Positions 1-53,372 of a stretch of 53,372 nt of DNA are shown here, piece after piece (position 1 is the stretch's first letter; each line of letters opens with the position of its first letter). The DNA comes from Deltaproteobacteria bacterium (lineage in GTDB: Bacteria; Desulfobacterota; Desulfobulbia; Desulfobulbales; SURF-16). A program made the translations under genes and the position numbers. Where the stretch lies: positions 1-53,372 of the forward strand of contig JAOZOY010000011.1 in the NCBI GenBank assembly GCA_029933005.1. Direction: 5' to 3'. The notes below the pieces were generated by a model. It had not been told where the DNA came from and ran no database searches. It saw only the letters and a program-made list of their open reading frames with translations.

Positions 1-933
1 TATTCTGAACATTATTTGTATGATCCGATTTACATGCCCTATGACAAAACAACTGATATTCCCTATATTCAGAAACCTGGTTTAAAGAACGCGCAGGCTC
101 GTGGACTTGCCGTTATTAACACTGACAGTCTTGGTCTTCGGTCAACAGTTGCCGGCCGTGTTTATAAGGACAAACAGAATACGGAATTTAGAATTGCGAT
201 AACCGGGGACTCAGTCACTTTTGGTGAAGGCGTTTCCCAGACCAGTGACACTTACCCAGCTGTTATGCAAAGCATTTTGAACGTTAAACAACAGACTGCA
301 GACGTAAGCACATTCAATTATGGTGTCTCCGCCTACAGTGTTCAGCAAATGTGGGCGACTCTCCGCTACAGAATGCCGGAATCCAAACCTGATTTTGTAA
401 TTATGGCTGTCGTACCAGAAGATTTTACCCTCTCTCGTACAGGTACTGTTGACAGGTGGGGCTACACCGTACAGAGTGGTGGTACCGGAATACTTGCTCA
501 AGATACTTTTCTGAAAAAAATTCTGCGGAAGATACATCTTATCTATTTTCTGCGTGATATGATTTACCGTTTCAGCCACAACGCTGAGAAATTCCAGCCA
601 GGCTCCCCCGTGGATATTGCCCCTGAATCATATCAATATATTCTCAAGTTTCAACAGACAGCCAGGCAGTTGCAGATTCCATATCTGCTCCTGCTCCTGC
701 CCCCCATTAATCATACATACCAGTCTGATTTCAAAAACAAACTGAAAGAGGATCATATTCATTTACTCGACTTAACTGCACTTATTGATGATTTGTCACC
801 CGAACAATACAGAACCAGTAAATTTGATGGTCATCCATCTCCAATGGTACACAGAAAAATTGCTGAAGAAACAGCTCAATACCTACTAAACTCCGGAATG
901 ATTTCCCCGGTTGAATGTAAACAGGACAAATAA
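1..933 (+). CDS. SGNH/GDSL-like hydrolase, 5' end outside window
   Basis: The frame is open from base 1, so the gene very likely starts upstream; the TTG at 16 is only the first possible start inside the window. At least 310 codons are visible. The family hydrolyses or transfers acyl groups (often O-acetyl) on polysaccharides or lipids. Visible support: a block I motif FRIAITGDSVTFGEG, where the Ser after GD is the expected nucleophile, and a C-terminal block V motif, DGHPSPMVH, carrying the catalytic Asp and His. Between them lies an alpha/beta pattern with hydrophobic strands such as YLLLLLPPI. No membrane segment is visible in the part present. The stop lies just 4 bases before the ATG of the radical SAM gene, so they are co-transcribed. 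In a polysaccharide locus this suggests trimming or adding of an acetyl group, but the substrate is not visible. Confidence 0.75.
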   Translation, partial: YSEHYLYDPIYMPYDKTTDIPYIQKPGLKNAQARGLAVINTDSLGLRSTVAGRVYKDKQNTEFRIAITGDSVTFGEGVSQTSDTYPAVMQSILNVKQQTADVSTFNYGVSAYSVQQMWATLRYRMPESKPDFVIMAVVPEDFTLSRTGTVDRWGYTVQSGGTGILAQDTFLKKILRKIHLIYFLRDMIYRFSHNAEKFQPGSPVDIAPESYQYILKFQQTARQLQIPYLLLLLPPINHTYQSDFKNKLKEDHIHLLDLTALIDDLSPEQYRTSKFDGHPSPMVHRKIAEETAQYLLNSGMISPVECKQDK

Positions 934-937
934 CTTC

Positions 938-2392
938 ATGAACATTGTTTGCGTATACTCACTATCAACTTTTTCATTAAAAAAAGAGCTTTATAGTCCG
1001 GGTGATATACCTTTCGGTATTTCATTTATCGCAACTGTCCTGAAAAAGGCCGGCCACAATGTTAAACTTATTGTTGTCACTCCCACCACACCTTTAGAGG
1101 AAAAACTGCAGCCTCTCATTAACGATTTCAAGCCGGACCTGTTCTGCCTGACCGCTGTTTCAAGCCAGATTCCCATCATTAAGCAGGTTGGCAAGATTAT
1201 CAGAAACATTGACCCTTCTGTCTTTATTGTCCTTGGTGGTGCGCACCCGACTCTCAATCCCGTGGAAGTGATCAATTATGATTTTGTTAATGGGCTGTGC
1301 GTTGGAGAGGGGGAAGATGCCGTAATTGAATTAGTAAGGCAGATAGAGGCCGATAAACAACCAACTGGAATTTTTAATTTATGGATAAAAGACCCGGATT
1401 CCGGCTCCATTGAACAGAATCCCACCCGTCCATTTCAGGATGACCTTGATAGTCTGCCTTTTATCGACCGTGAGATGTGGGAACCCTATATCTCTAATAA
1501 AAAGGATATGATATATACAGTTCTGGCCGGACGTGGCTGTCCAAACAGATGCACATACTGTTCAAACCATGCCCTGGCAAAAGTCAGCACTGGTCGCTAT
1601 GTCAGATTTCGCACACCTGATAATATTATTGAAGAAATAGAGGCTCTGGTCAAAAAAGACCCCTTTGTGGAAACTGTTTTCCTGGAAACAGAAACACTTG
1701 GCGTAAATCTTAAATATACCTATAAACTTCTTGAACGACTGGTTCAGTTTAACAAAACGCTGGCAAAACCATTGAAATTCGGAACCAACCTGGCTCTGAC
1801 CACTAAGATTCAAAATAATCGTGAACTCCTGCAGGCATTTAAAAAGGCCAACCTGGATTTTTTCAGAATAGGTCTTGAGTCAGGCTCAGAAAAAGTCCGG
1901 CAAGAGATACTCAATCGTCCAAAATATTACAATAAAGACCTGATAGAATTTTGCAGACTTGCACGTGAATTCGATGTAAAATACACAATAAATCTGCTTA
2001 TCGGGCTGCCGGGAGAAACCATTGAGGACTTCCAGAAAACTGTTGATATTACACGTAAATGCCGGCCAACTTTTGGAGTTTCTGTCAATATTTTTTTCCC
2101 CTATCCGGGAACACGACTCTTTAACCTCTGCAAAGAACAAAATTTGCTGGGCGAAAAATCACGGACCACAATTTTTGAAAGAACAGCTACTATACTCAAA
2201 CTTCCCGGATTTTCTCCCTGGCAGGTAAAAAAAGAATATATCCTCTTTTATTATAAAGTATACAAAGGATACAAACCATGGTCTGATATTGCAGCAAAAA
2301 CAATTCGTTATACAATCGATACCTTCCCGACCGTCAAACGCGTTCTCTCAAAAATCGTCCATTTCAAAAGTGTTCTTTTTTCCAGGGGATAA
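938..2392 (+). CDS. B12-binding-domain radical SAM protein
   Basis: Start chosen at ATG 938; a TTG at 911 in the same frame overlaps the previous gene and is less likely. The protein is 484 aa. The N-terminal ~130 residues look like a cobalamin-binding Rossmann domain: GISFIATVLKKAGH, then LGGAHPTLNP, then GEGEDAV. The radical SAM core follows, with the cluster motif GRGCPNRCTYCS (CxxxCxxC) near residue 200, and later the family motifs FRIGLESGSE and IGLPGETIEDF. Members of this large class methylate or rearrange unreactive carbons, or modify lipids and sugars, using SAM and often B12. The substrate cannot be read from sequence. It sits between an SGNH hydrolase and a flippase (3-base gap to the latter), so a step in surface glycan or its lipid carrier is likely by context. 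Confidence 0.85.
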   Translation: MNIVCVYSLSTFSLKKELYSPGDIPFGISFIATVLKKAGHNVKLIVVTPTTPLEEKLQPLINDFKPDLFCLTAVSSQIPIIKQVGKIIRNIDPSVFIVLGGAHPTLNPVEVINYDFVNGLCVGEGEDAVIELVRQIEADKQPTGIFNLWIKDPDSGSIEQNPTRPFQDDLDSLPFIDREMWEPYISNKKDMIYTVLAGRGCPNRCTYCSNHALAKVSTGRYVRFRTPDNIIEEIEALVKKDPFVETVFLETETLGVNLKYTYKLLERLVQFNKTLAKPLKFGTNLALTTKIQNNRELLQAFKKANLDFFRIGLESGSEKVRQEILNRPKYYNKDLIEFCRLAREFDVKYTINLLIGLPGETIEDFQKTVDITRKCRPTFGVSVNIFFPYPGTRLFNLCKEQNLLGEKSRTTIFERTATILKLPGFSPWQVKKEYILFYYKVYKGYKPWSDIAAKTIRYTIDTFPTVKRVLSKIVHFKSVLFSRG

Positions 2393-2395
2393 TCG

Positions 2396-3754
2396 TTGAA
2401 CCTCTCATACACAGCTGATGGCATCAGTAGATTTGAACCGGCAAAACAAGCGATTCAACATTTTAAAAAAAAAATATTTCCTCTGCTGACCGGAGCTGCC
2501 ACCCATAACAGTTCAATTTCCCTGTTCGATCAAATGGTTGCCAGTGCAACCAATTTTTTCACCGGTATCATTATCGCCAGAAGTTGCAGCAAAGAAGAGT
2601 TTGGACTCTACATGCTTGGTTTCAGCATCGTCCTCTTTATCCATGAATTACAGACTTCCTTATTGTCCGTACCCTACATGGTTTACAGCCAACGTCTCTC
2701 CGGTAAGAAACAGGCTCTATACACCGGCAGTACGCTCTTACAGCAGTTGACACTTTCACTCCTGATTATTCTGGCTCTATTTTTTGGTAATCTGGCTATA
2801 CTCTATGGTTTTGGCTCCAATGCGCTCAAACCTGTTCTGAGAGCTCTGATGCTGTTTGTTTTTTTTATTATGCTGAGAGAGTTTATTCGGCGAATCTGTT
2901 TTGCCGTCCTGATGATGCGCATAGCCCTGATTGTTGATTGTATCGTAGCGGCAATCCAGCTGAGCGGCCTTCTCCTGCTGGCCCAGCTCAACATTCTTTC
3001 AGCAGGTACTGCATTTTATTGTGTTGGTACCGGCTGCGCAATTGCATCTTTTGGTTGGCTTTTTTTCAAACGGCACTCATATTCTTTTGCCGGCACTCAT
3101 ATCTTCGCTGATTTAAAAAAGAATCTATCTTTTGGCAAATGGACTTTTGCCAGCAGCCTGTTATGGGCTGTAAGCATGACTCTCTATCCATGGGTGCTTG
3201 CCTTTTTCCACGGAACCGCGGCAACTGGGACCTGGGCAGCATGCTGGGGGATCATTGCCATAGTAAACCCCCTGCTGCTCGGCATCCAGAACTTTCTCGG
3301 CCCAAAAATTGTTCAGTCATATACCAATGACGGTGCCCATGGATTACGCAAATTTGTAGCCAGAATCACAGGAATTTACCTGCTTATTGTAATACCACTT
3401 GGTATTGGACTCGTCTTCTTTGGTGGCCAACTTGTGGTCTTATTCTATGGCGAGAAATACGCAGGCAATGGTCATATTGTTTCCCTTCTTGCCATCAACC
3501 TTCTTGTTATTGCGGCCTCTTTTACCCTGTCGCGTGCATTGCTCGCCATGGAAAAGGCAAAAGTTTATTTTATGGCAAACATAATCCCATTTGTCATCCT
3601 GCTGACTGGCGGTGTTGTACTGGTAAAATATCTTGGACCACTTGGCGTTGCCTGGGGAGTACTACTCGGCACCAGCACAACCGCAGCATTGATGACATTT
3701 CTATTTGTTAGATTGATACGAATTGCCTGTAGCGCGGAAAACAATAATGAATAA
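2396..3754 (+). CDS. Wzx-like polysaccharide flippase
   Basis: This is a 452-aa integral membrane protein with about 12 hydrophobic segments, of the MOP/Wzx oligosaccharide flippase type. Such proteins move lipid-linked oligosaccharides across the inner membrane. The start is TTG at 2396, supported by an AGGGG ribosome binding site at 2384-2388 that overlaps the end of the radical SAM gene. A later in-frame ATG (residue 47, DQMVASATNFFTG) would remove only a soluble leader, so it remains an alternative. The N-terminal LFDQMVASATNFFTGIIIAR stretch is the typical first transmembrane helix of the family, and FGLYMLGFSIVLF follows as the second. It overlaps the next gene by 8 bases, a sign of tight operon organisation. 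Substrate specificity is not predictable. Confidence 0.85.
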   Translation: MNLSYTADGISRFEPAKQAIQHFKKKIFPLLTGAATHNSSISLFDQMVASATNFFTGIIIARSCSKEEFGLYMLGFSIVLFIHELQTSLLSVPYMVYSQRLSGKKQALYTGSTLLQQLTLSLLIILALFFGNLAILYGFGSNALKPVLRALMLFVFFIMLREFIRRICFAVLMMRIALIVDCIVAAIQLSGLLLLAQLNILSAGTAFYCVGTGCAIASFGWLFFKRHSYSFAGTHIFADLKKNLSFGKWTFASSLLWAVSMTLYPWVLAFFHGTAATGTWAACWGIIAIVNPLLLGIQNFLGPKIVQSYTNDGAHGLRKFVARITGIYLLIVIPLGIGLVFFGGQLVVLFYGEKYAGNGHIVSLLAINLLVIAASFTLSRALLAMEKAKVYFMANIIPFVILLTGGVVLVKYLGPLGVAWGVLLGTSTTAALMTFLFVRLIRIACSAENNNE

Positions 3755-5042
3755 CCCTTCTTCCACCGGCCTCAATATAAAGAGCCTGCCCTGGGGAACT
3801 TTTTTCTTTCTTCTGTTGGTTTTTGCCCTGGTGACCCCTTTTGATTTTTCCTGGCCGCAGACAGTACAGCTTAAAGCAAATTTCATTGATACCTCCGAAG
3901 CCATTGCCAGAATGGAACATGGCAATATGGGGAGAAGGATAGGCATGTTGCTGCTGGGAGGTTTTGCAATATTCACCCTTGCCAGAAGCAAAAATCGTTT
4001 TCGAATCAATGGAGCACTTGGATGGGTTCTCCTTTTTTATTTTATTTGGATTATTTCCAGTCTTGCCTGGTCAATTGACCCTGTGTTTACATTACGGCGA
4101 GTGATTACAGTTGCCCTTCTCTGGCTTGCCGCAGCTGCCATAAGCGCACGCCATTCCCTGCGCGAACTGGCAGCCCTTGCGGTGTTTATCACCGGGACAA
4201 CCGCTGTTCTCGCTTTTGCCAATGAGCTGAGATTGCATACATTTAATCCGGCGGATCAAATATGGCGATTTTCCGGCCTGTTCCACACCGTGGCAATGGG
4301 CTGGAATTGTGGACTTCTTGCCCTTGCGGCAATGTATCTTGCCCATGTTGAAAAGAAAAAAAAATGCCGGATATTTTTCTGGTGCATTCTTGGCGTAGCC
4401 GTTCTGTTTTTGTTGCTTACCAAAAGCAGGATGGCCGTTGCAGCTTCCTTATTAAGCTTAGGTTTTTTTGGCTTACGTGTGTTTTCCAGGCGCAACATAA
4501 TGCTGCTAATCCTCAGTATCATTATGATCGGCTGTTTCAGCTACCTGGTACTTGGTGATATGCTGCTCTATTATGGCGAAGAGATGTCTACTCTTGGCAG
4601 AGGTGATGTAGCCAAGGAATCTGTGAGCAACCTCACTGGTCGAATCCCCCTCTGGGTGGAATGCTTTCACCGGGCCATTGACAGGCCATTTCTCGGTTAT
4701 GGATTCAACACGTTTATCAGTCCCACCAATCTCGAATTGATTTACCGTAATATCGGCTGGCTACCTAACTCAGTGCATTCCGGATTTGTGGATGCGCTCA
4801 TGGGACTTGGTTTTATCGGATTCGGTGCCATGACCATATCCTTCATTCTGGCTCTTGTACGTTCTCTTCTGTTATCAAAAAAATCAGTTGACTACATTTT
4901 CGTCACTTCTGTGCTTCTCTGGCTCTACGACAACCTTTTGCTTGAAGCAAATCTTATCACCATGCCGACCTTTATGACATTTTTCAGCATGGTATTGCTT
5001 TCGCGGCTTGCGTTTTTACCAGGTACTGAATGGGAGCCGTAA
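3747..5042 (+). CDS. O-antigen ligase / Wzy-like polymerase
   Basis: Start is ATG 3747, inside the end of the flippase gene; an in-frame TTG at 3723 lies too far back. The protein (431 aa) is highly hydrophobic, with around ten or more membrane segments and a larger loop in the C-terminal half. The motif GRIPLWVECFHRAIDRPFLG followed by GYGFNTF and HSGFVDALMGLGFIG is the Wzy_C/WaaL pattern, in which Arg and His residues on the periplasmic loop handle the polyprenyl-linked glycan. The role would be polymerising or ligating repeat units delivered by the neighbouring flippase. Ligase and polymerase cannot be told apart by sequence alone. It overlaps the next reading frame if that gene starts at 5030. 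Confidence 0.82.
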   Translation: MNNPSSTGLNIKSLPWGTFFFLLLVFALVTPFDFSWPQTVQLKANFIDTSEAIARMEHGNMGRRIGMLLLGGFAIFTLARSKNRFRINGALGWVLLFYFIWIISSLAWSIDPVFTLRRVITVALLWLAAAAISARHSLRELAALAVFITGTTAVLAFANELRLHTFNPADQIWRFSGLFHTVAMGWNCGLLALAAMYLAHVEKKKKCRIFFWCILGVAVLFLLLTKSRMAVAASLLSLGFFGLRVFSRRNIMLLILSIIMIGCFSYLVLGDMLLYYGEEMSTLGRGDVAKESVSNLTGRIPLWVECFHRAIDRPFLGYGFNTFISPTNLELIYRNIGWLPNSVHSGFVDALMGLGFIGFGAMTISFILALVRSLLLSKKSVDYIFVTSVLLWLYDNLLLEANLITMPTFMTFFSMVLLSRLAFLPGTEWEP

Positions 5043-5044
5043 TA

Positions 5045-6025
5045 ATGACTAAACCGACAATAAGCGTTGTTATACCAACATATAACCGTTCGGCTATGCT
5101 GCGGGATACCATGGCCTGTATGACTTCTCAGCAGACAAATGATGAATTTACCTATGAAGTACTCATTATTGATGATGCGTCCTCTGATGATACACGGGAA
5201 GCAGCTCAACAAATTATTGACACGGCGCCAATTCAGGTACGATATTTGCGAGAAAAAGGTTGTGGATACACGGCTGTCTTGAACAGAGCGGTTAAAGAAT
5301 TCCATGGACAGTGGCTGGCTTTTTTTGATGATGATCAATTGACCCATTCAACCTGGCTCAAGGAATTGTATACCGTCGGAATAAAGCAACATGCCGAAAT
5401 GATTGGTGGGCCGATCGTATTGGATCTTCCTGATGAAGTCATCGCCAAGCTAGGTCCTGTCTGCCGTGATTTATACGGTGAAAGTCCTGATGTACGTGAA
5501 CCGCAAAAATATGCTGCTCAACCACCGCTGCCTTCTGGTGGTAACCGGCTGGTTAACCGTCGGGTATTTGAAAACATAGGTACATTTGATGAAGCGATGC
5601 TCACCGGTGGCTGCGACCGTGATTTTCTGTTGCGGGCCAAGGCGGTCAATATTACCATGGCCTGGGCTCCACAGGCAATAGGGCGCCATCGTATACCCCC
5701 TGAACGGATCAGCTATAAACATATTAAATGGTACAGTTTACAATGGGGATGTTCATTTGCCTACATTGACTGGAAACGATTTGGAACAGGAAAAACGACC
5801 TTATTCTGTATAACCAGAATAGGGCAGGCATTAGTTGTAAACTTACCAAAACTGTTTTGGGCAAAGATTCGGAACAATAGCATAAAGACCATTGATATTC
5901 AGGCTCTTCTCTGGCGTGCCGTTGGTTATACCAAAAAAACGTTACAAATAATCGCGCCGAAGCTCTTCTCCCAGAAACAATTTTTTTCACAGGTTGAATT
6001 CCGTCGTTCTCGGGAAAACACCTGA
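5045..6025 (+). CDS. Family 2 glycosyltransferase
   Basis: A 326-aa GT-A fold transferase using a nucleotide sugar. ISVVIPTYNRSAML opens the nucleotide-binding fold, LIIDDASSDDT follows, and AFFDDDQLTHSTWL carries the acidic metal-binding triad. LTGGCDRDFLLRAK matches the acceptor/catalytic ED-like region. The start at ATG 5045 is favoured because GGAG at 5032-5035 sits at good spacing; an earlier ATG at 5030 overlaps the upstream gene. No membrane segment is evident, so it should act at the cytoplasmic face on lipid-linked intermediates. A 133-base gap with no clear terminator separates it from the following methyltransferase. Confidence 0.88.
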   Translation: MTKPTISVVIPTYNRSAMLRDTMACMTSQQTNDEFTYEVLIIDDASSDDTREAAQQIIDTAPIQVRYLREKGCGYTAVLNRAVKEFHGQWLAFFDDDQLTHSTWLKELYTVGIKQHAEMIGGPIVLDLPDEVIAKLGPVCRDLYGESPDVREPQKYAAQPPLPSGGNRLVNRRVFENIGTFDEAMLTGGCDRDFLLRAKAVNITMAWAPQAIGRHRIPPERISYKHIKWYSLQWGCSFAYIDWKRFGTGKTTLFCITRIGQALVVNLPKLFWAKIRNNSIKTIDIQALLWRAVGYTKKTLQIIAPKLFSQKQFFSQVEFRRSRENT

Positions 6026-6158
6026 CATGGTTCAGATATCGTAACCGTTCACCGGATCACTAATTTATGGGAACCACAGTCCTTGTAAACGTTTACCAGA
6101 TATCAGCATCGGCACCAACACGTGCCATATCCCCCACCTGGCAGGGGCAAATAGCATT

Positions 6159-7025
6159 ATGAAAAACAATACTATTATCAATAAAACCATGGATCGTGGA
6201 GATCTCAATTCACCTCAAGCTGTAAAAATAATTGGAGAACTCAATGAACTGATCAGCGAATTACGAGCTAAAAGCGTGAAGATCAGTAGTTGGTATGGAA
6301 GTTTTGATCTGGATGACGAACCATTGGAGCCAATTAATCGCGGCTATGGATATACACCACTTGACGATGTTGTGGATGACAGGAATTTTCCCTGGTTTCT
6401 TTATTGGGAAATCATCTGGATTGTACTGCATAATCAATTTGAAGCAGGACAACACCTCCTTGACCTTGGCGGCAGTTCTTCGCTGTTTTCTTACTACATG
6501 GCGTCAAAAGGCTTGCATGTTACCACAGTAGATTTGCAGCAGGATCTGGTAGATAACGCTGACACCAGTGCTGAAATAATGAATTGGAAGCTGCAGAACT
6601 ATGCAATGGATATGAGATACCTGGATTTTGATTTTGAGTTTGACCACATAACATCGGTGTGCGTGTTTGAACATATCCCTATGTTTGCCAGAGTGGAAAT
6701 TAATAGAAAAATAAAAACACTGCTCAAACAAGGAGGGCATTTCAGTATTACTTTTGACTATCGCAATCCAAGCAGACTTGCCCAAATTAATACGGTACAG
6801 GATGTGCACGATCAGTTTGTCGTTCCTTCCGGATTAACAATTCGAGGCAACAATGAATTTTATGATGAACCAGTAAATTATCTATTGGCTCCATTTTTTT
6901 ACCGAAAACCATTATTCAAATACAAATTAAGCTGTATCAGGGACAAACATTTTTTCCTCTGGGAATTTTTTAAAACAAAGGATGAGAACGACTATACTTT
7001 TGGTTCTCTTTTTATGAAAAAATAG
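6159..7025 (+). CDS. SAM-dependent class I methyltransferase
   Basis: A 288-aa protein. Motif I, LLDLGGSSSLFSYY, near residue 100 is the SAM-binding glycine loop; TTVDLQQDLVD follows as the acidic strand-2 end; ITSVCVFEHIP is the motif IV/post-I region. The first ~90 residues and last ~80 residues have no motif I recognise and may shape the acceptor site. Start ATG 6159 is preceded by a GGCAGGGG-type sequence, a weak ribosome site. By location it probably methylates a sugar or a sugar precursor for the polysaccharide built by the neighbours, but no acceptor is indicated. Confidence 0.78.
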   Translation: MKNNTIINKTMDRGDLNSPQAVKIIGELNELISELRAKSVKISSWYGSFDLDDEPLEPINRGYGYTPLDDVVDDRNFPWFLYWEIIWIVLHNQFEAGQHLLDLGGSSSLFSYYMASKGLHVTTVDLQQDLVDNADTSAEIMNWKLQNYAMDMRYLDFDFEFDHITSVCVFEHIPMFARVEINRKIKTLLKQGGHFSITFDYRNPSRLAQINTVQDVHDQFVVPSGLTIRGNNEFYDEPVNYLLAPFFYRKPLFKYKLSCIRDKHFFLWEFFKTKDENDYTFGSLFMKK

Positions 7026-7139
7026 AATTTGTCTGTCTCATACTTGTGCCTTGCGGTTTAGGGTGAAGACTAACGAAGTCCATACCCCTTGCGGGGTAGA
7101 CGTATAGTGCTAAATAAGTTATCGAAGCCATCAAACTTG

Positions 7140-8549
7140 ATGAATAAAGAAGAAAAAATAAAGCATTTTGACGCCATGGCCGGTGAAAGGGCTAATTGGC
7201 GAAAAAAAGGCGCTTATTACCATGCAGAGTTGGAAAAATACCTGCGTTTCCTGGTGCCGGAAGGTGCGTCTGTTCTTGAAATCGGCTGCGGCACCGGGGA
7301 GCTGTTGGCCTCGCTGAAACCAGGTAAAGGCGTTGGTGTGGACATCAGTTCTAAAATGATTGAAAAGGCACAACAGAATTTCCCGGATCTTGACTTCCGG
7401 ATAGATGATTTCGAGGACTTGCAGATAGCTGAAAAATTTGACTTTGTAATTATTGCTGAAACCCTGGGCCATGTTGATGATATCCAGGCGGCGTTCAGAG
7501 AACTGCATAAAGTCAGCACACCGGAAACACGCATCATCATAATTTATTTCAATTACCTATGGGCTCCGGTGATAAAATTCACCGAATCAGCCGGCATACG
7601 CATGAAGCAATCCCTGCAACACTGGCTGCCCCTTGATGATATCGAAAACCTGCTCGACCTGGAAAACTTCCAGGTGGTGAAAAAGGGCTACAGGGTACTT
7701 ATGCCAATAAAAATCCCTCTGTTTGCCTCTTTTTTCAATAAATTTCTCGCCAATATGCCATTTTTCTGGAAAATGGCACTGACCGAAATCCTGGTTGCCC
7801 GGCCCATAGCACAACGAAAACCTCAAGAAGATGTCTCCTGTACAGTCCTTGTTCCCTGCCGAAATGAAAAAGGGAATATAGAACAGGCTGTATTGCGAAC
7901 ACCGGAAATGGGCAGGGCAATGGAGATTATTTATGTTGAAGGTGGTTCGAGTGATGGCACCTATGAAGAATGTCTGCGTGTGCAGAAAAAATATCCGGAT
8001 AAGGATATCACAGTTCTCAGGCAGGAGGGTAAAGGCAAAGGGGACGCGGTTCGCAGGGGTTTTGCAGCAGCAAAGAATGATGTCCTGATGATCCTGGATG
8101 CAGATCTTACTGTACCACCTGAAGACCTGCCAAAATTTTTTAACGCCATTGTCTCCGGCAAAGGTGAGTTTATCAATGGTACCCGACTGGTCTATCAGAT
8201 GGAAAAAGAGGCCATGCGTTTTCTCAATATCATTGGCAATAAATTTTTCAGCCGTGTATTCACCTACCTGTTCGAGCAGAGAATTCGAGACACTTTATGT
8301 GGCACCAAAGTACTTTGGCGGGAAGATTATATAAAAATTCAAAATGGACGAAAATACTTTGGGGAGTTCGATCCTTTTGGTGATTTCGACTTGCTCTTCG
8401 GCGCAGTGAAGCTTAATTTGAAAATTAAGGAAGTCCCTATCCGTTACCGCGATCGGACTTATGGAGAGACCCAGATCAGTCGTTTCCGTCATGGAGTGCT
8501 GCTCCTGAAAATGTCCTGGTTTGGCCTGTTTAAAATTAAATGGATTTGA
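7140..8549 (+). CDS. Methyltransferase-glycosyltransferase (GT2) fusion
   Basis: Two domains in one 469-aa chain, starting at ATG 7140 (the in-frame TTG at 7089 has no good ribosome site). Residues ~1-200 are a class I methyltransferase: VLEIGCGTGELLASL, then GVGVDISSKMI, then VIIAETLGHVDD. Residues ~225-469 are a GT2 domain of the dolichyl-phosphate-mannose-synthase type: CTVLVPCRNEKGNIEQAV, VEGGSSDGT, LILDADLTVPPEDLPKFF-like acidic motif (here MILDADLT), and a C-terminal RDRTYGETQISRF that matches the family's acceptor loop. The upstream 114 bases hold a small perfect hairpin at 7083-7098. The fusion would couple sugar transfer to a polyprenyl phosphate or glycan with methylation, perhaps of the same product. 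The order (methyltransferase first) is uncommon. Confidence 0.85.
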   Translation: MNKEEKIKHFDAMAGERANWRKKGAYYHAELEKYLRFLVPEGASVLEIGCGTGELLASLKPGKGVGVDISSKMIEKAQQNFPDLDFRIDDFEDLQIAEKFDFVIIAETLGHVDDIQAAFRELHKVSTPETRIIIIYFNYLWAPVIKFTESAGIRMKQSLQHWLPLDDIENLLDLENFQVVKKGYRVLMPIKIPLFASFFNKFLANMPFFWKMALTEILVARPIAQRKPQEDVSCTVLVPCRNEKGNIEQAVLRTPEMGRAMEIIYVEGGSSDGTYEECLRVQKKYPDKDITVLRQEGKGKGDAVRRGFAAAKNDVLMILDADLTVPPEDLPKFFNAIVSGKGEFINGTRLVYQMEKEAMRFLNIIGNKFFSRVFTYLFEQRIRDTLCGTKVLWREDYIKIQNGRKYFGEFDPFGDFDLLFGAVKLNLKIKEVPIRYRDRTYGETQISRFRHGVLLLKMSWFGLFKIKWI

Positions 8550-8616
8550 TCGAAAAGAACCTGCATCAAAGTAGGACTGACGTGGGAATAGTAATGCCTT
8601 CAAAGGAGACAAGCCT

Positions 8617-10476
8617 ATGAATTTCATAACAACCGTTGCCTCTGTGACAGGTTACCTGCAACGGTACAAAAGTGGAATCGGCTGCCAAGTTCTGTTTTTA
8701 TTCCTTTTTAGCTTGGTTCCAAGTTTCCTTTCTGCTAAGACCATTTATGTGGATGCCTCCAATGGAGATGACACTAACTCTGGAACACAGGAAAACCGGG
8801 CCTGGAAAACAGTGGATAAAGTCAACAACCAAACTTTGGAGGCCGGCGATACAATATTATTTAAACGCGGAGAGATCTGGCATGAGTCTCTTACTATCAG
8901 CTCCTCCGGTTCGGCTTTCCAGCCTATTACATTCGGTGCATATGGAACAGGAGACATGCCTCTTTTTGATGGGACGTATTCAGATTTTCCAATACCTCTG
9001 CAATGGGAATATGTACAGGAAAATATCTATCGAACCGCCCAACCTGCCTGGAGCAGCACTCCCGGTTTATTAGTGTATAAGGGACTGGCAAAGCCGCCCA
9101 TTACAACTCTGCAATTCAGCTCTCCGATCCCGGCCGCATTGAACAAAGGGGCCATTTTGCTACAGAAGGATAGTCACTATACCAATCTGTGGGTTACCTC
9201 AACCGGTGATAACACGGTTTCAGGGATAACATTTTTTAATATTTACGAAAATGAAAATGTATATGTCCGCCAACTCAATGCTAGCGGCCAGGAAGAAGAT
9301 TGGGACAATACAATTGGTAACCCAACGATCATAACCAGTCAAGAGAGCCTTACAGAACCTGGGCACTGGTATTGGAATGAGCAGGAAGAATCAATTTATT
9401 TATATGCAGAGGCAGCTCCAAATCCTATTGATGTAAAACTTGGAAATTTGATGACCGGCATTGATTCTGACTATCAGGATTTCGTAACCATACAGGACAT
9501 AGATGTGCATGGATTCACCCAAACAGGAGTTCTGATTACAGGAACAGAGGGTGCTGTCGTACGGAATATGCACGTCTCAAATATCGGTGCCAGTGGATAT
9601 CAATGTGGAATTCTCCTGAATAATTCAAAAAATAATCTTGTTCAAAACAATAAAGTGGAGTCTATCCTGCGTATCGGGATAGGTATTTATGCAGCCAACC
9701 CGACGCCTTTTTCCCATGTTTCCCATGGTAATACTGTGAGCGGAAATACGATTATAAACTCCGGGGCAACAGGAATAAGCTTGAATACCGACCACCAGCT
9801 GATCGCAAATAATGTCGAAGATAATCTTATAAGTGGCAATAGGATAATAAACTCAAATGCCCTGTCCTATGATTCGTCAGGAATATACACCCTTTTTGTG
9901 GGGGGAGGGAATGTAATACGCTCCAATACTATCAAAAATGGTGGTAGTACTGAATTGCGCAGTTCCGGTATTATGATTGAAGGTGGTGTGGAATCCGTTA
10001 TCAAGCCTGTGACGATTGAAAATAATATCATTGAATCCAACTCCCTTGCCGGCATTGCTGTATCAGGTGAAGGACATCAGATAACCGGAAACACGCTTCG
10101 TAATAATGGTGTACCATCCTGGGAGAATGCGCAGATAATATTTTTCGCTTCTTTCGGTGAAAATGCTTCAAACTGTACGGTTACCAATAATACCATGGAG
10201 GCAGGGGCAAACCAGACATTGGTTTCCGTGTTAAACGGCTTTGTAACGGAAGGTTCCCCACATACTATTAATAACAACAGGTATTGCAGCATAAACCCTA
10301 GCCCTTTTTGCTGGGGCGCCTGGGAATGTAGCAATCCCCTGGATTTTGATAGCTGGAAAATTCAATCAGGCCATGATGTTTCTTCAACATTCAATGCGGC
10401 TAGCTGCTCGGTATCGGATCCTGCACCGACACCAGGAAAGAGCATCAGTGGTATCTATCTTCTGCTGCTGAAGTAG
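8617..10476 (+). CDS. Secreted right-handed beta-helix protein (first copy)
   Basis: A 619-aa exported protein. The N-terminus has a signal peptide with a hydrophobic core (LFLFLFSLVPSF) ending near SFLSA. The mature part opens with YVDASNGDDTNSGTQ and GDTILFKRGEIWHESL, typical of the DUF1565/pectate-lyase-like entry to a parallel beta-helix. Then come repeated short Asn/Gly-rich rungs such as NLVQNNKVESI, NTVSGNTIINSG and NVIRSNTIKNGG. Proteins of this fold include polysaccharide lyases, epimerases and glycan-binding proteins; no catalytic set can be assigned. It is clearly homologous to the next gene. A ribosome site (AAAGGAGA) precedes the ATG. In the glycan locus it may cut, epimerise or hold the exported polymer. 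Confidence 0.8.
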   Translation: MNFITTVASVTGYLQRYKSGIGCQVLFLFLFSLVPSFLSAKTIYVDASNGDDTNSGTQENRAWKTVDKVNNQTLEAGDTILFKRGEIWHESLTISSSGSAFQPITFGAYGTGDMPLFDGTYSDFPIPLQWEYVQENIYRTAQPAWSSTPGLLVYKGLAKPPITTLQFSSPIPAALNKGAILLQKDSHYTNLWVTSTGDNTVSGITFFNIYENENVYVRQLNASGQEEDWDNTIGNPTIITSQESLTEPGHWYWNEQEESIYLYAEAAPNPIDVKLGNLMTGIDSDYQDFVTIQDIDVHGFTQTGVLITGTEGAVVRNMHVSNIGASGYQCGILLNNSKNNLVQNNKVESILRIGIGIYAANPTPFSHVSHGNTVSGNTIINSGATGISLNTDHQLIANNVEDNLISGNRIINSNALSYDSSGIYTLFVGGGNVIRSNTIKNGGSTELRSSGIMIEGGVESVIKPVTIENNIIESNSLAGIAVSGEGHQITGNTLRNNGVPSWENAQIIFFASFGENASNCTVTNNTMEAGANQTLVSVLNGFVTEGSPHTINNNRYCSINPSPFCWGAWECSNPLDFDSWKIQSGHDVSSTFNAASCSVSDPAPTPGKSISGIYLLLLK

Positions 10477-10658
10477 ACTTGACGAATAGTATAGTTGCAT
10501 AATGAAAGATCGCCTATGCCAGCATATCTGCCAATAAAATCAGAATAGGGGTCAGGCCTTTATCCCCCTATGGCTATTTTCGCGCTCCCGGGAAGGGCGT
10601 AAACATATGTTCGTCGATGATTTACCATCTGATTTGATAGCAAAAGACTTGAGCCTGA

Positions 10659-12329
10659 ATGAAAAGAATAATTATTACTATCTACTGGATACTGCTTTTT
10701 TGTTTACTTTATCTGTTCCCACACTACGCCTTTTCCACTGAGTACTATCTGGATTCAGCAAATACCTTTTCCGGCGATGGAACCCTTGCCAATCCCTGGC
10801 AGAAAATCAGCAGCATCAATAGTATCAGTTCGGGAGATGCCATTCTTTTCAAACGTGGTGGCATCTGGCATGAATCACTGCTTATCCCGTCATCCGGTAT
10901 AATTGTCGGATCATACGGGACAGGTACGCAGCCGATTCTTGATGCAAGCCTCCCTGTTACGGGACAATGGACGAAAAAAAACTCAGATGTATATTCAACA
11001 CCATGGCCTGCTCAGCCAGGTGTTTTATTGTATAAGGGAGCAGCCAAACCATCAATTACAACCTTAGGCTTTGCTTCTGTTCCTTCTTCTCTTGAATCCG
11101 GTGCAATCCTCCTGCAATTAGACGGTATCTATTCCAATCTATGGGTAACATCCAAAACAGCAAACACGGTATCAGGAATATCTCTGTTTAACATACATGA
11201 GGATAAAAAAATATATGTCCGCCAGATGAAAGGAGGCTGTGAAAAACAATGGTCCACCTCTCTTGGCTCCCCCAAGGTGGTTAACAGCCCAAAGGGTTTA
11301 ACTCAGCCCGGGCACTGGTATTGGGCAGATGGTACTTTGTATCTTTATTCAGATATCGATCCTTCATCTATCGCTGTAGCAGTTGGGGACAAGCCATACG
11401 GAATCCTGGCGTCTGGCAGGAACAATCTGATCATTGAAAACCTGACTGTTCGTGGGGCTAATGAAGTCGGGGTATTTCTTCTGAACACCGGCGAAACAAT
11501 AGTTCGCAATCTTTGTATCCGGAGTAGCGGGAGTTCAGGACATAAAAGTGGTCTGCTGCTGTTTAACTCCAGCAATAACAGTATTATTCAAAACAGCATC
11601 GACTCCGTACTGAAAAATGGAATCGCACTCTATGCCGAGGGTGGTTTGACTCGTAACAATACCCTTTCCGGCAACAGTGTCAGCAATGTCGGGGCAGCCG
11701 GGATCACTCTCAGTTCCGATGGGAACGCCAAAAGTGTTTCCAGCAATATTATTGAGAAAAATTCAATAAGCGGTGCAAATGCACTTTCTTATGATGGGGC
11801 CGGCATTTATACACTCTTTGCCGGCAGTAATATGATGCGGGGAAATACGATCCGCAACTGTGGCTCAATCAGACTCCGCAGTGCAGGCATAATGGCTGAT
11901 GGCGGAACACTGCCATTGACAATCGAATCGAATAATATCGAAAATAATTCCATGGGCGGCATAGCCGTCAGTGACTCCGGTCATCAAATCATCAATAACA
12001 GGCTGATGAACAACGGTGCCCCTTCATGGGACAGTGGACAGCTTATTTTTTTCCCGGTCTTTGCTCCAGCTAAAAACTGCACAGTTACAGGAAACAGTAT
12101 GACTGCAGGACTCAAGCAATCACTGTTATTTGGAGCATCAGGAAGTACCAGTGGCCATATTATTGATCACAATGCATACTCAAGTGCTGAAAGAGTCCCT
12201 TTTGTCTGGTCCGGTGCATCAATGAATTTTGCAGACTGGAAACGAAAAACAGAACACGATTCGCATTCGACATACACTGTAACTGTTCAGGAGCATCCCA
12301 TCTTGTCCCATTTGGACATTTTCGAATAG
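10659..12329 (+). CDS. Secreted right-handed beta-helix protein (second copy)
   Basis: A 556-aa paralogue of the upstream gene. The signal peptide is short and strongly hydrophobic (IYWILLFCLLYLF) and cleavage is likely after HYAFS. The shared landmarks come in the same order as in the first copy: GDAILFKRGGIWHESL, TPWPAQPGVLLYKG, YVRQMKG, QPGHWYW, and rungs such as NNTLSGNSVSNVG and NMMRGNTIRNCG. It lacks about 40-60 residues relative to copy one, spread over loops and the C-terminus. The 182-base gap before it holds a stretch resembling a decayed transposase leader (see findings). The start ATG 10659 has only a weak GAG upstream. Function is as uncertain as for copy one; divergence suggests separate substrates rather than a recent duplication. 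Confidence 0.78.
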   Translation: MKRIIITIYWILLFCLLYLFPHYAFSTEYYLDSANTFSGDGTLANPWQKISSINSISSGDAILFKRGGIWHESLLIPSSGIIVGSYGTGTQPILDASLPVTGQWTKKNSDVYSTPWPAQPGVLLYKGAAKPSITTLGFASVPSSLESGAILLQLDGIYSNLWVTSKTANTVSGISLFNIHEDKKIYVRQMKGGCEKQWSTSLGSPKVVNSPKGLTQPGHWYWADGTLYLYSDIDPSSIAVAVGDKPYGILASGRNNLIIENLTVRGANEVGVFLLNTGETIVRNLCIRSSGSSGHKSGLLLFNSSNNSIIQNSIDSVLKNGIALYAEGGLTRNNTLSGNSVSNVGAAGITLSSDGNAKSVSSNIIEKNSISGANALSYDGAGIYTLFAGSNMMRGNTIRNCGSIRLRSAGIMADGGTLPLTIESNNIENNSMGGIAVSDSGHQIINNRLMNNGAPSWDSGQLIFFPVFAPAKNCTVTGNSMTAGLKQSLLFGASGSTSGHIIDHNAYSSAERVPFVWSGASMNFADWKRKTEHDSHSTYTVTVQEHPILSHLDIFE

Positions 12330-12350
12330 CACAAGTATGGCTTCAAAGGC

Positions 12351-12407
12351 CCAGGTAAGTGAGGAACGAGACTCCGAATGAACCAGGTAAGCGCAGACTC
12401 CGATATG
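12351..12407 (+). repeat. Short imperfect tandem direct repeat
   Basis: Two adjacent copies of CCAGGTAAG followed by AGACTCCGA (12351-12380 and 12383-12407). The second copy lacks about five bases between the two blocks. It lies between the second beta-helix gene and the IS21-like repeat, so it may belong to a decayed mobile-element end. Confidence 0.5.
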
Positions 12408-12416
12408 GAGTACTCC

Positions 12417-12471
12417 TGAACAGTTACAGAATGGTGGTTAGGTCAATTTGGTGACCCACCTGAACAGTTCC
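12417..12471 (+). repeat. IS21-end-like repeat, copy 1
   Basis: About 55 bases that align with 25910-25966 with only around seven differences. The unit begins and ends with the same direct motif, TGAACAGTT, and has the conserved core GGTGGTTAGG...CAATTTGGTG. Multiple short direct repeats at an end are a feature of IS21-family elements, but no istA or istB gene is present here. I infer a remnant element end. Confidence 0.6.
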
Positions 12472-12546
12472 CATACACCAAAAAAATTGACTCCCCCCGA
12501 GATTCCAACGCGTCTGAAAAACAGTCTTTCAGGTAAGAGTTCATTC

Positions 12547-13785
12547 ATGAAAAAACAGAATCCTTTGCAAGTCATCTCATTATTTTTCGACCGACATAAA
12601 AATGCAGTTATTCACCTTACCGCACTTTTTTTTCTAGTCGCAGGATTAGGATACTCGTTTTATCTCGGCAACGAGATACGTTTTCCAGATGAAAAACAGT
12701 ACTTCAAAATTGCACAGAATCTTGCCGCGGGGAATGGCTTTTCCATTAACGGCATAGATCCCACCGCTATTTTTCCACCGGTGTATCCGCTCATCCTGGC
12801 CCTGTTTATTAAACTTGGTACACCGATATTTATGCTGCGTTATATCAATTTTATTGCTCTTGCCTCATCTGTATACATCATCCGGTCGATCCTGAACAAG
12901 GAAAAAGCACAATCCGGGGCAGCCCTGTCAGCGGCACTTCTGGCCGGTTACGGCGTTCTTTTTTATACTGCTGGAACCCTCTATACCCAAACCCTTTACA
13001 CTCTGATTCTGCTTTGTATTGTCCGCCTGGTAATCGTGCGGAATTTCGACTATCCAAAGGCCATTCTTCTTGGTTTGTTATCAGCGCTGATTATCATGAT
13101 TCATCCCACCGGTGTTTTTATTCCGCCACTGGTTGTGGTCTGGCTTTTTTTCCCACGCAATTACCATATCATTCTAAAAGGAACTGTTGCAGCTCTCATT
13201 GCCGTAACCTGTATCTCCATCTGGAGTTATCGTAATTACAAAACTTTTGATCGTTTCATCCCCATCACCTCCCACGGTGGAGACACACTCTATATCGGCA
13301 ACAACCCCGATACCTCGCTCTCATCCTGGTACAATTACATCTATGAAGATTACTATATTGAAGCCAGCAAGCTGCCGGAGAGCGAACAGAATCGCTATTA
13401 CCTTCGTAAAACCATGGAATTCTGGAGCAACCATACTGGTGACGCAGTGAAACTATACTTTGTCAAACTCTTGGATTATTTCAATTTTCGCAACCATCTT
13501 TTTGCCACAAGCGAATTCAGCAGAGTGTGTGAAATAATTATGTTTGTTACCTACTACCCACTCCTTATCTGTCTCGTCCTGCGCTTATTTTTTGCCGTCA
13601 AAATTCCCTTATCACGCACGGAATCCCTGTTTGTCAGTATATATCTTGTCAGTGCCCTGTTTCATTCTCTGTTTCTGCCGCGTATCCGATTTCGGCTTCC
13701 CTACGACGTGGTGTTGATTACCCACATCGGAATTATGTTGTCGCTGGCAAAGCATCGTTTAACAAGTACCACCACCAGACCTTAA
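12547..13785 (+). CDS. GT39/ArnT-like membrane glycosyltransferase
   Basis: The start is taken as ATG 12547 (MKKQNPLQ), with AGGTAAGAG just upstream. A longer frame from TTG 12448 would read through the IS21-like repeat and is unlikely. The protein is 412 aa with about ten membrane segments. The first periplasmic loop carries the acidic pair FPDEKQYFKIAQNLA followed by GNGFSING and PPVYPLILALFIK, the pattern of polyprenyl-phosphate-sugar-dependent GT-C transferases (PMT/ArnT class). These move a sugar from a lipid carrier to a protein or glycan on the outer face of the membrane. A donor could come from the DPM-like GT2 domain at 7140-8549. The acceptor is unknown. Confidence 0.75.
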   Translation: MKKQNPLQVISLFFDRHKNAVIHLTALFFLVAGLGYSFYLGNEIRFPDEKQYFKIAQNLAAGNGFSINGIDPTAIFPPVYPLILALFIKLGTPIFMLRYINFIALASSVYIIRSILNKEKAQSGAALSAALLAGYGVLFYTAGTLYTQTLYTLILLCIVRLVIVRNFDYPKAILLGLLSALIIMIHPTGVFIPPLVVVWLFFPRNYHIILKGTVAALIAVTCISIWSYRNYKTFDRFIPITSHGGDTLYIGNNPDTSLSSWYNYIYEDYYIEASKLPESEQNRYYLRKTMEFWSNHTGDAVKLYFVKLLDYFNFRNHLFATSEFSRVCEIIMFVTYYPLLICLVLRLFFAVKIPLSRTESLFVSIYLVSALFHSLFLPRIRFRLPYDVVLITHIGIMLSLAKHRLTSTTTRP

Positions 13786-13821
13786 ATGACAATTTGAAGA
13801 CATGGCCATCAGAGCCATAGC

Positions 13822-14496
13822 TCAGGATTTTTTTTGAAATAACATGTTGAAATACAGTCCACAGAACGTAGGCATCAATGAAGGAATGTGGGTAAATCCA
13901 GCCAGATCAAACTTTTCGGCGGCAACCTGTCTGCACATTTTGTAATCAGTGACATGATGCTCATTGATATTTGTAAATCCTATTATTCCAAATGCTTTTT
14001 CCATAAACCGGTCCACCCTTGGCATCCCTACGAGCAATTGTCCTGACGGGCGCAATAGACCATACATTCGCTCAAGAACCGGGGAAAGATCGTTGATATG
14101 CTCAAAAATTGAAATCGCCACAATCAAATCAAAACTCTCTTCATTAAAATACCCATCCGCAACATCTCCCTGAATAAGGTTACAGGTTATCCCGAGCTTT
14201 TCCAGGCATGGGGTGATTTTGTCTGGATCTGACTGCAAATCCATACCGGAGACTGACGTGCCTAAGGCACAAAGTGACGGCAGGAGAATACCGCTGCCAA
14301 AACCAAGCTCCAGAATGGATTCATAGGGCGGGCGTAACAGAGACAAGGCTTGCTCAATTCTGGCCCGGTATAACAAACCTACCAGGGGTTTATAATAATA
14401 AGGCAGTGGATCATCCGGCCCATTGGCCTGGAAAATACCCTGTTCAGGCAGTTGAAAAAGAGGTGCGTGTAGAAACGCTTTGCTACTATTATTCAT
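13822..14496 (-). CDS. SAM-dependent class I methyltransferase
   Basis: A 224-aa minus-strand gene converging on the GT39-like gene. Motif I is ILELGFGSGILLPSL near residue 60, followed by VSGMDLQSDPDK and VAISIFEHINDLSPVLER, all typical of class I methyltransferases of the Ubi/small-molecule type. The start ATG complements 14494-14496. It is the last gene of the polysaccharide locus and the only one on the minus strand; the IS110 relic lies directly upstream of its start, so its native promoter may have been disturbed. The acceptor is not predictable. Confidence 0.8.
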   Translation of the reverse strand: MNNSSKAFLHAPLFQLPEQGIFQANGPDDPLPYYYKPLVGLLYRARIEQALSLLRPPYESILELGFGSGILLPSLCALGTSVSGMDLQSDPDKITPCLEKLGITCNLIQGDVADGYFNEESFDLIVAISIFEHINDLSPVLERMYGLLRPSGQLLVGMPRVDRFMEKAFGIIGFTNINEHHVTDYKMCRQVAAEKFDLAGFTHIPSLMPTFCGLYFNMLFQKKS

Positions 14497-14561
14497 AGAT
14501 CAATATCATTCCCATCACCATTTATATCCGGGGTTAATTTCCAAGTCTCAAAATCAATTGA

Positions 14562-14772
14562 TTCATTAAAACCATAACGTTCAAGAATTTGAAAAACCGA
14601 AATCCAGTATGCACCTGTGGATTCCATGGCAATAGAATCTCTACCACAAGCTTTCAGCCATTTTACGGCCTCATGTAAATGAGGCTGTAAACGTGTCAAA
14701 AGGGCGGACAGGTTAAGGAGCCCTATTATGAGTGACAGCAATTTAAGTTTCAGTGGTCCTTATGTCAATACC
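14562..14772 (-). pseudogene. IS110-family transposase N-terminal relic
   Basis: Reading the minus strand from 14772, one frame gives GIDIRTTET, a stop, IAVT, another stop and PVRPFDTFT. After a +1 shift the next frame gives HLHEAVKWLKACG and DSIAMESTGAYWISVFQILE. These are, in order, the N-terminal landmarks of IS110 DEDD transposases (GID at the start, then AMESTGVYW-like). The C-terminal Ser-containing half is missing. Two internal stops and a frameshift mean it is dead. An 82-codon open frame at 14493-14741 is a by-product of the decay. Confidence 0.8.
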
Positions 14773-15038
14773 AGCCGCCTTATGTAATAAAGCAAAGAAT
14801 GTACCACACTTTACCAGGTTAACCGATTGTTTTTACAAATTAACTGTCAAAGAAATTGAAAGAAAATGAATCAATATTACTGCTGAACCTGGAAGGGATA
14901 TTAATGAAGAAGGTTACACACAGAAAATCGCATAGAGAAAAAGAAGCGGCTGCGAAAAAAAAATAAAGATGGTATAGTTATCTGGCTGTTTGAGTTTGGA
15001 TTTAAGTTTAAGGCTTGTTTTTTATATATAATAAAAAC

Positions 15039-15155
15039 GAGTACGACGTACAGTGCTTATTGTTAATTTAGCGTCAAGCAAAATTGTAGTTTTGACTTTT
15101 TACGAAGCCATCAATAATTAAAAGTACTTACAACCTATTTGTAAGTACTTTTTTT
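15039..15155 (+). ncRNA. Candidate small RNA between promoter and terminator
   Basis: The transcript is inferred only from an orphan consensus -10 (TATAAT, 15027-15032; the -35 is poor) placed about 90 bases before a strong intrinsic terminator. No coding frame fits the interval. The start is estimated from the -10 position. Confidence 0.3.
15122..15155 (+). terminator. Strong intrinsic terminator
   Basis: A perfect 10-bp stem, AAGTACTTAC with GTAAGTACTT (15122-15131 and 15141-15150), a 9-base loop, then a T-run. There is no upstream plus-strand gene for it to serve, which suggests an unannotated transcript. The stem is also T-flanked in one orientation only, so it works on the plus strand. 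Confidence 0.75.
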
Positions 15156-15368
15156 ATTTCCCCTCCGGTCATTTGAGGATTGTGTCGCGCTGTGTATTTT
15201 TACATTCAACAACATGGCCGGGAATAATAAGCCTTGGTCCGGGTATTTTATGTCTTTTTCTGGGGATAATCAGTCTTCTTTGAAAAATGGGAGCAAATCA
15301 TTTTTGGTGGGAACCATAAAAGAGATGTAATCTTAAATGGTTACAGATTTTTTCTTTGACGGAATTCT

Positions 15369-16262
15369 ATGGATAAAGGTGCCTTGCCGGTGAGCGCCGC
15401 ATTCTGCCGGACCTATCAACAGGCCAGCCTCTGGTCACTGGTTCTCAGCTCCGAGAACCAGCGTCACAGCCTGGAAAAGTACCAGGGTGGCTGGTTGATT
15501 CTGGTTCCTGAAGAGGGTCTTGATCATGCCCGGCAATCGATTGTCAGTTTTGAAAGAGAAAATGAGAACTGGCCACCGCCCAAGGAGGAAAATGTTGGAT
15601 TCGGTCTCTTCCAGGACCGCCATCCTCCCACTGTTTTGATCATGGGAGTTTTGCTTCTTTTTTTTGGAATCACCGGGGATTGGGCTGACCAGAGTCATTG
15701 GTTTGATGAGGGCGCGGTGCGTGGCGGACGTATTCTGGAGCATGGCGAATGGTGGCGTGTTCTGACCGGATTGACCCTTCATGCCGATCCTGTTCATGTC
15801 TTCTCCAATGCGGTTATCGGCGGCATTGTCATTCATTTTCTCTGTAAAATTCTCGGCAGCGGACTGGGTTGGCTGCTTGTCCTGTTGGCCGGCTGTCTAG
15901 GAAATTCCATTAATATTGTTTTTCAGGGTAAGTTCCATAACGCCGTTGGTTTTTCCACCGCAGTATTTGGAGCAATCGGCATTCTGTGTGGCATCGAGGT
16001 GAAACGACGCCAGGGAATAAAGGGCCTGCTGCTTCCCCTTGGGGCGGGATTGAGCCTGCTTGCCATGCTGGGTTCCGAGGGTGAGAGAACGGATTTTGGC
16101 GCTCATCTCTGGGGGTTGGCCGCCGGCATACTCACAGGGTCGGTGATTGCGTCTTTGCCTGTTGTGTTACGATGGAGTCTCTGTCCCAAACGTCAATTTT
16201 TTCTCTTTGTTATCTGTATTCTTGCTGTTTACTCTGCCTGGTGGCTGGCATTGAGAAGCTGA
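15369..16262 (+). CDS. Rhomboid family intramembrane serine protease
   Basis: A 297-aa membrane protein. Residues ~1-80 are a soluble N-terminal domain without a motif I recognise. The rhomboid core follows: EWWRVLTGLTLHADPVHVFSN (His138, His143 and Asn147 region), then VGFSTAVFG with Ser196 as expected nucleophile, and FGAHLWGLAAG with His246 as its catalytic partner. About six or seven membrane helices are visible, the last ending at the C-terminus. The family cleaves membrane proteins within or near the bilayer. The catalytic dyad is intact, so an active enzyme is expected. It precedes the hflK-hflC membrane-protease regulators by ~330 bases, but separate transcription is likely because of the palindrome between them. 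Confidence 0.88.
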   Translation: MDKGALPVSAAFCRTYQQASLWSLVLSSENQRHSLEKYQGGWLILVPEEGLDHARQSIVSFERENENWPPPKEENVGFGLFQDRHPPTVLIMGVLLLFFGITGDWADQSHWFDEGAVRGGRILEHGEWWRVLTGLTLHADPVHVFSNAVIGGIVIHFLCKILGSGLGWLLVLLAGCLGNSINIVFQGKFHNAVGFSTAVFGAIGILCGIEVKRRQGIKGLLLPLGAGLSLLAMLGSEGERTDFGAHLWGLAAGILTGSVIASLPVVLRWSLCPKRQFFLFVICILAVYSAWWLALRS

Positions 16263-16343
16263 AATATATAGATCATAGCAGATGAATTGATGCCAGAGAA
16301 TTGTTCGGATACCCCCCTAAGTTTTAGTGAAACTTTTTATTTT

Positions 16344-16439
16344 GTAAGCGTTCACAGGTGCCGGAGATTGCCACGATCAGGGCGAGCGACTATAGCCCCT
16401 CTATGATCGTGGCAAGATTTGGTGCCTGTGAATGCTTAC
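16344..16439. repeat. 96-bp imperfect palindrome, GTAAG-ended (element A)
   Basis: Arms are 16344-16379 and 16404-16439; 29 of 36 positions are complementary. Five of the seven mismatches are G-U pairs in a plus-strand RNA. An inner GGGC/GCCC stem (16380-16383 with 16395-16398) sits in the loop. The ends match those of the element at 22106-22236. The start with GTAAGC recalls IS66-family terminal repeats, but no target duplication is visible. It fills most of the 332-base gap between the rhomboid gene and hflK. Confidence 0.75.
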
Positions 16440-16594
16440 GGGTTGATGTGCTGCTATGAATATAAAGTTTGACTTTTTGTCAAGCCGTTATTATTTGATT
16501 ATAAAGAAAAAAAATCAGAGAAAGAGACTGAAGACGCGTTGTCGTTGACGGGACCTTTAATTAAATTTTATTAAGAGAAAATAGAGGAAGCATA

Positions 16595-17725
16595 ATGGCC
16601 TGGGATGACCAGCAACCCCAATGGGGAAAAAAGAAAGGCCCATCGAGTCCGGAGGAGTTCATCGCTGCCTTGTTAAAGAAAATTAAGGATAATTTTGGCG
16701 GCAGCGGCGGTCAGGGCGGAGGACAGGGTGGGGAGCCGCCTTCTTCCGGGGACAAACAACCCCCAAACATGTTGAACAATCTTTTGAGGATCGGTTCTAT
16801 TATTGCGATTCTTTTTTTGTTGCAGATTGTTTATTCCTCATTTTATACGATTGAACCCGGCGAGCAGGGTGTGATTACCCGGTTTGGCAAGTTTGTCAAA
16901 CTGGCTAATCCGGGCCTGAATTTTAAAATTCCGGTTATTGATGCTGCCATCAAGGTTGATGTGGAGACGGTGCGCAAACAGGAATTTGGTTTCCGAACCA
17001 GGATACCGGGCCGAAAATCAGTCTATGAAAAGCGGGGTTATGATTCCGAGTCCCTGATGCTCACCGGGGACAAAAATGTCATCAATGTAGAGTGGATTGT
17101 TCAGTATAAGATCCAGGATCCGTTTAATTTCGTTTTCAAGGTGCGCAATGTGGATCAGTCGGTGCGTGATGTCTCGGAGATGGCCGTGCGCAGAGTGGTT
17201 GGGAATCACGCTTTCGACTATGTGCTCAGCAACCGGGAAATACTGGAAGCCTCGGCGGTTAAGGAACTGCAGACGGCCCTGAACAGTTATAAAAGCGGCG
17301 TAAGGATTGTCACGGTCAAGTTTCAGGACGTAAATCCGCCGGAGACGGTCAAGCCTGCTTTTAACGAGGTGAATGAGGCGGACCAGGATATGAAGAGACT
17401 GGTTAATGAAGCCGAGGAAATTTATAACAAGGTGATTCCCCGAGCTCGCGGTAATGCCAAGAAAATTCTGGAAGAGGCCCATGGTTATGCCGTGGAGCGA
17501 GTTAATCTGGCGAAAGGTGAAACAAACCGCTTCCTGGCTGTACTGAAGGAATATAGAAGAGCCAAGGATGTTACCCGTAAGCGGCTTTATCTTGAGACCA
17601 TGGGTCAGGTTTTGCCATCTGTAGCCGATATTTATGTCATTGATGAAAAACAGCGGGCATTGCTGCCCTTTCTTGATATTACCGGCAGCAAAGGGTCCAA
17701 CCTGTTAAAATCTAAAGCGGATTAA
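16595..17725 (+). CDS. hflK: HflK, FtsH protease modulator subunit
   Basis: A 376-aa SPFH/band-7 protein that, with HflC, forms a large cage around FtsH in the inner membrane and tunes membrane-protein degradation. The N-terminus is cytoplasmic and Gly-rich (GGSGGQGGGQGG), a normal HflK feature. A single membrane helix follows (IGSIIAILFLLQIVYSSF, ~65-83), then the band-7 opening IEPGEQGVITRFGKFV and a long helical C-terminus. Start ATG 16595 has AGAGGAAG upstream. HflC follows after 29 bases. FtsH itself is encoded far away at 46584-48539, so the partners are not co-transcribed. A palindromic element sits in the upstream region. Confidence 0.95.
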   Translation: MAWDDQQPQWGKKKGPSSPEEFIAALLKKIKDNFGGSGGQGGGQGGEPPSSGDKQPPNMLNNLLRIGSIIAILFLLQIVYSSFYTIEPGEQGVITRFGKFVKLANPGLNFKIPVIDAAIKVDVETVRKQEFGFRTRIPGRKSVYEKRGYDSESLMLTGDKNVINVEWIVQYKIQDPFNFVFKVRNVDQSVRDVSEMAVRRVVGNHAFDYVLSNREILEASAVKELQTALNSYKSGVRIVTVKFQDVNPPETVKPAFNEVNEADQDMKRLVNEAEEIYNKVIPRARGNAKKILEEAHGYAVERVNLAKGETNRFLAVLKEYRRAKDVTRKRLYLETMGQVLPSVADIYVIDEKQRALLPFLDITGSKGSNLLKSKAD

Positions 17726-17754
17726 TTTTAAAAAATAGAGCAGAGGAGCACCCT

Positions 17755-18684
17755 GTGGATAAAATAGTCAGATTTTTTCTGATTGGCCTGATTCTTGTGG
17801 CTGCAGTAACAGTTTGGGACGGATTTTATATGCTGTCCGAGGAACAGCAGGTTGTGATTACCCAGTTTGGCAAGCCTGTCGGTGAGCCGGTGACAACGGC
17901 CGGTCTTCATTTTAAAACGCCGTTTATTCAGGATGTGACCACTTTTGATAAAAGGATTCTTATTTGGGACGGTGATCCCAATCAGATTCCGACACACGAT
18001 AAAACTTTTATTTATCTGGATACCACTGCCCGCTGGCGAATATCTGAACCTCTTATTTTCCTGCAGGCGGTGAATAATGTGACCCGGGCCATGACCATTC
18101 TTGATGATATCATCGACAGTACGGTGCGTGATCTGGTCAATAAGAATGACCTTGTGGAGATTATTCGCAGCTCGGACTGGATTCAGGGAGAGCGGATCAG
18201 TACGGTTGCCGGTAAACGCGAGGAAGAGGCAATCGAGCTTGGCCGTGATAAAATTGCGGCGATGATTTTTGAATCCGCCTCGGCTCTGACACCCAAATAT
18301 GGCATCGAGCTGATTGATGTCATGTTTAAGAGGGTGAATTATATCGAGTCGGTTCGGCTTAAAGTGTATGAACGGATGATTTCCGAGCGTAATAGAATTG
18401 CCGCGGAAAAAAGAGCCATGGGTGAGGGCCAGAAGGCGGAGATTCTTGGCAAGGTAGACCGGGAGTTAAAGGTGATCACTTCGGGGGCTACCCGTAAGGC
18501 CCAGGAAGTGAAAGGAAAGGCGGATGCCGAAGCAGCAAGTATTTATGCCGAGGCCTATAACAGGGATCCTGATTTTTACGCTTTTTCAAAAACTCTTGAA
18601 ACTTATAGCAAGACAGTGGGAAAAAATACTCGCCTTATTCTTTCCTCGGATTCAGAATTTTATAAGTATCTGAACGAGAAATAG
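17755..18684 (+). CDS. hflC: HflC, FtsH protease modulator subunit
   Basis: A 309-aa SPFH/band-7 protein and partner of HflK. The start is GTG 17755, with GAGGAG at good spacing. An N-terminal anchor (FFLIGLILVAAVTVW) is followed by YMLSEEQQVVITQFGKPV, the band-7 opening, and HFKTPFIQDVTTFDKRIL. The C-terminal region, from SERNRIAAEKRAMGEGQKAE onward, is the Ala/Glu-rich helix that packs the HflKC cage; SKTLETYSKT near the end is a conserved landmark. Length is normal for the family. An inverted repeat at 18709-18760 probably ends the transcript. Confidence 0.95.
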   Translation: MDKIVRFFLIGLILVAAVTVWDGFYMLSEEQQVVITQFGKPVGEPVTTAGLHFKTPFIQDVTTFDKRILIWDGDPNQIPTHDKTFIYLDTTARWRISEPLIFLQAVNNVTRAMTILDDIIDSTVRDLVNKNDLVEIIRSSDWIQGERISTVAGKREEEAIELGRDKIAAMIFESASALTPKYGIELIDVMFKRVNYIESVRLKVYERMISERNRIAAEKRAMGEGQKAEILGKVDRELKVITSGATRKAQEVKGKADAEAASIYAEAYNRDPDFYAFSKTLETYSKTVGKNTRLILSSDSEFYKYLNEK

Positions 18685-18708
18685 ATAAAACATAGGGGGG
18701 TAGGGGCA

Positions 18709-18760
18709 GAGGGACAAAGGTTCAAAGGGATCTTCCCCCCTTTTTACCCCTTTGTCCCTT
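18709..18760. terminator. Inverted repeat between convergent genes
   Basis: GAGGGACAAAGG (18709-18720) faces CCTTTGTCCCTT (18749-18760), with a 28-base loop that includes CCCCCCTTTTT. It sits between convergent hflC and the zinc-ribbon gene and overlaps the last codons of the latter. Likely a two-way terminator. Confidence 0.45.
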
Positions 18761-19415
18761 TCTTCTCTTCCATTGCCGGAAATGACAGACGGTGCTTGGT
18801 TGAGTCAAAGGGAATCCTTCCTTTTTTAGCCAGTTTTTTTCGAAAAAGATTAATCTGTGAGTCGGTTTTTATCTGATCGCGTCCAAGCTGGTTGAACCGG
18901 CAGTTGCAGTTGGTGAGCTGGCCGCCGCACCAGGGACAGATTTCCGTGGGACAGCCGAACGTATGGTGTTCACCATCAGCGGCATGACAGACGGGGCAGA
19001 GATTTTCATCCTGGTATGACGGCTTGTATTCGTCGAAAAGAGCCGGGACGGCGAGTCGTTTATTCAGGCTTTTGCTGTCGCTGTAGCCAAAGAATTTCAA
19101 CAGGATCCTGTCCCACTTTTTTTGCGTGTCCGGACCGAAAAATTCGGCCTTTTCCCGGTTTACCAGATAAATGTAGTTGCCAAGAATTGTTGACGCGCGA
19201 ATGAGGAAGATCCCCTGTCTGCGGTCCAGGAGACTCAGCGAGAGAATCAGGTCATCCTCCGCCTCCGGCAGAAAACTGTAAAAGGCATGAAAGAGGTTCA
19301 GGCCGATGGCGTCATTTTTGTAGCGCAGCAAAAGTTCCGTGGCCTGTTGAAGGCGGGTTTTGGGAACTGCATACTGCATCAGGAGTTTGATCTCTTCAAG
19401 TTTGTCTTTAAGCAT
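18744..19415 (-). CDS. Zinc-ribbon protein of unknown function
   Basis: A 223-aa protein I cannot name. The N-terminal ~110 residues are helical, with no signal peptide (MLKDKLEEIKLLMQYAVPK). Two clustered cysteine sets follow: NLCPVCHAADGEHHTFGCP and ICPWCGGQLTNCNCRF, which read as two CxxC knuckles each, probably binding zinc. After them comes a basic tail (INLFRKKLAKKGR). The CPWCGGQLTNCNCRF pattern recurs in uncharacterised bacterial proteins, as far as I recall. It starts 21 bases after the thiE stop, so it is probably in the same operon. The tail codons run through the inverted repeat at 18709-18760, so the last ~7 residues may not be conserved. Confidence 0.7.
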   Translation of the reverse strand: MLKDKLEEIKLLMQYAVPKTRLQQATELLLRYKNDAIGLNLFHAFYSFLPEAEDDLILSLSLLDRRQGIFLIRASTILGNYIYLVNREKAEFFGPDTQKKWDRILLKFFGYSDSKSLNKRLAVPALFDEYKPSYQDENLCPVCHAADGEHHTFGCPTEICPWCGGQLTNCNCRFNQLGRDQIKTDSQINLFRKKLAKKGRIPFDSTKHRLSFPAMEEKKGTKG

Positions 19416-19436
19416 TTTTTTTCTTTCAGGTTAATC

Positions 19437-20105
19437 TTATAAAATAGCCTTTTTCGTTTTATCCTTCAGCCTTATACCTTTCTGAATTTCCTTAATCCAT
19501 TTCCTTGTCTCCGCCTCAATATCATCAGCCTGAGTCAGGGCCGTCACCATGGCAATTCGTCGGGCGTCCAGTCTGGTTAATTCTTCGACATGGTGCAGTT
19601 TGATGCCGCCCATGACTGTAAACGGCAGATCCGAGCAGGCGGAATATTCAGCTATTGATTCCGGACCGATAAAGGCCGAGATTGTTTTTTTTGTCTGCGT
19701 CGGAAAAAGCGGGCCGATGTTATAATAAGAAGCGCCTCTTGCCTCGGCGGTTGCCGCCTGCTCTTTGGTGTTGGCCGAAACACCGATGATCAGATCAGGT
19801 GCGATTTTACGCACCTTTTGAGCCGGCAGATCCGTATCGCCCAGGTGAACGCCGTCGGCATTGGCCAGCAGGGCGATGTCCACCCTGTTGTTGACGATGA
19901 AAAGAGCGCCGACCTTCTCCGTCCTGGCGCGAAAGGCAAGGGCTTTTTCAAACAGGGTTCTGTCGGTGGATATTTTATCCCTGAGCTGGACAAGGCGCGC
20001 GCCTCCGGCAAGGACATCGTCCAGCCATTCCAGATCGGAACGACCCCGGCACAGCGCTTCACACGAAACCGGATAAATGCTTACTTCATTTGTGAAGATT
20101 TCCAT
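19437..20105 (-). CDS. thiE: Thiamine-phosphate synthase
   Basis: Joins hydroxymethylpyrimidine diphosphate and thiazole phosphate to make thiamine phosphate. It is a TIM barrel of about 222 aa from the chosen start. Landmarks in order: GARLVQLRDK (pyrophosphate binding), FIVNNRVDIALLANADGVHL, GDTDLP, IIGVSANTKEQA, YYNIGPLFPTQTKK and VMGGIKLHHVEEL. The start used is ATG at 20105 (MEIFTNEV), which matches family length. An in-frame ATG (20138) and a GTG (20189) lie further upstream, but the latter would put the N-terminus inside a palindrome. No TPP riboswitch signature was seen upstream. The other thiamine genes are not in this window. Confidence 0.9.
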   Translation of the reverse strand: MEIFTNEVSIYPVSCEALCRGRSDLEWLDDVLAGGARLVQLRDKISTDRTLFEKALAFRARTEKVGALFIVNNRVDIALLANADGVHLGDTDLPAQKVRKIAPDLIIGVSANTKEQAATAEARGASYYNIGPLFPTQTKKTISAFIGPESIAEYSACSDLPFTVMGGIKLHHVEELTRLDARRIAMVTALTQADDIEAETRKWIKEIQKGIRLKDKTKKAIL

Positions 20106-20183
20106 TTTTTTCCGGTAGGATTGATTTGATGATATCATTGTGAAATCGTTTAGTTTTAATGAGTGATTTAGTAAATATTCGGC

Positions 20184-20267
20184 TAGCACCCCAATTTCGT
20201 CTGATTCGTCTTACTCACATATGACTAATATAGCTCGCAAGGCGACTTGAACGAACTTGGGGCACTA
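20184..20267. repeat. 84-bp imperfect palindrome
   Basis: Arms of ~32 bases: TAGCACCCCAATTTCGT at 20184 faces ACGAACTTGGGGCACTA at 20251-20267. About two thirds of positions pair, and most mismatches are transitions. Its ends differ from the GTAAG elements. It lies upstream of thiE, on either side of a possible GTG start. Confidence 0.6.
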
Positions 20268-20764
20268 TCCAAACATTTACAGACCGAGTTTTTCGAAATT
20301 TTTTCACACAAGCCGAATATTTACGTGATTTATGCCTGAATTTTTGTCAAAAAATAAGAAATTCAGGGATGTTTGAAATAAGGTGGTTATATCTTCCGTC
20401 AAGGTACTTATCCTACGCAAACTGATATTTTCTTCTACTTCAGTTGGGTTGAAAAATATCTTGATGATTGATTTTTCTTGCTTTTTAGAGTAAATTATTC
20501 GCCGATTTGCCTCCATTTTAAACTGGATATCTCTGCCGGTCGTTCATTTTCAAGCTCTGATCGGTAAAGAATTTTTTTGTCATTTTGTCTAATTTTTTTG
20601 TTATTTGACTTGTATGTGAAAGTTCCCTGTCAAGCACGCAAAGGCTCAGTGAAAATTTAGCGAGATCTGTGTCTTCTTGGGATCATTGTCGTGCTTCGTT
20701 GAGACTGCAAGCCATAATGGTCAGGTCGATAATAACATAATTTAAACCAAAAAAGGTCTGTTTT
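20268..20764. other. ~500-base gene-free leader of gltA
   Basis: AT-rich, with no confident gene. A 70-codon minus-strand open frame at 20304-20516 has no recognisable features. The promoter of citrate synthase must lie here, but I could not choose one -10/-35 pair. No riboswitch was recognised. Confidence 0.5.
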
Positions 20765-22078
20765 ATGTTGAATGATTTTATCTCGGAGGAAAAAGTTGAA
20801 CTGAAAATCGACGGCAAGGTGTATCAACTGCCGATCATTGTCGGAACAGAAGGCGAAAAGGCTATCGACATCCGGAAATTACGGGCTGAAACCGGTTATA
20901 TCACGATCGACTCAGGCTACATGAACACGGGTTCCTGCACCAGTGACATTACATTCCTGGACGGCGAAAAGGGGATCTTGAACTACCGGGGATATGCTAT
21001 TGAGGATTTGGCTGAAAATTGCACCTTCGTCGAGGTTGCCTATCTTCTTGATCATGGGAGTCTGCCTACGCAAAAACAATTGGATGATTTGGCCCATCTG
21101 CTGACCGGGTTCAGCATGATTCACGAGGACATGATTCATTTTTTTGATCATTTTACTCCAAACGCGCCACCCATGTCTATTTTGTCATCCATGGTGAATT
21201 CTCTCTGTAATTTTTATCCGGAAATGACGGAGAATCCCCTGGAGAATTTTGATTTGATGTCAGCTCGGCTGATCTCGAAGATTCGAACCATTGCCGCTTT
21301 TTCTTACAGGAAATCCATGGGGCAGCCTCTGGTCTATCCCCGGCATGATTATTCCTATTGTACGAATTTTCTGCATATGATGTTTGATTCGCCGGTAAAT
21401 CCCTATGAGGTCAATCATGATATCGTTATGGCCCTGAACAAGCTTTTAATTCTTCATGCCGACCATGAACAGAATTGTTCCACCTCCACTGTCAGGCTTG
21501 TGGGCAGCTCCAGGGTGAATCTCTACACCTCCATCTCAGCCGGTATCAGCGCCTTGGGGGGACCGCTTCATGGCGGCGCCAACCAGGCGGTCATCGAAAT
21601 GCTTGAGGAGATTCATGAGAACGGTGGTAATTTCAGGAAATATGTCGGGCGTGCCAAAGACCCTAATGATCCTTTCCGTCTTTCCGGTTTCGGTCATCGG
21701 GTATATAAGAGTTTTGATCCCAGGGCCCGGGTCATCAAGGGTGCCTGTGATCAGGTTCTTGAGAGCATCGGCATGGCAGGGGATCCCTTGCTTGACATCG
21801 CCAAAAATCTTGAAGAGTTTGCCCTTCAGGATGAGTATTTTATTGAGCGGAATTTGTATCCCAACGTTGACTTTTACAGCGGCATTATCTACCGCGCCAT
21901 CGGCATTCCAAGCAACATGTTCACTGTCATGTTTGCCTTGGGTCGTCTGCCGGGCTGGATAGCCCAATGGAAGGAAATGTGGGATGACCCGGACGTACGT
22001 ATAGGCCGGCCGCGCCAGATTTATACCGGGCCGACAAAAAGAGAGTTTGTCCCTATTCAGGACAGGATTGAAGAGTAA
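20765..22078 (+). CDS. gltA: Citrate synthase, type II
   Basis: Condenses acetyl-CoA and oxaloacetate to citrate, the entry to the TCA cycle. At 437 aa it matches the bacterial hexameric (GltA) type, including the N-terminal beta domain (VELKIDGKVYQLPIIVG). The catalytic set is intact: LHADHEQN (~229), GGPLHGGANQ (~265, His of the active site) and NVDFYSG (~366, Asp). FGHRVYKSFDPRA supplies substrate-binding Arg residues. Start ATG 20765 has a poor AAGG upstream. It is monocistronic by appearance: a long leader precedes it, and a palindromic element follows 27 bases after the stop. In a sulfate reducer it may run oxidatively or supply glutamate. Confidence 0.96.
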   Translation: MLNDFISEEKVELKIDGKVYQLPIIVGTEGEKAIDIRKLRAETGYITIDSGYMNTGSCTSDITFLDGEKGILNYRGYAIEDLAENCTFVEVAYLLDHGSLPTQKQLDDLAHLLTGFSMIHEDMIHFFDHFTPNAPPMSILSSMVNSLCNFYPEMTENPLENFDLMSARLISKIRTIAAFSYRKSMGQPLVYPRHDYSYCTNFLHMMFDSPVNPYEVNHDIVMALNKLLILHADHEQNCSTSTVRLVGSSRVNLYTSISAGISALGGPLHGGANQAVIEMLEEIHENGGNFRKYVGRAKDPNDPFRLSGFGHRVYKSFDPRARVIKGACDQVLESIGMAGDPLLDIAKNLEEFALQDEYFIERNLYPNVDFYSGIIYRAIGIPSNMFTVMFALGRLPGWIAQWKEMWDDPDVRIGRPRQIYTGPTKREFVPIQDRIEE

Positions 22079-22105
22079 TTGATTGCCTTACGGGGGAGGC
22101 TGTGT

Positions 22106-22236
22106 GTAAGTAATCACGGGCACCGCACGGAGTCTGCGCTTGCCTCCTCGCGTGATCGCGACTGCCCGCATAGTCTGGCTATCAGCTATGGCAATCAGTC
22201 GCGTTTGCGCAATCTGCGGCACCAGTGACTACTTAC
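22106..22236. repeat. 131-bp imperfect palindrome, GTAAG-ended (element B)
   Basis: Outer arms begin GTAAGTAATCACGGGCACC at 22106, and the right arm reads GTAAGTAGTCACTGGTGCC on the minus strand from 22236. Inner arms CGCGACTG/CAGTCGCG (22157-22164, 22196-22203), CATAG/CTATG (22169-22173, 22186-22190) and CTG/CAG (22175-22177, 22183-22185) continue the fold. The ends match element A at 16344-16439. No 8-bp target duplication is visible on either side. Confidence 0.75.
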
Positions 22237-22627
22237 AAGTTTTTCCTTGTAGTTACAACTTGGCGCTTGCCCATGATTGGTTAGGGCTGAGTCTTGTCTG
22301 GAATGAGTTTCAGGCCTTGTACAGCCTCTCAAGGCACCGTAATACCTTGCTTCAAGGTCATTTTTAACTCATTTTGGATATTACAGGAACTAATCTTGCC
22401 TTGACTCAGTTAGACTATCCCTGTATATTCCTTATATTGCTTTTTGTAATTGAACTCCTTTTTGTCGGCGATTTTTGCCCCCCCCCTGCTGTTTTTTTAT
22501 CCCATCCAGCTTGTTTGTTTGAGACAATCGGCAGAAAATAAACATTCCCGCTCAGCCGCATCCTATGGTCTTCACCGGCCTGGTCTTTCTGCTTTTTGTT
22601 TGTTTATAAATACGGAGAAAATGGAAT
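22237..22627. other. Gene-free leader of the lipid head-group cassette
   Basis: AT-rich, with a run of nine C near 22480. Nothing else is recognisable. The open frames seen here (22140-22367, 22450-22635) lie across the palindrome or end in the next gene and look fortuitous. GGAG at 22614-22617 is the ribosome site for the next gene. Confidence 0.5.
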
Positions 22628-23560
22628 ATGAATAATCTGTTTAACCATCCAGCCTTTGGACAAGAGCAAGTACGTACGGCCCTGCTTTTGGCTGCAGGTA
22701 CTGGCAGTCGCTTAGCTCCGCTGACCGATAAAATGCCAAAATGTCTTGTTTCAGTCAATGAAATAGCTATTCTTGAAAGATTGGTTTTCGCCCTACGTTC
22801 ACACAATTTTAAGCGACTGGTTATAGTTGTCGGACATCAAGCTGACTGTATCCGTAATTTTCTCGGAACCCGGGCCGGGGGAATGAAAATCACCTATATA
22901 ACCAGTCCACTCTATAAAACAACCAATAATATTTATTCTTTGTGGCTTGCCAGAAAGGTAATAGATGAACCATTTCTGTTGATTGAGAGTGATCTTGTTT
23001 TTGATCCGGGAATGCTTAAAGGTATGCTCCATCCTGATCGAATCGCAATTTCCAGATTGCAGCCCTGGATGAATGGCACCACGGTGACTATCAACAGCCA
23101 CCAGAAGATTAAGGCCTTTCAGGGCAGCGCTCATAAATCTGATGATAACCATTACAAGACCGTCAATATTTACAGCCTTTCCACCACAACCTGGCGACTG
23201 GTCCGGGAAAGATTAGACCGATATATTTCAAATAATATGGTCAATGGCTACTATGAGACGGTTTTTGCGGATATGGTCATTGATGGCTGTCTTTCTTTTA
23301 CGCCGGTTTTCTTTGATTCCAGCCGTTGGTATGAGATTGACACTATTGCGGATCTGCGAGCAGCTGCACAGGTATGTGGTCTCCATCACCATTTATCTTT
23401 CATTGTAACTGGTCACGCGGTAAGCAGCCATCTGGTCCAAGGCTATCCCCGAGTCTATAGACGATTACAGGGCATTAATCGAAGCAAAAGAGGCTTCCGT
23501 CGTTACCCAGACAGAGAGGTGTCTGCGCCAATGATGTCAGCTTCGCCCTTACCACAGTAA
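22628..23560 (+). CDS. LicC-like sugar/phospho-alcohol nucleotidyltransferase
   Basis: A 310-aa protein of the NTP-transferase fold. VRTALLLAAGTGSRLAPLTD and KMPKCLV give the nucleotide-binding G-x-G-x-R-L-x-P-L-T...P-K-C-L signature, residues ~16-40. YITSPLYKTTNNIYSLWLA followed by LIESDLVFDPGML resembles the choline-phosphate cytidylyltransferase (LicC) and phosphonate cytidylyltransferase branch; sugar-phosphate branches differ here. WYEIDTIADL is the typical end of the core. The last ~60 residues (from ~250) have no recognisable match. The likely product is a CDP-activated small phospho-alcohol. It precedes the PLP enzyme by 30 bases, and the two look like partners split from a fused form known elsewhere. 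Confidence 0.75.
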   Translation: MNNLFNHPAFGQEQVRTALLLAAGTGSRLAPLTDKMPKCLVSVNEIAILERLVFALRSHNFKRLVIVVGHQADCIRNFLGTRAGGMKITYITSPLYKTTNNIYSLWLARKVIDEPFLLIESDLVFDPGMLKGMLHPDRIAISRLQPWMNGTTVTINSHQKIKAFQGSAHKSDDNHYKTVNIYSLSTTTWRLVRERLDRYISNNMVNGYYETVFADMVIDGCLSFTPVFFDSSRWYEIDTIADLRAAAQVCGLHHHLSFIVTGHAVSSHLVQGYPRVYRRLQGINRSKRGFRRYPDREVSAPMMSASPLPQ

Positions 23561-23590
23561 TTTATTAAATTTACCGAGAAATCACAAACA

Positions 23591-24682
23591 ATGTCTTCCG
23601 CTCAAGAGCGCTACGATTTTATTTCCAGCCAGCATGGCGGCTATTGGCGTCATGATTTTATTGATCATAACTATCTCTATAACCTCTATTTCCCGCCGGA
23701 GGAGTTTTTTACTCATCTTACCAGGCAAATCCATCAGTTGGTGTTAAACTATCCCATTGCCCAGAAAGACCTGGCAGGTCTGGTGGGTGATCTGATCTGT
23801 CAGCCGCCGGAGCGCCTTGTCGTAGGCAATGGGGCGGCAGAGCTCATCAAAATTATCGCCGGGATGAACCGCAAATTGATTGTGCCGGTACCGTCGTTCA
23901 ATGAATACGCCAACGCAGCGCTTCCTGAAAATGTAGTTGAGTTTGCCCTTGAATCACCGTCCTTTCAGTTGGATGTCGACAGATTCGCAGCAGCGGCCAT
24001 CCATTGTAAGGCAGGTTTGGCAGTGGTAGTCTCTCCTAATAACCCCACCTCATTGCTGGTCCCCAAAGTTGAGCTTATCCGGTTGCTGAAGAAATTAGCA
24101 GATCTCGACTGTATGCTCATCGTTGATGAATCTTTCAATGATTTTGCCAAGAACAGCGATCAGGAGACTCTGGCAACAGAGCTTGATAACTACCCAAATC
24201 TGGCTATTTTCAAAAGCATGAGCAAGGCCTATGGCATCTGCGGCATTCGGATTGGTTACATGCTCACCGCCAACCATGACTTTGCGGCAAAGGTCCGGCA
24301 AGGGCTCCATATTTGGAATATAAATGGTTTCGCGGAAGAATTCCTGCGTCTTGCCCCGCAGTACCATCAAGAGTTTATTGATAGCTGTAATAAGGTCAAG
24401 GCAGATCGTGATCTTTTTTATAAACAACTCCAGGTGATCCAGGGAATGACCGTCTACCAGCCTGACGCCAATTATATTTTCTGCCGTCTGCCCGACCATG
24501 CTGCATCCGGTCCGGAAGTGACCGAAAAACTGTTTGTTAAGCACAATATTTATATTAAACACTGCCAGGGCAAGACAATGCCGGAATCTGACCGTTATCT
24601 CCGTATAGCCAGCCGCACCCAGGCGGAAAACCGGAGATTGGTTGAAGCGTTGCGCGACGTTATTGGTCCAGAGAGCAAGTAA
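23591..24682 (+). CDS. PLP-dependent aminotransferase/decarboxylase (CobD/HisC-like)
   Basis: A 363-aa fold-type I PLP enzyme. Landmarks: YLYNLYFPPEEF at the N-terminus, GNGAAELIKIIAG (PLP phosphate), VVSPNNPTS, LIVDESFNDF (Asp to the PLP ring) and SMSKAYGICGIRIGY, in which the Lys near residue 212 forms the internal aldimine. YLRIASRTQAEN near the C-terminus carries the substrate-carboxylate Arg. This set fits the histidinol-phosphate aminotransferase / threonine-phosphate decarboxylase (CobD) group. By context it may make a phospho-amino-alcohol, such as ethanolamine phosphate from serine phosphate, or aminate one. Its stop overlaps the next start by one base (TAATG), so the two are translationally coupled. 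Confidence 0.75.
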   Translation: MSSAQERYDFISSQHGGYWRHDFIDHNYLYNLYFPPEEFFTHLTRQIHQLVLNYPIAQKDLAGLVGDLICQPPERLVVGNGAAELIKIIAGMNRKLIVPVPSFNEYANAALPENVVEFALESPSFQLDVDRFAAAAIHCKAGLAVVVSPNNPTSLLVPKVELIRLLKKLADLDCMLIVDESFNDFAKNSDQETLATELDNYPNLAIFKSMSKAYGICGIRIGYMLTANHDFAAKVRQGLHIWNINGFAEEFLRLAPQYHQEFIDSCNKVKADRDLFYKQLQVIQGMTVYQPDANYIFCRLPDHAASGPEVTEKLFVKHNIYIKHCQGKTMPESDRYLRIASRTQAENRRLVEALRDVIGPESK

Positions 24683-25329
24683 TGGCAGCCCCGCATTCAT
24701 CAGATTCGCCCCTTTCCATACTTTCTTTTGCCAAAGACTTGCCGAACATCTGTTCTCTGGCCGGGCTGCTGTGCGCAGTTATTGCTATTTATTATGCGAT
24801 TCTGGGCATCTTCCCAGCCGTGATGATCGGTCTGATCTGGGCAGTACTCTTTGACTGGACGGATGGTATTATTGCCCGGCGCCTGAAAGGGCGCAGCGAT
24901 GAACAGCGGGAGTTCGGAGGACAGCTTGATTCTCTGATCGACATTGTCAGCTTCGGCATTTGCCCGGCTATTGTCCTGTTAAGCTACGGACATTTCAGTC
25001 CCTGGTTCCTACCCGGAGCCTTTATTATTGTCGCGACCGGAGTGCTTCGGCTCAGCTATTTCAATGTTTTTGGCCTGGTTGACGAGTCGACCTATATGGG
25101 ACTGGCGCTGGACAACAATATCATCATTTTGACAGCTGTCTTTCCGTTTGCCGGTCTGGTTGGCCAAAGTGTTTTCACCGTGGTTCTTTATATCCTGCTT
25201 ATGGTCCTTACCGCTTTTAATGTGGCTCCTGTTAAGACCCCCAAGTTTGCTGGTCGGTGGTATTACGCTCTCATACTTTATACCATGGTCATAACTGTGA
25301 TATATGGCCGGCAATTAGTGCAGATGTAA
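24682..25329 (+). CDS. CDP-alcohol phosphatidyltransferase with longer motif
   Basis: A 215-aa membrane enzyme with about six helices. The signature starts at FDWTDGIIARRLKG and continues to FGGQLDSLIDIVSFG: Asp58, Asp61, Gly62, Ala65 and Arg66, then Gly79, Asp83 and Asp87. The family usually has 8 residues between Arg and Gly; here there are 12. DSLIDIVSFGICPA is the ending typical of phosphatidylserine-synthase-like members. It would transfer a phospho-alcohol between a CMP-linked donor and an alcohol acceptor. With the two upstream genes this suggests synthesis of a phospholipid or glycolipid head group. All acidic residues are intact, so activity is expected. Confidence 0.8.
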   Translation: MAAPHSSDSPLSILSFAKDLPNICSLAGLLCAVIAIYYAILGIFPAVMIGLIWAVLFDWTDGIIARRLKGRSDEQREFGGQLDSLIDIVSFGICPAIVLLSYGHFSPWFLPGAFIIVATGVLRLSYFNVFGLVDESTYMGLALDNNIIILTAVFPFAGLVGQSVFTVVLYILLMVLTAFNVAPVKTPKFAGRWYYALILYTMVITVIYGRQLVQM

Positions 25330-25636
25330 CCAATTTCAGGGTGATTTTACCCCGTGATTTGTTACGTTTGAACGGTTATGCATGGACATCCCGAGGGCAC
25401 TCGGAGTCGGAGTTTATACCCCCACTGTTTTCAAGGGTGCTTACCTCCTGTGGGGCGCTGTAGATCCACAAAAGGTTCATTGAACCGTTTTTGGAAATTT
25501 TTGTCCGTTGTCGCCTGCCTGTTCTAACTCCGTTTCTTTTAATTTTAAATTCCCATATTTTACTTATCTTGCCCGTCTCCCTGGTGCGGATTGAGTTATA
25601 ATCTCGCATCATTACGTTTATAATTCTTTTGTTTAT

Positions 25637-25699
25637 ATGAAAGTCTCTCACAGAGGCACAGAGTTTTTCTCTGCGTCTCTGCGAGAGATTAACTTTCAT
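25637..25699. repeat. Near-perfect short palindrome
   Basis: ATGAAAGT and CTCTCACAGAGGCACAGAG (25637-25663) face CTCTGCGTCTCTGCGAGAG and ACTTTCAT (25669-25699). The core stem matches at 16 of 19 positions, with the three differences being transitions. CTCTG-rich palindromes of this kind are dispersed in many genomes, as far as I recall. No T-run follows on the plus strand, so it is not a clear terminator. Confidence 0.55.
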
Positions 25700-25909
25700 T
25701 TCTCGATGTCTTATTTCATTCGCTTATCGGTTGTGCCGGTTCGTCGGGATGGCCGTTACTTTTAAAATAGATGCCGGGTTCAGTTCCCCGGTTGCATTTG
25801 CTGAATAGTTACGGATTGACTATCATTTCTCTGTGTGGTACAAAAAAATGTTTTAGATGCTGTCAGATCAGGACAGTATGGAGTTTTTTCAAGGATTTTT
25901 AGCCCTTGG

Positions 25910-25966
25910 TGAATAGTTACGGAACGGTGGTTAGGCCAATTTGGTGGCCCCACCTGAAAAGTTACG
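25910..25966 (+). repeat. IS21-end-like repeat, copy 2
   Basis: Nearly the same sequence as 12417-12471, same orientation, with TGAATAGTTAC and TGAAAAGTTAC at its two ends. Its last bases, together with the following GT, form the GGAG that serves as ribosome site for the aminotransferase ATG at 25979. Confidence 0.6.
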
Positions 25967-25978
25967 GAGTTAAAAGCA

Positions 25979-27283
25979 ATGCGTACAAATATCGTCCATA
26001 TTGGCGCCGGCGAATTGACCTATGAGATTCGCAATATTGTCAATGTCGGACAGCAGTTAGAGAAATTGGGGGTTGAGACCCATTGGGAAAATATAGGGGA
26101 CCCGGTGGCCAAGGGTGAAACGATTCCCGAGTGGATGAAAGAGGTTGTCGCCGGCCTGGCCATGAAGGATTCGTCTTATGCCTATTGTCCCACCAAGGGC
26201 ATGCTTGCGACTCGTGAATTTATTGCCGACCAAGTCAACAGCCGGGGAAAGGTTCAGATCACCGCCGAAGATATTATTTTTTTTAACGGTCTGGGGGATG
26301 CCATCAGCAAGGTTTTCGGCATGTTGAAACGGACGGCCAGGGTTGTTGTGCCCTCGCCGAGCTATACCACCCATTCCTCGGCCGAGGCAAGCCATGCCGG
26401 AGATCGGCCGGTGACGTACCGTCTTGATCCCCATAACCACTGGTATCCGGATCTTGATGATCTGGAGAGACGGGTCAAGTATAATCCTGCGGTTGCGGGC
26501 ATTCTGATCATTAATCCGGACAATCCCACCGGAGCGGTGTACCCGGAGGCGATTTTACAGGGAATGGTTGATCTTGCCCGCAAGTATGATCTTTTTGTTA
26601 TTTGCGATGAGGTCTATCATAATATCATCTATAATGGTAAAAAAACCGTGGCGGTCTCGGACATTATCGGTAATGTGCCGGCAATCATCATGCGCGGCAT
26701 TTCCAAGGAGATGCCCTGGCCCGGATCGCGCTGCGGCTGGCTGGAGGTGTATAATGGTCATAACGATCCTGTTTTTGAAAAATATATCGCCTCGATATTA
26801 AACGCCAAGATGCTTGAGGTCTGCTCAACCACCCTGCCGCAAATGGCAATGCCGAAATTGGTCAGTCATGCGGAATATGACGGATATCTGGCCGAGCGGG
26901 TGGCCCGTTATGAGCGATATTCCAATATTGCCTATGACAGTCTGAAAGAGGTGGAGGGAATCCAGGTAAACCGGACCAACGGCGCTTTTTACATGAGTGC
27001 GGTTTTTGCGGAAGGGGTGATGAATCGGCAGCAGACCCTGCCCATTGAGAAAGAGGAGGTACGTACGCTTGTAGAAAAGCTGGTCAGCAGTGATACTGTT
27101 TCGCTGGACAAGCGGTTTGTCTATTATCTGTTAGGAGCCACCGGCATCTGCGTGGTACCGCTTTCTTCGTTTGCCACCGAACTGCAGGGGTTCCGGATCA
27201 CTCTTCTTGAAAGGGATGAGACGGCGTTCAGGATGATTTTTGATACAATTGCCGAAAATATCCGTACTTATCTGGATTCGTGA
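25979..27283 (+). CDS. Class I/II aminotransferase (alanine/aspartate type)
   Basis: A 434-aa PLP enzyme. Landmarks in order: NIGDPVAKGETIPEW, FNGLGDAISKVFGML, VVPSPSYTTHSS, IINPDNPTGAVYP (Asn binding PLP), VICDEVYHNIIY (Asp and Tyr) and RGISKEMPWPGSRCGW, with the aldimine Lys near residue 243 and Arg binding PLP phosphate. FRITLLERDE supplies the substrate carboxylate Arg. The family transfers amino groups between amino acids and 2-oxo acids; an alanine- or aspartate-linked reaction is likely, but the exact substrate is not set by sequence. The ATG follows directly after the IS21-like repeat, whose end supplies GGAG. A large inverted repeat follows the stop. Confidence 0.85.
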   Translation: MRTNIVHIGAGELTYEIRNIVNVGQQLEKLGVETHWENIGDPVAKGETIPEWMKEVVAGLAMKDSSYAYCPTKGMLATREFIADQVNSRGKVQITAEDIIFFNGLGDAISKVFGMLKRTARVVVPSPSYTTHSSAEASHAGDRPVTYRLDPHNHWYPDLDDLERRVKYNPAVAGILIINPDNPTGAVYPEAILQGMVDLARKYDLFVICDEVYHNIIYNGKKTVAVSDIIGNVPAIIMRGISKEMPWPGSRCGWLEVYNGHNDPVFEKYIASILNAKMLEVCSTTLPQMAMPKLVSHAEYDGYLAERVARYERYSNIAYDSLKEVEGIQVNRTNGAFYMSAVFAEGVMNRQQTLPIEKEEVRTLVEKLVSSDTVSLDKRFVYYLLGATGICVVPLSSFATELQGFRITLLERDETAFRMIFDTIAENIRTYLDS

Positions 27284-27307
27284 ACCGGGTTTTGATGAAA
27301 TTTTAGG

Positions 27308-27386
27308 TTCAGAGTTCAAGGTTCCGGGTTGTTGGTACTGCAAGAAACTACCGTTATGGCCTCAACCTTTGAACTTTGAATCTGAA
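27308..27386. repeat. Imperfect inverted repeat after aminotransferase
   Basis: TTCAGAGTTCAAGG (27308-27321) faces CCTTTGAACTTTGAATCTGAA (27366-27386), with an AT-rich end. It lies in the gap between two convergent genes. Such AAGGTTCAAAG-type repeats recur in this kind of genome; a terminator role is possible but weak. Confidence 0.4.
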
Positions 27387-27447
27387 ATTTTCTGTTTTGA
27401 GACCCACGAAACAACTCCATGCCACGAGCATCAGTCGCTTCCGCCTT

Positions 27448-28245
27448 CTATTTTTTATTTTCTGTCTGCTGATTCCTGACTTCTGCCTTCTGTTTCCTTC
27501 CCACATATTGAAGTAGGTTCTTGTCAAGCATGCTCATCAGTTTGAGTCTTTTGAGTTTCTTTTCATCCTTTTTCCCGTTGACGTTGATGATGATCAGCTT
27601 GTTTTTCCCCTTGTCATAACTGTTGGTGGAATCGAAAACACTTCCTATCACTGCCAGTCGACCTGATTTGATCCTGTCCCCATAACGAAGTACAGCCTGG
27701 GTAACCTGGAAATCGATATTATCTTCCACATAATCAAGCAACAGCTTCTTTTTTGTTTTGGTTTGCTGCTTTTTTATCGTGAGCGGTCGGTGGAGATGAT
27801 CAAGATCATGGCGGATATCAGGAGTAAGAAAGTCGTATCCGTTGGTAAAGGCCTCAATGGATTTGCTGTCACTTATGCCGGTGATCAGCAATACCGGAGT
27901 GTGGAGATAACGGACGCCATAGTCGACTGTGCCGCTTGACAGGAGTAACTGATTCCCCAGGTTCCGAACAGAAAAAATTTGATTGATCCTGTTCTGCAGA
28001 ATGGATTGCGCCTGCAAACGCGCATCTGCGTCAGCCAGCCAGGTGAGACAGGGCCCCCTGTTTTTAGTTTTTTTCGTTGTTTTTCCGGAGTCGGCTCGAT
28101 TGGTCTCCAGGATGTTTGCCAAAACCTTAAAAGGCGGGATTCCTGCTCTATACTTAGGGACAGGCCGCATTTCCGTTCGGCCAATGGTGGAGGTGGAACA
28201 GATCAGGAAGAAAATGAAAACAAAGGCGGTAATCGTTTTTTGCAT
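27448..28245 (-). CDS. Secreted beta-carbonic-anhydrase-like protein lacking zinc ligands
   Basis: Start ATG 28245 (residue 34 of a longer frame) gives a 265-aa protein with a signal peptide (ITAFVFIFFLICSTST). The body follows the beta-class carbonic anhydrase plan: helix AGIPPFKVLANILETNR, then the region that should hold C-x-D-x-R, here DADAR (72-76), then FSVRNLGNQ (the conserved RN-x-GN loop), and YGVRYLHTPVLLITG. The catalytic GHxxCG loop is GISDSKS (123-129). All three zinc ligands (Cys, His, Cys) are therefore replaced, while Asp and Arg of the dyad remain. It is unlikely to hydrate CO2. A Lys-rich C-terminal half (~130 residues) is extra. It may bind ligand or act as a structural relative; the role is unknown. 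Confidence 0.65.
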   Translation of the reverse strand: MQKTITAFVFIFFLICSTSTIGRTEMRPVPKYRAGIPPFKVLANILETNRADSGKTTKKTKNRGPCLTWLADADARLQAQSILQNRINQIFSVRNLGNQLLLSSGTVDYGVRYLHTPVLLITGISDSKSIEAFTNGYDFLTPDIRHDLDHLHRPLTIKKQQTKTKKKLLLDYVEDNIDFQVTQAVLRYGDRIKSGRLAVIGSVFDSTNSYDKGKNKLIIINVNGKKDEKKLKRLKLMSMLDKNLLQYVGRKQKAEVRNQQTENKK

Positions 28246-28649
28246 AGGTGTTTGTTGTGGGCTTAATGATGACGGAATAAGGAAAAAGGGCCCTTTCCCC
28301 TTAGCCTTATGCCTGATACCCTTTATTATCGGCACATTGAGCAAAAAACAAAATAAAACTCTGTGAATTTTGTGAATCCATGAGGAATTAATTTTGCAGG
28401 CTTGTTTGTTTTTTTGTCATAAAGATGAAATCAGATTAGCAGGCAGAATGGTGTAAAATTAAGTTATTTTATTGGAATGATTGATTATTATCATTTTGTT
28501 TCAAAAGGAAGTTGTCTCACTTGACAGTGAAAAGGAGCATACTTATTGTTGACTTCAGTGCTAAACCGGCAAAGTAGGAATTAAAAATTATAAATTGAAG
28601 GATGAATCTAATCAGACAACGTCCTGCAATTCCTAACAAGGAGTGATTG
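28246..28649. other. Gene-free grpE leader
   Basis: This region lies between the divergent carbonic-anhydrase-like gene and grpE. It is AT-rich. The only signal I can support is the sigma70-like promoter at 28521-28549. A single AGTGCTAA half-site at 28557 does not make a CIRCE element. No hrcA gene is present. Confidence 0.5.
28521..28549 (+). promoter_or_regulatory. Candidate sigma70 promoter for grpE-dnaK
   Basis: TTGACA at 28521-28526 and TATTGT at 28544-28549 are separated by 17 bases. The -35 is perfect and the -10 matches four of six. It lies ~100 bases before the GrpE start. Confidence 0.5.
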
Positions 28650-29219
28650 GTGGCGGAACAAGAAAAAAATACGGCAGAGATTTCGGAGACCGAAGAGAAG
28701 GAACAGCTGTCTGCCGAAGTTGAATCTGAAGAGAACGTAGAGGAAGAATCTTTTGAAAGCGAGATCGAAGAGGCTCGCCGTGAGGCTGACGAACATAAAG
28801 ACAGGCTGTTGAGGCTGGCTGCCGAGTTTGAAAATTATAAAAAGAGGATTGAGCGGGAAAAATCCATTGCCCTGAAGTATGCTGAAGAAGAATTTCTCAG
28901 GGAAATGCTGCCAACTCTTGACAATATGGGCCGGGCCATTGAGGAATGTAGGAAAAATGGAGATGCTTCGGATTTGCTCGCGGGAGTGGAGTTAACATAT
29001 AATGGTTTGCTGAACACGTTAAAGAAGTTCGGTCTTGAGCCCATTGACAGTGTGGGACAGTCTTTTGATCCAAACTTCCATGAGGCCCTGGCCATGGAAG
29101 CCAGCGATGAAGTTGCGGAAAATATTGTCATGTTGGAATATGAAAAGGGTTACATGTATAAAGAACGGTTGCTCAGGGCTGCCAAGGTTGTTGTGTCAAA
29201 AGGAAGTCAGGTCGACTGA
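28650..29219 (+). CDS. grpE: GrpE, nucleotide exchange factor for DnaK
   Basis: A 189-aa homodimeric co-chaperone that releases ADP from DnaK. The N-terminus is acidic and Glu-rich, a disordered feature of the family (ETEEKEQLSAEVESEENVEE). It runs into a long coiled coil (READEHKDRLLRLAAEFENY). The head domain carries LREMLPTLDNMGRAIEE, SFDPNFHEAL and YMYKERLLRAAKVVVSKG, the standard C-terminal signature. Start GTG 28650 is chosen because AAGGAG lies 6 bases upstream; an in-frame TTG at 28647 is too near. DnaK follows after 48 bases. Confidence 0.93.
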   Translation: MAEQEKNTAEISETEEKEQLSAEVESEENVEEESFESEIEEARREADEHKDRLLRLAAEFENYKKRIEREKSIALKYAEEEFLREMLPTLDNMGRAIEECRKNGDASDLLAGVELTYNGLLNTLKKFGLEPIDSVGQSFDPNFHEALAMEASDEVAENIVMLEYEKGYMYKERLLRAAKVVVSKGSQVD

Positions 29220-29267
29220 AAAGCCAAAAATTTTAATAATTTTTTTACTATATTATAGGAGCCTATC

Positions 29268-31214
29268 ATGGGGAAAATAATAGGAATAGATCTCGGAACA
29301 ACAAATTCATGCGTAGCAGTCATGGAAGGCGGCGAGCCTAAGGTGATTGCCAATGTCGAAGGCAACAGGACAACCCCGTCGGTTGTCGCTTTTACGGATA
29401 AGGGTGAGCGGCTTGTCGGCCAGGTGGCCAAGCGTCAGGCCGTGACGAATCCCACTAAGACTATTTTTGCAATGAAACGGTTGATCGGCCGGAAATTTAT
29501 CGATGCTGAAGTCCAGAAAAGCATCAAGGTCAGTCCTTTCAAAATCAGTGAAGGCCCCAATGGCCGGTCTGCTATACAGGTTGAAGACAAGTCTTTTACG
29601 CCGGCTGAGCTTTCCTCTATGGTTCTGGGCAAGATGAAGCAGACCGCCGAGGAGTATTTCGGTGAAGACGTTACCGATGCGGTGATTACGGTACCGGCTT
29701 ATTTTAATGACAGTCAGCGTCAGGCCACCAAGGATGCCGGTCGTGTTGCCGGTCTGAATGTTCAACGTATCATTAATGAGCCCACTGCCGCGGCTCTGGC
29801 CTACGGTCTTGATAAAAAGAATGAAGAAACCATTGCCGTGTTTGATCTGGGCGGCGGCACCTTTGATGTCTCTATTCTGGAGATCGGTGATGGGGTTTTT
29901 GAGGTCAAATCGACCAACGGCGACACCTTCCTTGGTGGAGAGGATTTTGACATGCGAATTGTCAACTGGCTGGCTGATGAATTCAAACGTGATCAGGGCA
30001 TTGACCTGCGTCAGGACAAGATGGCACTGCAGCGTTTGAAAGAGGAGGCGGAAAAGGCCAAGATGGAGTTGTCCACCACCATGGAAACCGAGGTGAATCT
30101 GCCCTTTATTACCGCTGATGCCACCGGGCCGAAACATTTGAATATCAAATTCAGCCGTTCCCGGCTTGAGAGCCTGGTTGAAGATTTAATTGACCGTACA
30201 GTCGAGCCTTGTAAAACTGCTTTGCGGGACGCCGGGTTATCTGCTTCTGATATTGATGAAGTGATTCTGGTCGGCGGTATGACCCGGATGCCCAAGGTTC
30301 AGGAGAAGGTGAAAGAATTTTTTGGCAAGGAGCCCCATAAAGGTGTGAATCCGGATGAGGTTGTGGCTGTGGGCGCGGCAATTCAGGGCGGTGTTCTTCA
30401 GGGTGAGGTCAAGGATGTCCTTCTTCTTGATGTTACTCCTCTGTCCCTTGGAATCGAGACTTTGGGAGGCGTGACCACCAGGTTGATTGAAAAGAACACA
30501 ACGGTGCCCACCAAGAAAAGTCAGATTTTTTCCACTGCTGCTGACAATCAGCCGGCCGTATCTATCCATGTCCTGCAGGGTGAGCGTGAAATGTCCGAGG
30601 GAAATAAAACCATTGGCCGTTTTGAGTTGACCGATATTCCGCCGGCCCCCCGGGGCGTGCCCCAGGTCGAGGTCACCTTTGATCTTGATGCCAACGGCAT
30701 CCTTCAGGTTTCGGCCAAGGATATGGGGACCGGCAAGGAACAGTCTATCAAAATCACCGCTTCCAGCGGCATGTCCGAGGACGAGATTCAGAAAATGCAG
30801 AAGGATGCCGAGATTCATGCCGAGGAAGACAAAAAACGAAAAGAACTGGTTGAAGCGAAAAATAATGGCGACTCTCTCGTCTACGCAACGGAGAAAAGCT
30901 TGAAGGAAGTAGGCGATAAGGTAGATGATGAGACCCGTGGAAATGTTGAAAGCGGGATAGAGAAAGTAAAGAAGGCCCTGGAAGGTGATGATGTAGATGT
31001 CATTAAACAGGCAACCGAGGAGTTGACCCAAGCCTCGCATAAACTTGCGGAGATCATGTATTCCCAGGCCAGTCAGCAGCAGCCCGGCGCAGGAGCTGGA
31101 GCTGGAGCAGCTGGCGCAGGAGCTGGAGCTGGCGCAGCCGGCGGCGCAGCGGGATCATCGGCCAAAAAAGATGATGACGACGTGGTGGATGCTGATTTCG
31201 AGGAAGTTAAATAG
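29268..31214 (+). CDS. dnaK: DnaK, Hsp70 chaperone
   Basis: A 648-aa ATP-driven chaperone. It opens with [18 protein letters not shown] (phosphate 1 loop). [16 protein letters not shown] and [16 protein letters not shown] are the further nucleotide-binding landmarks. [18 protein letters not shown] begins the linker and substrate-binding domain, and a helical lid follows. The C-terminus is a low-complexity Gly/Ala segment (GAGAGAAGAGAGAG-like), ending in the standard acidic [12 protein letters not shown]. Start ATG 29268 has AGGAG upstream. Neither hrcA nor dnaJ flanks it, although both often do. The downstream gap contains a hairpin but no clear T-run. Confidence 0.97.
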
Positions 31215-31246
31215 AGAATAGAGAATAGGGAAAAGGCTGATGGCTC

Positions 31247-31291
31247 ATGGCTCATGGCTGCTGGTAAAACCAGCGCTGGGTTATGAGCCAT
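31247..31291 (+). terminator. Hairpin after dnaK
   Basis: ATGGCTCAT (31247-31255; another overlapping copy at 31240-31248) faces ATGAGCCAT (31283-31291), and an inner CTGGT/ACCAG stem (31261-31265, 31269-31273) supports folding. The following bases are not a T-run, so termination is only possible. Confidence 0.35.
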
Positions 31292-31482
31292 TGGCTTGTA
31301 AAAATACTGTAATTTTAGAAAGTTGCAAATTTAATAGACATTTTCGTTGAACAAACACATACGAATCCAGCCAGCAAAGTAACAAAGATTCATAGGGGGA
31401 TAACCCCTCTGCACCTTTGCCCTTTGACCCTCTGTCCCTTTGTCCTTTTTTCCCTGAGCCGTTACGACACAGAAAATATATT

Positions 31483-32448
31483 ATGAGAATTCTTTCAGGA
31501 ATCCAACCCTCTGGTAAGCTTCATATTGGTAATTATTTCGGCATGATGCAGCCTATGGTCGAGAACATGGATCGTGGCGAGCTTTATGCCTTTATCGTCA
31601 ATCTTCATGCCCTCACCTCGGTTCATGATCCACAACGTCTTGCCGCCGATACCCTGGAGGCAGCGGCTGATTTTCTTGCCTTGGGGCTTGATCCGGAAAA
31701 ATGCATTTTCTGGGTCCAGTCCGATGTGCCCGAGGTCACCGAGTTGGCCTGGATACTGTCCACCCTGACTCCCATGGGACTCCTGGAACGATGTCACTCC
31801 TTCAAGGATAAGGTTGCCAAGGGTATTGCGGCTAATCATGGATTATTTGCCTATCCGGTCCTGATGGCCGCAGATATTCTCTTGTACCAGGCCGAGCTTG
31901 TGCCGGTGGGAAAGGACCAGAAGCAGCATCTTGAAGTGGCTCGTGATATTGCCATCAAGTTTAATAATAACTTTGGTGAAACATTTGTGGTGCCCGAATC
32001 GGCAATCAGCGATAGTATGGCCACGGTTCCGGGTATTGACGGTCAGAAAATGTCCAAATCATATGGAAATACCATTGGAATTTTCCTGGATGAGAAAAGT
32101 TTGAAGAAAAGTGTTATGTCCATTGTCACTGATTCGATCCCGGTTGATGCTCCCAAGGATCCGGACAAGTGTAATCTTTATAACATCATGAAGCTTTTTG
32201 CCCCGCCCGAGCGTTTGAAAGAGATTCATGAGCTTTATGTCAACGGCGGCGCCGCCTATGGATATCTCAAACTGGAACTCGTTGATCTTCTCTGGGAATA
32301 TTTTCGTGAGGCCAGGAAAATCAGGGAAAAACTGGTTGATGATCCGGGTTTTTTGCGGGAAGTCTTGAACAAAGGAGCGATGAAGGCCAGGGACAAGGCG
32401 GCGGGAACATTGAGTCTTGTCCGGCAGAAAGTCGGTTTGGTTTTTTAG
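31483..32448 (+). CDS. trpS: Tryptophanyl-tRNA synthetase
   Basis: A 321-aa class I synthetase that charges tRNA-Trp. The start ATG 31483 gives the normal family opening MRILSGIQPSGKLHIGNYFG, with HIGN (the HIGH motif) at residues 14-17; a longer frame from 31417 is an artefact. GQKMSKSYGN, near residue 187, is the KMSKS loop. FVVPESAIS and LLYQAELVPVGKDQKQHLE are the Trp- and ATP-binding landmarks. It is compact and complete. The region after it and before the CheX-like gene is 153 bases, so they may be separate units. No T-box or other leader was recognised. Confidence 0.95.
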   Translation: MRILSGIQPSGKLHIGNYFGMMQPMVENMDRGELYAFIVNLHALTSVHDPQRLAADTLEAAADFLALGLDPEKCIFWVQSDVPEVTELAWILSTLTPMGLLERCHSFKDKVAKGIAANHGLFAYPVLMAADILLYQAELVPVGKDQKQHLEVARDIAIKFNNNFGETFVVPESAISDSMATVPGIDGQKMSKSYGNTIGIFLDEKSLKKSVMSIVTDSIPVDAPKDPDKCNLYNIMKLFAPPERLKEIHELYVNGGAAYGYLKLELVDLLWEYFREARKIREKLVDDPGFLREVLNKGAMKARDKAAGTLSLVRQKVGLVF

Positions 32449-32601
32449 CGGCTCTTTTCGTTTTTACATTTATTTCGATTTTGTGAACAAGTAGAATAAT
32501 TGGGATGGCTCATGGGTGTTGGTTTTGCTGTCAGCGAGGAGCTAACCGCTATTTGGTTGATGCTATCAGGCTGAAAGGAAAGAAAAAAAGGACAGGTCAG
32601 C

Positions 32602-33135
32602 ATGAAAAATAATATTGCAACAATTGATTATGTGGCATCTCTTTTTTGTCAGGCTGCTAAAAAAACACTTGAGAAAAGTACTAAAAAAAGTATCAAGTTT
32701 TCTCATACATTCCAAAATATTCCCAAGGTCAAGCTAAAACCAGAGGTGGGATGTTTTGTTCAGTTCAGTGGTGACTACGATGGATTGGTGGTCATGAATT
32801 TCACCGGTGGGGCGGCAATGGATCTGTACAGGCGATACATGATTGCCATGGGAATGTCGGAAAGTGATCTGGCCAAAGAGCCCACCTCAAATGAGGTGGT
32901 TGATACCATGGGTGAAATGACGAATCAGATCATGGGTAAAGCCATGCAGATGGTGGAGAGTAAATATGATCTGACTTCTTATTTCGGCCAGCCCAAGTCT
33001 CTGGCCTTGAATTCTTCCATCACCCTTAGCCCTGATCTGGATTTTCAGGACAGCCGCCGTATTGTTTTCAGCATCGGGACCAACCGTTTTCACATGGAAC
33101 TGGCCTTGGAAAAGACGGAGTTTATTCAGGTTTAA
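32602..33135 (+). CDS. CheX-like single-domain protein (DUF3334 type)
   Basis: A 177-aa protein of the CheC/CheX/FliY phosphatase fold. MGEMTNQIMGKAMQMVE (~103-119) carries E-x2-N, the usual catalytic pair that pulls the phosphate from CheY. VVMNFTGGAAMDLYRRYM upstream and IVFSIGTNRFHMELALE near the end fit the beta-sheet frame. It lacks any other domain. It could dephosphorylate a CheY-like response regulator, which would fit the haem chemoreceptor at 41960-43390, but no che gene is nearby. Start ATG 32602 has AGGACAGG upstream. It lies between trpS and mrp. Confidence 0.65.
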   Translation: MKNNIATIDYVASLFCQAAKKTLEKSTKKSIKFSHTFQNIPKVKLKPEVGCFVQFSGDYDGLVVMNFTGGAAMDLYRRYMIAMGMSESDLAKEPTSNEVVDTMGEMTNQIMGKAMQMVESKYDLTSYFGQPKSLALNSSITLSPDLDFQDSRRIVFSIGTNRFHMELALEKTEFIQV

Positions 33136-33216
33136 TTGTGCTTAGAAGGAGTGGTTCGGCTCAACAGTTATGTTTTTGTTTTGATCAAATTTTAAGTTTG
33201 TAGGAGGATATTTAAT

Positions 33217-34146
33217 ATGTCAAGTTCATGTAACAGTCAGAGTTGCGACAGCTCAACCTGTGGGTCTCCTGATGCCAAAATGGCCCAGCAGGATATGGCC
33301 ATCAACAGCTCTCTTGGAAAAATTAAACATAAGATTCTTGTCATGAGCGGCAAGGGCGGGGTTGGTAAAAGTACGGTATCGGTTAATCTTGCTCTTGCCT
33401 TGGCTGCCAAGGGGTATAAGGTTGGTCTCATGGATGTTGATCTTCATGGCCCGGATATCTGTCGGATGCTGAATCTGACCCAGAAGCTTAAGGATGAGGA
33501 TGTTTCCCAGCAGAAACTGCTGCCGCCCATGGTTTATAATGATAATCTCAAGGTGATTTCATTGGAATATATGATGGAAAACCGTGATGACGCGATTATC
33601 TGGCGCGGCCCCCTGAAGATCCAGGCGATTCGCCAGTTTATTGCAGATCTTGACTGGGGTGACCTGGATTACCTGGTTATTGATTCCCCTCCGGGAACAG
33701 GTGACGAGCCTCTCACCGTGGCCCAGACCATAAAGGATTCACACGCCCTGGTGGTCACCACTCCCCAGGAAGTTTCTCTTGCCGATGTCCGCAAGTCTCT
33801 TAATTTTTGTAAACATGTCAAAATGGATGTAGTGGGCATGGTGGAGAATATGAGCGGTTTTGTCTGCCCACACTGCAATGAAACCGTGGAAATTTTCAAA
33901 TCCGGCGGCGGCGAAAAAACGGCGGCCGATTATGGGGTACGCTTTCTAGGCCGGATTCCCCTTGATCCTAAAGTGGTTGATGCCGGGGATGAAGGCAAGC
34001 CTTATCTCAGTTCAGCCGAGGACACTCCGGCCACCAGAGCTTTTGATGAAGTCGTTGCCAATGTAGTGGATGCCTTGAAGAACAAGGTGTCTCTGAATAT
34101 GGCCGGAGCGGCTTGCGATTGCGCTTCCGGCACATGTAACTGTTAA
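33217..34146 (+). CDS. mrp: Mrp/ApbC-type Fe-S cluster carrier ATPase
   Basis: A 309-aa P-loop NTPase of the MinD/Mrp family, which carries or assembles [4Fe-4S] clusters for transfer to apoproteins. The deviant Walker A motif MSGKGGVGKST (44-53) and switch II DSPPGTGDEP are intact. FVCPHCNETVEIF, near residue 217, is the CxxC that binds the shared cluster at the dimer interface. It has extra cysteines at both ends: CNSQSC...STC in the first 15 residues and CDCASGTCNC at the C-terminus. Start ATG 33217 has TAGGAGG upstream. It converges on the multihaem cytochrome gene, with an inverted repeat between them. Confidence 0.92.
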   Translation: MSSSCNSQSCDSSTCGSPDAKMAQQDMAINSSLGKIKHKILVMSGKGGVGKSTVSVNLALALAAKGYKVGLMDVDLHGPDICRMLNLTQKLKDEDVSQQKLLPPMVYNDNLKVISLEYMMENRDDAIIWRGPLKIQAIRQFIADLDWGDLDYLVIDSPPGTGDEPLTVAQTIKDSHALVVTTPQEVSLADVRKSLNFCKHVKMDVVGMVENMSGFVCPHCNETVEIFKSGGGEKTAADYGVRFLGRIPLDPKVVDAGDEGKPYLSSAEDTPATRAFDEVVANVVDALKNKVSLNMAGAACDCASGTCNC

Positions 34147-34154
34147 GGTTCGTC

Positions 34155-34236
34155 AGAAATTACGAATTAACAACTATGTAATGAAGGTACTTATCTGATT
34201 AGCGTAACTTAAGCCAATTCATAATTCGTAATTTCT
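34155..34236. terminator. Long inverted repeat between convergent genes
   Basis: AGAAATTACGAATTA (34155-34169) is a perfect 15-base match to TAATTCGTAATTTCT (34222-34236), with a 52-base loop. It lies between convergent mrp and the minus-strand cytochrome. It could serve as a two-way terminator, but a repeat origin is as likely. Confidence 0.45.
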
Positions 34237-34250
34237 AATTCTTTCCAGCA

Positions 34251-35144
34251 TTACTCCATGGGCAGATCATGGACATTAATATGGCAGTCCAGACATTTGG
34301 GAAATTTTTTCAACAGTTTGGCGTCGTGGGGAGTGTCGTGGCATTTTGTGCAATTGGGAATCTCACCGTGTTGCTCATGGCAGTCGGAGCAGGCAACCTG
34401 GCCATGTTTGCTGGCGGTCTTGCTCCAGGCGGAATAGACGCCGTCATGACAAGAGCCGCAGGTGGGTGAGTCAGCCGGGCCATAGGTGATAGCCAGTGGT
34501 TTATGGACCGGATGACAGGCCAGACATTCCGCAACCTGTTGACCGGCAAGATGCGGTTCATGGCATTCCATGCAGGATGGAATCAGACCGTGGCGATCAT
34601 GGTGGCATTCCTGACAGGAAACTTCCGTTGAGTGTTTGCTGGGAAATTGGCTCATTTCCTTTGATGGGCCGGTATGACACGTTCCGCATGAGGTTGTAAT
34701 ACGTTCTGTCAGCGGTACCTTTCTGGGTGTATGAGGAACGATATGACAGGTTATGCAGTCAGTGAACAGTTTGCCATGGGGCAGAGTATGGCATTGACTG
34801 CATTGCGGCATAATCTCGTTCCAGTTGGGCTTATTCGGAGTGTAGGCGTGCAGTTTCGTGTGACAGAGGACGCAGTCAAATTTATGTTTGGCGCCGTTCT
34901 CACGAATCATTTTAAAAATAGCGCGATGACACTGGCCGCACTGAGCAACGATTAAAGGTTTTGGGATTACGTCATAGGGGCCGGAGGACGCTGCCTGGAG
35001 GGCAGGGGATGCTTCCTCTTTGGTGGTTGCAGGTTGTTTGTTTTCGTGTGATGAAGATAACCAGCCGGCCTGTAATTGTGGGGGAAGAGTCAGGATCAAG
35101 GTCGTGATCAGGGCCGGCAGGTATTTTTTTTTTGATTTTTTCAT
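34251..35144 (-). CDS. Dodecahaem c-type cytochrome (12 CxxCH), paralogue 1
   Basis: A 297-aa exported protein with 12 CxxCH sites: CGQCH, CVLCH, CSQCH, CITCH, CGTCH, CQECH, CMECH, CLACH, CGSCH, CSDCH, CTKCH and CLDCH. The signal peptide is at the N-terminus (YLPALITTLILTLPPQLQA). The sites fall into three modules of four, each in the order C-x-x-CH, KH, C-x-x-CH, CxxCH followed by PH, and CxxCH followed by H. So each haem has a probable second His ligand. About 25 residues per haem is very dense. Role: periplasmic or surface electron relay, partner unknown. The paralogue lies 198 bases upstream. Start ATG complements 35142-35144. Confidence 0.9.
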   Translation of the reverse strand: MKKSKKKYLPALITTLILTLPPQLQAGWLSSSHENKQPATTKEEASPALQAASSGPYDVIPKPLIVAQCGQCHRAIFKMIRENGAKHKFDCVLCHTKLHAYTPNKPNWNEIMPQCSQCHTLPHGKLFTDCITCHIVPHTPRKVPLTERITTSCGTCHTGPSKEMSQFPSKHSTEVSCQECHHDRHGLIPSCMECHEPHLAGQQVAECLACHPVHKPLAITYGPADSPTCGSCHDGVYSAWSKTASKHGQVACSDCHEQHGEIPNCTKCHDTPHDAKLLKKFPKCLDCHINVHDLPME

Positions 35145-35279
35145 TTTAAAGTCCTTGATTCTTCGCTTTCAAATGCAATTTTATTCAAGTTGTCTGATGA
35201 AATTATAAATATTTTGTGAATCACGAATGAACACTGATAACCACAAAAAAATAGTGTTGATTCGTATCAATTGGTAGTT

Positions 35280-35315
35280 CCTTTCCGTTCCCATGAGAAT
35301 GTGGGAACGGAAAGG
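35280..35315. repeat. Perfect 14-bp stem palindrome
   Basis: CCTTTCCGTTCCCA (35280-35293) faces TGGGAACGGAAAGG (35302-35315), with an 8-base loop. The CGTTCCCA...TGGGAACG type is, to my knowledge, a common dispersed palindrome in proteobacterial genomes. It lies between the two cytochrome genes and could end the upstream transcript on the minus strand, but there is no adjacent T-run. Confidence 0.6.
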
Positions 35316-35342
35316 TTGTCTTCGATTCGAAATTCGATTTCT

Positions 35343-36137
35343 CTATCTATTCAGATTATGGGCAATGCCATGACAGTCGCCGCAGGTCGGGAATTTAGCC
35401 AGGAGACCTGCAGGATGCGGTACGCCGTGGCAGTCTTCACATTTTGGAATCATTTTATGCGTATCTTGGTGACAGGTGGCACAGGCAAGATCCGCATGTT
35501 TGACCTGGCTGTTGACGAGCAGGTCGTAAGCGGTGTCATGACAGGCGGCACATTGTGTTGATGGGATATCTTCCGCGTAGGCTACGTCGGCGGGCATATG
35601 AACCTTATGGCAGGCCAGGCATTCGGCCATTTGCTGGTTGTCGATGTGGGGCTCATGGCACTGCATACAGTTTGGAATCAGCCCATGGGCGTTATGGCAT
35701 TCGGAGCAAGACAGTTCGGTATGCAGGCTTGGGTGTTTTTGCAGTTGGTCATACTGGTCGGTGTGACAGGTGAGACAGGCATCGGTGATGCCTTCCGCAA
35801 GCTTGATGTCAAGGGGAGCATGGGGATCCCTATGGCAACCTAAACAGTTTTCGAGTGCAAAATGGGGCTCTCCCTCATGGCACATATTACATTGTGGAAT
35901 GATGTCGGCGGTGGTCGGCGGATGACCTTGGTGGCAGTCCATGCAGCTGACGTCGGTTTTATGTTTTCCGCCTTTGCTGTCGATGGTTTGAGGAGCTGCC
36001 GCGTGGCATTTAATGCAGTCATCATTGCTCAGGACAGCATTGGCCTTGGCTGTGCCGCTTCCGGCAGTCCAACAGAGTGTGACTGTCAGCGCCATAGACG
36101 CCAGGATTTTCAAGCTTCTTTTTTGTGAATTTTTCAT
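35343..36137 (-). CDS. Dodecahaem c-type cytochrome (12 CxxCH), paralogue 2
   Basis: A 264-aa exported protein with 12 haem sites: CIKCH, CMDCH, CNMCH, CLGCH, CLTCH, CSECH, CMQCH, CLACH, CAACH, CATCH, CEDCH and CGDCH. Start ATG 36137 follows GAGGAAAAG; a longer frame from 36158 adds only seven residues. The signal peptide (ILASMALTVTLCWTAG) ends near TAKANA. The three four-haem modules are the same as in its neighbour, including HGLIPNCMQCHEPH, which aligns with HGLIPSCMECHEPH in paralogue 1. The two genes are 35-45% alike by eye. The pair is probably co-transcribed, this one first. Confidence 0.9.
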   Translation of the reverse strand: MKNSQKRSLKILASMALTVTLCWTAGSGTAKANAVLSNDDCIKCHAAAPQTIDSKGGKHKTDVSCMDCHQGHPPTTADIIPQCNMCHEGEPHFALENCLGCHRDPHAPLDIKLAEGITDACLTCHTDQYDQLQKHPSLHTELSCSECHNAHGLIPNCMQCHEPHIDNQQMAECLACHKVHMPADVAYAEDIPSTQCAACHDTAYDLLVNSQVKHADLACATCHQDTHKMIPKCEDCHGVPHPAGLLAKFPTCGDCHGIAHNLNR

Positions 36138-36550
36138 CTCTTTTCCTCGAATTGTCATCTGTTACGATCTTGATCGAACTTCCTAATCCTTTTTGTCAGA
36201 TCAATTTATATTATTCATTTGGTCATATGTCAATTATCTGTGGATAAATTACGCAAAAAAACACCAGTTTGTTTGTTTGAAAAAAAGAAGATGAGAAAAG
36301 AGCAGTCTGCCGAAAAGTTATTATGAGGATGTTTTGTTTGCAAAAGAATACGGTTTGGGGTTAGTGAAATGCCCCGGTTTCGTTGGAGGCATTTTCTTTG
36401 TTTGGGTTATTTTCTCCCTGTCACGGTTTTTACTTCAGCTTCTTTTTCGCTTATTGTTTTTTTCAGAAGCTGAATGGTTTTTAAGAAACAAAAAAGGCCG
36501 CCGGAAATATCCGGCGGCCTTTTTTGTTTTTATTTATGAATAAATCGGAA
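36138..36550. other. 413-base gene-free region with terminator
   Basis: Upstream region of the second dodecahaem gene (read on the minus strand) and downstream region of the oxidoreductase. It holds the strong terminator at 36490-36527. A 69-codon plus-strand open frame (36334-36543) runs through the terminator and is not supported. Confidence 0.6.
36490..36527. terminator. Strong bidirectional terminator
   Basis: GGCCGCCGG (36496-36504) and CCGGCGGCC (36511-36519), with loop AAATAT, are flanked by A-run and T-run. It directly follows the minus-strand stop of nifJ/por at 36551, so it ends that transcript, and it would also stop plus-strand transcription. Confidence 0.9.
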
Positions 36551-39500
36551 TTATTTTTTTTCCGGCTCCAGAGCCTTTGCCCTGCCTTCCAGGAAGTTCC
36601 AGGCTTTATTCACATCGTTCTGGGACTCGGCCATCAACTCATCCGCCATGGACGGGTTGGTGATCTTGAGCATCCGGTAGCGGTTCTCACCAAGGGCATA
36701 TTCATCAAAGGGCATGGACGGGGCCTTGCTGTCAATGGTTAATGGATTCTGGCCCTGGGCCTCGAGATCCGGGTTGTAGCGGTACAGAGGCCAGTGGCCG
36801 CATTTGACTGCTTTTTTCTGCTGTTCAAGACCAGTGGTCATGTTGATGCCATGGTTGATACAGTGGGCATAAGCAATGATCAGGGAAGGTCCGTCATAGG
36901 CCTCGGCCTCGTTGAAGGCCTTGACCACCTGGCCGGGATTGCCTCCCAGTGCCACTTTGGCCACATAGACATTACCATAGGTGGAAAAGATCATGCCGAT
37001 GTCTTTCTTCGGCATTTTTTTGCCGCCGGCCGCAAACTGAGCCGTTGCCGCACGAGGGGTTGATTTCGACATCTGACCGCCGGTGTTGGAGTAGACCTCG
37101 GTGTCCAGGATCATGACGTTGACATTCTCGCCCGAGGCCAGGACATGGTCAAGGCCGCCGTAGCCGATATCATAGGCCCAGCCGTCACCGCCGAATATCC
37201 AGACGGATTTTTTGACCAGGTAGTCCGCTACATGGAAGAGCCGTTTGGCAATAGTGTTATCGCTGCCTTCAAGTTTTTCCTTGAGAGTCGCAACATTGGC
37301 GCGTTGGGCTTCAATCTCGTCCTGGGTTTTCTGGGAGGCTTTAATGATCTTGTTGGCCATGGCCTTGGTGATCAGTTTTTCAGCGACGGCCTCATCAAGA
37401 AGTTCCGTTGCCTGGGATGCCAGTTTGTTCACTGTGGCTCGCATGCCAAGACCGAATTCGGCATTATCCTCGAACAGGGAATTGGACCAGACCGGACCTC
37501 GTCCATCGGCGCGTTTTGCATAGGGCGTGGTAGGCAGATTACCGCCATAGATGGATGAGCAGCCCGTGGCGTTGGCAACCATCATCCTGTCGCCGAAAAG
37601 TTGGGTGACGAGTTTGACATACGGGGTCTCTCCGCAGCCGCCGCAGGCGCCGGAAAACTCGAACAGGGGCCGCAGAAGCTGGCTGCCCTTGACAGTAGCC
37701 GGGTTCAGTTCGGAGTAAGGCATTTCCGGCAGATCAAGGAAAAACTTGAAGTTTTTCGATTCCCGTGTCCGCAGTTCATCGGTGTTTGTCACCATGTTGA
37801 TGGCTTTTTTGTCTGTCTTTTTGCCGTCACTGTCTTTCTGGTTGGCCGGGCAGGTGTTAACGCACATGCCGCAGCCGACGCAGTCTTCGGTTGCAATCTG
37901 GATAATCGCCTTGCGGCCCTTGTACGCTTTGCCTTTTGCATTAGCTGTTTTCAGGGTCTTGGGCGCTTTTTTCAGATCAGCAGGTTTGGCAATCTTCATG
38001 CGAATAGCGCCATGGGGGCAGACCAGGGAACATTGGGCGCACTGGATACAGCTGGCGGGATCCCACTCCGGCACTTTTACAGCGATGTTACGTTTTTCAT
38101 ACTGGGTGGTGGCGGTGGGCCAGGTACCGTCATCGGGGATCTGGGAAACCTTAAGGCTGTCACCCTTGCCCTCGATCATTGTGGCGGTGACTTCCTGAAC
38201 AAACTGGGGAGCCTCGGCCGGAACAGTAAGCGGCAGATCATGGCCGTTTACTGTTTTTGGAATTTTTACCTCGACAATATTGTCAACGGCAACATCAACG
38301 GCGTCGTAATTCATTTGAACGATCTTGTCGCCCTTTTTGCCGAAAGTCTTTTTGATGGCGACCTTGATGGCCTTGATGGCCTGGGCCTTGGTCAGGATGC
38401 CGGAAATCAGGAAAAAGGCGGTCTGCATGATCATGTTGATACGTGCGCCCAGTCCGATGGCCCCGGCCAGGCTGATGGCGTCAATGATATAAAATTTGGC
38501 ATTTTTCTCAATAAGCTGCTGCTGAACCGTGGCCGGAAGCTGTTTCCATACCTGGCCTTTTTTCAAGTTCGTGGTAAGCAGAAAGGTGCCGCCCTCTTCA
38601 AGGTGGCCCAGCATGTCATACTTGTCAAGAAATGTGGAGTTATGACAGGCGATGAAGTTGGCCTTACTGATTAAATAAGGGGCCACCACCTGATTTTCAC
38701 CGAAGCGTAGATGGCTTGTGGTGATGGAACCCGATTTTTTCGAGTCATAGACAAAATAGCCCTGGGCGCTGTTATCGGTTTCCGTGCCGATAATTTTAAT
38801 GGTGTTCTTATTGGCGCCAACTGTTCCATCGGAGCCCAGACCAAAGAACATAGCCCTGAAGACATCGTCGCCTTCAATATTGAAGGAGTTGTCGTAATCC
38901 AGGCTGGTCATGGCCACATCGTCATGGGGTCCGACGCAAAAACGTTTTTTCGGAGCCCAAACTTTCATGTTGTCGTATACAGCCTTGACCATGCCTGGGT
39001 TAAACTCGGCTGATCCAAGACCGTAGCGACCGGAAAGGATGATCGGAGTTTCTTTTACGTTGTTCGACTCGACGGCCTCAGCCATGGCAGCACGAATGTC
39101 AAGGTAGAGGGGTTCGCCAGGGCTGCCCGGTTCCTTGCAGCGGTCAAGAACGGTAATTCGTTTGACACTGGCAGGAAGGGCATTGACCATGGCAGTAGAG
39201 TTAAATGGACGATAGAGACGAACAATAACAAGACCTACTTTTTCGCCCAGGGCAACCAGATGCTCAACCGTGGCCGCAACCGTCTCGGCCCCGGAGCCCA
39301 TAACAACGACGATATCGGTGGCATCAGGAGCACCGATATAATCAAAGAGATGATACTGGCGACCGGTAAGTTTAGCAAATTTGTCCATGGTCTCCTGGAC
39401 AATACCGGGAACGGCCTCATAATATTTATTCACGGTCTCGCGGCCGGTAAAGTAGACATCCGGATTCTGGGCAGTACCGCGCATCATGGGGCGGTCCGGG

Positions 39501-40126
39501 CTCAGACCGCGCAGGCGATGCTCAATGACCAGATCTTCATCAATGATCTCTCGCATATCATCCATGGTGAGCTGCTCCATTTTCTGGATTTCGTGGGAGG
39601 TACGGAAACCGTCGAAGAAATGCATGAAGGGAATGCGAGATTTCATAGCGGACTGGGTGGAGATTAGCGCCATGTCCTGGGCTTCCTGAACATTCTGGGA
39701 GCCGAGCATGCCCCAGCCAGTCTGGCGGACAGCCATTATATCACCGTGATCGCCAAATATTGACAGTCCCTGGCAGGCCAGGGAACGGGCTGTAATGTGA
39801 AAAACAGTCGGGGTCAGTTCGCCGGCCAGTTTGAACATGTTCGGCAGCATGAGCAGGAGACCCTGGGAAGCGGTAAATGTCGTACAGAGCGCGCCGGTGG
39901 TTAAAGAGCCGTGCAGAGAGCCGGCAACACCGCCTTCCGATTGCATCTGGGTGACAACCGGGACGCTGTTCCAGATATTTTTCTGCCCGGCGTTGGCCTT
40001 GGCGTCTGCCTCGGCAGCCATAGGAGATGAAGGAGTAATCGGATAAATTGTAATAATTTCACTGGTGGCATAAGCAACGTGGGTGCATGCCTGATTACCA
40101 TCAATGGTGACCATTTTTCGAGACAT
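36551..40126 (-). CDS. nifJ: Pyruvate:ferredoxin (flavodoxin) oxidoreductase, single chain
   Basis: A 1191-aa homodimeric enzyme that splits pyruvate and CoA to acetyl-CoA and CO2 and reduces ferredoxin; central to anaerobic carbon flow. The chain carries all domains: N-terminal pyruvate-binding ITIYPITPSSPMAAEAD, a middle domain, then a two-cluster ferredoxin domain (SCIQCAQCSLVCPHGAI near 690 and CVGCGMCVNTCPANQ near 749), then TPP-binding residues (GGDGWAYDIGYGGLDH near 980) and the cluster motif CGGCGETPYVKL. Start ATG 40126 has AAGGAG (40133-40138). The transcript ends at the terminator at 36490-36527. It is likely monocistronic. Length and motifs match the sulfate-reducer enzyme, which is oxygen-sensitive but can carry a protecting C-terminal tail; no such tail with CxxC was checked. 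Confidence 0.97.
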   Translation of the reverse strand: MSRKMVTIDGNQACTHVAYATSEIITIYPITPSSPMAAEADAKANAGQKNIWNSVPVVTQMQSEGGVAGSLHGSLTTGALCTTFTASQGLLLMLPNMFKLAGELTPTVFHITARSLACQGLSIFGDHGDIMAVRQTGWGMLGSQNVQEAQDMALISTQSAMKSRIPFMHFFDGFRTSHEIQKMEQLTMDDMREIIDEDLVIEHRLRGLSPDRPMMRGTAQNPDVYFTGRETVNKYYEAVPGIVQETMDKFAKLTGRQYHLFDYIGAPDATDIVVVMGSGAETVAATVEHLVALGEKVGLVIVRLYRPFNSTAMVNALPASVKRITVLDRCKEPGSPGEPLYLDIRAAMAEAVESNNVKETPIILSGRYGLGSAEFNPGMVKAVYDNMKVWAPKKRFCVGPHDDVAMTSLDYDNSFNIEGDDVFRAMFFGLGSDGTVGANKNTIKIIGTETDNSAQGYFVYDSKKSGSITTSHLRFGENQVVAPYLISKANFIACHNSTFLDKYDMLGHLEEGGTFLLTTNLKKGQVWKQLPATVQQQLIEKNAKFYIIDAISLAGAIGLGARINMIMQTAFFLISGILTKAQAIKAIKVAIKKTFGKKGDKIVQMNYDAVDVAVDNIVEVKIPKTVNGHDLPLTVPAEAPQFVQEVTATMIEGKGDSLKVSQIPDDGTWPTATTQYEKRNIAVKVPEWDPASCIQCAQCSLVCPHGAIRMKIAKPADLKKAPKTLKTANAKGKAYKGRKAIIQIATEDCVGCGMCVNTCPANQKDSDGKKTDKKAINMVTNTDELRTRESKNFKFFLDLPEMPYSELNPATVKGSQLLRPLFEFSGACGGCGETPYVKLVTQLFGDRMMVANATGCSSIYGGNLPTTPYAKRADGRGPVWSNSLFEDNAEFGLGMRATVNKLASQATELLDEAVAEKLITKAMANKIIKASQKTQDEIEAQRANVATLKEKLEGSDNTIAKRLFHVADYLVKKSVWIFGGDGWAYDIGYGGLDHVLASGENVNVMILDTEVYSNTGGQMSKSTPRAATAQFAAGGKKMPKKDIGMIFSTYGNVYVAKVALGGNPGQVVKAFNEAEAYDGPSLIIAYAHCINHGINMTTGLEQQKKAVKCGHWPLYRYNPDLEAQGQNPLTIDSKAPSMPFDEYALGENRYRMLKITNPSMADELMAESQNDVNKAWNFLEGRAKALEPEKK

Positions 40127-40283
40127 AACTTCTCCTTGTCAGAGTTTAATTAAAGGAAGTTGATTTTTAGATATTTTGTGCAGATGGATTGAAATATTGA
40201 CATGATGAATTTAACACATTAACCCATGTTTAAGATAATTTCCACAATATTTTATATGAAAAAAGACCCTTTCGCTTATACTT

Positions 40284-41261
40284 TCAGCCTTCAGTCCTTT
40301 TTGTTTTCAGGATCAGCTCCGGTGGATTATGCAATACCTTTGTATCCTCCGGAATCGAATGGGTCAGCCAGACATTGCCGCCGATAATGGATCGTGCGCC
40401 GATCACGGTATCACCGCCCAGAATCGTCGACCCGGCATAGACCGTGACCTCGTCATCAAGGGTGGGGTGGCGTTTGCCTGTCCGCTCAAGTTCTCCTTCT
40501 TCATTTTTCCTGAATGAAAGTGCTCCCAGGGTAACACCCTGGTAGAGTTTCACCCGTTTTCCGATGACTGCGGTCTGGCCAATCACCACGCCGGTTCCGT
40601 GATCAATGAAAAAGTATGAGCTGATTTGGGCTCCGGGATGGATATCAATGCCGGTTACGCTATGGGCGTATTCACTCATGATACGCGGCAGAATCGGCAC
40701 CTCCAGTCGATAGAGAAGATGGGCGATCCGGTAGATGGTAATGGCCAGCATGCCGGGGTAGCAGAAAATGATTTCATCGTATCCTGAAGCCGCCGGATCA
40801 CCGTCATAGGCTGCCTGGACATCGGTTGCCAGTATTGCGCGGAGTTGCGGCGTCCGGCGTAAAAATTCGAATGTCTTTTTTTTGCCCTGCTCGTCGCAAT
40901 GTTGGCAGGTAAGGCTATGCCGGATGCATTCATGGCGGATTGAATAGGTGATTTCCTCGGCCAGCTTGTCATACAGCTCAGATATTTCCAGGCCGAGCCT
41001 GTATTTGAGGTTGATCCTGTCAATCCCCTGGGATTTGAAATAACCCGGAAAGAGGATTTCCCGGCAGCGTTCGATGATATCAACGGCTCGATGGCGGGAA
41101 GGCAGGGGATCGGCATTGATATGTTCAAAACATTCACCATTCTGACAAGACGCAACAACCTCATCAACGATATTTGGAAGCTGATTGCGATATGTACCGG
41201 TGGTTGTCCTTTCTTCCTGGCAGAGCCCTTCCGTGCTCAGACGATTCGGATACTTGATCAT
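40284..41261 (-). CDS. cysE: Serine O-acetyltransferase, long (EpsC-like) form
   Basis: Acetylates L-serine with acetyl-CoA, the first step to cysteine. The 325-aa chain has a ~170-residue N-terminal helical domain and a C-terminal left-handed beta-helix. Catalytic and CoA-binding landmarks: IDIHPGAQISSYFFIDHGTG (the Asp-His pair sits in IDHGTG), VVIGQTAVIG, LYQGVTLGALSF, RHPTLDDEVTVYAGSTILG and VWLTHSIPEDT near the end. The start is the first ATG in the frame at 41261. It is the first gene of a minus-strand pair with nifJ downstream, though 157 bases separate them. Sulfide assimilation would link it to the cell's sulfur metabolism. Confidence 0.92.
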   Translation of the reverse strand: MIKYPNRLSTEGLCQEERTTTGTYRNQLPNIVDEVVASCQNGECFEHINADPLPSRHRAVDIIERCREILFPGYFKSQGIDRINLKYRLGLEISELYDKLAEEITYSIRHECIRHSLTCQHCDEQGKKKTFEFLRRTPQLRAILATDVQAAYDGDPAASGYDEIIFCYPGMLAITIYRIAHLLYRLEVPILPRIMSEYAHSVTGIDIHPGAQISSYFFIDHGTGVVIGQTAVIGKRVKLYQGVTLGALSFRKNEEGELERTGKRHPTLDDEVTVYAGSTILGGDTVIGARSIIGGNVWLTHSIPEDTKVLHNPPELILKTKRTEG

Positions 41262-41459
41262 TTTATTTTCTCATTTTTTTCTTGATTATTTTGTGCAGAT
41301 GTTCGTATCATTTTTATTAGGAGTTTTTTTAAATATTTTATCCTTTGGAGAATTGTTACTAAACCAGCAAACAGTTGCAGTGGTCAACTTTTTTTGAGTA
41401 GATCCTGTTTCCCATGAGAATAGGCTGGAGCCAGATGAAGGACCAGAGAGGACAGGAGT

Positions 41460-41960
41460 ATGAAAAATCAAACCATAGTGAAATCCTTGTTGTCAGCCCG
41501 GTGGGCAGCGCTAAGTGTTTTTTTGTTTTTTGGAGGCATGTGTTGGATCGCCACGGGTATCGCCTCTGAAGCCGGCAAAATCTATGTCGGTTGCGAGGTT
41601 TGTGGTGAATGTCACGAGGATGAGTATCAGAATTTTCATACCTATGCGAAAAAAGTTCATTCCTATGATAATATCATGAAGATGAAAAGTGGTTTAAGCG
41701 CTGATGAATTCAAGAAATGTCTTGAGTGCCATACCACCGGTTATGGCAGGCCAGGCGGTTTTATTTCAGTGGAAGAGACACCGAATCTTAAATATCCCGG
41801 ATGTGAGGTCTGCCATGGCCCTGGAAGCCTGCATGCCGAAAGCGAAGATCCTGATGATATTGTCGGCAACCTTTCAATCAAACAGTGCGAGAATTGTCAT
41901 AACGCGGAACGGGTCGCGGATTTTGATTACAAACCATTTATTTATGGAGGCGCTCACTGA
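41460..41960 (+). CDS. Exported tetrahaem c-type cytochrome (c554-like)
   Basis: A 166-aa exported protein. The signal peptide is at the N-terminus ([17 protein letters not shown], cleaved near IASEAG). Four CxxCH sites: CGECH (~49), CLECH, CEVCH and [16 protein letters not shown] and [26 protein letters not shown] resemble the cytochrome c554 / multihaem family. It would carry electrons in the periplasm. The stop overlaps the ATG of the chemoreceptor (TGATG at 41958), so the two are translated together, which suggests a shared role in redox sensing. It has a divergent promoter region with cysE. Confidence 0.85.
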
Positions 41961-43390
41961 TGAAAAGACAAAGTCTACAATTCATTGTGACCAGTCGTCT
42001 AATTGTCATTTTGGTGGCGGTTTTTACACTTTTAATTTGTGTCAGTTATTATTACCAGCGTCAAAGCCTGGAACAAGAATCTTTTCGAGGCGCCTCAATA
42101 CTGGAGCAGTCTCTTTTTAATGCCATTCACCATCCCATGTCAATTAATGACAGTAGTACGATCTGGAAACAGTTTGAGGGAGTGAAGGAAAAGATGAAAG
42201 GGGTTGAGGTTTATATCTTTGCTTTCAACCGGCAGATTATCTATGGCTCGGAAAAGAATTATGTAGGTTCCAGTCTGGATAAGATTATCACTTCCTCGGA
42301 ATTAACCGAAGATCTTGACCATATCCTGAAACAGGGAAAGATTCTCAGGGAAAATTATCACGAGAAGCTGAATAATACCCCTTATCTCACCCTTGTACAG
42401 CCAATCCTCAATGAAAGAACCTGTTATCATTGTCATGGGGAAAGCAGGCATGTTCTGGGCGGCATGCTGGTCAGGCAGAGCCTGGAAGATGTGGCAGCAG
42501 CCATGGCAACCCTGCGTAATAGAAGCCTATTGATTGGTTTTGCCGGCACAATTCTGGCAATCGGCGCTCTTTATTTTCTGATTACATTTAAGGTTGTCAG
42601 GCCGGTCAGTTCATTAACCAGATCAATGCTTGACGGAGCCGAGCAGGTTGCCGATGCGGCCGGTTCTGTTGCCGGGGCATGTCAGACCCTGGCAGCCGGA
42701 ACCTCGGAGCAGGCCGCCTCCATTGAAGAGACATCCGCCTCTTTCGAGGAGATTACCGCCATGACCAGGCAGAATGACGAGCATGCCGGTCAGGCGGAAA
42801 TTCTTGTCAGGAAAAGTCTGGAGAAAGTTGAAGAGGTCAGTTCCTCCATGGCTGAATTGATTGGGTCACATGAAGATATTGTCGCCGCCAGTGAAGAGAC
42901 CCAGAAGATTGTTAAGACAATAGATGAAATTGCTTTTCAGACTAATCTTCTCGCCTTAAACGCAGCGGTTGAAGCGGCCAGGGCAGGAGAGGCCGGAGCC
43001 GGTTTTGCCGTGGTGGCCGAAGAGGTCCGTAATCTGGCTATGCGCTCCGCCGAGGCAGCGGGCACCACATCCACTTTGATAGAAACCACGGTGGCTAAAA
43101 TTTCCCAGGGCTCCAAGCTTTGCAGAAAAACGAATGAGGCTTTTGGCGAAGTTTCTGAAGAGACGGCGAAGGTCGGTGCGTTAATCGGAGAAATTGCCAT
43201 TGCCTCACATGAGCAGAGTCAGGGCATCGAGCAGGTTAATGTTGCTATTAGCCAGATCGAAAATGTGGTTCAGCAGAATTCGGCAAATGCGGAAGAGATT
43301 GCCTCGGCCGTCGAGGAGTTGAATGCCCAGGCTGAGGAGTCCAAAACTCTTGTACGTTATTTGGAGGATGTCGTTGAAGGCGAGAAATGA
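41960..43390 (+). CDS. Methyl-accepting chemoreceptor with periplasmic c-haem site
   Basis: A 476-aa receptor. Helix 1 is at 11-32, a periplasmic domain at ~33-187, and helix 2 at 188-210. The periplasmic domain contains one CxxCH, CYHCH (155-159), preceded by [14 protein letters not shown], which fits the DUF3365/Tll0287-like haem PAS family. Geobacter GSU0582 and GSU0935 are known receptors with such domains. The cytoplasmic part has a HAMP-like segment, then the methylation and signalling helices, with hairpin tip [20 protein letters not shown] (~325-345). No pentapeptide tether is seen at the C-terminus. Likely senses redox state through the haem and signals to CheA. Start ATG overlaps the cytochrome stop. 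Confidence 0.9.
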
Positions 43391-43418
43391 TTAGATTTTA
43401 ATTAGTATGACTTTGTGT

Positions 43419-43682
43419 CTATTCGTGGTTCCTTTTTTGCTGTTCCGTCGTGATAAATTTTTGAATTTTCTCAGAGGTGAGGATGAATCCTGACAAAATT
43501 TTACCTCTGCATTCCAGGGCCGGAATCATTCTGATTCCGGCCTGCCATGTTTGACGGGGACTGGTTGCGATATCGATCTCCGTTACCACAAGATTTTTAT
43601 ATTTTCTTTTCAGCCGCTTCAGTTCACGGGCCGCCATCAGACAACGCGGACAGATGGCTGAACGATATAATGTTATTTTCAT
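43419..43682 (-). CDS. Glutaredoxin-like thiol protein
   Basis: An 87-aa protein. The start at 43682 (MKITLYRSAICPRC) is preferred over a longer frame from 43703, because AAAGG lies upstream. ICPRC gives a CxxC redox site in the N-terminal position. IPALECRGK with its cis-Pro and the following helix fit the glutaredoxin/thioredoxin fold. It may reduce disulfides or, given its Cys-Pro-Arg-Cys site, hold a cluster or a metal. It ends the carA-to-cyaA gene run, 17 bases after the adenylate cyclase stop, so it may be co-transcribed. Confidence 0.75.
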   Translation of the reverse strand: MKITLYRSAICPRCLMAARELKRLKRKYKNLVVTEIDIATSPRQTWQAGIRMIPALECRGKILSGFILTSEKIQKFITTEQQKRNHE

Positions 43683-43699
43683 ATTTGAACCTTTCTTCT

Positions 43700-45655
43700 T
43701 CAATTTAAATTAATCATTGTCTTGATATGATACTGTTCCGGCTGGGAGGGAATATAAATTTCCAGATTATTGTTCCAGCGGCTGATCAGATGCCGGGTCA
43801 GCAGAACGCTCATAGCGTTTTTCAGTTGCGCAAGGGTATCATAATGGTGGATAAAATATTCACCATAGCTGTTGACCGAGATGATTGCTGATTGCAGCGT
43901 GGATGAGCTTTTAACCGGTTTTTTGTCAAAATTGATCACAACAAGAGCCTGGACAATCCGTTCTTCTTCGAGGAGATCTTCTGTTGAGATACGGGCGAAA
44001 TTTAATTTGGGAAATATTTGAATGAGAATGTCAGCAAAAGACTGGATATCGGCAAGGACAATGGGCAGGTATGTTGGGGTGAGGTGAAAAGTTGTTTTTT
44101 TGTCAATGATGCCGTTAACCAGCAGCCAGGCAAGTAATTCAAGCAGGCAGGTGTCTTTTTTTATAAGTAGATTCTTGTTTGCCTTGAGCGATTCAATGTC
44201 ATGTTCTCCCTCGAAAACATAAAAGAAAATTTCATCTCCAGTTTTTGTGATATGAAAGGTGAGATGTGCGCGAACCATGATATCTCTGGAAATGGTGCGC
44301 AGGTAGTTAATTTTATGATTTTTTTTGTCGTAGAACGTATAGAGCTTTCGGCCGAGGATGGAAATATCACGTTCTGTAATGGTGACCCCTGTTTCGTTTT
44401 GAAAGGTTTTTAATATCAGTCGCAGTCTTTTGTATGTCTCAATGAGATAATCATGAATTCGGGCGCCGATTTTAACTTGCCGTTTAAAACTCCAGGTATG
44501 GAATCCGGTCAGCTTTTCATGCTGATCAGGCAGGAGATCCCATTGTTGCATCAGGGCCATGCTGCCGCTCAGATGTTTCGTCTCCTGTGATTTCATGCCT
44601 GATACGGCTTTCAGGTACAGACATTGACGAATGAATTTTTCTTCCTTGCGTAATGTTTTATCGTTCCTGTAAAAGGTGACAATTTCCCGGGCCAGTAACA
44701 GGTAGGGATCAATCTCCTCAAGCTTGATCATCTCCCGGGAATTTGCCAGCTGTTCCGGGAAGGTAACCAGCTGTTTGATTTTATTTGATAGCAGGGGAAC
44801 ATCACTGCTTTTTTGATCGAGCAGCAGTTCCAGGTAAGCAAATTTAATAACGGATTTGAAAGGGCTGTCAAGAGCCTTGTTCATTTGCCAGAGGCAGGCC
44901 CCGAAAATTTCCTCCCTGGGAATTTCCGACAGATAGCCGAGATCAATATAGTTATCCGGATTAATCTGTTTCGTCGATATTAACCGGGAAACATAGTCTG
45001 AATATTGTTTACTGGTTAAACCGGGTGGAATCAGCCACCAGAGAGGCATTTTGCCCGAAACCAGGATATGGGTTCTGAAGAGTTCGTCCTTTAAAAGCAA
45101 TTTAAGGGCTGAACCAGCAGATTCGTCCTCTGCGTCGGAAGAAAAGCTGTTTTCCCTGGTCTGATCAATATCCATGAGAAAGAAATATATTTCATGGTCA
45201 TACTCAGCAGCCCATTTTTCGATCAGCCGGCATTTTTTTTCGAGCAGATTAAGACCATCTTCGCCAATTTCTTTATGACGGATGCTGACCCAGTAATCAC
45301 AGTCTGATTTTTCCGTCTGGGCAATGGTGCCGATGCTGCCGATTATTTTCAGGGAGTGAATGCAGGGAGTGGAAGAGATGTTCGGCCCTTTTCGTGCTGA
45401 GAGTGCAGTTGATTCGGGAAAATAGAGGTTGAAAATACTGATGTCCGGAAGTGTTTCCGGCAGAAATTGGTGGATACCGTAAGGACAGTCGGGCTGATCA
45501 ATAAAGCCGGGAAGATCAGAATAATTAGAGTGCAGTAGATAGGGAATGACCTTGAAAAAGAAAGCCGCTTTATCTGCATGGAAATGAATGGCCTTGATTT
45601 TACGGCCCTTGTTATAGCGTTGAAATCCGTTTATCCTGGTATTGATGCTGATCAT
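43700..45655 (-). CDS. cyaA: Class I adenylate cyclase (CyaA-like)
   Basis: A 651-aa protein that makes cyclic AMP from ATP. The nucleotidyltransferase signature of the class is present: IIGSIGTIAQTEKSDCDYW (Gly106, Ser107, Asp118, Asp120 and Trp122), matching the G-S...S-D-x-D-x-W of enterobacterial CyaA. The following GEDGLNLLEKKCRLIEKWAAE and MPLWWLIPPGL also fit class I. The C-terminal ~350 residues are the helical regulatory region. The E. coli enzyme is ~848 aa, so this is a shorter version. It lies between folP and the glutaredoxin gene. No crp-like gene is in the window. Class I cyclases are best known from gammaproteobacteria. Confidence 0.7.
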   Translation of the reverse strand: MISINTRINGFQRYNKGRKIKAIHFHADKAAFFFKVIPYLLHSNYSDLPGFIDQPDCPYGIHQFLPETLPDISIFNLYFPESTALSARKGPNISSTPCIHSLKIIGSIGTIAQTEKSDCDYWVSIRHKEIGEDGLNLLEKKCRLIEKWAAEYDHEIYFFLMDIDQTRENSFSSDAEDESAGSALKLLLKDELFRTHILVSGKMPLWWLIPPGLTSKQYSDYVSRLISTKQINPDNYIDLGYLSEIPREEIFGACLWQMNKALDSPFKSVIKFAYLELLLDQKSSDVPLLSNKIKQLVTFPEQLANSREMIKLEEIDPYLLLAREIVTFYRNDKTLRKEEKFIRQCLYLKAVSGMKSQETKHLSGSMALMQQWDLLPDQHEKLTGFHTWSFKRQVKIGARIHDYLIETYKRLRLILKTFQNETGVTITERDISILGRKLYTFYDKKNHKINYLRTISRDIMVRAHLTFHITKTGDEIFFYVFEGEHDIESLKANKNLLIKKDTCLLELLAWLLVNGIIDKKTTFHLTPTYLPIVLADIQSFADILIQIFPKLNFARISTEDLLEEERIVQALVVINFDKKPVKSSSTLQSAIISVNSYGEYFIHHYDTLAQLKNAMSVLLTRHLISRWNNNLEIYIPSQPEQYHIKTMINLN

Positions 45656-45729
45656 GGGTCATATGATACCACAGGTCAAGGCTTATAATGCTGTTTATTT
45701 GCAATGAACCTCAAGCCATCAGCCATGAA

Positions 45730-46572
45730 CTATGAGTCATCAGCCATCTTAATAGCCTCGGCCAGCCGAACTGCCTGAATGGTTTTTTTAACATCATGGA
45801 CGCGTATAATCGATACTCCGGCCATGACGGCGAGGGCAGCGATCGCCGCAGTGGCACAATCCCTTCGGCCCGGATCGTCAAGATCAAGGATTGTGCCGAT
45901 AAAGGCTTTGCGGGAATGGCCGAGCAGCAGCGGGACGCCAAGAGCGCGGAATTGATCAAGGTGTTTCAGAATAGTGAGGTTATGTTCCAGTGTTTTTCCG
46001 AAGCCGATACCCGGGTCGATGATCATGCGGTTGCGATTCAGCCCTTTTTTTTCCGCCCAGTCAAGACGTTCTCGCAGAAAAGTCGATATGTCATTGATCA
46101 CATCATCATAACAGGGTTTTTTCTGCATATCGCCGGGCTGCCCCTGCATATGCATGAGAATGACCGGCGCGTTATGTTCTTTTGCCACCTCGATCATTTG
46201 GGAATCAAAGCGCAGCGCGCTGATATCATTAATAAGGTCAGCGCCTGCCTCAATTGCTCTTTCCGCCACCGTGGCTTTGGTGGTGTCAATGGAGATGGGG
46301 ATGGGAAAATGATGTCTGATTGACTCGATGGCCGGAATCACCCTGTTTAACTCTTCAGCGAGTTCCACCTTTGCGGCAAAGGGGCGGGTGGATTCACCGC
46401 CGATGTCAAGAATGTTCGCTCCTGCCGCAATCATGCTTTCGGCACGCTGAAGCAGTGTCTCTTGGTTTGTCAGTCGGCCTCCATCGGAAAAGGAATCCGG
46501 AGTCACGTTCAGGATACCCATGACGAGCACTTGTTGTCCCTGGTCCAGGATAATGTCGCTGCGGCACATCAT
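45730..46572 (-). CDS. folP: Dihydropteroate synthase
   Basis: Joins p-aminobenzoate and hydroxymethyl-dihydropterin diphosphate in folate synthesis; the target of sulfonamides. A 280-aa TIM barrel. MGILNVTPDSFSDGG is the N-terminal family signature, followed by ILDIGGESTRPFA, ISIDTTKATVAE, INDISALRFDSQM, PVILMHMQGQPGDMQ and IIDPGIGFGKTLEHN. LLLGHSRKAFIG supplies the Lys that binds the pterin. It starts 11 bases after the ftsH stop, the common ftsH-folP arrangement. Start ATG 46572. Confidence 0.96.
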   Translation of the reverse strand: MMCRSDIILDQGQQVLVMGILNVTPDSFSDGGRLTNQETLLQRAESMIAAGANILDIGGESTRPFAAKVELAEELNRVIPAIESIRHHFPIPISIDTTKATVAERAIEAGADLINDISALRFDSQMIEVAKEHNAPVILMHMQGQPGDMQKKPCYDDVINDISTFLRERLDWAEKKGLNRNRMIIDPGIGFGKTLEHNLTILKHLDQFRALGVPLLLGHSRKAFIGTILDLDDPGRRDCATAAIAALAVMAGVSIIRVHDVKKTIQAVRLAEAIKMADDS

Positions 46573-46583
46573 GACGGGAAAGA

Positions 46584-48539
46584 TCAGGTGGTTTTGGGAG
46601 CTGGCTCGTCCCCCGTCGGCGGGCTTTGGGATGAATCCAGGCTGTTGTCCTTCTCGTCGGAAGCGGTTTCAACGGACGGTGATTCGGGAGCCGGTGGTTT
46701 TTTGGCCTGGGCGGGTTTAACCGGTTCTTCGGCCACGTACTCAGGCAGAGTTCCGCCGTTCATCAGGAGATCGATTTCTTCGGTAACAAGAGTTTCCCGT
46801 TCCAGCAGGGCAAGGGATATCGCCTTCAGGGCGTCCATATGTTCGGAGAGCAGTTTTATGACCTTGTCATTGGCCTCGGTCACAATATGCTTAACCTCTT
46901 GATCAATTTCAATGGCCGTTGTTTCGCTGTAATCCCGGTGTTTGGCAATTTCCCGTCCGAGAAAAATCTGTTCTTCTTTTTTGCCGAATGTCAATGGTCC
47001 GAGTTTTTCGCTCATACCCCATTCACAGACCATTTTCCTGGCCAGTTCCGTGGCCCGTTCGATATCATTGCCGGAACCCGTGGTAATTTCTCCGAAGACA
47101 AGATCTTCAGCCACTCGTCCTCCAAGCAGGATACAGATATTGTTGAGCAGATACGATTTGGCATGGGTGTACTGTTCCACCGTGGGCAACTGTTGGGTCA
47201 GGCCCAGAGCGCGGCCCCGGGGAATAATGGTAACCTTGTGCACCGGATCGGTTTCCGGCAATAGTCTGGCGGTCAGGGCATGGCCGGCTTCATGAAAAGC
47301 TGTGATCTTCTTTTCCTTATCGGTAATAATCATGCTGCGCCGTTCAGCGCCCATCATGATTTTATCCTTGGCTTTTTCCAGGATCTTCAGGTTTACTTTG
47401 TCAGCGCCTTGGCGTGCCGCCATGAGTGCGGCCTCATTGATTAAGTTTTCAAGATCGGCGCCGGAAAAGCCGGGAGTGCCCCGGGCAATGACCTTCCATT
47501 TAACATCATCCGCCAGAGGTACTTTTTTGGCATGGACTTCGAGTATTTTTTCCCTGCCGCCGATATCGGGGATGGGTACCACTACTTGGCGGTCAAAACG
47601 GCCGGGTCTGAGTAGGGCGGGATCAAGAACATCAGGCCGGTTGGTAGCGGAAACAATAATGACACCCTCGTTGGACTCAAAGCCGTCCATTTCGACAAGA
47701 AGCTGGTTCAGGGTCTGTTCCCGTTCATCATGGCCGCCACCAAGGCCTGCACCCCGGTGTCTGCCAACGGCATCAATTTCATCAATAAAGATAATGCAAG
47801 GCGCATTTTTTTTGCCCTGCTCAAACAGGTCCCGTACCCTGGAAGCTCCGACGCCGACAAACATCTCGACAAAATCCGAGCCGCTGATTGAAAAAAACGG
47901 CACATCAGCTTCACCGGCAATGGCTCTGGCCAATAGCGTCTTTCCGGTTCCCGGAGCGCCCATCAACAGGACTCCCTTGGGAATATGGCCACCAAGGCGA
48001 GTAAATTTTTGCGGTTCTTTCAGAAAATCGATGATTTCCGCCAGCTCTTCCTTGGCTTCCTCAATGCCGGCGACATCTTCAAAGGTGACCTTTGATTCTT
48101 CCGCGTTCATTCTCCGGTGCCGGCTTTTGCCGAATGACATGGCCTTTCCGCCGCCCATCTGCATCTGGCGCATGAAGAAGATCCAGACGCCGATCAGGAG
48201 CAGCATGGGAAACCAGGAGATCAAAATCGTGACATACCATGGAGTTTCCTCCCTCTGCTTCACCGTGATGTTGACCCCGGATTCTCTGAGAAGTGGAAGA
48301 AGTTCAGGATCCGACGGCGGTGTGATGACGATGAACTGATTGCCGCCCTGACCCGTGCCGGTAATTTTGTCGGCCTGAATCTGCGCCTGGATGACCGCTC
48401 CTGATTCCACACTGGATAGAAAATCACTGTAGCTGATTTCCGTTTGCGTGGTCTGGGGGGTTTTGAAAAGGTTGAAGAGCAGGATCATGGTCATACCAAT
48501 CACCAGCCACATGGATAAATTTTTATAAAAGGGGTTCAA
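46584..48539 (-). CDS. ftsH: FtsH, membrane-anchored AAA+ zinc protease
   Basis: A 651-aa ATP-dependent protease that degrades unneeded membrane and soluble proteins. Two N-terminal membrane helices (~12-28, ~103-125) flank a periplasmic stretch. The AAA domain follows: Walker A GAPGTGKT (~195), Walker [12 protein letters not shown], and second region of homology [28 protein letters not shown] (~416) holds the zinc ligands HExxH, with a third acidic ligand beyond. The C-terminus is Pro-rich and acidic. The start is TTG 48539, with GGAGAG at good distance. HflK/HflC at 16595-18684 are its expected modulators. Confidence 0.97.
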
Positions 48540-48689
48540 AAAAGCTCTCCTTATAAAAGGCTCAAAAGTGAATAAAAAAATAAATTAAGCGATTCAGGAA
48601 TTTGTAAAATTCAAGGTAAGCATGAAGCTAAGCATGAAAGCCGTAAATTTAAAGTTTTATCTCAAATTATTTGTAAATGTAAGGTTAAA

Positions 48690-51600
48690 TTAGAAATACT
48701 CCTGGACTGATTTGACTTCCATCTTTCTCTTCCGCATGGTGCTGATCGCCCGAACCATGAATTCCGCCCCGGATTTGGTGGTGGTATAAGGCAGATGATA
48801 GTCAATGGCGGCCCGCCGGATCGAGTAGGAGTCTTCCGTTGTCCTGGTTCCCATTGATGTGTTAAAGATCCATTGGATCGCATTATCCTGTATTTTGTCA
48901 AGAATATGGGGTCGTCCTTCGGAAATTTTAGAGACCGGCTCACATTTCACGCCGTTTTTCTGGAAAAATTCCGCTGTTCCCCTGGTGGCGAGAATCGTAA
49001 AATCAAGTTCATTGAGTTCCCTGGCAATGGGTAGAACTGCCTGTTTATCGCTGTCCCTGACGCTGATAAGCACCGTGCCGGAGGAGGGAATGGCCTGACC
49101 GGCCGCGTATTGCGATTTTGCAAAGGCAAGTCCCAGCGAGTTATCGATTCCCATCACTTCACCAGTGGATTTCATCTCCGGCCCGAGCAGGGTGTCGACA
49201 TTTTCAAAGCGGTCAAAGGGAAAAACAGCTTCTTTTACGGCAAAATGTTTCACCTCCACTTCCTGTGTCAGTCCCAGATCTTTCAGCTTTTCACCCATCA
49301 TTACCCTGGTGGCCAGTTTAGCCAGGGAAACACCGGTGGCCTTGCTGACAAAAGGGATAGTCCGTGAGGCCCTGGGATTGACTTCCAGGATGTAGAGGAT
49401 GTCGTCTTTAACCGCATACTGAATATTCATCAGGCCGATCACTCCCAGCTCGGCGGCCATGGCCCTGGTTGCCTCCTTGATCTGGGTCATGACTTCGGCG
49501 GACAGGTTGTGGGGCGGTAGAACACAGGCTGAATCACCGGAATGAATGCCCGCTTCTTCAATATGTTCCATGATACCGCCAATAATTGTTGTCTCTCCGT
49601 CCGAGATAGCATCAACGTCTATTTCTACGGCGTCTTTCAAGAATTTGTCAATAAGGATGGGACGGTCCGAAGCAATATCAAGGGCTGAATTCATGTATTC
49701 ATTGAGGTCTCTTTCATTATAGACAATGCGCATGGCCCGACCGCCCAGGACATAAGAGGGCCGGACAACGACCGGATAGGTTATTCTTTCAGCAATTTTC
49801 AGGGCCTCATCCGAGGTGCGCGCTGTGTCGTTTTTCGGCTGAATCAGACCAAGTTTCTGGAGAAATTGCTGGAAACGTTTACGGTCTTCAGCCCGGTCGA
49901 TACTGTCCGGTGATGTGCCCAGAATCGGCACACCAAGCTCGGCAAGGGGCAGGGCCAGGTTGAGCGGCGTTTGGCCGCCGAACTGAACAATCACCCCTTC
50001 CGGTTTTTCTTTTTCAATTATATGATAAACATCTTCCCTGGTTAAAGGTTCAAAATACAATTTATCGGAAGTGTCATAATCCGTACTCACTGTTTCCGGA
50101 TTAGAGTTGACCATAATGCTTTCAATGCCCATTTCCTCAAGGGCAAATGAGGCATGGACGCAGCAGTAATCAAATTCAATGCCCTGCCCGATACGGTTAG
50201 GGCCACCACCCAGAATCATTATTTTGCGTTTATCTGTTTTTCTAGATTCGTCTTCAACTTCATAGGTTGAGTAATAATAGGGTGTGTAGGCTTCAAATTC
50301 AGCGGCACAGGTGTCCACCAGTTTATACACCGGCTTGACCCCCTGTTTTTCCCGCAGATCCCGTATGTCGTTTTCAGTTGTGCCGGTCAACCAGGCAAGC
50401 TGTTGATCGGAAAATCCCATCTGCTTGACTTTGTAAAGAAACTCCCGGTCGAGCCCGGAGAAGCCTTTTTTGTTGATCAGTCCTTCAACGTCGACAATCT
50501 GTTTGAGGTTGTAAAGAAACCACGGGTCGATGGCGGTAAGCATGTGGATCTGCTCCAGGGGCATGGCGCGGTGTAATCCTTCGTAGATAGCGAATATTCG
50601 CTGTGAGCTTGGTTTCTTGAGACGTTGCTCAAGTTCATGTTGTTGCAGCTTGGAAAGATTAAATTTTGGTCCACCACCAAAACCCGTGCAGCCGATTTCT
50701 AAAGAGCGTAGTCCCTTTTGCATGGCCTCTTTAAATGTCCTGCCAATGGCCATGGTTTCTCCAACCGACTTCATGGCGGTGGTGAGAAAATCCTCGGCCT
50801 CTGGGAATTTTTCAAAAGTCCAGCGTGGAATTTTAACAACACAGTAATCAATGGACGGTTCAAATGAGGCGTAGGTCTCCTTGGTGATGTCATTAGGGAT
50901 TTCATCCAGGGTGTAGCCCACTGCAAGTTTTGCGGCAATCTTGGCAATGGGAAAGCCGGTAGCCTTGGAAGCCAGAGCGGAACTGCGGGAAACCCTGGGG
51001 TTCATTTCGATGACCATAAGTTCGCCGTCCGCCGGATTGACGGCAAACTGGACATTTGAGCCGCCGGTTTCCACCCCTATTTCCCGCATGATGGCAATGG
51101 ACGCGTCCCGCATGGCCTGATATTCACGGTCACTCAGGGTCTGGGCCGGAGCTACGGTGATGGAGTCGCCGGTATGAACCCCCATTGCATCAAAGTTCTC
51201 AATGGAACAGATGATGACGACATTGTCGTTTTTGTCCCGCATAACCTCAAGTTCATATTCTTTCCAGCCCAGCAGGCTTCTTTCCAGCATGACCTCGGTA
51301 TTGAGGCTGAGCTCAAGGCCGGGGCCGCACAAAGACTTCAGTTCCCGGCGGTTATAGGCGACGCCGCCTCCAGTGCCGCCCAGAGTGAAACTGGGACGGA
51401 CAATGATGGGAAAGCCGATTATTTCCACAGCTTCCATGGCCTCATCAATGGTATGGACAATTACGCTTTCAGGTACCTTGAGCCCGATTTTGCGCATTGC
51501 GGTCCGGAAAGATTCCCTTCCTTCCGCTTTCTTGATTACATCAATGTCAGCGGCCAGAAGTTCTACTCCGTATTTATCAAGAATTCCGGTTTTAGCCACC

Positions 51601-51902
51601 TTGATCGCCGTGTTCAGGCCTGTTTGGCCGCCAAGAGTGGGCAAAATGGCATCAGGGCGTTCCCGTTCAATAATTTTGGTGACTATTTCAGGTGTGATCG
51701 GTTCAATGTAGGTATGATCGGCGATCTCGGGATCAGTCATGATTGTCGCAGGATTAGAATTGATCAGGATTACTTCATAGCCTTCTTCTTTCAGGGCCTT
51801 GACTGCCTGGGTGCCGGAATAATCAAACTCGCAGCCCTGGCTGATAATGATAGGGCCGGAGCCGATAATCAGGATTTTTTTGATATCAGTGCGTTTTGGC
51901 AT
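48690..51902 (-). CDS. carB: Carbamoyl-phosphate synthase large subunit
   Basis: Makes carbamoyl phosphate from bicarbonate, ammonia and two ATP for arginine and pyrimidine synthesis. The 1070-aa length is normal. Two ATP-grasp halves are visible: the first from [20 protein letters not shown], the second from [19 protein letters not shown], with the oligomerisation segment between. The C-terminal ~130 residues form the allosteric MGS-like domain ([17 protein letters not shown]). It partners with CarA, encoded 172 bases upstream. Start ATG 51902. The ftsH gene follows 150 bases later, so the carAB and ftsH-folP groups may be separate. Confidence 0.97.
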
Positions 51903-52074
51903 TTTTATATTTTACAGTTGAGTCAAATGTGATTTTTTTATAAAAAAATTAAATCCGGCAAATTTAATGGTTACGTAAAACTATGAATTGATCATAAAAG
52001 TACACAGAGTTCGCTGAAGTAATTGAATGTAAAAAAGAGATTTTTCTGTGGTGAAAAAAAATTTTTCGAGATTA

Positions 52075-53190
52075 TCAAGATTGTTCCATTGATTTAATGA
52101 AGTGGTCAAAGAGATAAACCGAGTCATGGGGACCCGGCGCATTTTCAGGGTGATGCTGAACCGAGAAAATTGGATAATGAAGATGGCGCATCCCTTCAAG
52201 ACTGCCATCATTTAAATTGGTATGAGTCAGCTCAACCTGATCAGGATCGAGACTGTCAAGATCAACACAGAAGCCATGATTCTGGGAAGTAATTTCAATT
52301 TTTCCAGTGGACAGATTTTTGACCGGCTGGTTTGATCCACGGTGGCCGAATTTAAGTTTATACGTTGTGCCGCCAAATGCCAGGCCGAGAATCTGATGAC
52401 CCAGACAGATGCCGAAAATTGGTTTTTTGCCGATAAGCTCTTTGACTGTCTCCACTACATCTTTTACGCCGGCAGGATCTCCCGGGCCATTGGAAAGAAA
52501 GATACCGTCGGGATTCAGGGCAAGAATGTCCCGGGCTGAGGTTGTGGCAGGAACGACAAGCACTGCACAATTACGTTCGGCAAGTAATCGTAACTGATTG
52601 TATTTAAGGCCGAAATCGATAACGATGACTTTATGGGAATGCGTGGTGTTTATTAGGAAACTATCTGAATCAACAGGGCCGGATGAGCCCCAACAATATG
52701 GATGGCTACAGGTCACCTCACGCACCAGATCCCGGCCGATAAGACCCTGGGAATTCCGGGCCTTTTGGATCAGGGATTGAGGATTCAGATCATCGGTTGA
52801 AATGACGGCCTTCAAAGCCCCGGCAATGCGGATATGTCTGGTAAGAGCGCGTGTGTCGACTCCCTCGATACCAAGAATGTCGTATTCCTTTAAAAAGTCA
52901 GTCAAAGTACCGGTAGATCGGAAATTACTAGGAAATGGATGGTATTCTTTGACAATAAATGAGCCGAGGTGGATTGCTGCTGATTCCATATCGTCGGGAT
53001 TGATTCCATAGTTGCCAATCAAGGGGTAAGTCATTGTGACGATCTGACCCTTATATGAAGGATCGGTCAACACCTCCTGATAGCCTGTCATGCCGGTATT
53101 GAAGACAATCTCGCCGGTTTTTTCTCCGGAACCGGTAAAGGATTCACCATCAAAAATGGCTCCGTCCTCAAGTACGATAAGGGCTTTCAT
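52075..53190 (-). CDS. carA: Carbamoyl-phosphate synthase small subunit
   Basis: The glutaminase subunit that frees ammonia for CarB. Start ATG 53190 gives MKALIVLEDGAIFDGESFTG, the family opening, and 371 aa; an in-frame extension upstream would be too long. The C-terminal class I glutamine amidotransferase domain has ICLGHQILGLAFGG (nucleophile Cys in the C-L-G-H-Q loop) and SVQHHPENAPGP with the catalytic His and Glu. FLSNGPGDPAGVK is the oxyanion-side loop. It is the first gene of the minus-strand run and its promoter lies at the window's right edge. Confidence 0.96.
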   Translation of the reverse strand: MKALIVLEDGAIFDGESFTGSGEKTGEIVFNTGMTGYQEVLTDPSYKGQIVTMTYPLIGNYGINPDDMESAAIHLGSFIVKEYHPFPSNFRSTGTLTDFLKEYDILGIEGVDTRALTRHIRIAGALKAVISTDDLNPQSLIQKARNSQGLIGRDLVREVTCSHPYCWGSSGPVDSDSFLINTTHSHKVIVIDFGLKYNQLRLLAERNCAVLVVPATTSARDILALNPDGIFLSNGPGDPAGVKDVVETVKELIGKKPIFGICLGHQILGLAFGGTTYKLKFGHRGSNQPVKNLSTGKIEITSQNHGFCVDLDSLDPDQVELTHTNLNDGSLEGMRHLHYPIFSVQHHPENAPGPHDSVYLFDHFIKSMEQS

Positions 53191-53253
53191 GATCTGTGGT
53201 ATCCTTAAATATATAAAGACTATAATAAATTCATATAAAAAATAAATCGTATT

Positions 53254-53282
53254 ATTTAAACTTGTATTCATAACTACGTCAA
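53254..53282 (-). promoter_or_regulatory. Candidate sigma70 promoter for carA
   Basis: Read on the minus strand: TTGACG (complement of 53277-53282), 17 bases, then TTAAAT (complement of 53254-53259). It lies ~65 bases before the CarA ATG. -35 matches five of six, -10 four of six. No pyrimidine- or arginine-responsive site was recognised. Confidence 0.4.
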
Positions 53283-53372
53283 TAGAAATAATAATCCTCT
53301 GATGCCTTGTAAAAGAATCAATAAAAGGTATTGACATGGCAGATAAGTTCAATTAAGTTTTCGGTCTTGTTT

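Follow-up and report, generated by a model that had tools for sequence, protein, structure and literature searches.

A conserved three-gene cassette in bacteria and archaea and a predicted phosphoserine-fed route to CDP-ethanolamine

Three genes that lie in a row in a window of 53,372 nucleotides (the whole stretch of DNA that was analysed, from contig JAOZOY010000011.1 of a Deltaproteobacteria bacterium) raise the question of what a LicC-like cytidylyltransferase, a PLP-dependent enzyme and a CDP-alcohol phosphotransferase might make together. Bacterial PE is usually taken to come via phosphatidylserine (PS), and bacterial CDP-choline and CDP-ethanolamine chemistry is mostly known from scavenged choline. 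The answer that we favour, and that we consider reasonably probable, is that the cassette is a self-contained CDP-amino-alcohol route, in which phosphoserine would be converted to phosphoethanolamine and then to CDP-ethanolamine, with the phosphoethanolamine finally being placed on an acceptor that is probably a glycerolipid.

A conserved three-gene unit

The open reading frames and family assignments given in a preliminary description of the locus hold (Table 1), and the one-base overlap it reported between the last two genes is likewise present, with a single A serving both the TAA of the PLP gene and the ATG of the CDP-alcohol gene. The same gap has a median of -1 base among relatives, which comprise 79 loci of many phyla found with the PLP protein as the query. 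Conservation of the gene neighbourhood had been put forward as a check on the cassette, and the genes proved to be linked: the LicC gene lies 5′ of the PLP gene in all 74 loci with room for it, and a CDP-OH gene lies 3′ in 72 of the 73 with room (71 by ORF, and that of L078 by tblastn), with order and strand constant across the relatives. The records are labelled Desulfobacterota, Gammaproteobacteria, Bacteroidota, Kiritimatiellota, Chloroflexota, Actinomycetota and Methanosarcinales, with eight of the 79 loci labelled Methanosarcinales or other Euryarchaeota, and the genes around the cassette otherwise mostly differ and are unrelated between loci. The linkage is far above chance, and the three genes are one conserved unit.

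Table 1. Features of the cassette and its upstream region, with positions in the window
Feature	Position	Strand	Size or sequence	Family or remark
LicC/PntC-like cytidylyltransferase gene	22628-23560	+	310 aa	Pfam PF00483/PF12804 (NTP_transferase/NTP_transf_3)
PLP-dependent fold-type I enzyme gene	23591-24682	+	363 aa	Aminotran_1_2; TIGR01140 best NCBIfam match
CDP-alcohol phosphotransferase gene	24682-25329	+	215 aa	PF01066 (CDP-OH_P_transf)
Possible sigma-70-like promoter, upstream of cassette	22401-22429	+	TTGACT-17-TATATT	Weak, near chance

Promoter-like sites numbered eight, against 5.5 expected from shuffles, and an Rfam scan of the window returned no RNA family. A downstream aminotransferase gene (25979-27283) was considered as a fourth member and rejected; it strongly matches NF005334, and relatives do not have it next to the cassette.

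The PLP enzyme and the cytidylyltransferase

In the first proposed step, the PLP enzyme would decarboxylate O-phospho-L-serine to phosphoethanolamine. Earlier described as CobD/HisC-like, this enzyme falls on the CobD/serine-phosphate decarboxylase side and does not group with HisC. It scores 172.1 bits against TIGR01140 (CobD; cut-off 290.55) and a lower 140.8 bits against TIGR01141 (HisC; cut-off 276.55), in both cases under the cut-off. K212 is the predicted Schiff-base lysine, and an N-terminal H15-G16-G17 motif, conserved at 97% or above across 79 sequences, was present in seven of the eight CobD sequences checked and in no HisC checked. The best PDB match is 6oux (E 8.9e-38), the structure of SMUL_1544, which we take to be a serine-phosphate decarboxylase. 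The tree places the cassette sequences in a single clade, on the same side as CobD, with SMUL_1544 as its sister (support 100/98); the latter is represented by residues 72-389 only and sits on a long branch. The AU test rejected both a grouping of the cassette with HisC (p-AU 0.009) and one of SMUL_1544 with CobD that leaves the cassette out (p-AU 0.005).

An identity as HisC is rejected by the profile scores, the HGG motif and the AU test, and the source genome has a separate HisC. That genome also encodes its own CobD elsewhere, beside a CobU-like gene (271 bits against TIGR01140, also under the 290.55 cut-off), and the cassette PLP gene is partnered by the LicC and CDP-OH genes with no link to cobalamin genes; a role in the B12 pathway is rejected on this context and on the separate CobD. 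Since both CobD and HisC are provided separately, the cassette enzyme should have a third function, and it is predicted to be an O-phospho-L-amino-acid decarboxylase, with phosphoserine as the most likely substrate.

The nearest alternative for this step is the conversion of phosphothreonine to aminopropanol-phosphate. Use of phosphothreonine, or of some other phospho-amino acid, would lead to CDP-1-amino-2-propanol or a similar compound, and hence to a new aminophospholipid instead of PE. Such a substrate would fit the family's affinity with CobD in the tree, and also the finding that a PS decarboxylase step for PE is already present in 45 of 51 cassette genomes, so that a further route to PE would be superfluous. 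We nonetheless regard this alternative as unlikely, as the closest characterised relative is SMUL_1544 and not Salmonella CobD, and a strong CobD match is absent from many cassette genomes, which may therefore not make phosphothreonine for B12, whereas phosphoserine regularly arises on the way to serine.

With phosphoserine as the favoured starting point, the phosphoethanolamine formed would then be joined to CTP by the LicC-like enzyme to give CDP-ethanolamine. The conserved core of this protein spans approximately residues 13-250, while its tail (residues 254-310) varies between sequences and is modelled by AF2 with low confidence. Its best PDB matches are LicC (1jyk) and PntC-AEPT (6pd1), and the structures nearest to the AF2 model are 6pd2 and 1jyk. 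In the comparison with LicC and PntC that the preliminary description had recommended for predicting specificity, E120 and E210, each kept by 97% or more of 74 sequences, align with PntC E104 and E196, whereas the choline pocket of LicC has Asp105 and Asp192 at these positions. In PntC, Glu104 and Glu196 contact the primary amine of the substrate (PMC6697681). The cassette family therefore carries the primary-amine glutamate pair of PntC and not the choline-type aspartates, and its LicC-like member is a predicted CTP:phosphoethanolamine cytidylyltransferase. The earlier proposal that the locus makes a phospho-amino-alcohol and activates it to a CDP form is thereby upheld in part; the single conserved unit, the CobD-side PLP enzyme and the primary-amine signature all favour it, and the reactions themselves are predicted.

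The CDP-alcohol transferase, its acceptor and the genomic background

In the predicted third step, the CDP-alcohol transferase would take phosphoethanolamine from CDP-ethanolamine and pass it to an acceptor with release of CMP, the acceptor most likely being a hydroxyl of diradyl-glycerol or of another membrane lipid. The protein is of the PS synthase type, though divergent, and not of the CEPT type, and we therefore can only infer its donor polarity and its acceptor, the use of a CDP-amino-alcohol being suggested by linkage only. Against TIGR00473 (pssA) it scores 71.7 bits, under the cut-off of 107, while the source genome’s own PssA (L087) scores 123 bits. Its motif, D58xxD61GxxA65R66(x12)G79xxxD83xxxD87, keeps every fixed residue of the PssA motif DxxDGxxAR(x8)GxxxDxxxD with a spacing of x12 instead of x8, and RLSYF and GLALDNN stand where PSS has RLARF and GLPxP. 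The best matches of the AF2 model are to MjPSS (7b1k/7pow), and CEPT is absent among the best 50 structure matches listed. The serine-contacting Asp62, Ser63, Asp66 and Phe105 of MjPSS correspond to D83, S84, D87 and F127. The donor of PS synthase is CDP-DAG. This closeness to PS synthase, together with the retained serine-contacting residues, counts against the explanation that we favour.

It is also conceivable that the CDP-ethanolamine moiety goes to something other than a glycerolipid, namely a glycolipid or surface glycan, in the manner of LicD, or a small soluble molecule, much as in the DIPP synthase branch of the CDP-alcohol transferase family. LicD-family genes lie 3′ of the cassette in L025, L072 and L081; at L042 the cassette transferase is replaced by a LicD gene together with a different CDP-OH gene. 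In the two of these four loci that were scanned, the LicD-family gene matches Mf1 best, an enzyme that accepts CDP-ethanolamine (PMC11982090), in line with the route that we favour. In addition, structural searches with both the LicC and the CDP-OH models list AfIPCT-DIPPS (4mnd), and the acceptor-site residues are those of a serine-binding PS synthase, not of CEPT. Such an acceptor nevertheless seems improbable, to much the same degree as phosphothreonine, as LicD is confined to a few loci whereas almost all have the CDP-OH gene, and 4mnd is a far weaker match to the CDP-OH model (E 0.12) than is PS synthase (E ~1e-6).

Less probable again is that the third gene encodes just one more ordinary PS synthase, acting on CDP-DAG and serine, with the pathway consisting of the first two genes only. 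The PSS fold and the conserved D83, S84, D87 and F127 would suit this reading, but the score beneath the pssA cut-off in a genome that has its own PssA, the AR(x12)G spacing, the replaced RLARF and GLPxP motifs and the near-invariant linkage to the cytidylyltransferase all speak against it.

Finally, a phosphonate variant, in which the PLP enzyme would make 2-aminoethylphosphonate (AEP) from phosphonoacetaldehyde and the LicC-like enzyme would make CMP-AEP, as PntC-AEPT does, is very improbable, since its support from the PntC glutamate pair and from the PEP mutase (PepM) and phosphonopyruvate decarboxylase (Ppd) encoded in the source genome is outweighed by the location of PepM-Ppd away from the cassette's contig, next to an iron-type alcohol dehydrogenase, by the CobD-side rather than class V AEP transaminase affinity of the PLP enzyme, and by a survey of 51 cassette genomes in which only one, the source genome, had a PEP mutase over the family cut-off. 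The preliminary description had allowed for this variant, which the survey rejects as a general role of the cassette. The neighbouring alcohol dehydrogenase suggests that PepM-Ppd serves hydroxyethylphosphonate, and with no phosphonate supply at the family cut-off in 50 of the 51 genomes, an O-phosphate is the expected form of the small primary-amine substrate.

As PS decarboxylase was found in so many of these 51 genomes, the cassette would rarely replace the normal PE route, and a role as a substitute for a missing PS decarboxylase was rejected on the same count; the six genomes without the enzyme may depend on the cassette. The lipids of Desulfosediminicola flagellatus, which carries the cassette (L049), are reported to include PE, PG and one unidentified aminolipid, and a sister species that probably lacks the cassette is reported to have more amino- and phospholipid spots (PMC8497536), so no novel aminophospholipid stands out. 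These lipid profiles, and the redundancy of a second PE route in genomes with PS decarboxylase, also count against the explanation that we favour.

Significance and comparison with known systems

A phosphoserine-fed CDP-ethanolamine route appears to be undescribed, and no description of a phosphoserine decarboxylase/CDP-ethanolamine route in prokaryotes was found in the open-access literature searched. Such a route would add another way to the ethanolamine head group, without free ethanolamine, and would give phospho-amino-acid decarboxylases a place beyond the making of B12. Its confirmation could help to explain unidentified amino lipids of sediment sulfate reducers and their archaeal neighbours. 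The donor polarity of a PSS-type enzyme is a clear question for CDP-alcohol transferase enzymology, and the three small proteins are directly assayable. A wider and more doubtful idea, which we offer tentatively, is that a de novo CDP-ethanolamine pathway starting from phosphoserine may have spread horizontally and be common to bacteria and to methanogenic or methane-oxidising archaea. At its end a PS-synthase-fold enzyme would work with reversed donor polarity (a small CDP-amino-alcohol donor and a lipid acceptor), and exchangeable fourth genes (an amino-acid ligase-like ATP-grasp, a methyltransferase or LicD) would modify the product further. If true, modified aminophospholipids or surface decorations of a new class would result.

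Among known systems, the eukaryotic Kennedy (CDP-ethanolamine) pathway has the same logic as that predicted for the cassette, from phosphoethanolamine to CDP-ethanolamine to transfer with release of CMP. The cassette has no ethanolamine kinase and holds a CobD-side PLP enzyme in its place, with a predicted start from phosphoserine instead of free ethanolamine and a kinase, and its LicC-type cytidylyltransferase (PF00483/PF12804) and PSS-type, not CEPT/EPT-type, transferase belong to other families than the eukaryotic enzymes. SMUL_1544 of Sulfurospirillum multivorans is the closest solved relative and tree sister of the PLP enzyme; going by the title of Keller et al. 2016 (cited in PMC8749415), it governs norcobamide synthesis, whereas the cassette enzyme is not B12-linked and is only distantly similar in sequence.

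PntC and PntC-AEPT of Pnt phosphonate tailoring (PMC6697681) have the same cytidylyltransferase fold, the amine-facing glutamate pair and an adjoining PLP enzyme, but the cassette is without a PEP mutase partner and its PLP enzyme comes from the CobD side and not from the class V transaminases. The closest sequence match of the first gene is LicC, which belongs to the Lic phosphocholine pathway of Streptococcus pneumoniae, and LicD-type genes occur at a few cassette loci; Asp105 and Asp192 of LicC are glutamates in the cassette family. PssA/MjPSS (7b1k) is the best structural match of the third gene, with the metal-binding aspartates and serine-contacting residues kept, and differs from the cassette enzyme in having 8 instead of 12 residues between AR and G and in the RLARF and GLPxP motifs; the genome, moreover, has its own PssA. 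Finally, IPCT-DIPPS provides a precedent for pairing a cytidylyltransferase, here CTP:inositol-1-phosphate cytidylyltransferase, with a CDP-OH enzyme whose donor is a small CDP-alcohol, although it is a fused protein, works with inositol and not an amino alcohol, and has no PLP enzyme.

Layout and distribution of the cassette

The three genes lie in a row at 22628-25329, the last two overlapping by one base, as the preliminary description had it. None of the three encoded proteins reaches a curated NCBIfam equivalog cut-off: the PLP protein scores 172 bits for CobD (cut-off 290.55) and 140.8 for HisC (cut-off 276.55), while the CDP-alcohol transferase scores 71.7 bits with the pssA profile (cut-off 107).

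Features of the cassette and its flanks in the window
Feature	Position	Strand	Remarks
Citrate synthase	20765-22078		Upstream flank, ~550 bases before the cassette
LicC/PntC-like cytidylyltransferase	22628-23560	+	Nucleotidyltransferase (Pfam, NCBIfam)
PLP enzyme	23591-24682	+	Class I/II PLP enzyme (Pfam, NCBIfam)
CDP-alcohol transferase	24682-25329	+	CDP-alcohol transferase (Pfam, NCBIfam)
AT-skewed stretch	25376-25980		Follows the cassette; no gene recognised
Short inverted repeats	25474-25486, 25682-25705, 25857-25879		Within the AT-skewed stretch
Unrelated aminotransferase	650 bases downstream of the cassette		NF005334, 744 bits

When the PLP protein was used as a query against ~85,000 species genomes, at least 79 loci were recovered, and the linkage that the preliminary description had proposed to check in relatives proved to be conserved. 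Among the 79 loci listed, a LicC-like gene lies upstream of the PLP gene in 74 of the 74 with room for one, and the CDP-alcohol transferase gene downstream in 72 of 73. The sole exception, L042, carries a variant cassette (L042:3961-8427) comprising LicC-like, PLP and LicD genes, a different CDP-alcohol transferase gene and a histidine-phosphatase-like gene. At L045, a locus with <0.8 kb of downstream sequence, a class III aminotransferase gene comes next after the PLP gene.

PLP proteins at the listed loci are 62-93% identical (best segment) across many phyla, with bacterial records labelled Desulfobacterota, Gammaproteobacteria, Bacteroidota, Kiritimatiellota, Chloroflexota, Actinomycetota, KSB1 and Acidobacteriota. 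Eight listed records bear archaeal labels (Methanosarcinales, Methanothrix or other Euryarchaeota). Such labels may be mistaken for MAG contigs, but two archaeal PLP sequences used in the tree pair together (support 99/96), and a 182-kb Methanosarcina-labelled contig (L050) holds two whole cassettes in tandem at 7001-13323, whose PLP copies have identical scores. The cassette is rare within Desulfobacterota (3/297 sampled genomes), and its flanking genes vary from locus to locus; the distribution has the pattern of an accessory unit that passes en bloc from lineage to lineage. Downstream of one cassette, a small inverted fragment matches the C-terminal end of the CDP-alcohol transferase gene (L013:5644-5715), possibly an assembly artefact.

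The PLP enzyme and the cytidylyltransferase

A Kennedy-like route is the best-supported interpretation of the cassette, and the original observation is right and stronger than was evident from the window alone. Two steps can now be specified: the PLP enzyme would decarboxylate phosphoserine, and the LicC/PntC-like enzyme would carry out CTP:phosphoethanolamine cytidylyl transfer. The proposed lipid acceptor and the polarity of the donor in the third step we infer only.

The solved structure closest to the PLP enzyme is 6oux (E 8.9e-38), followed by a Clostridium protein and Salmonella CobD. 6oux is SMUL_1544, a serine-phosphate decarboxylase that, going by a study's title, reportedly acts in norcobamide synthesis. 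Maximum-likelihood analysis places all cassette sequences in a single clade that lies on the CobD side and has SMUL_1544 as its sister (100/98); this join persists at 100/99 once four long-branch rows are dropped. A topology in which SMUL_1544 joins CobD and the cassette stays outside is rejected (p-AU 0.005). Because SMUL_1544 is a long branch represented by residues 72-389 only, the exact sister relation appears less sure than the separation from HisC. A HisC identity, which the preliminary description had named as fatal to its reading, is ruled out by the AU test (constrained grouping, p-AU 0.009), the lower profile score and an N-terminal HGG motif, nearly invariant in the cassette family and present in 7/8 CobD sequences checked but in no HisC checked. 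Moreover, the window's genome encodes a separate CobD-like gene, adjoining a CobU-like gene, and a separate HisC; the cassette enzyme is therefore a third function.

For the first protein, both sequence and AF2 model point to LicC and PntC. Glutamate occupies both positions aligned with the PntC residues that face the primary amine (PMC6697681), E120 and E210, at ≥97% conservation in 74 cassette sequences, which predicts a small primary-amine substrate. 2-Aminoethylphosphonate (AEP) could serve only in organisms that produce phosphonates. Of 51 cassette genomes, just the window's own has a PEP mutase (TIGR02320) above the family cut-off, and its PepM and Ppd neighbour an iron-type alcohol dehydrogenase on a contig other than the cassette's. 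The better candidate is consequently an amino alcohol carrying an O-phosphate, in the simplest case the phosphoethanolamine that step one would supply, and the phosphonate variant once suggested is unlikely as a general role. That other contig (G000:C28:1-7000, L093) bears, in a row, a PEP mutase whose N-terminal region is cytidylyltransferase-like, phosphonopyruvate decarboxylase and the dehydrogenase, near a CDP-glycerol glycerophosphotransferase-like gene; this is a separate phosphonate pathway, probably leading to 2-hydroxyethylphosphonate.

Partner genes and cellular lipids

Genes on the cassette strand within 3.5 kb downstream were surveyed among the listed loci. An ATP-grasp protein occurs in 28 (e.g., L011:5811-7148), a metallophosphoesterase in 7, a SAM methyltransferase in 9 and a LicD-family match in 5, with intact genes in four and no intact ORF in L048. 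The one member scanned of this uncharacterised ATP-grasp family is weakly similar to the amino-acid ligases LdmS and BesA and had no Pfam match. ATP-grasp, methyltransferase and LicD genes co-occur at no surveyed locus, and none of the four partners adjoins the window's cassette. The two LicD proteins scanned best match Mf1, a transferase that takes CDP-ethanolamine as well as CDP-choline (PMC11982090). These findings fit an intermediate of the CDP-ethanolamine type, with the eventual product modified in ways that vary by organism.

Phosphatidylserine decarboxylase (Psd) is present in 45/51 cassette genomes, so the cassette is usually not the sole possible route to phosphatidylethanolamine (PE). 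No Psd was recognised in the other six, including L065 (Chloroflexota label) and L071 (Actinomycetota label), although MAGs among them may be incomplete. Desulfosediminicola flagellatus (L049) has the cassette, while a 5.7-Mb relative (G347) that by its size is probably D. ganghwensis has none. Both species have PE and PG by thin-layer chromatography; D. flagellatus additionally has a single unidentified aminolipid, and D. ganghwensis two aminolipids and an unidentified aminophospholipid (PMC8497536). The cassette is thus not visible as an abundant new aminophospholipid in D. flagellatus; it may yield PE itself, a low-level or conditional product, or something other than a simple lipid.

The CDP-alcohol transferase and its known relatives

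The AF2 model of the transferase (pLDDT 86.5) has phosphatidylserine (PS) synthase 7b1k/7pow as its top matches, and these were the only matches in a profile search. The metal-binding aspartates are retained. Serine in MjPSS (7b1k) is held by D62, S63, D66 and F105 (PMC8633023), and by alignment these are kept as D83, S84, D87 and F127. Elsewhere, the window's genome has genes for a canonical PssA, which scores 123 bits, and for Psd. On its contig C46, near 35471 (L090:946-2151), a further CDP-alcohol enzyme, a 401-aa protein with a C-terminal CDP-alcohol transferase domain and an extra N-terminal region, is followed by a diacylglycerol-kinase-like gene.

The cassette transferase nevertheless departs from PS synthases in having AR(x12)G, a loop four residues longer than their AR(x8)G, and RLSYF and GLALDNN in place of RLARF and GLPxP. 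From its linkage, we infer that it takes a CDP-amino-alcohol as donor; DIPP synthase is an earlier example of an enzyme with this fold whose donor is a small CDP-alcohol.
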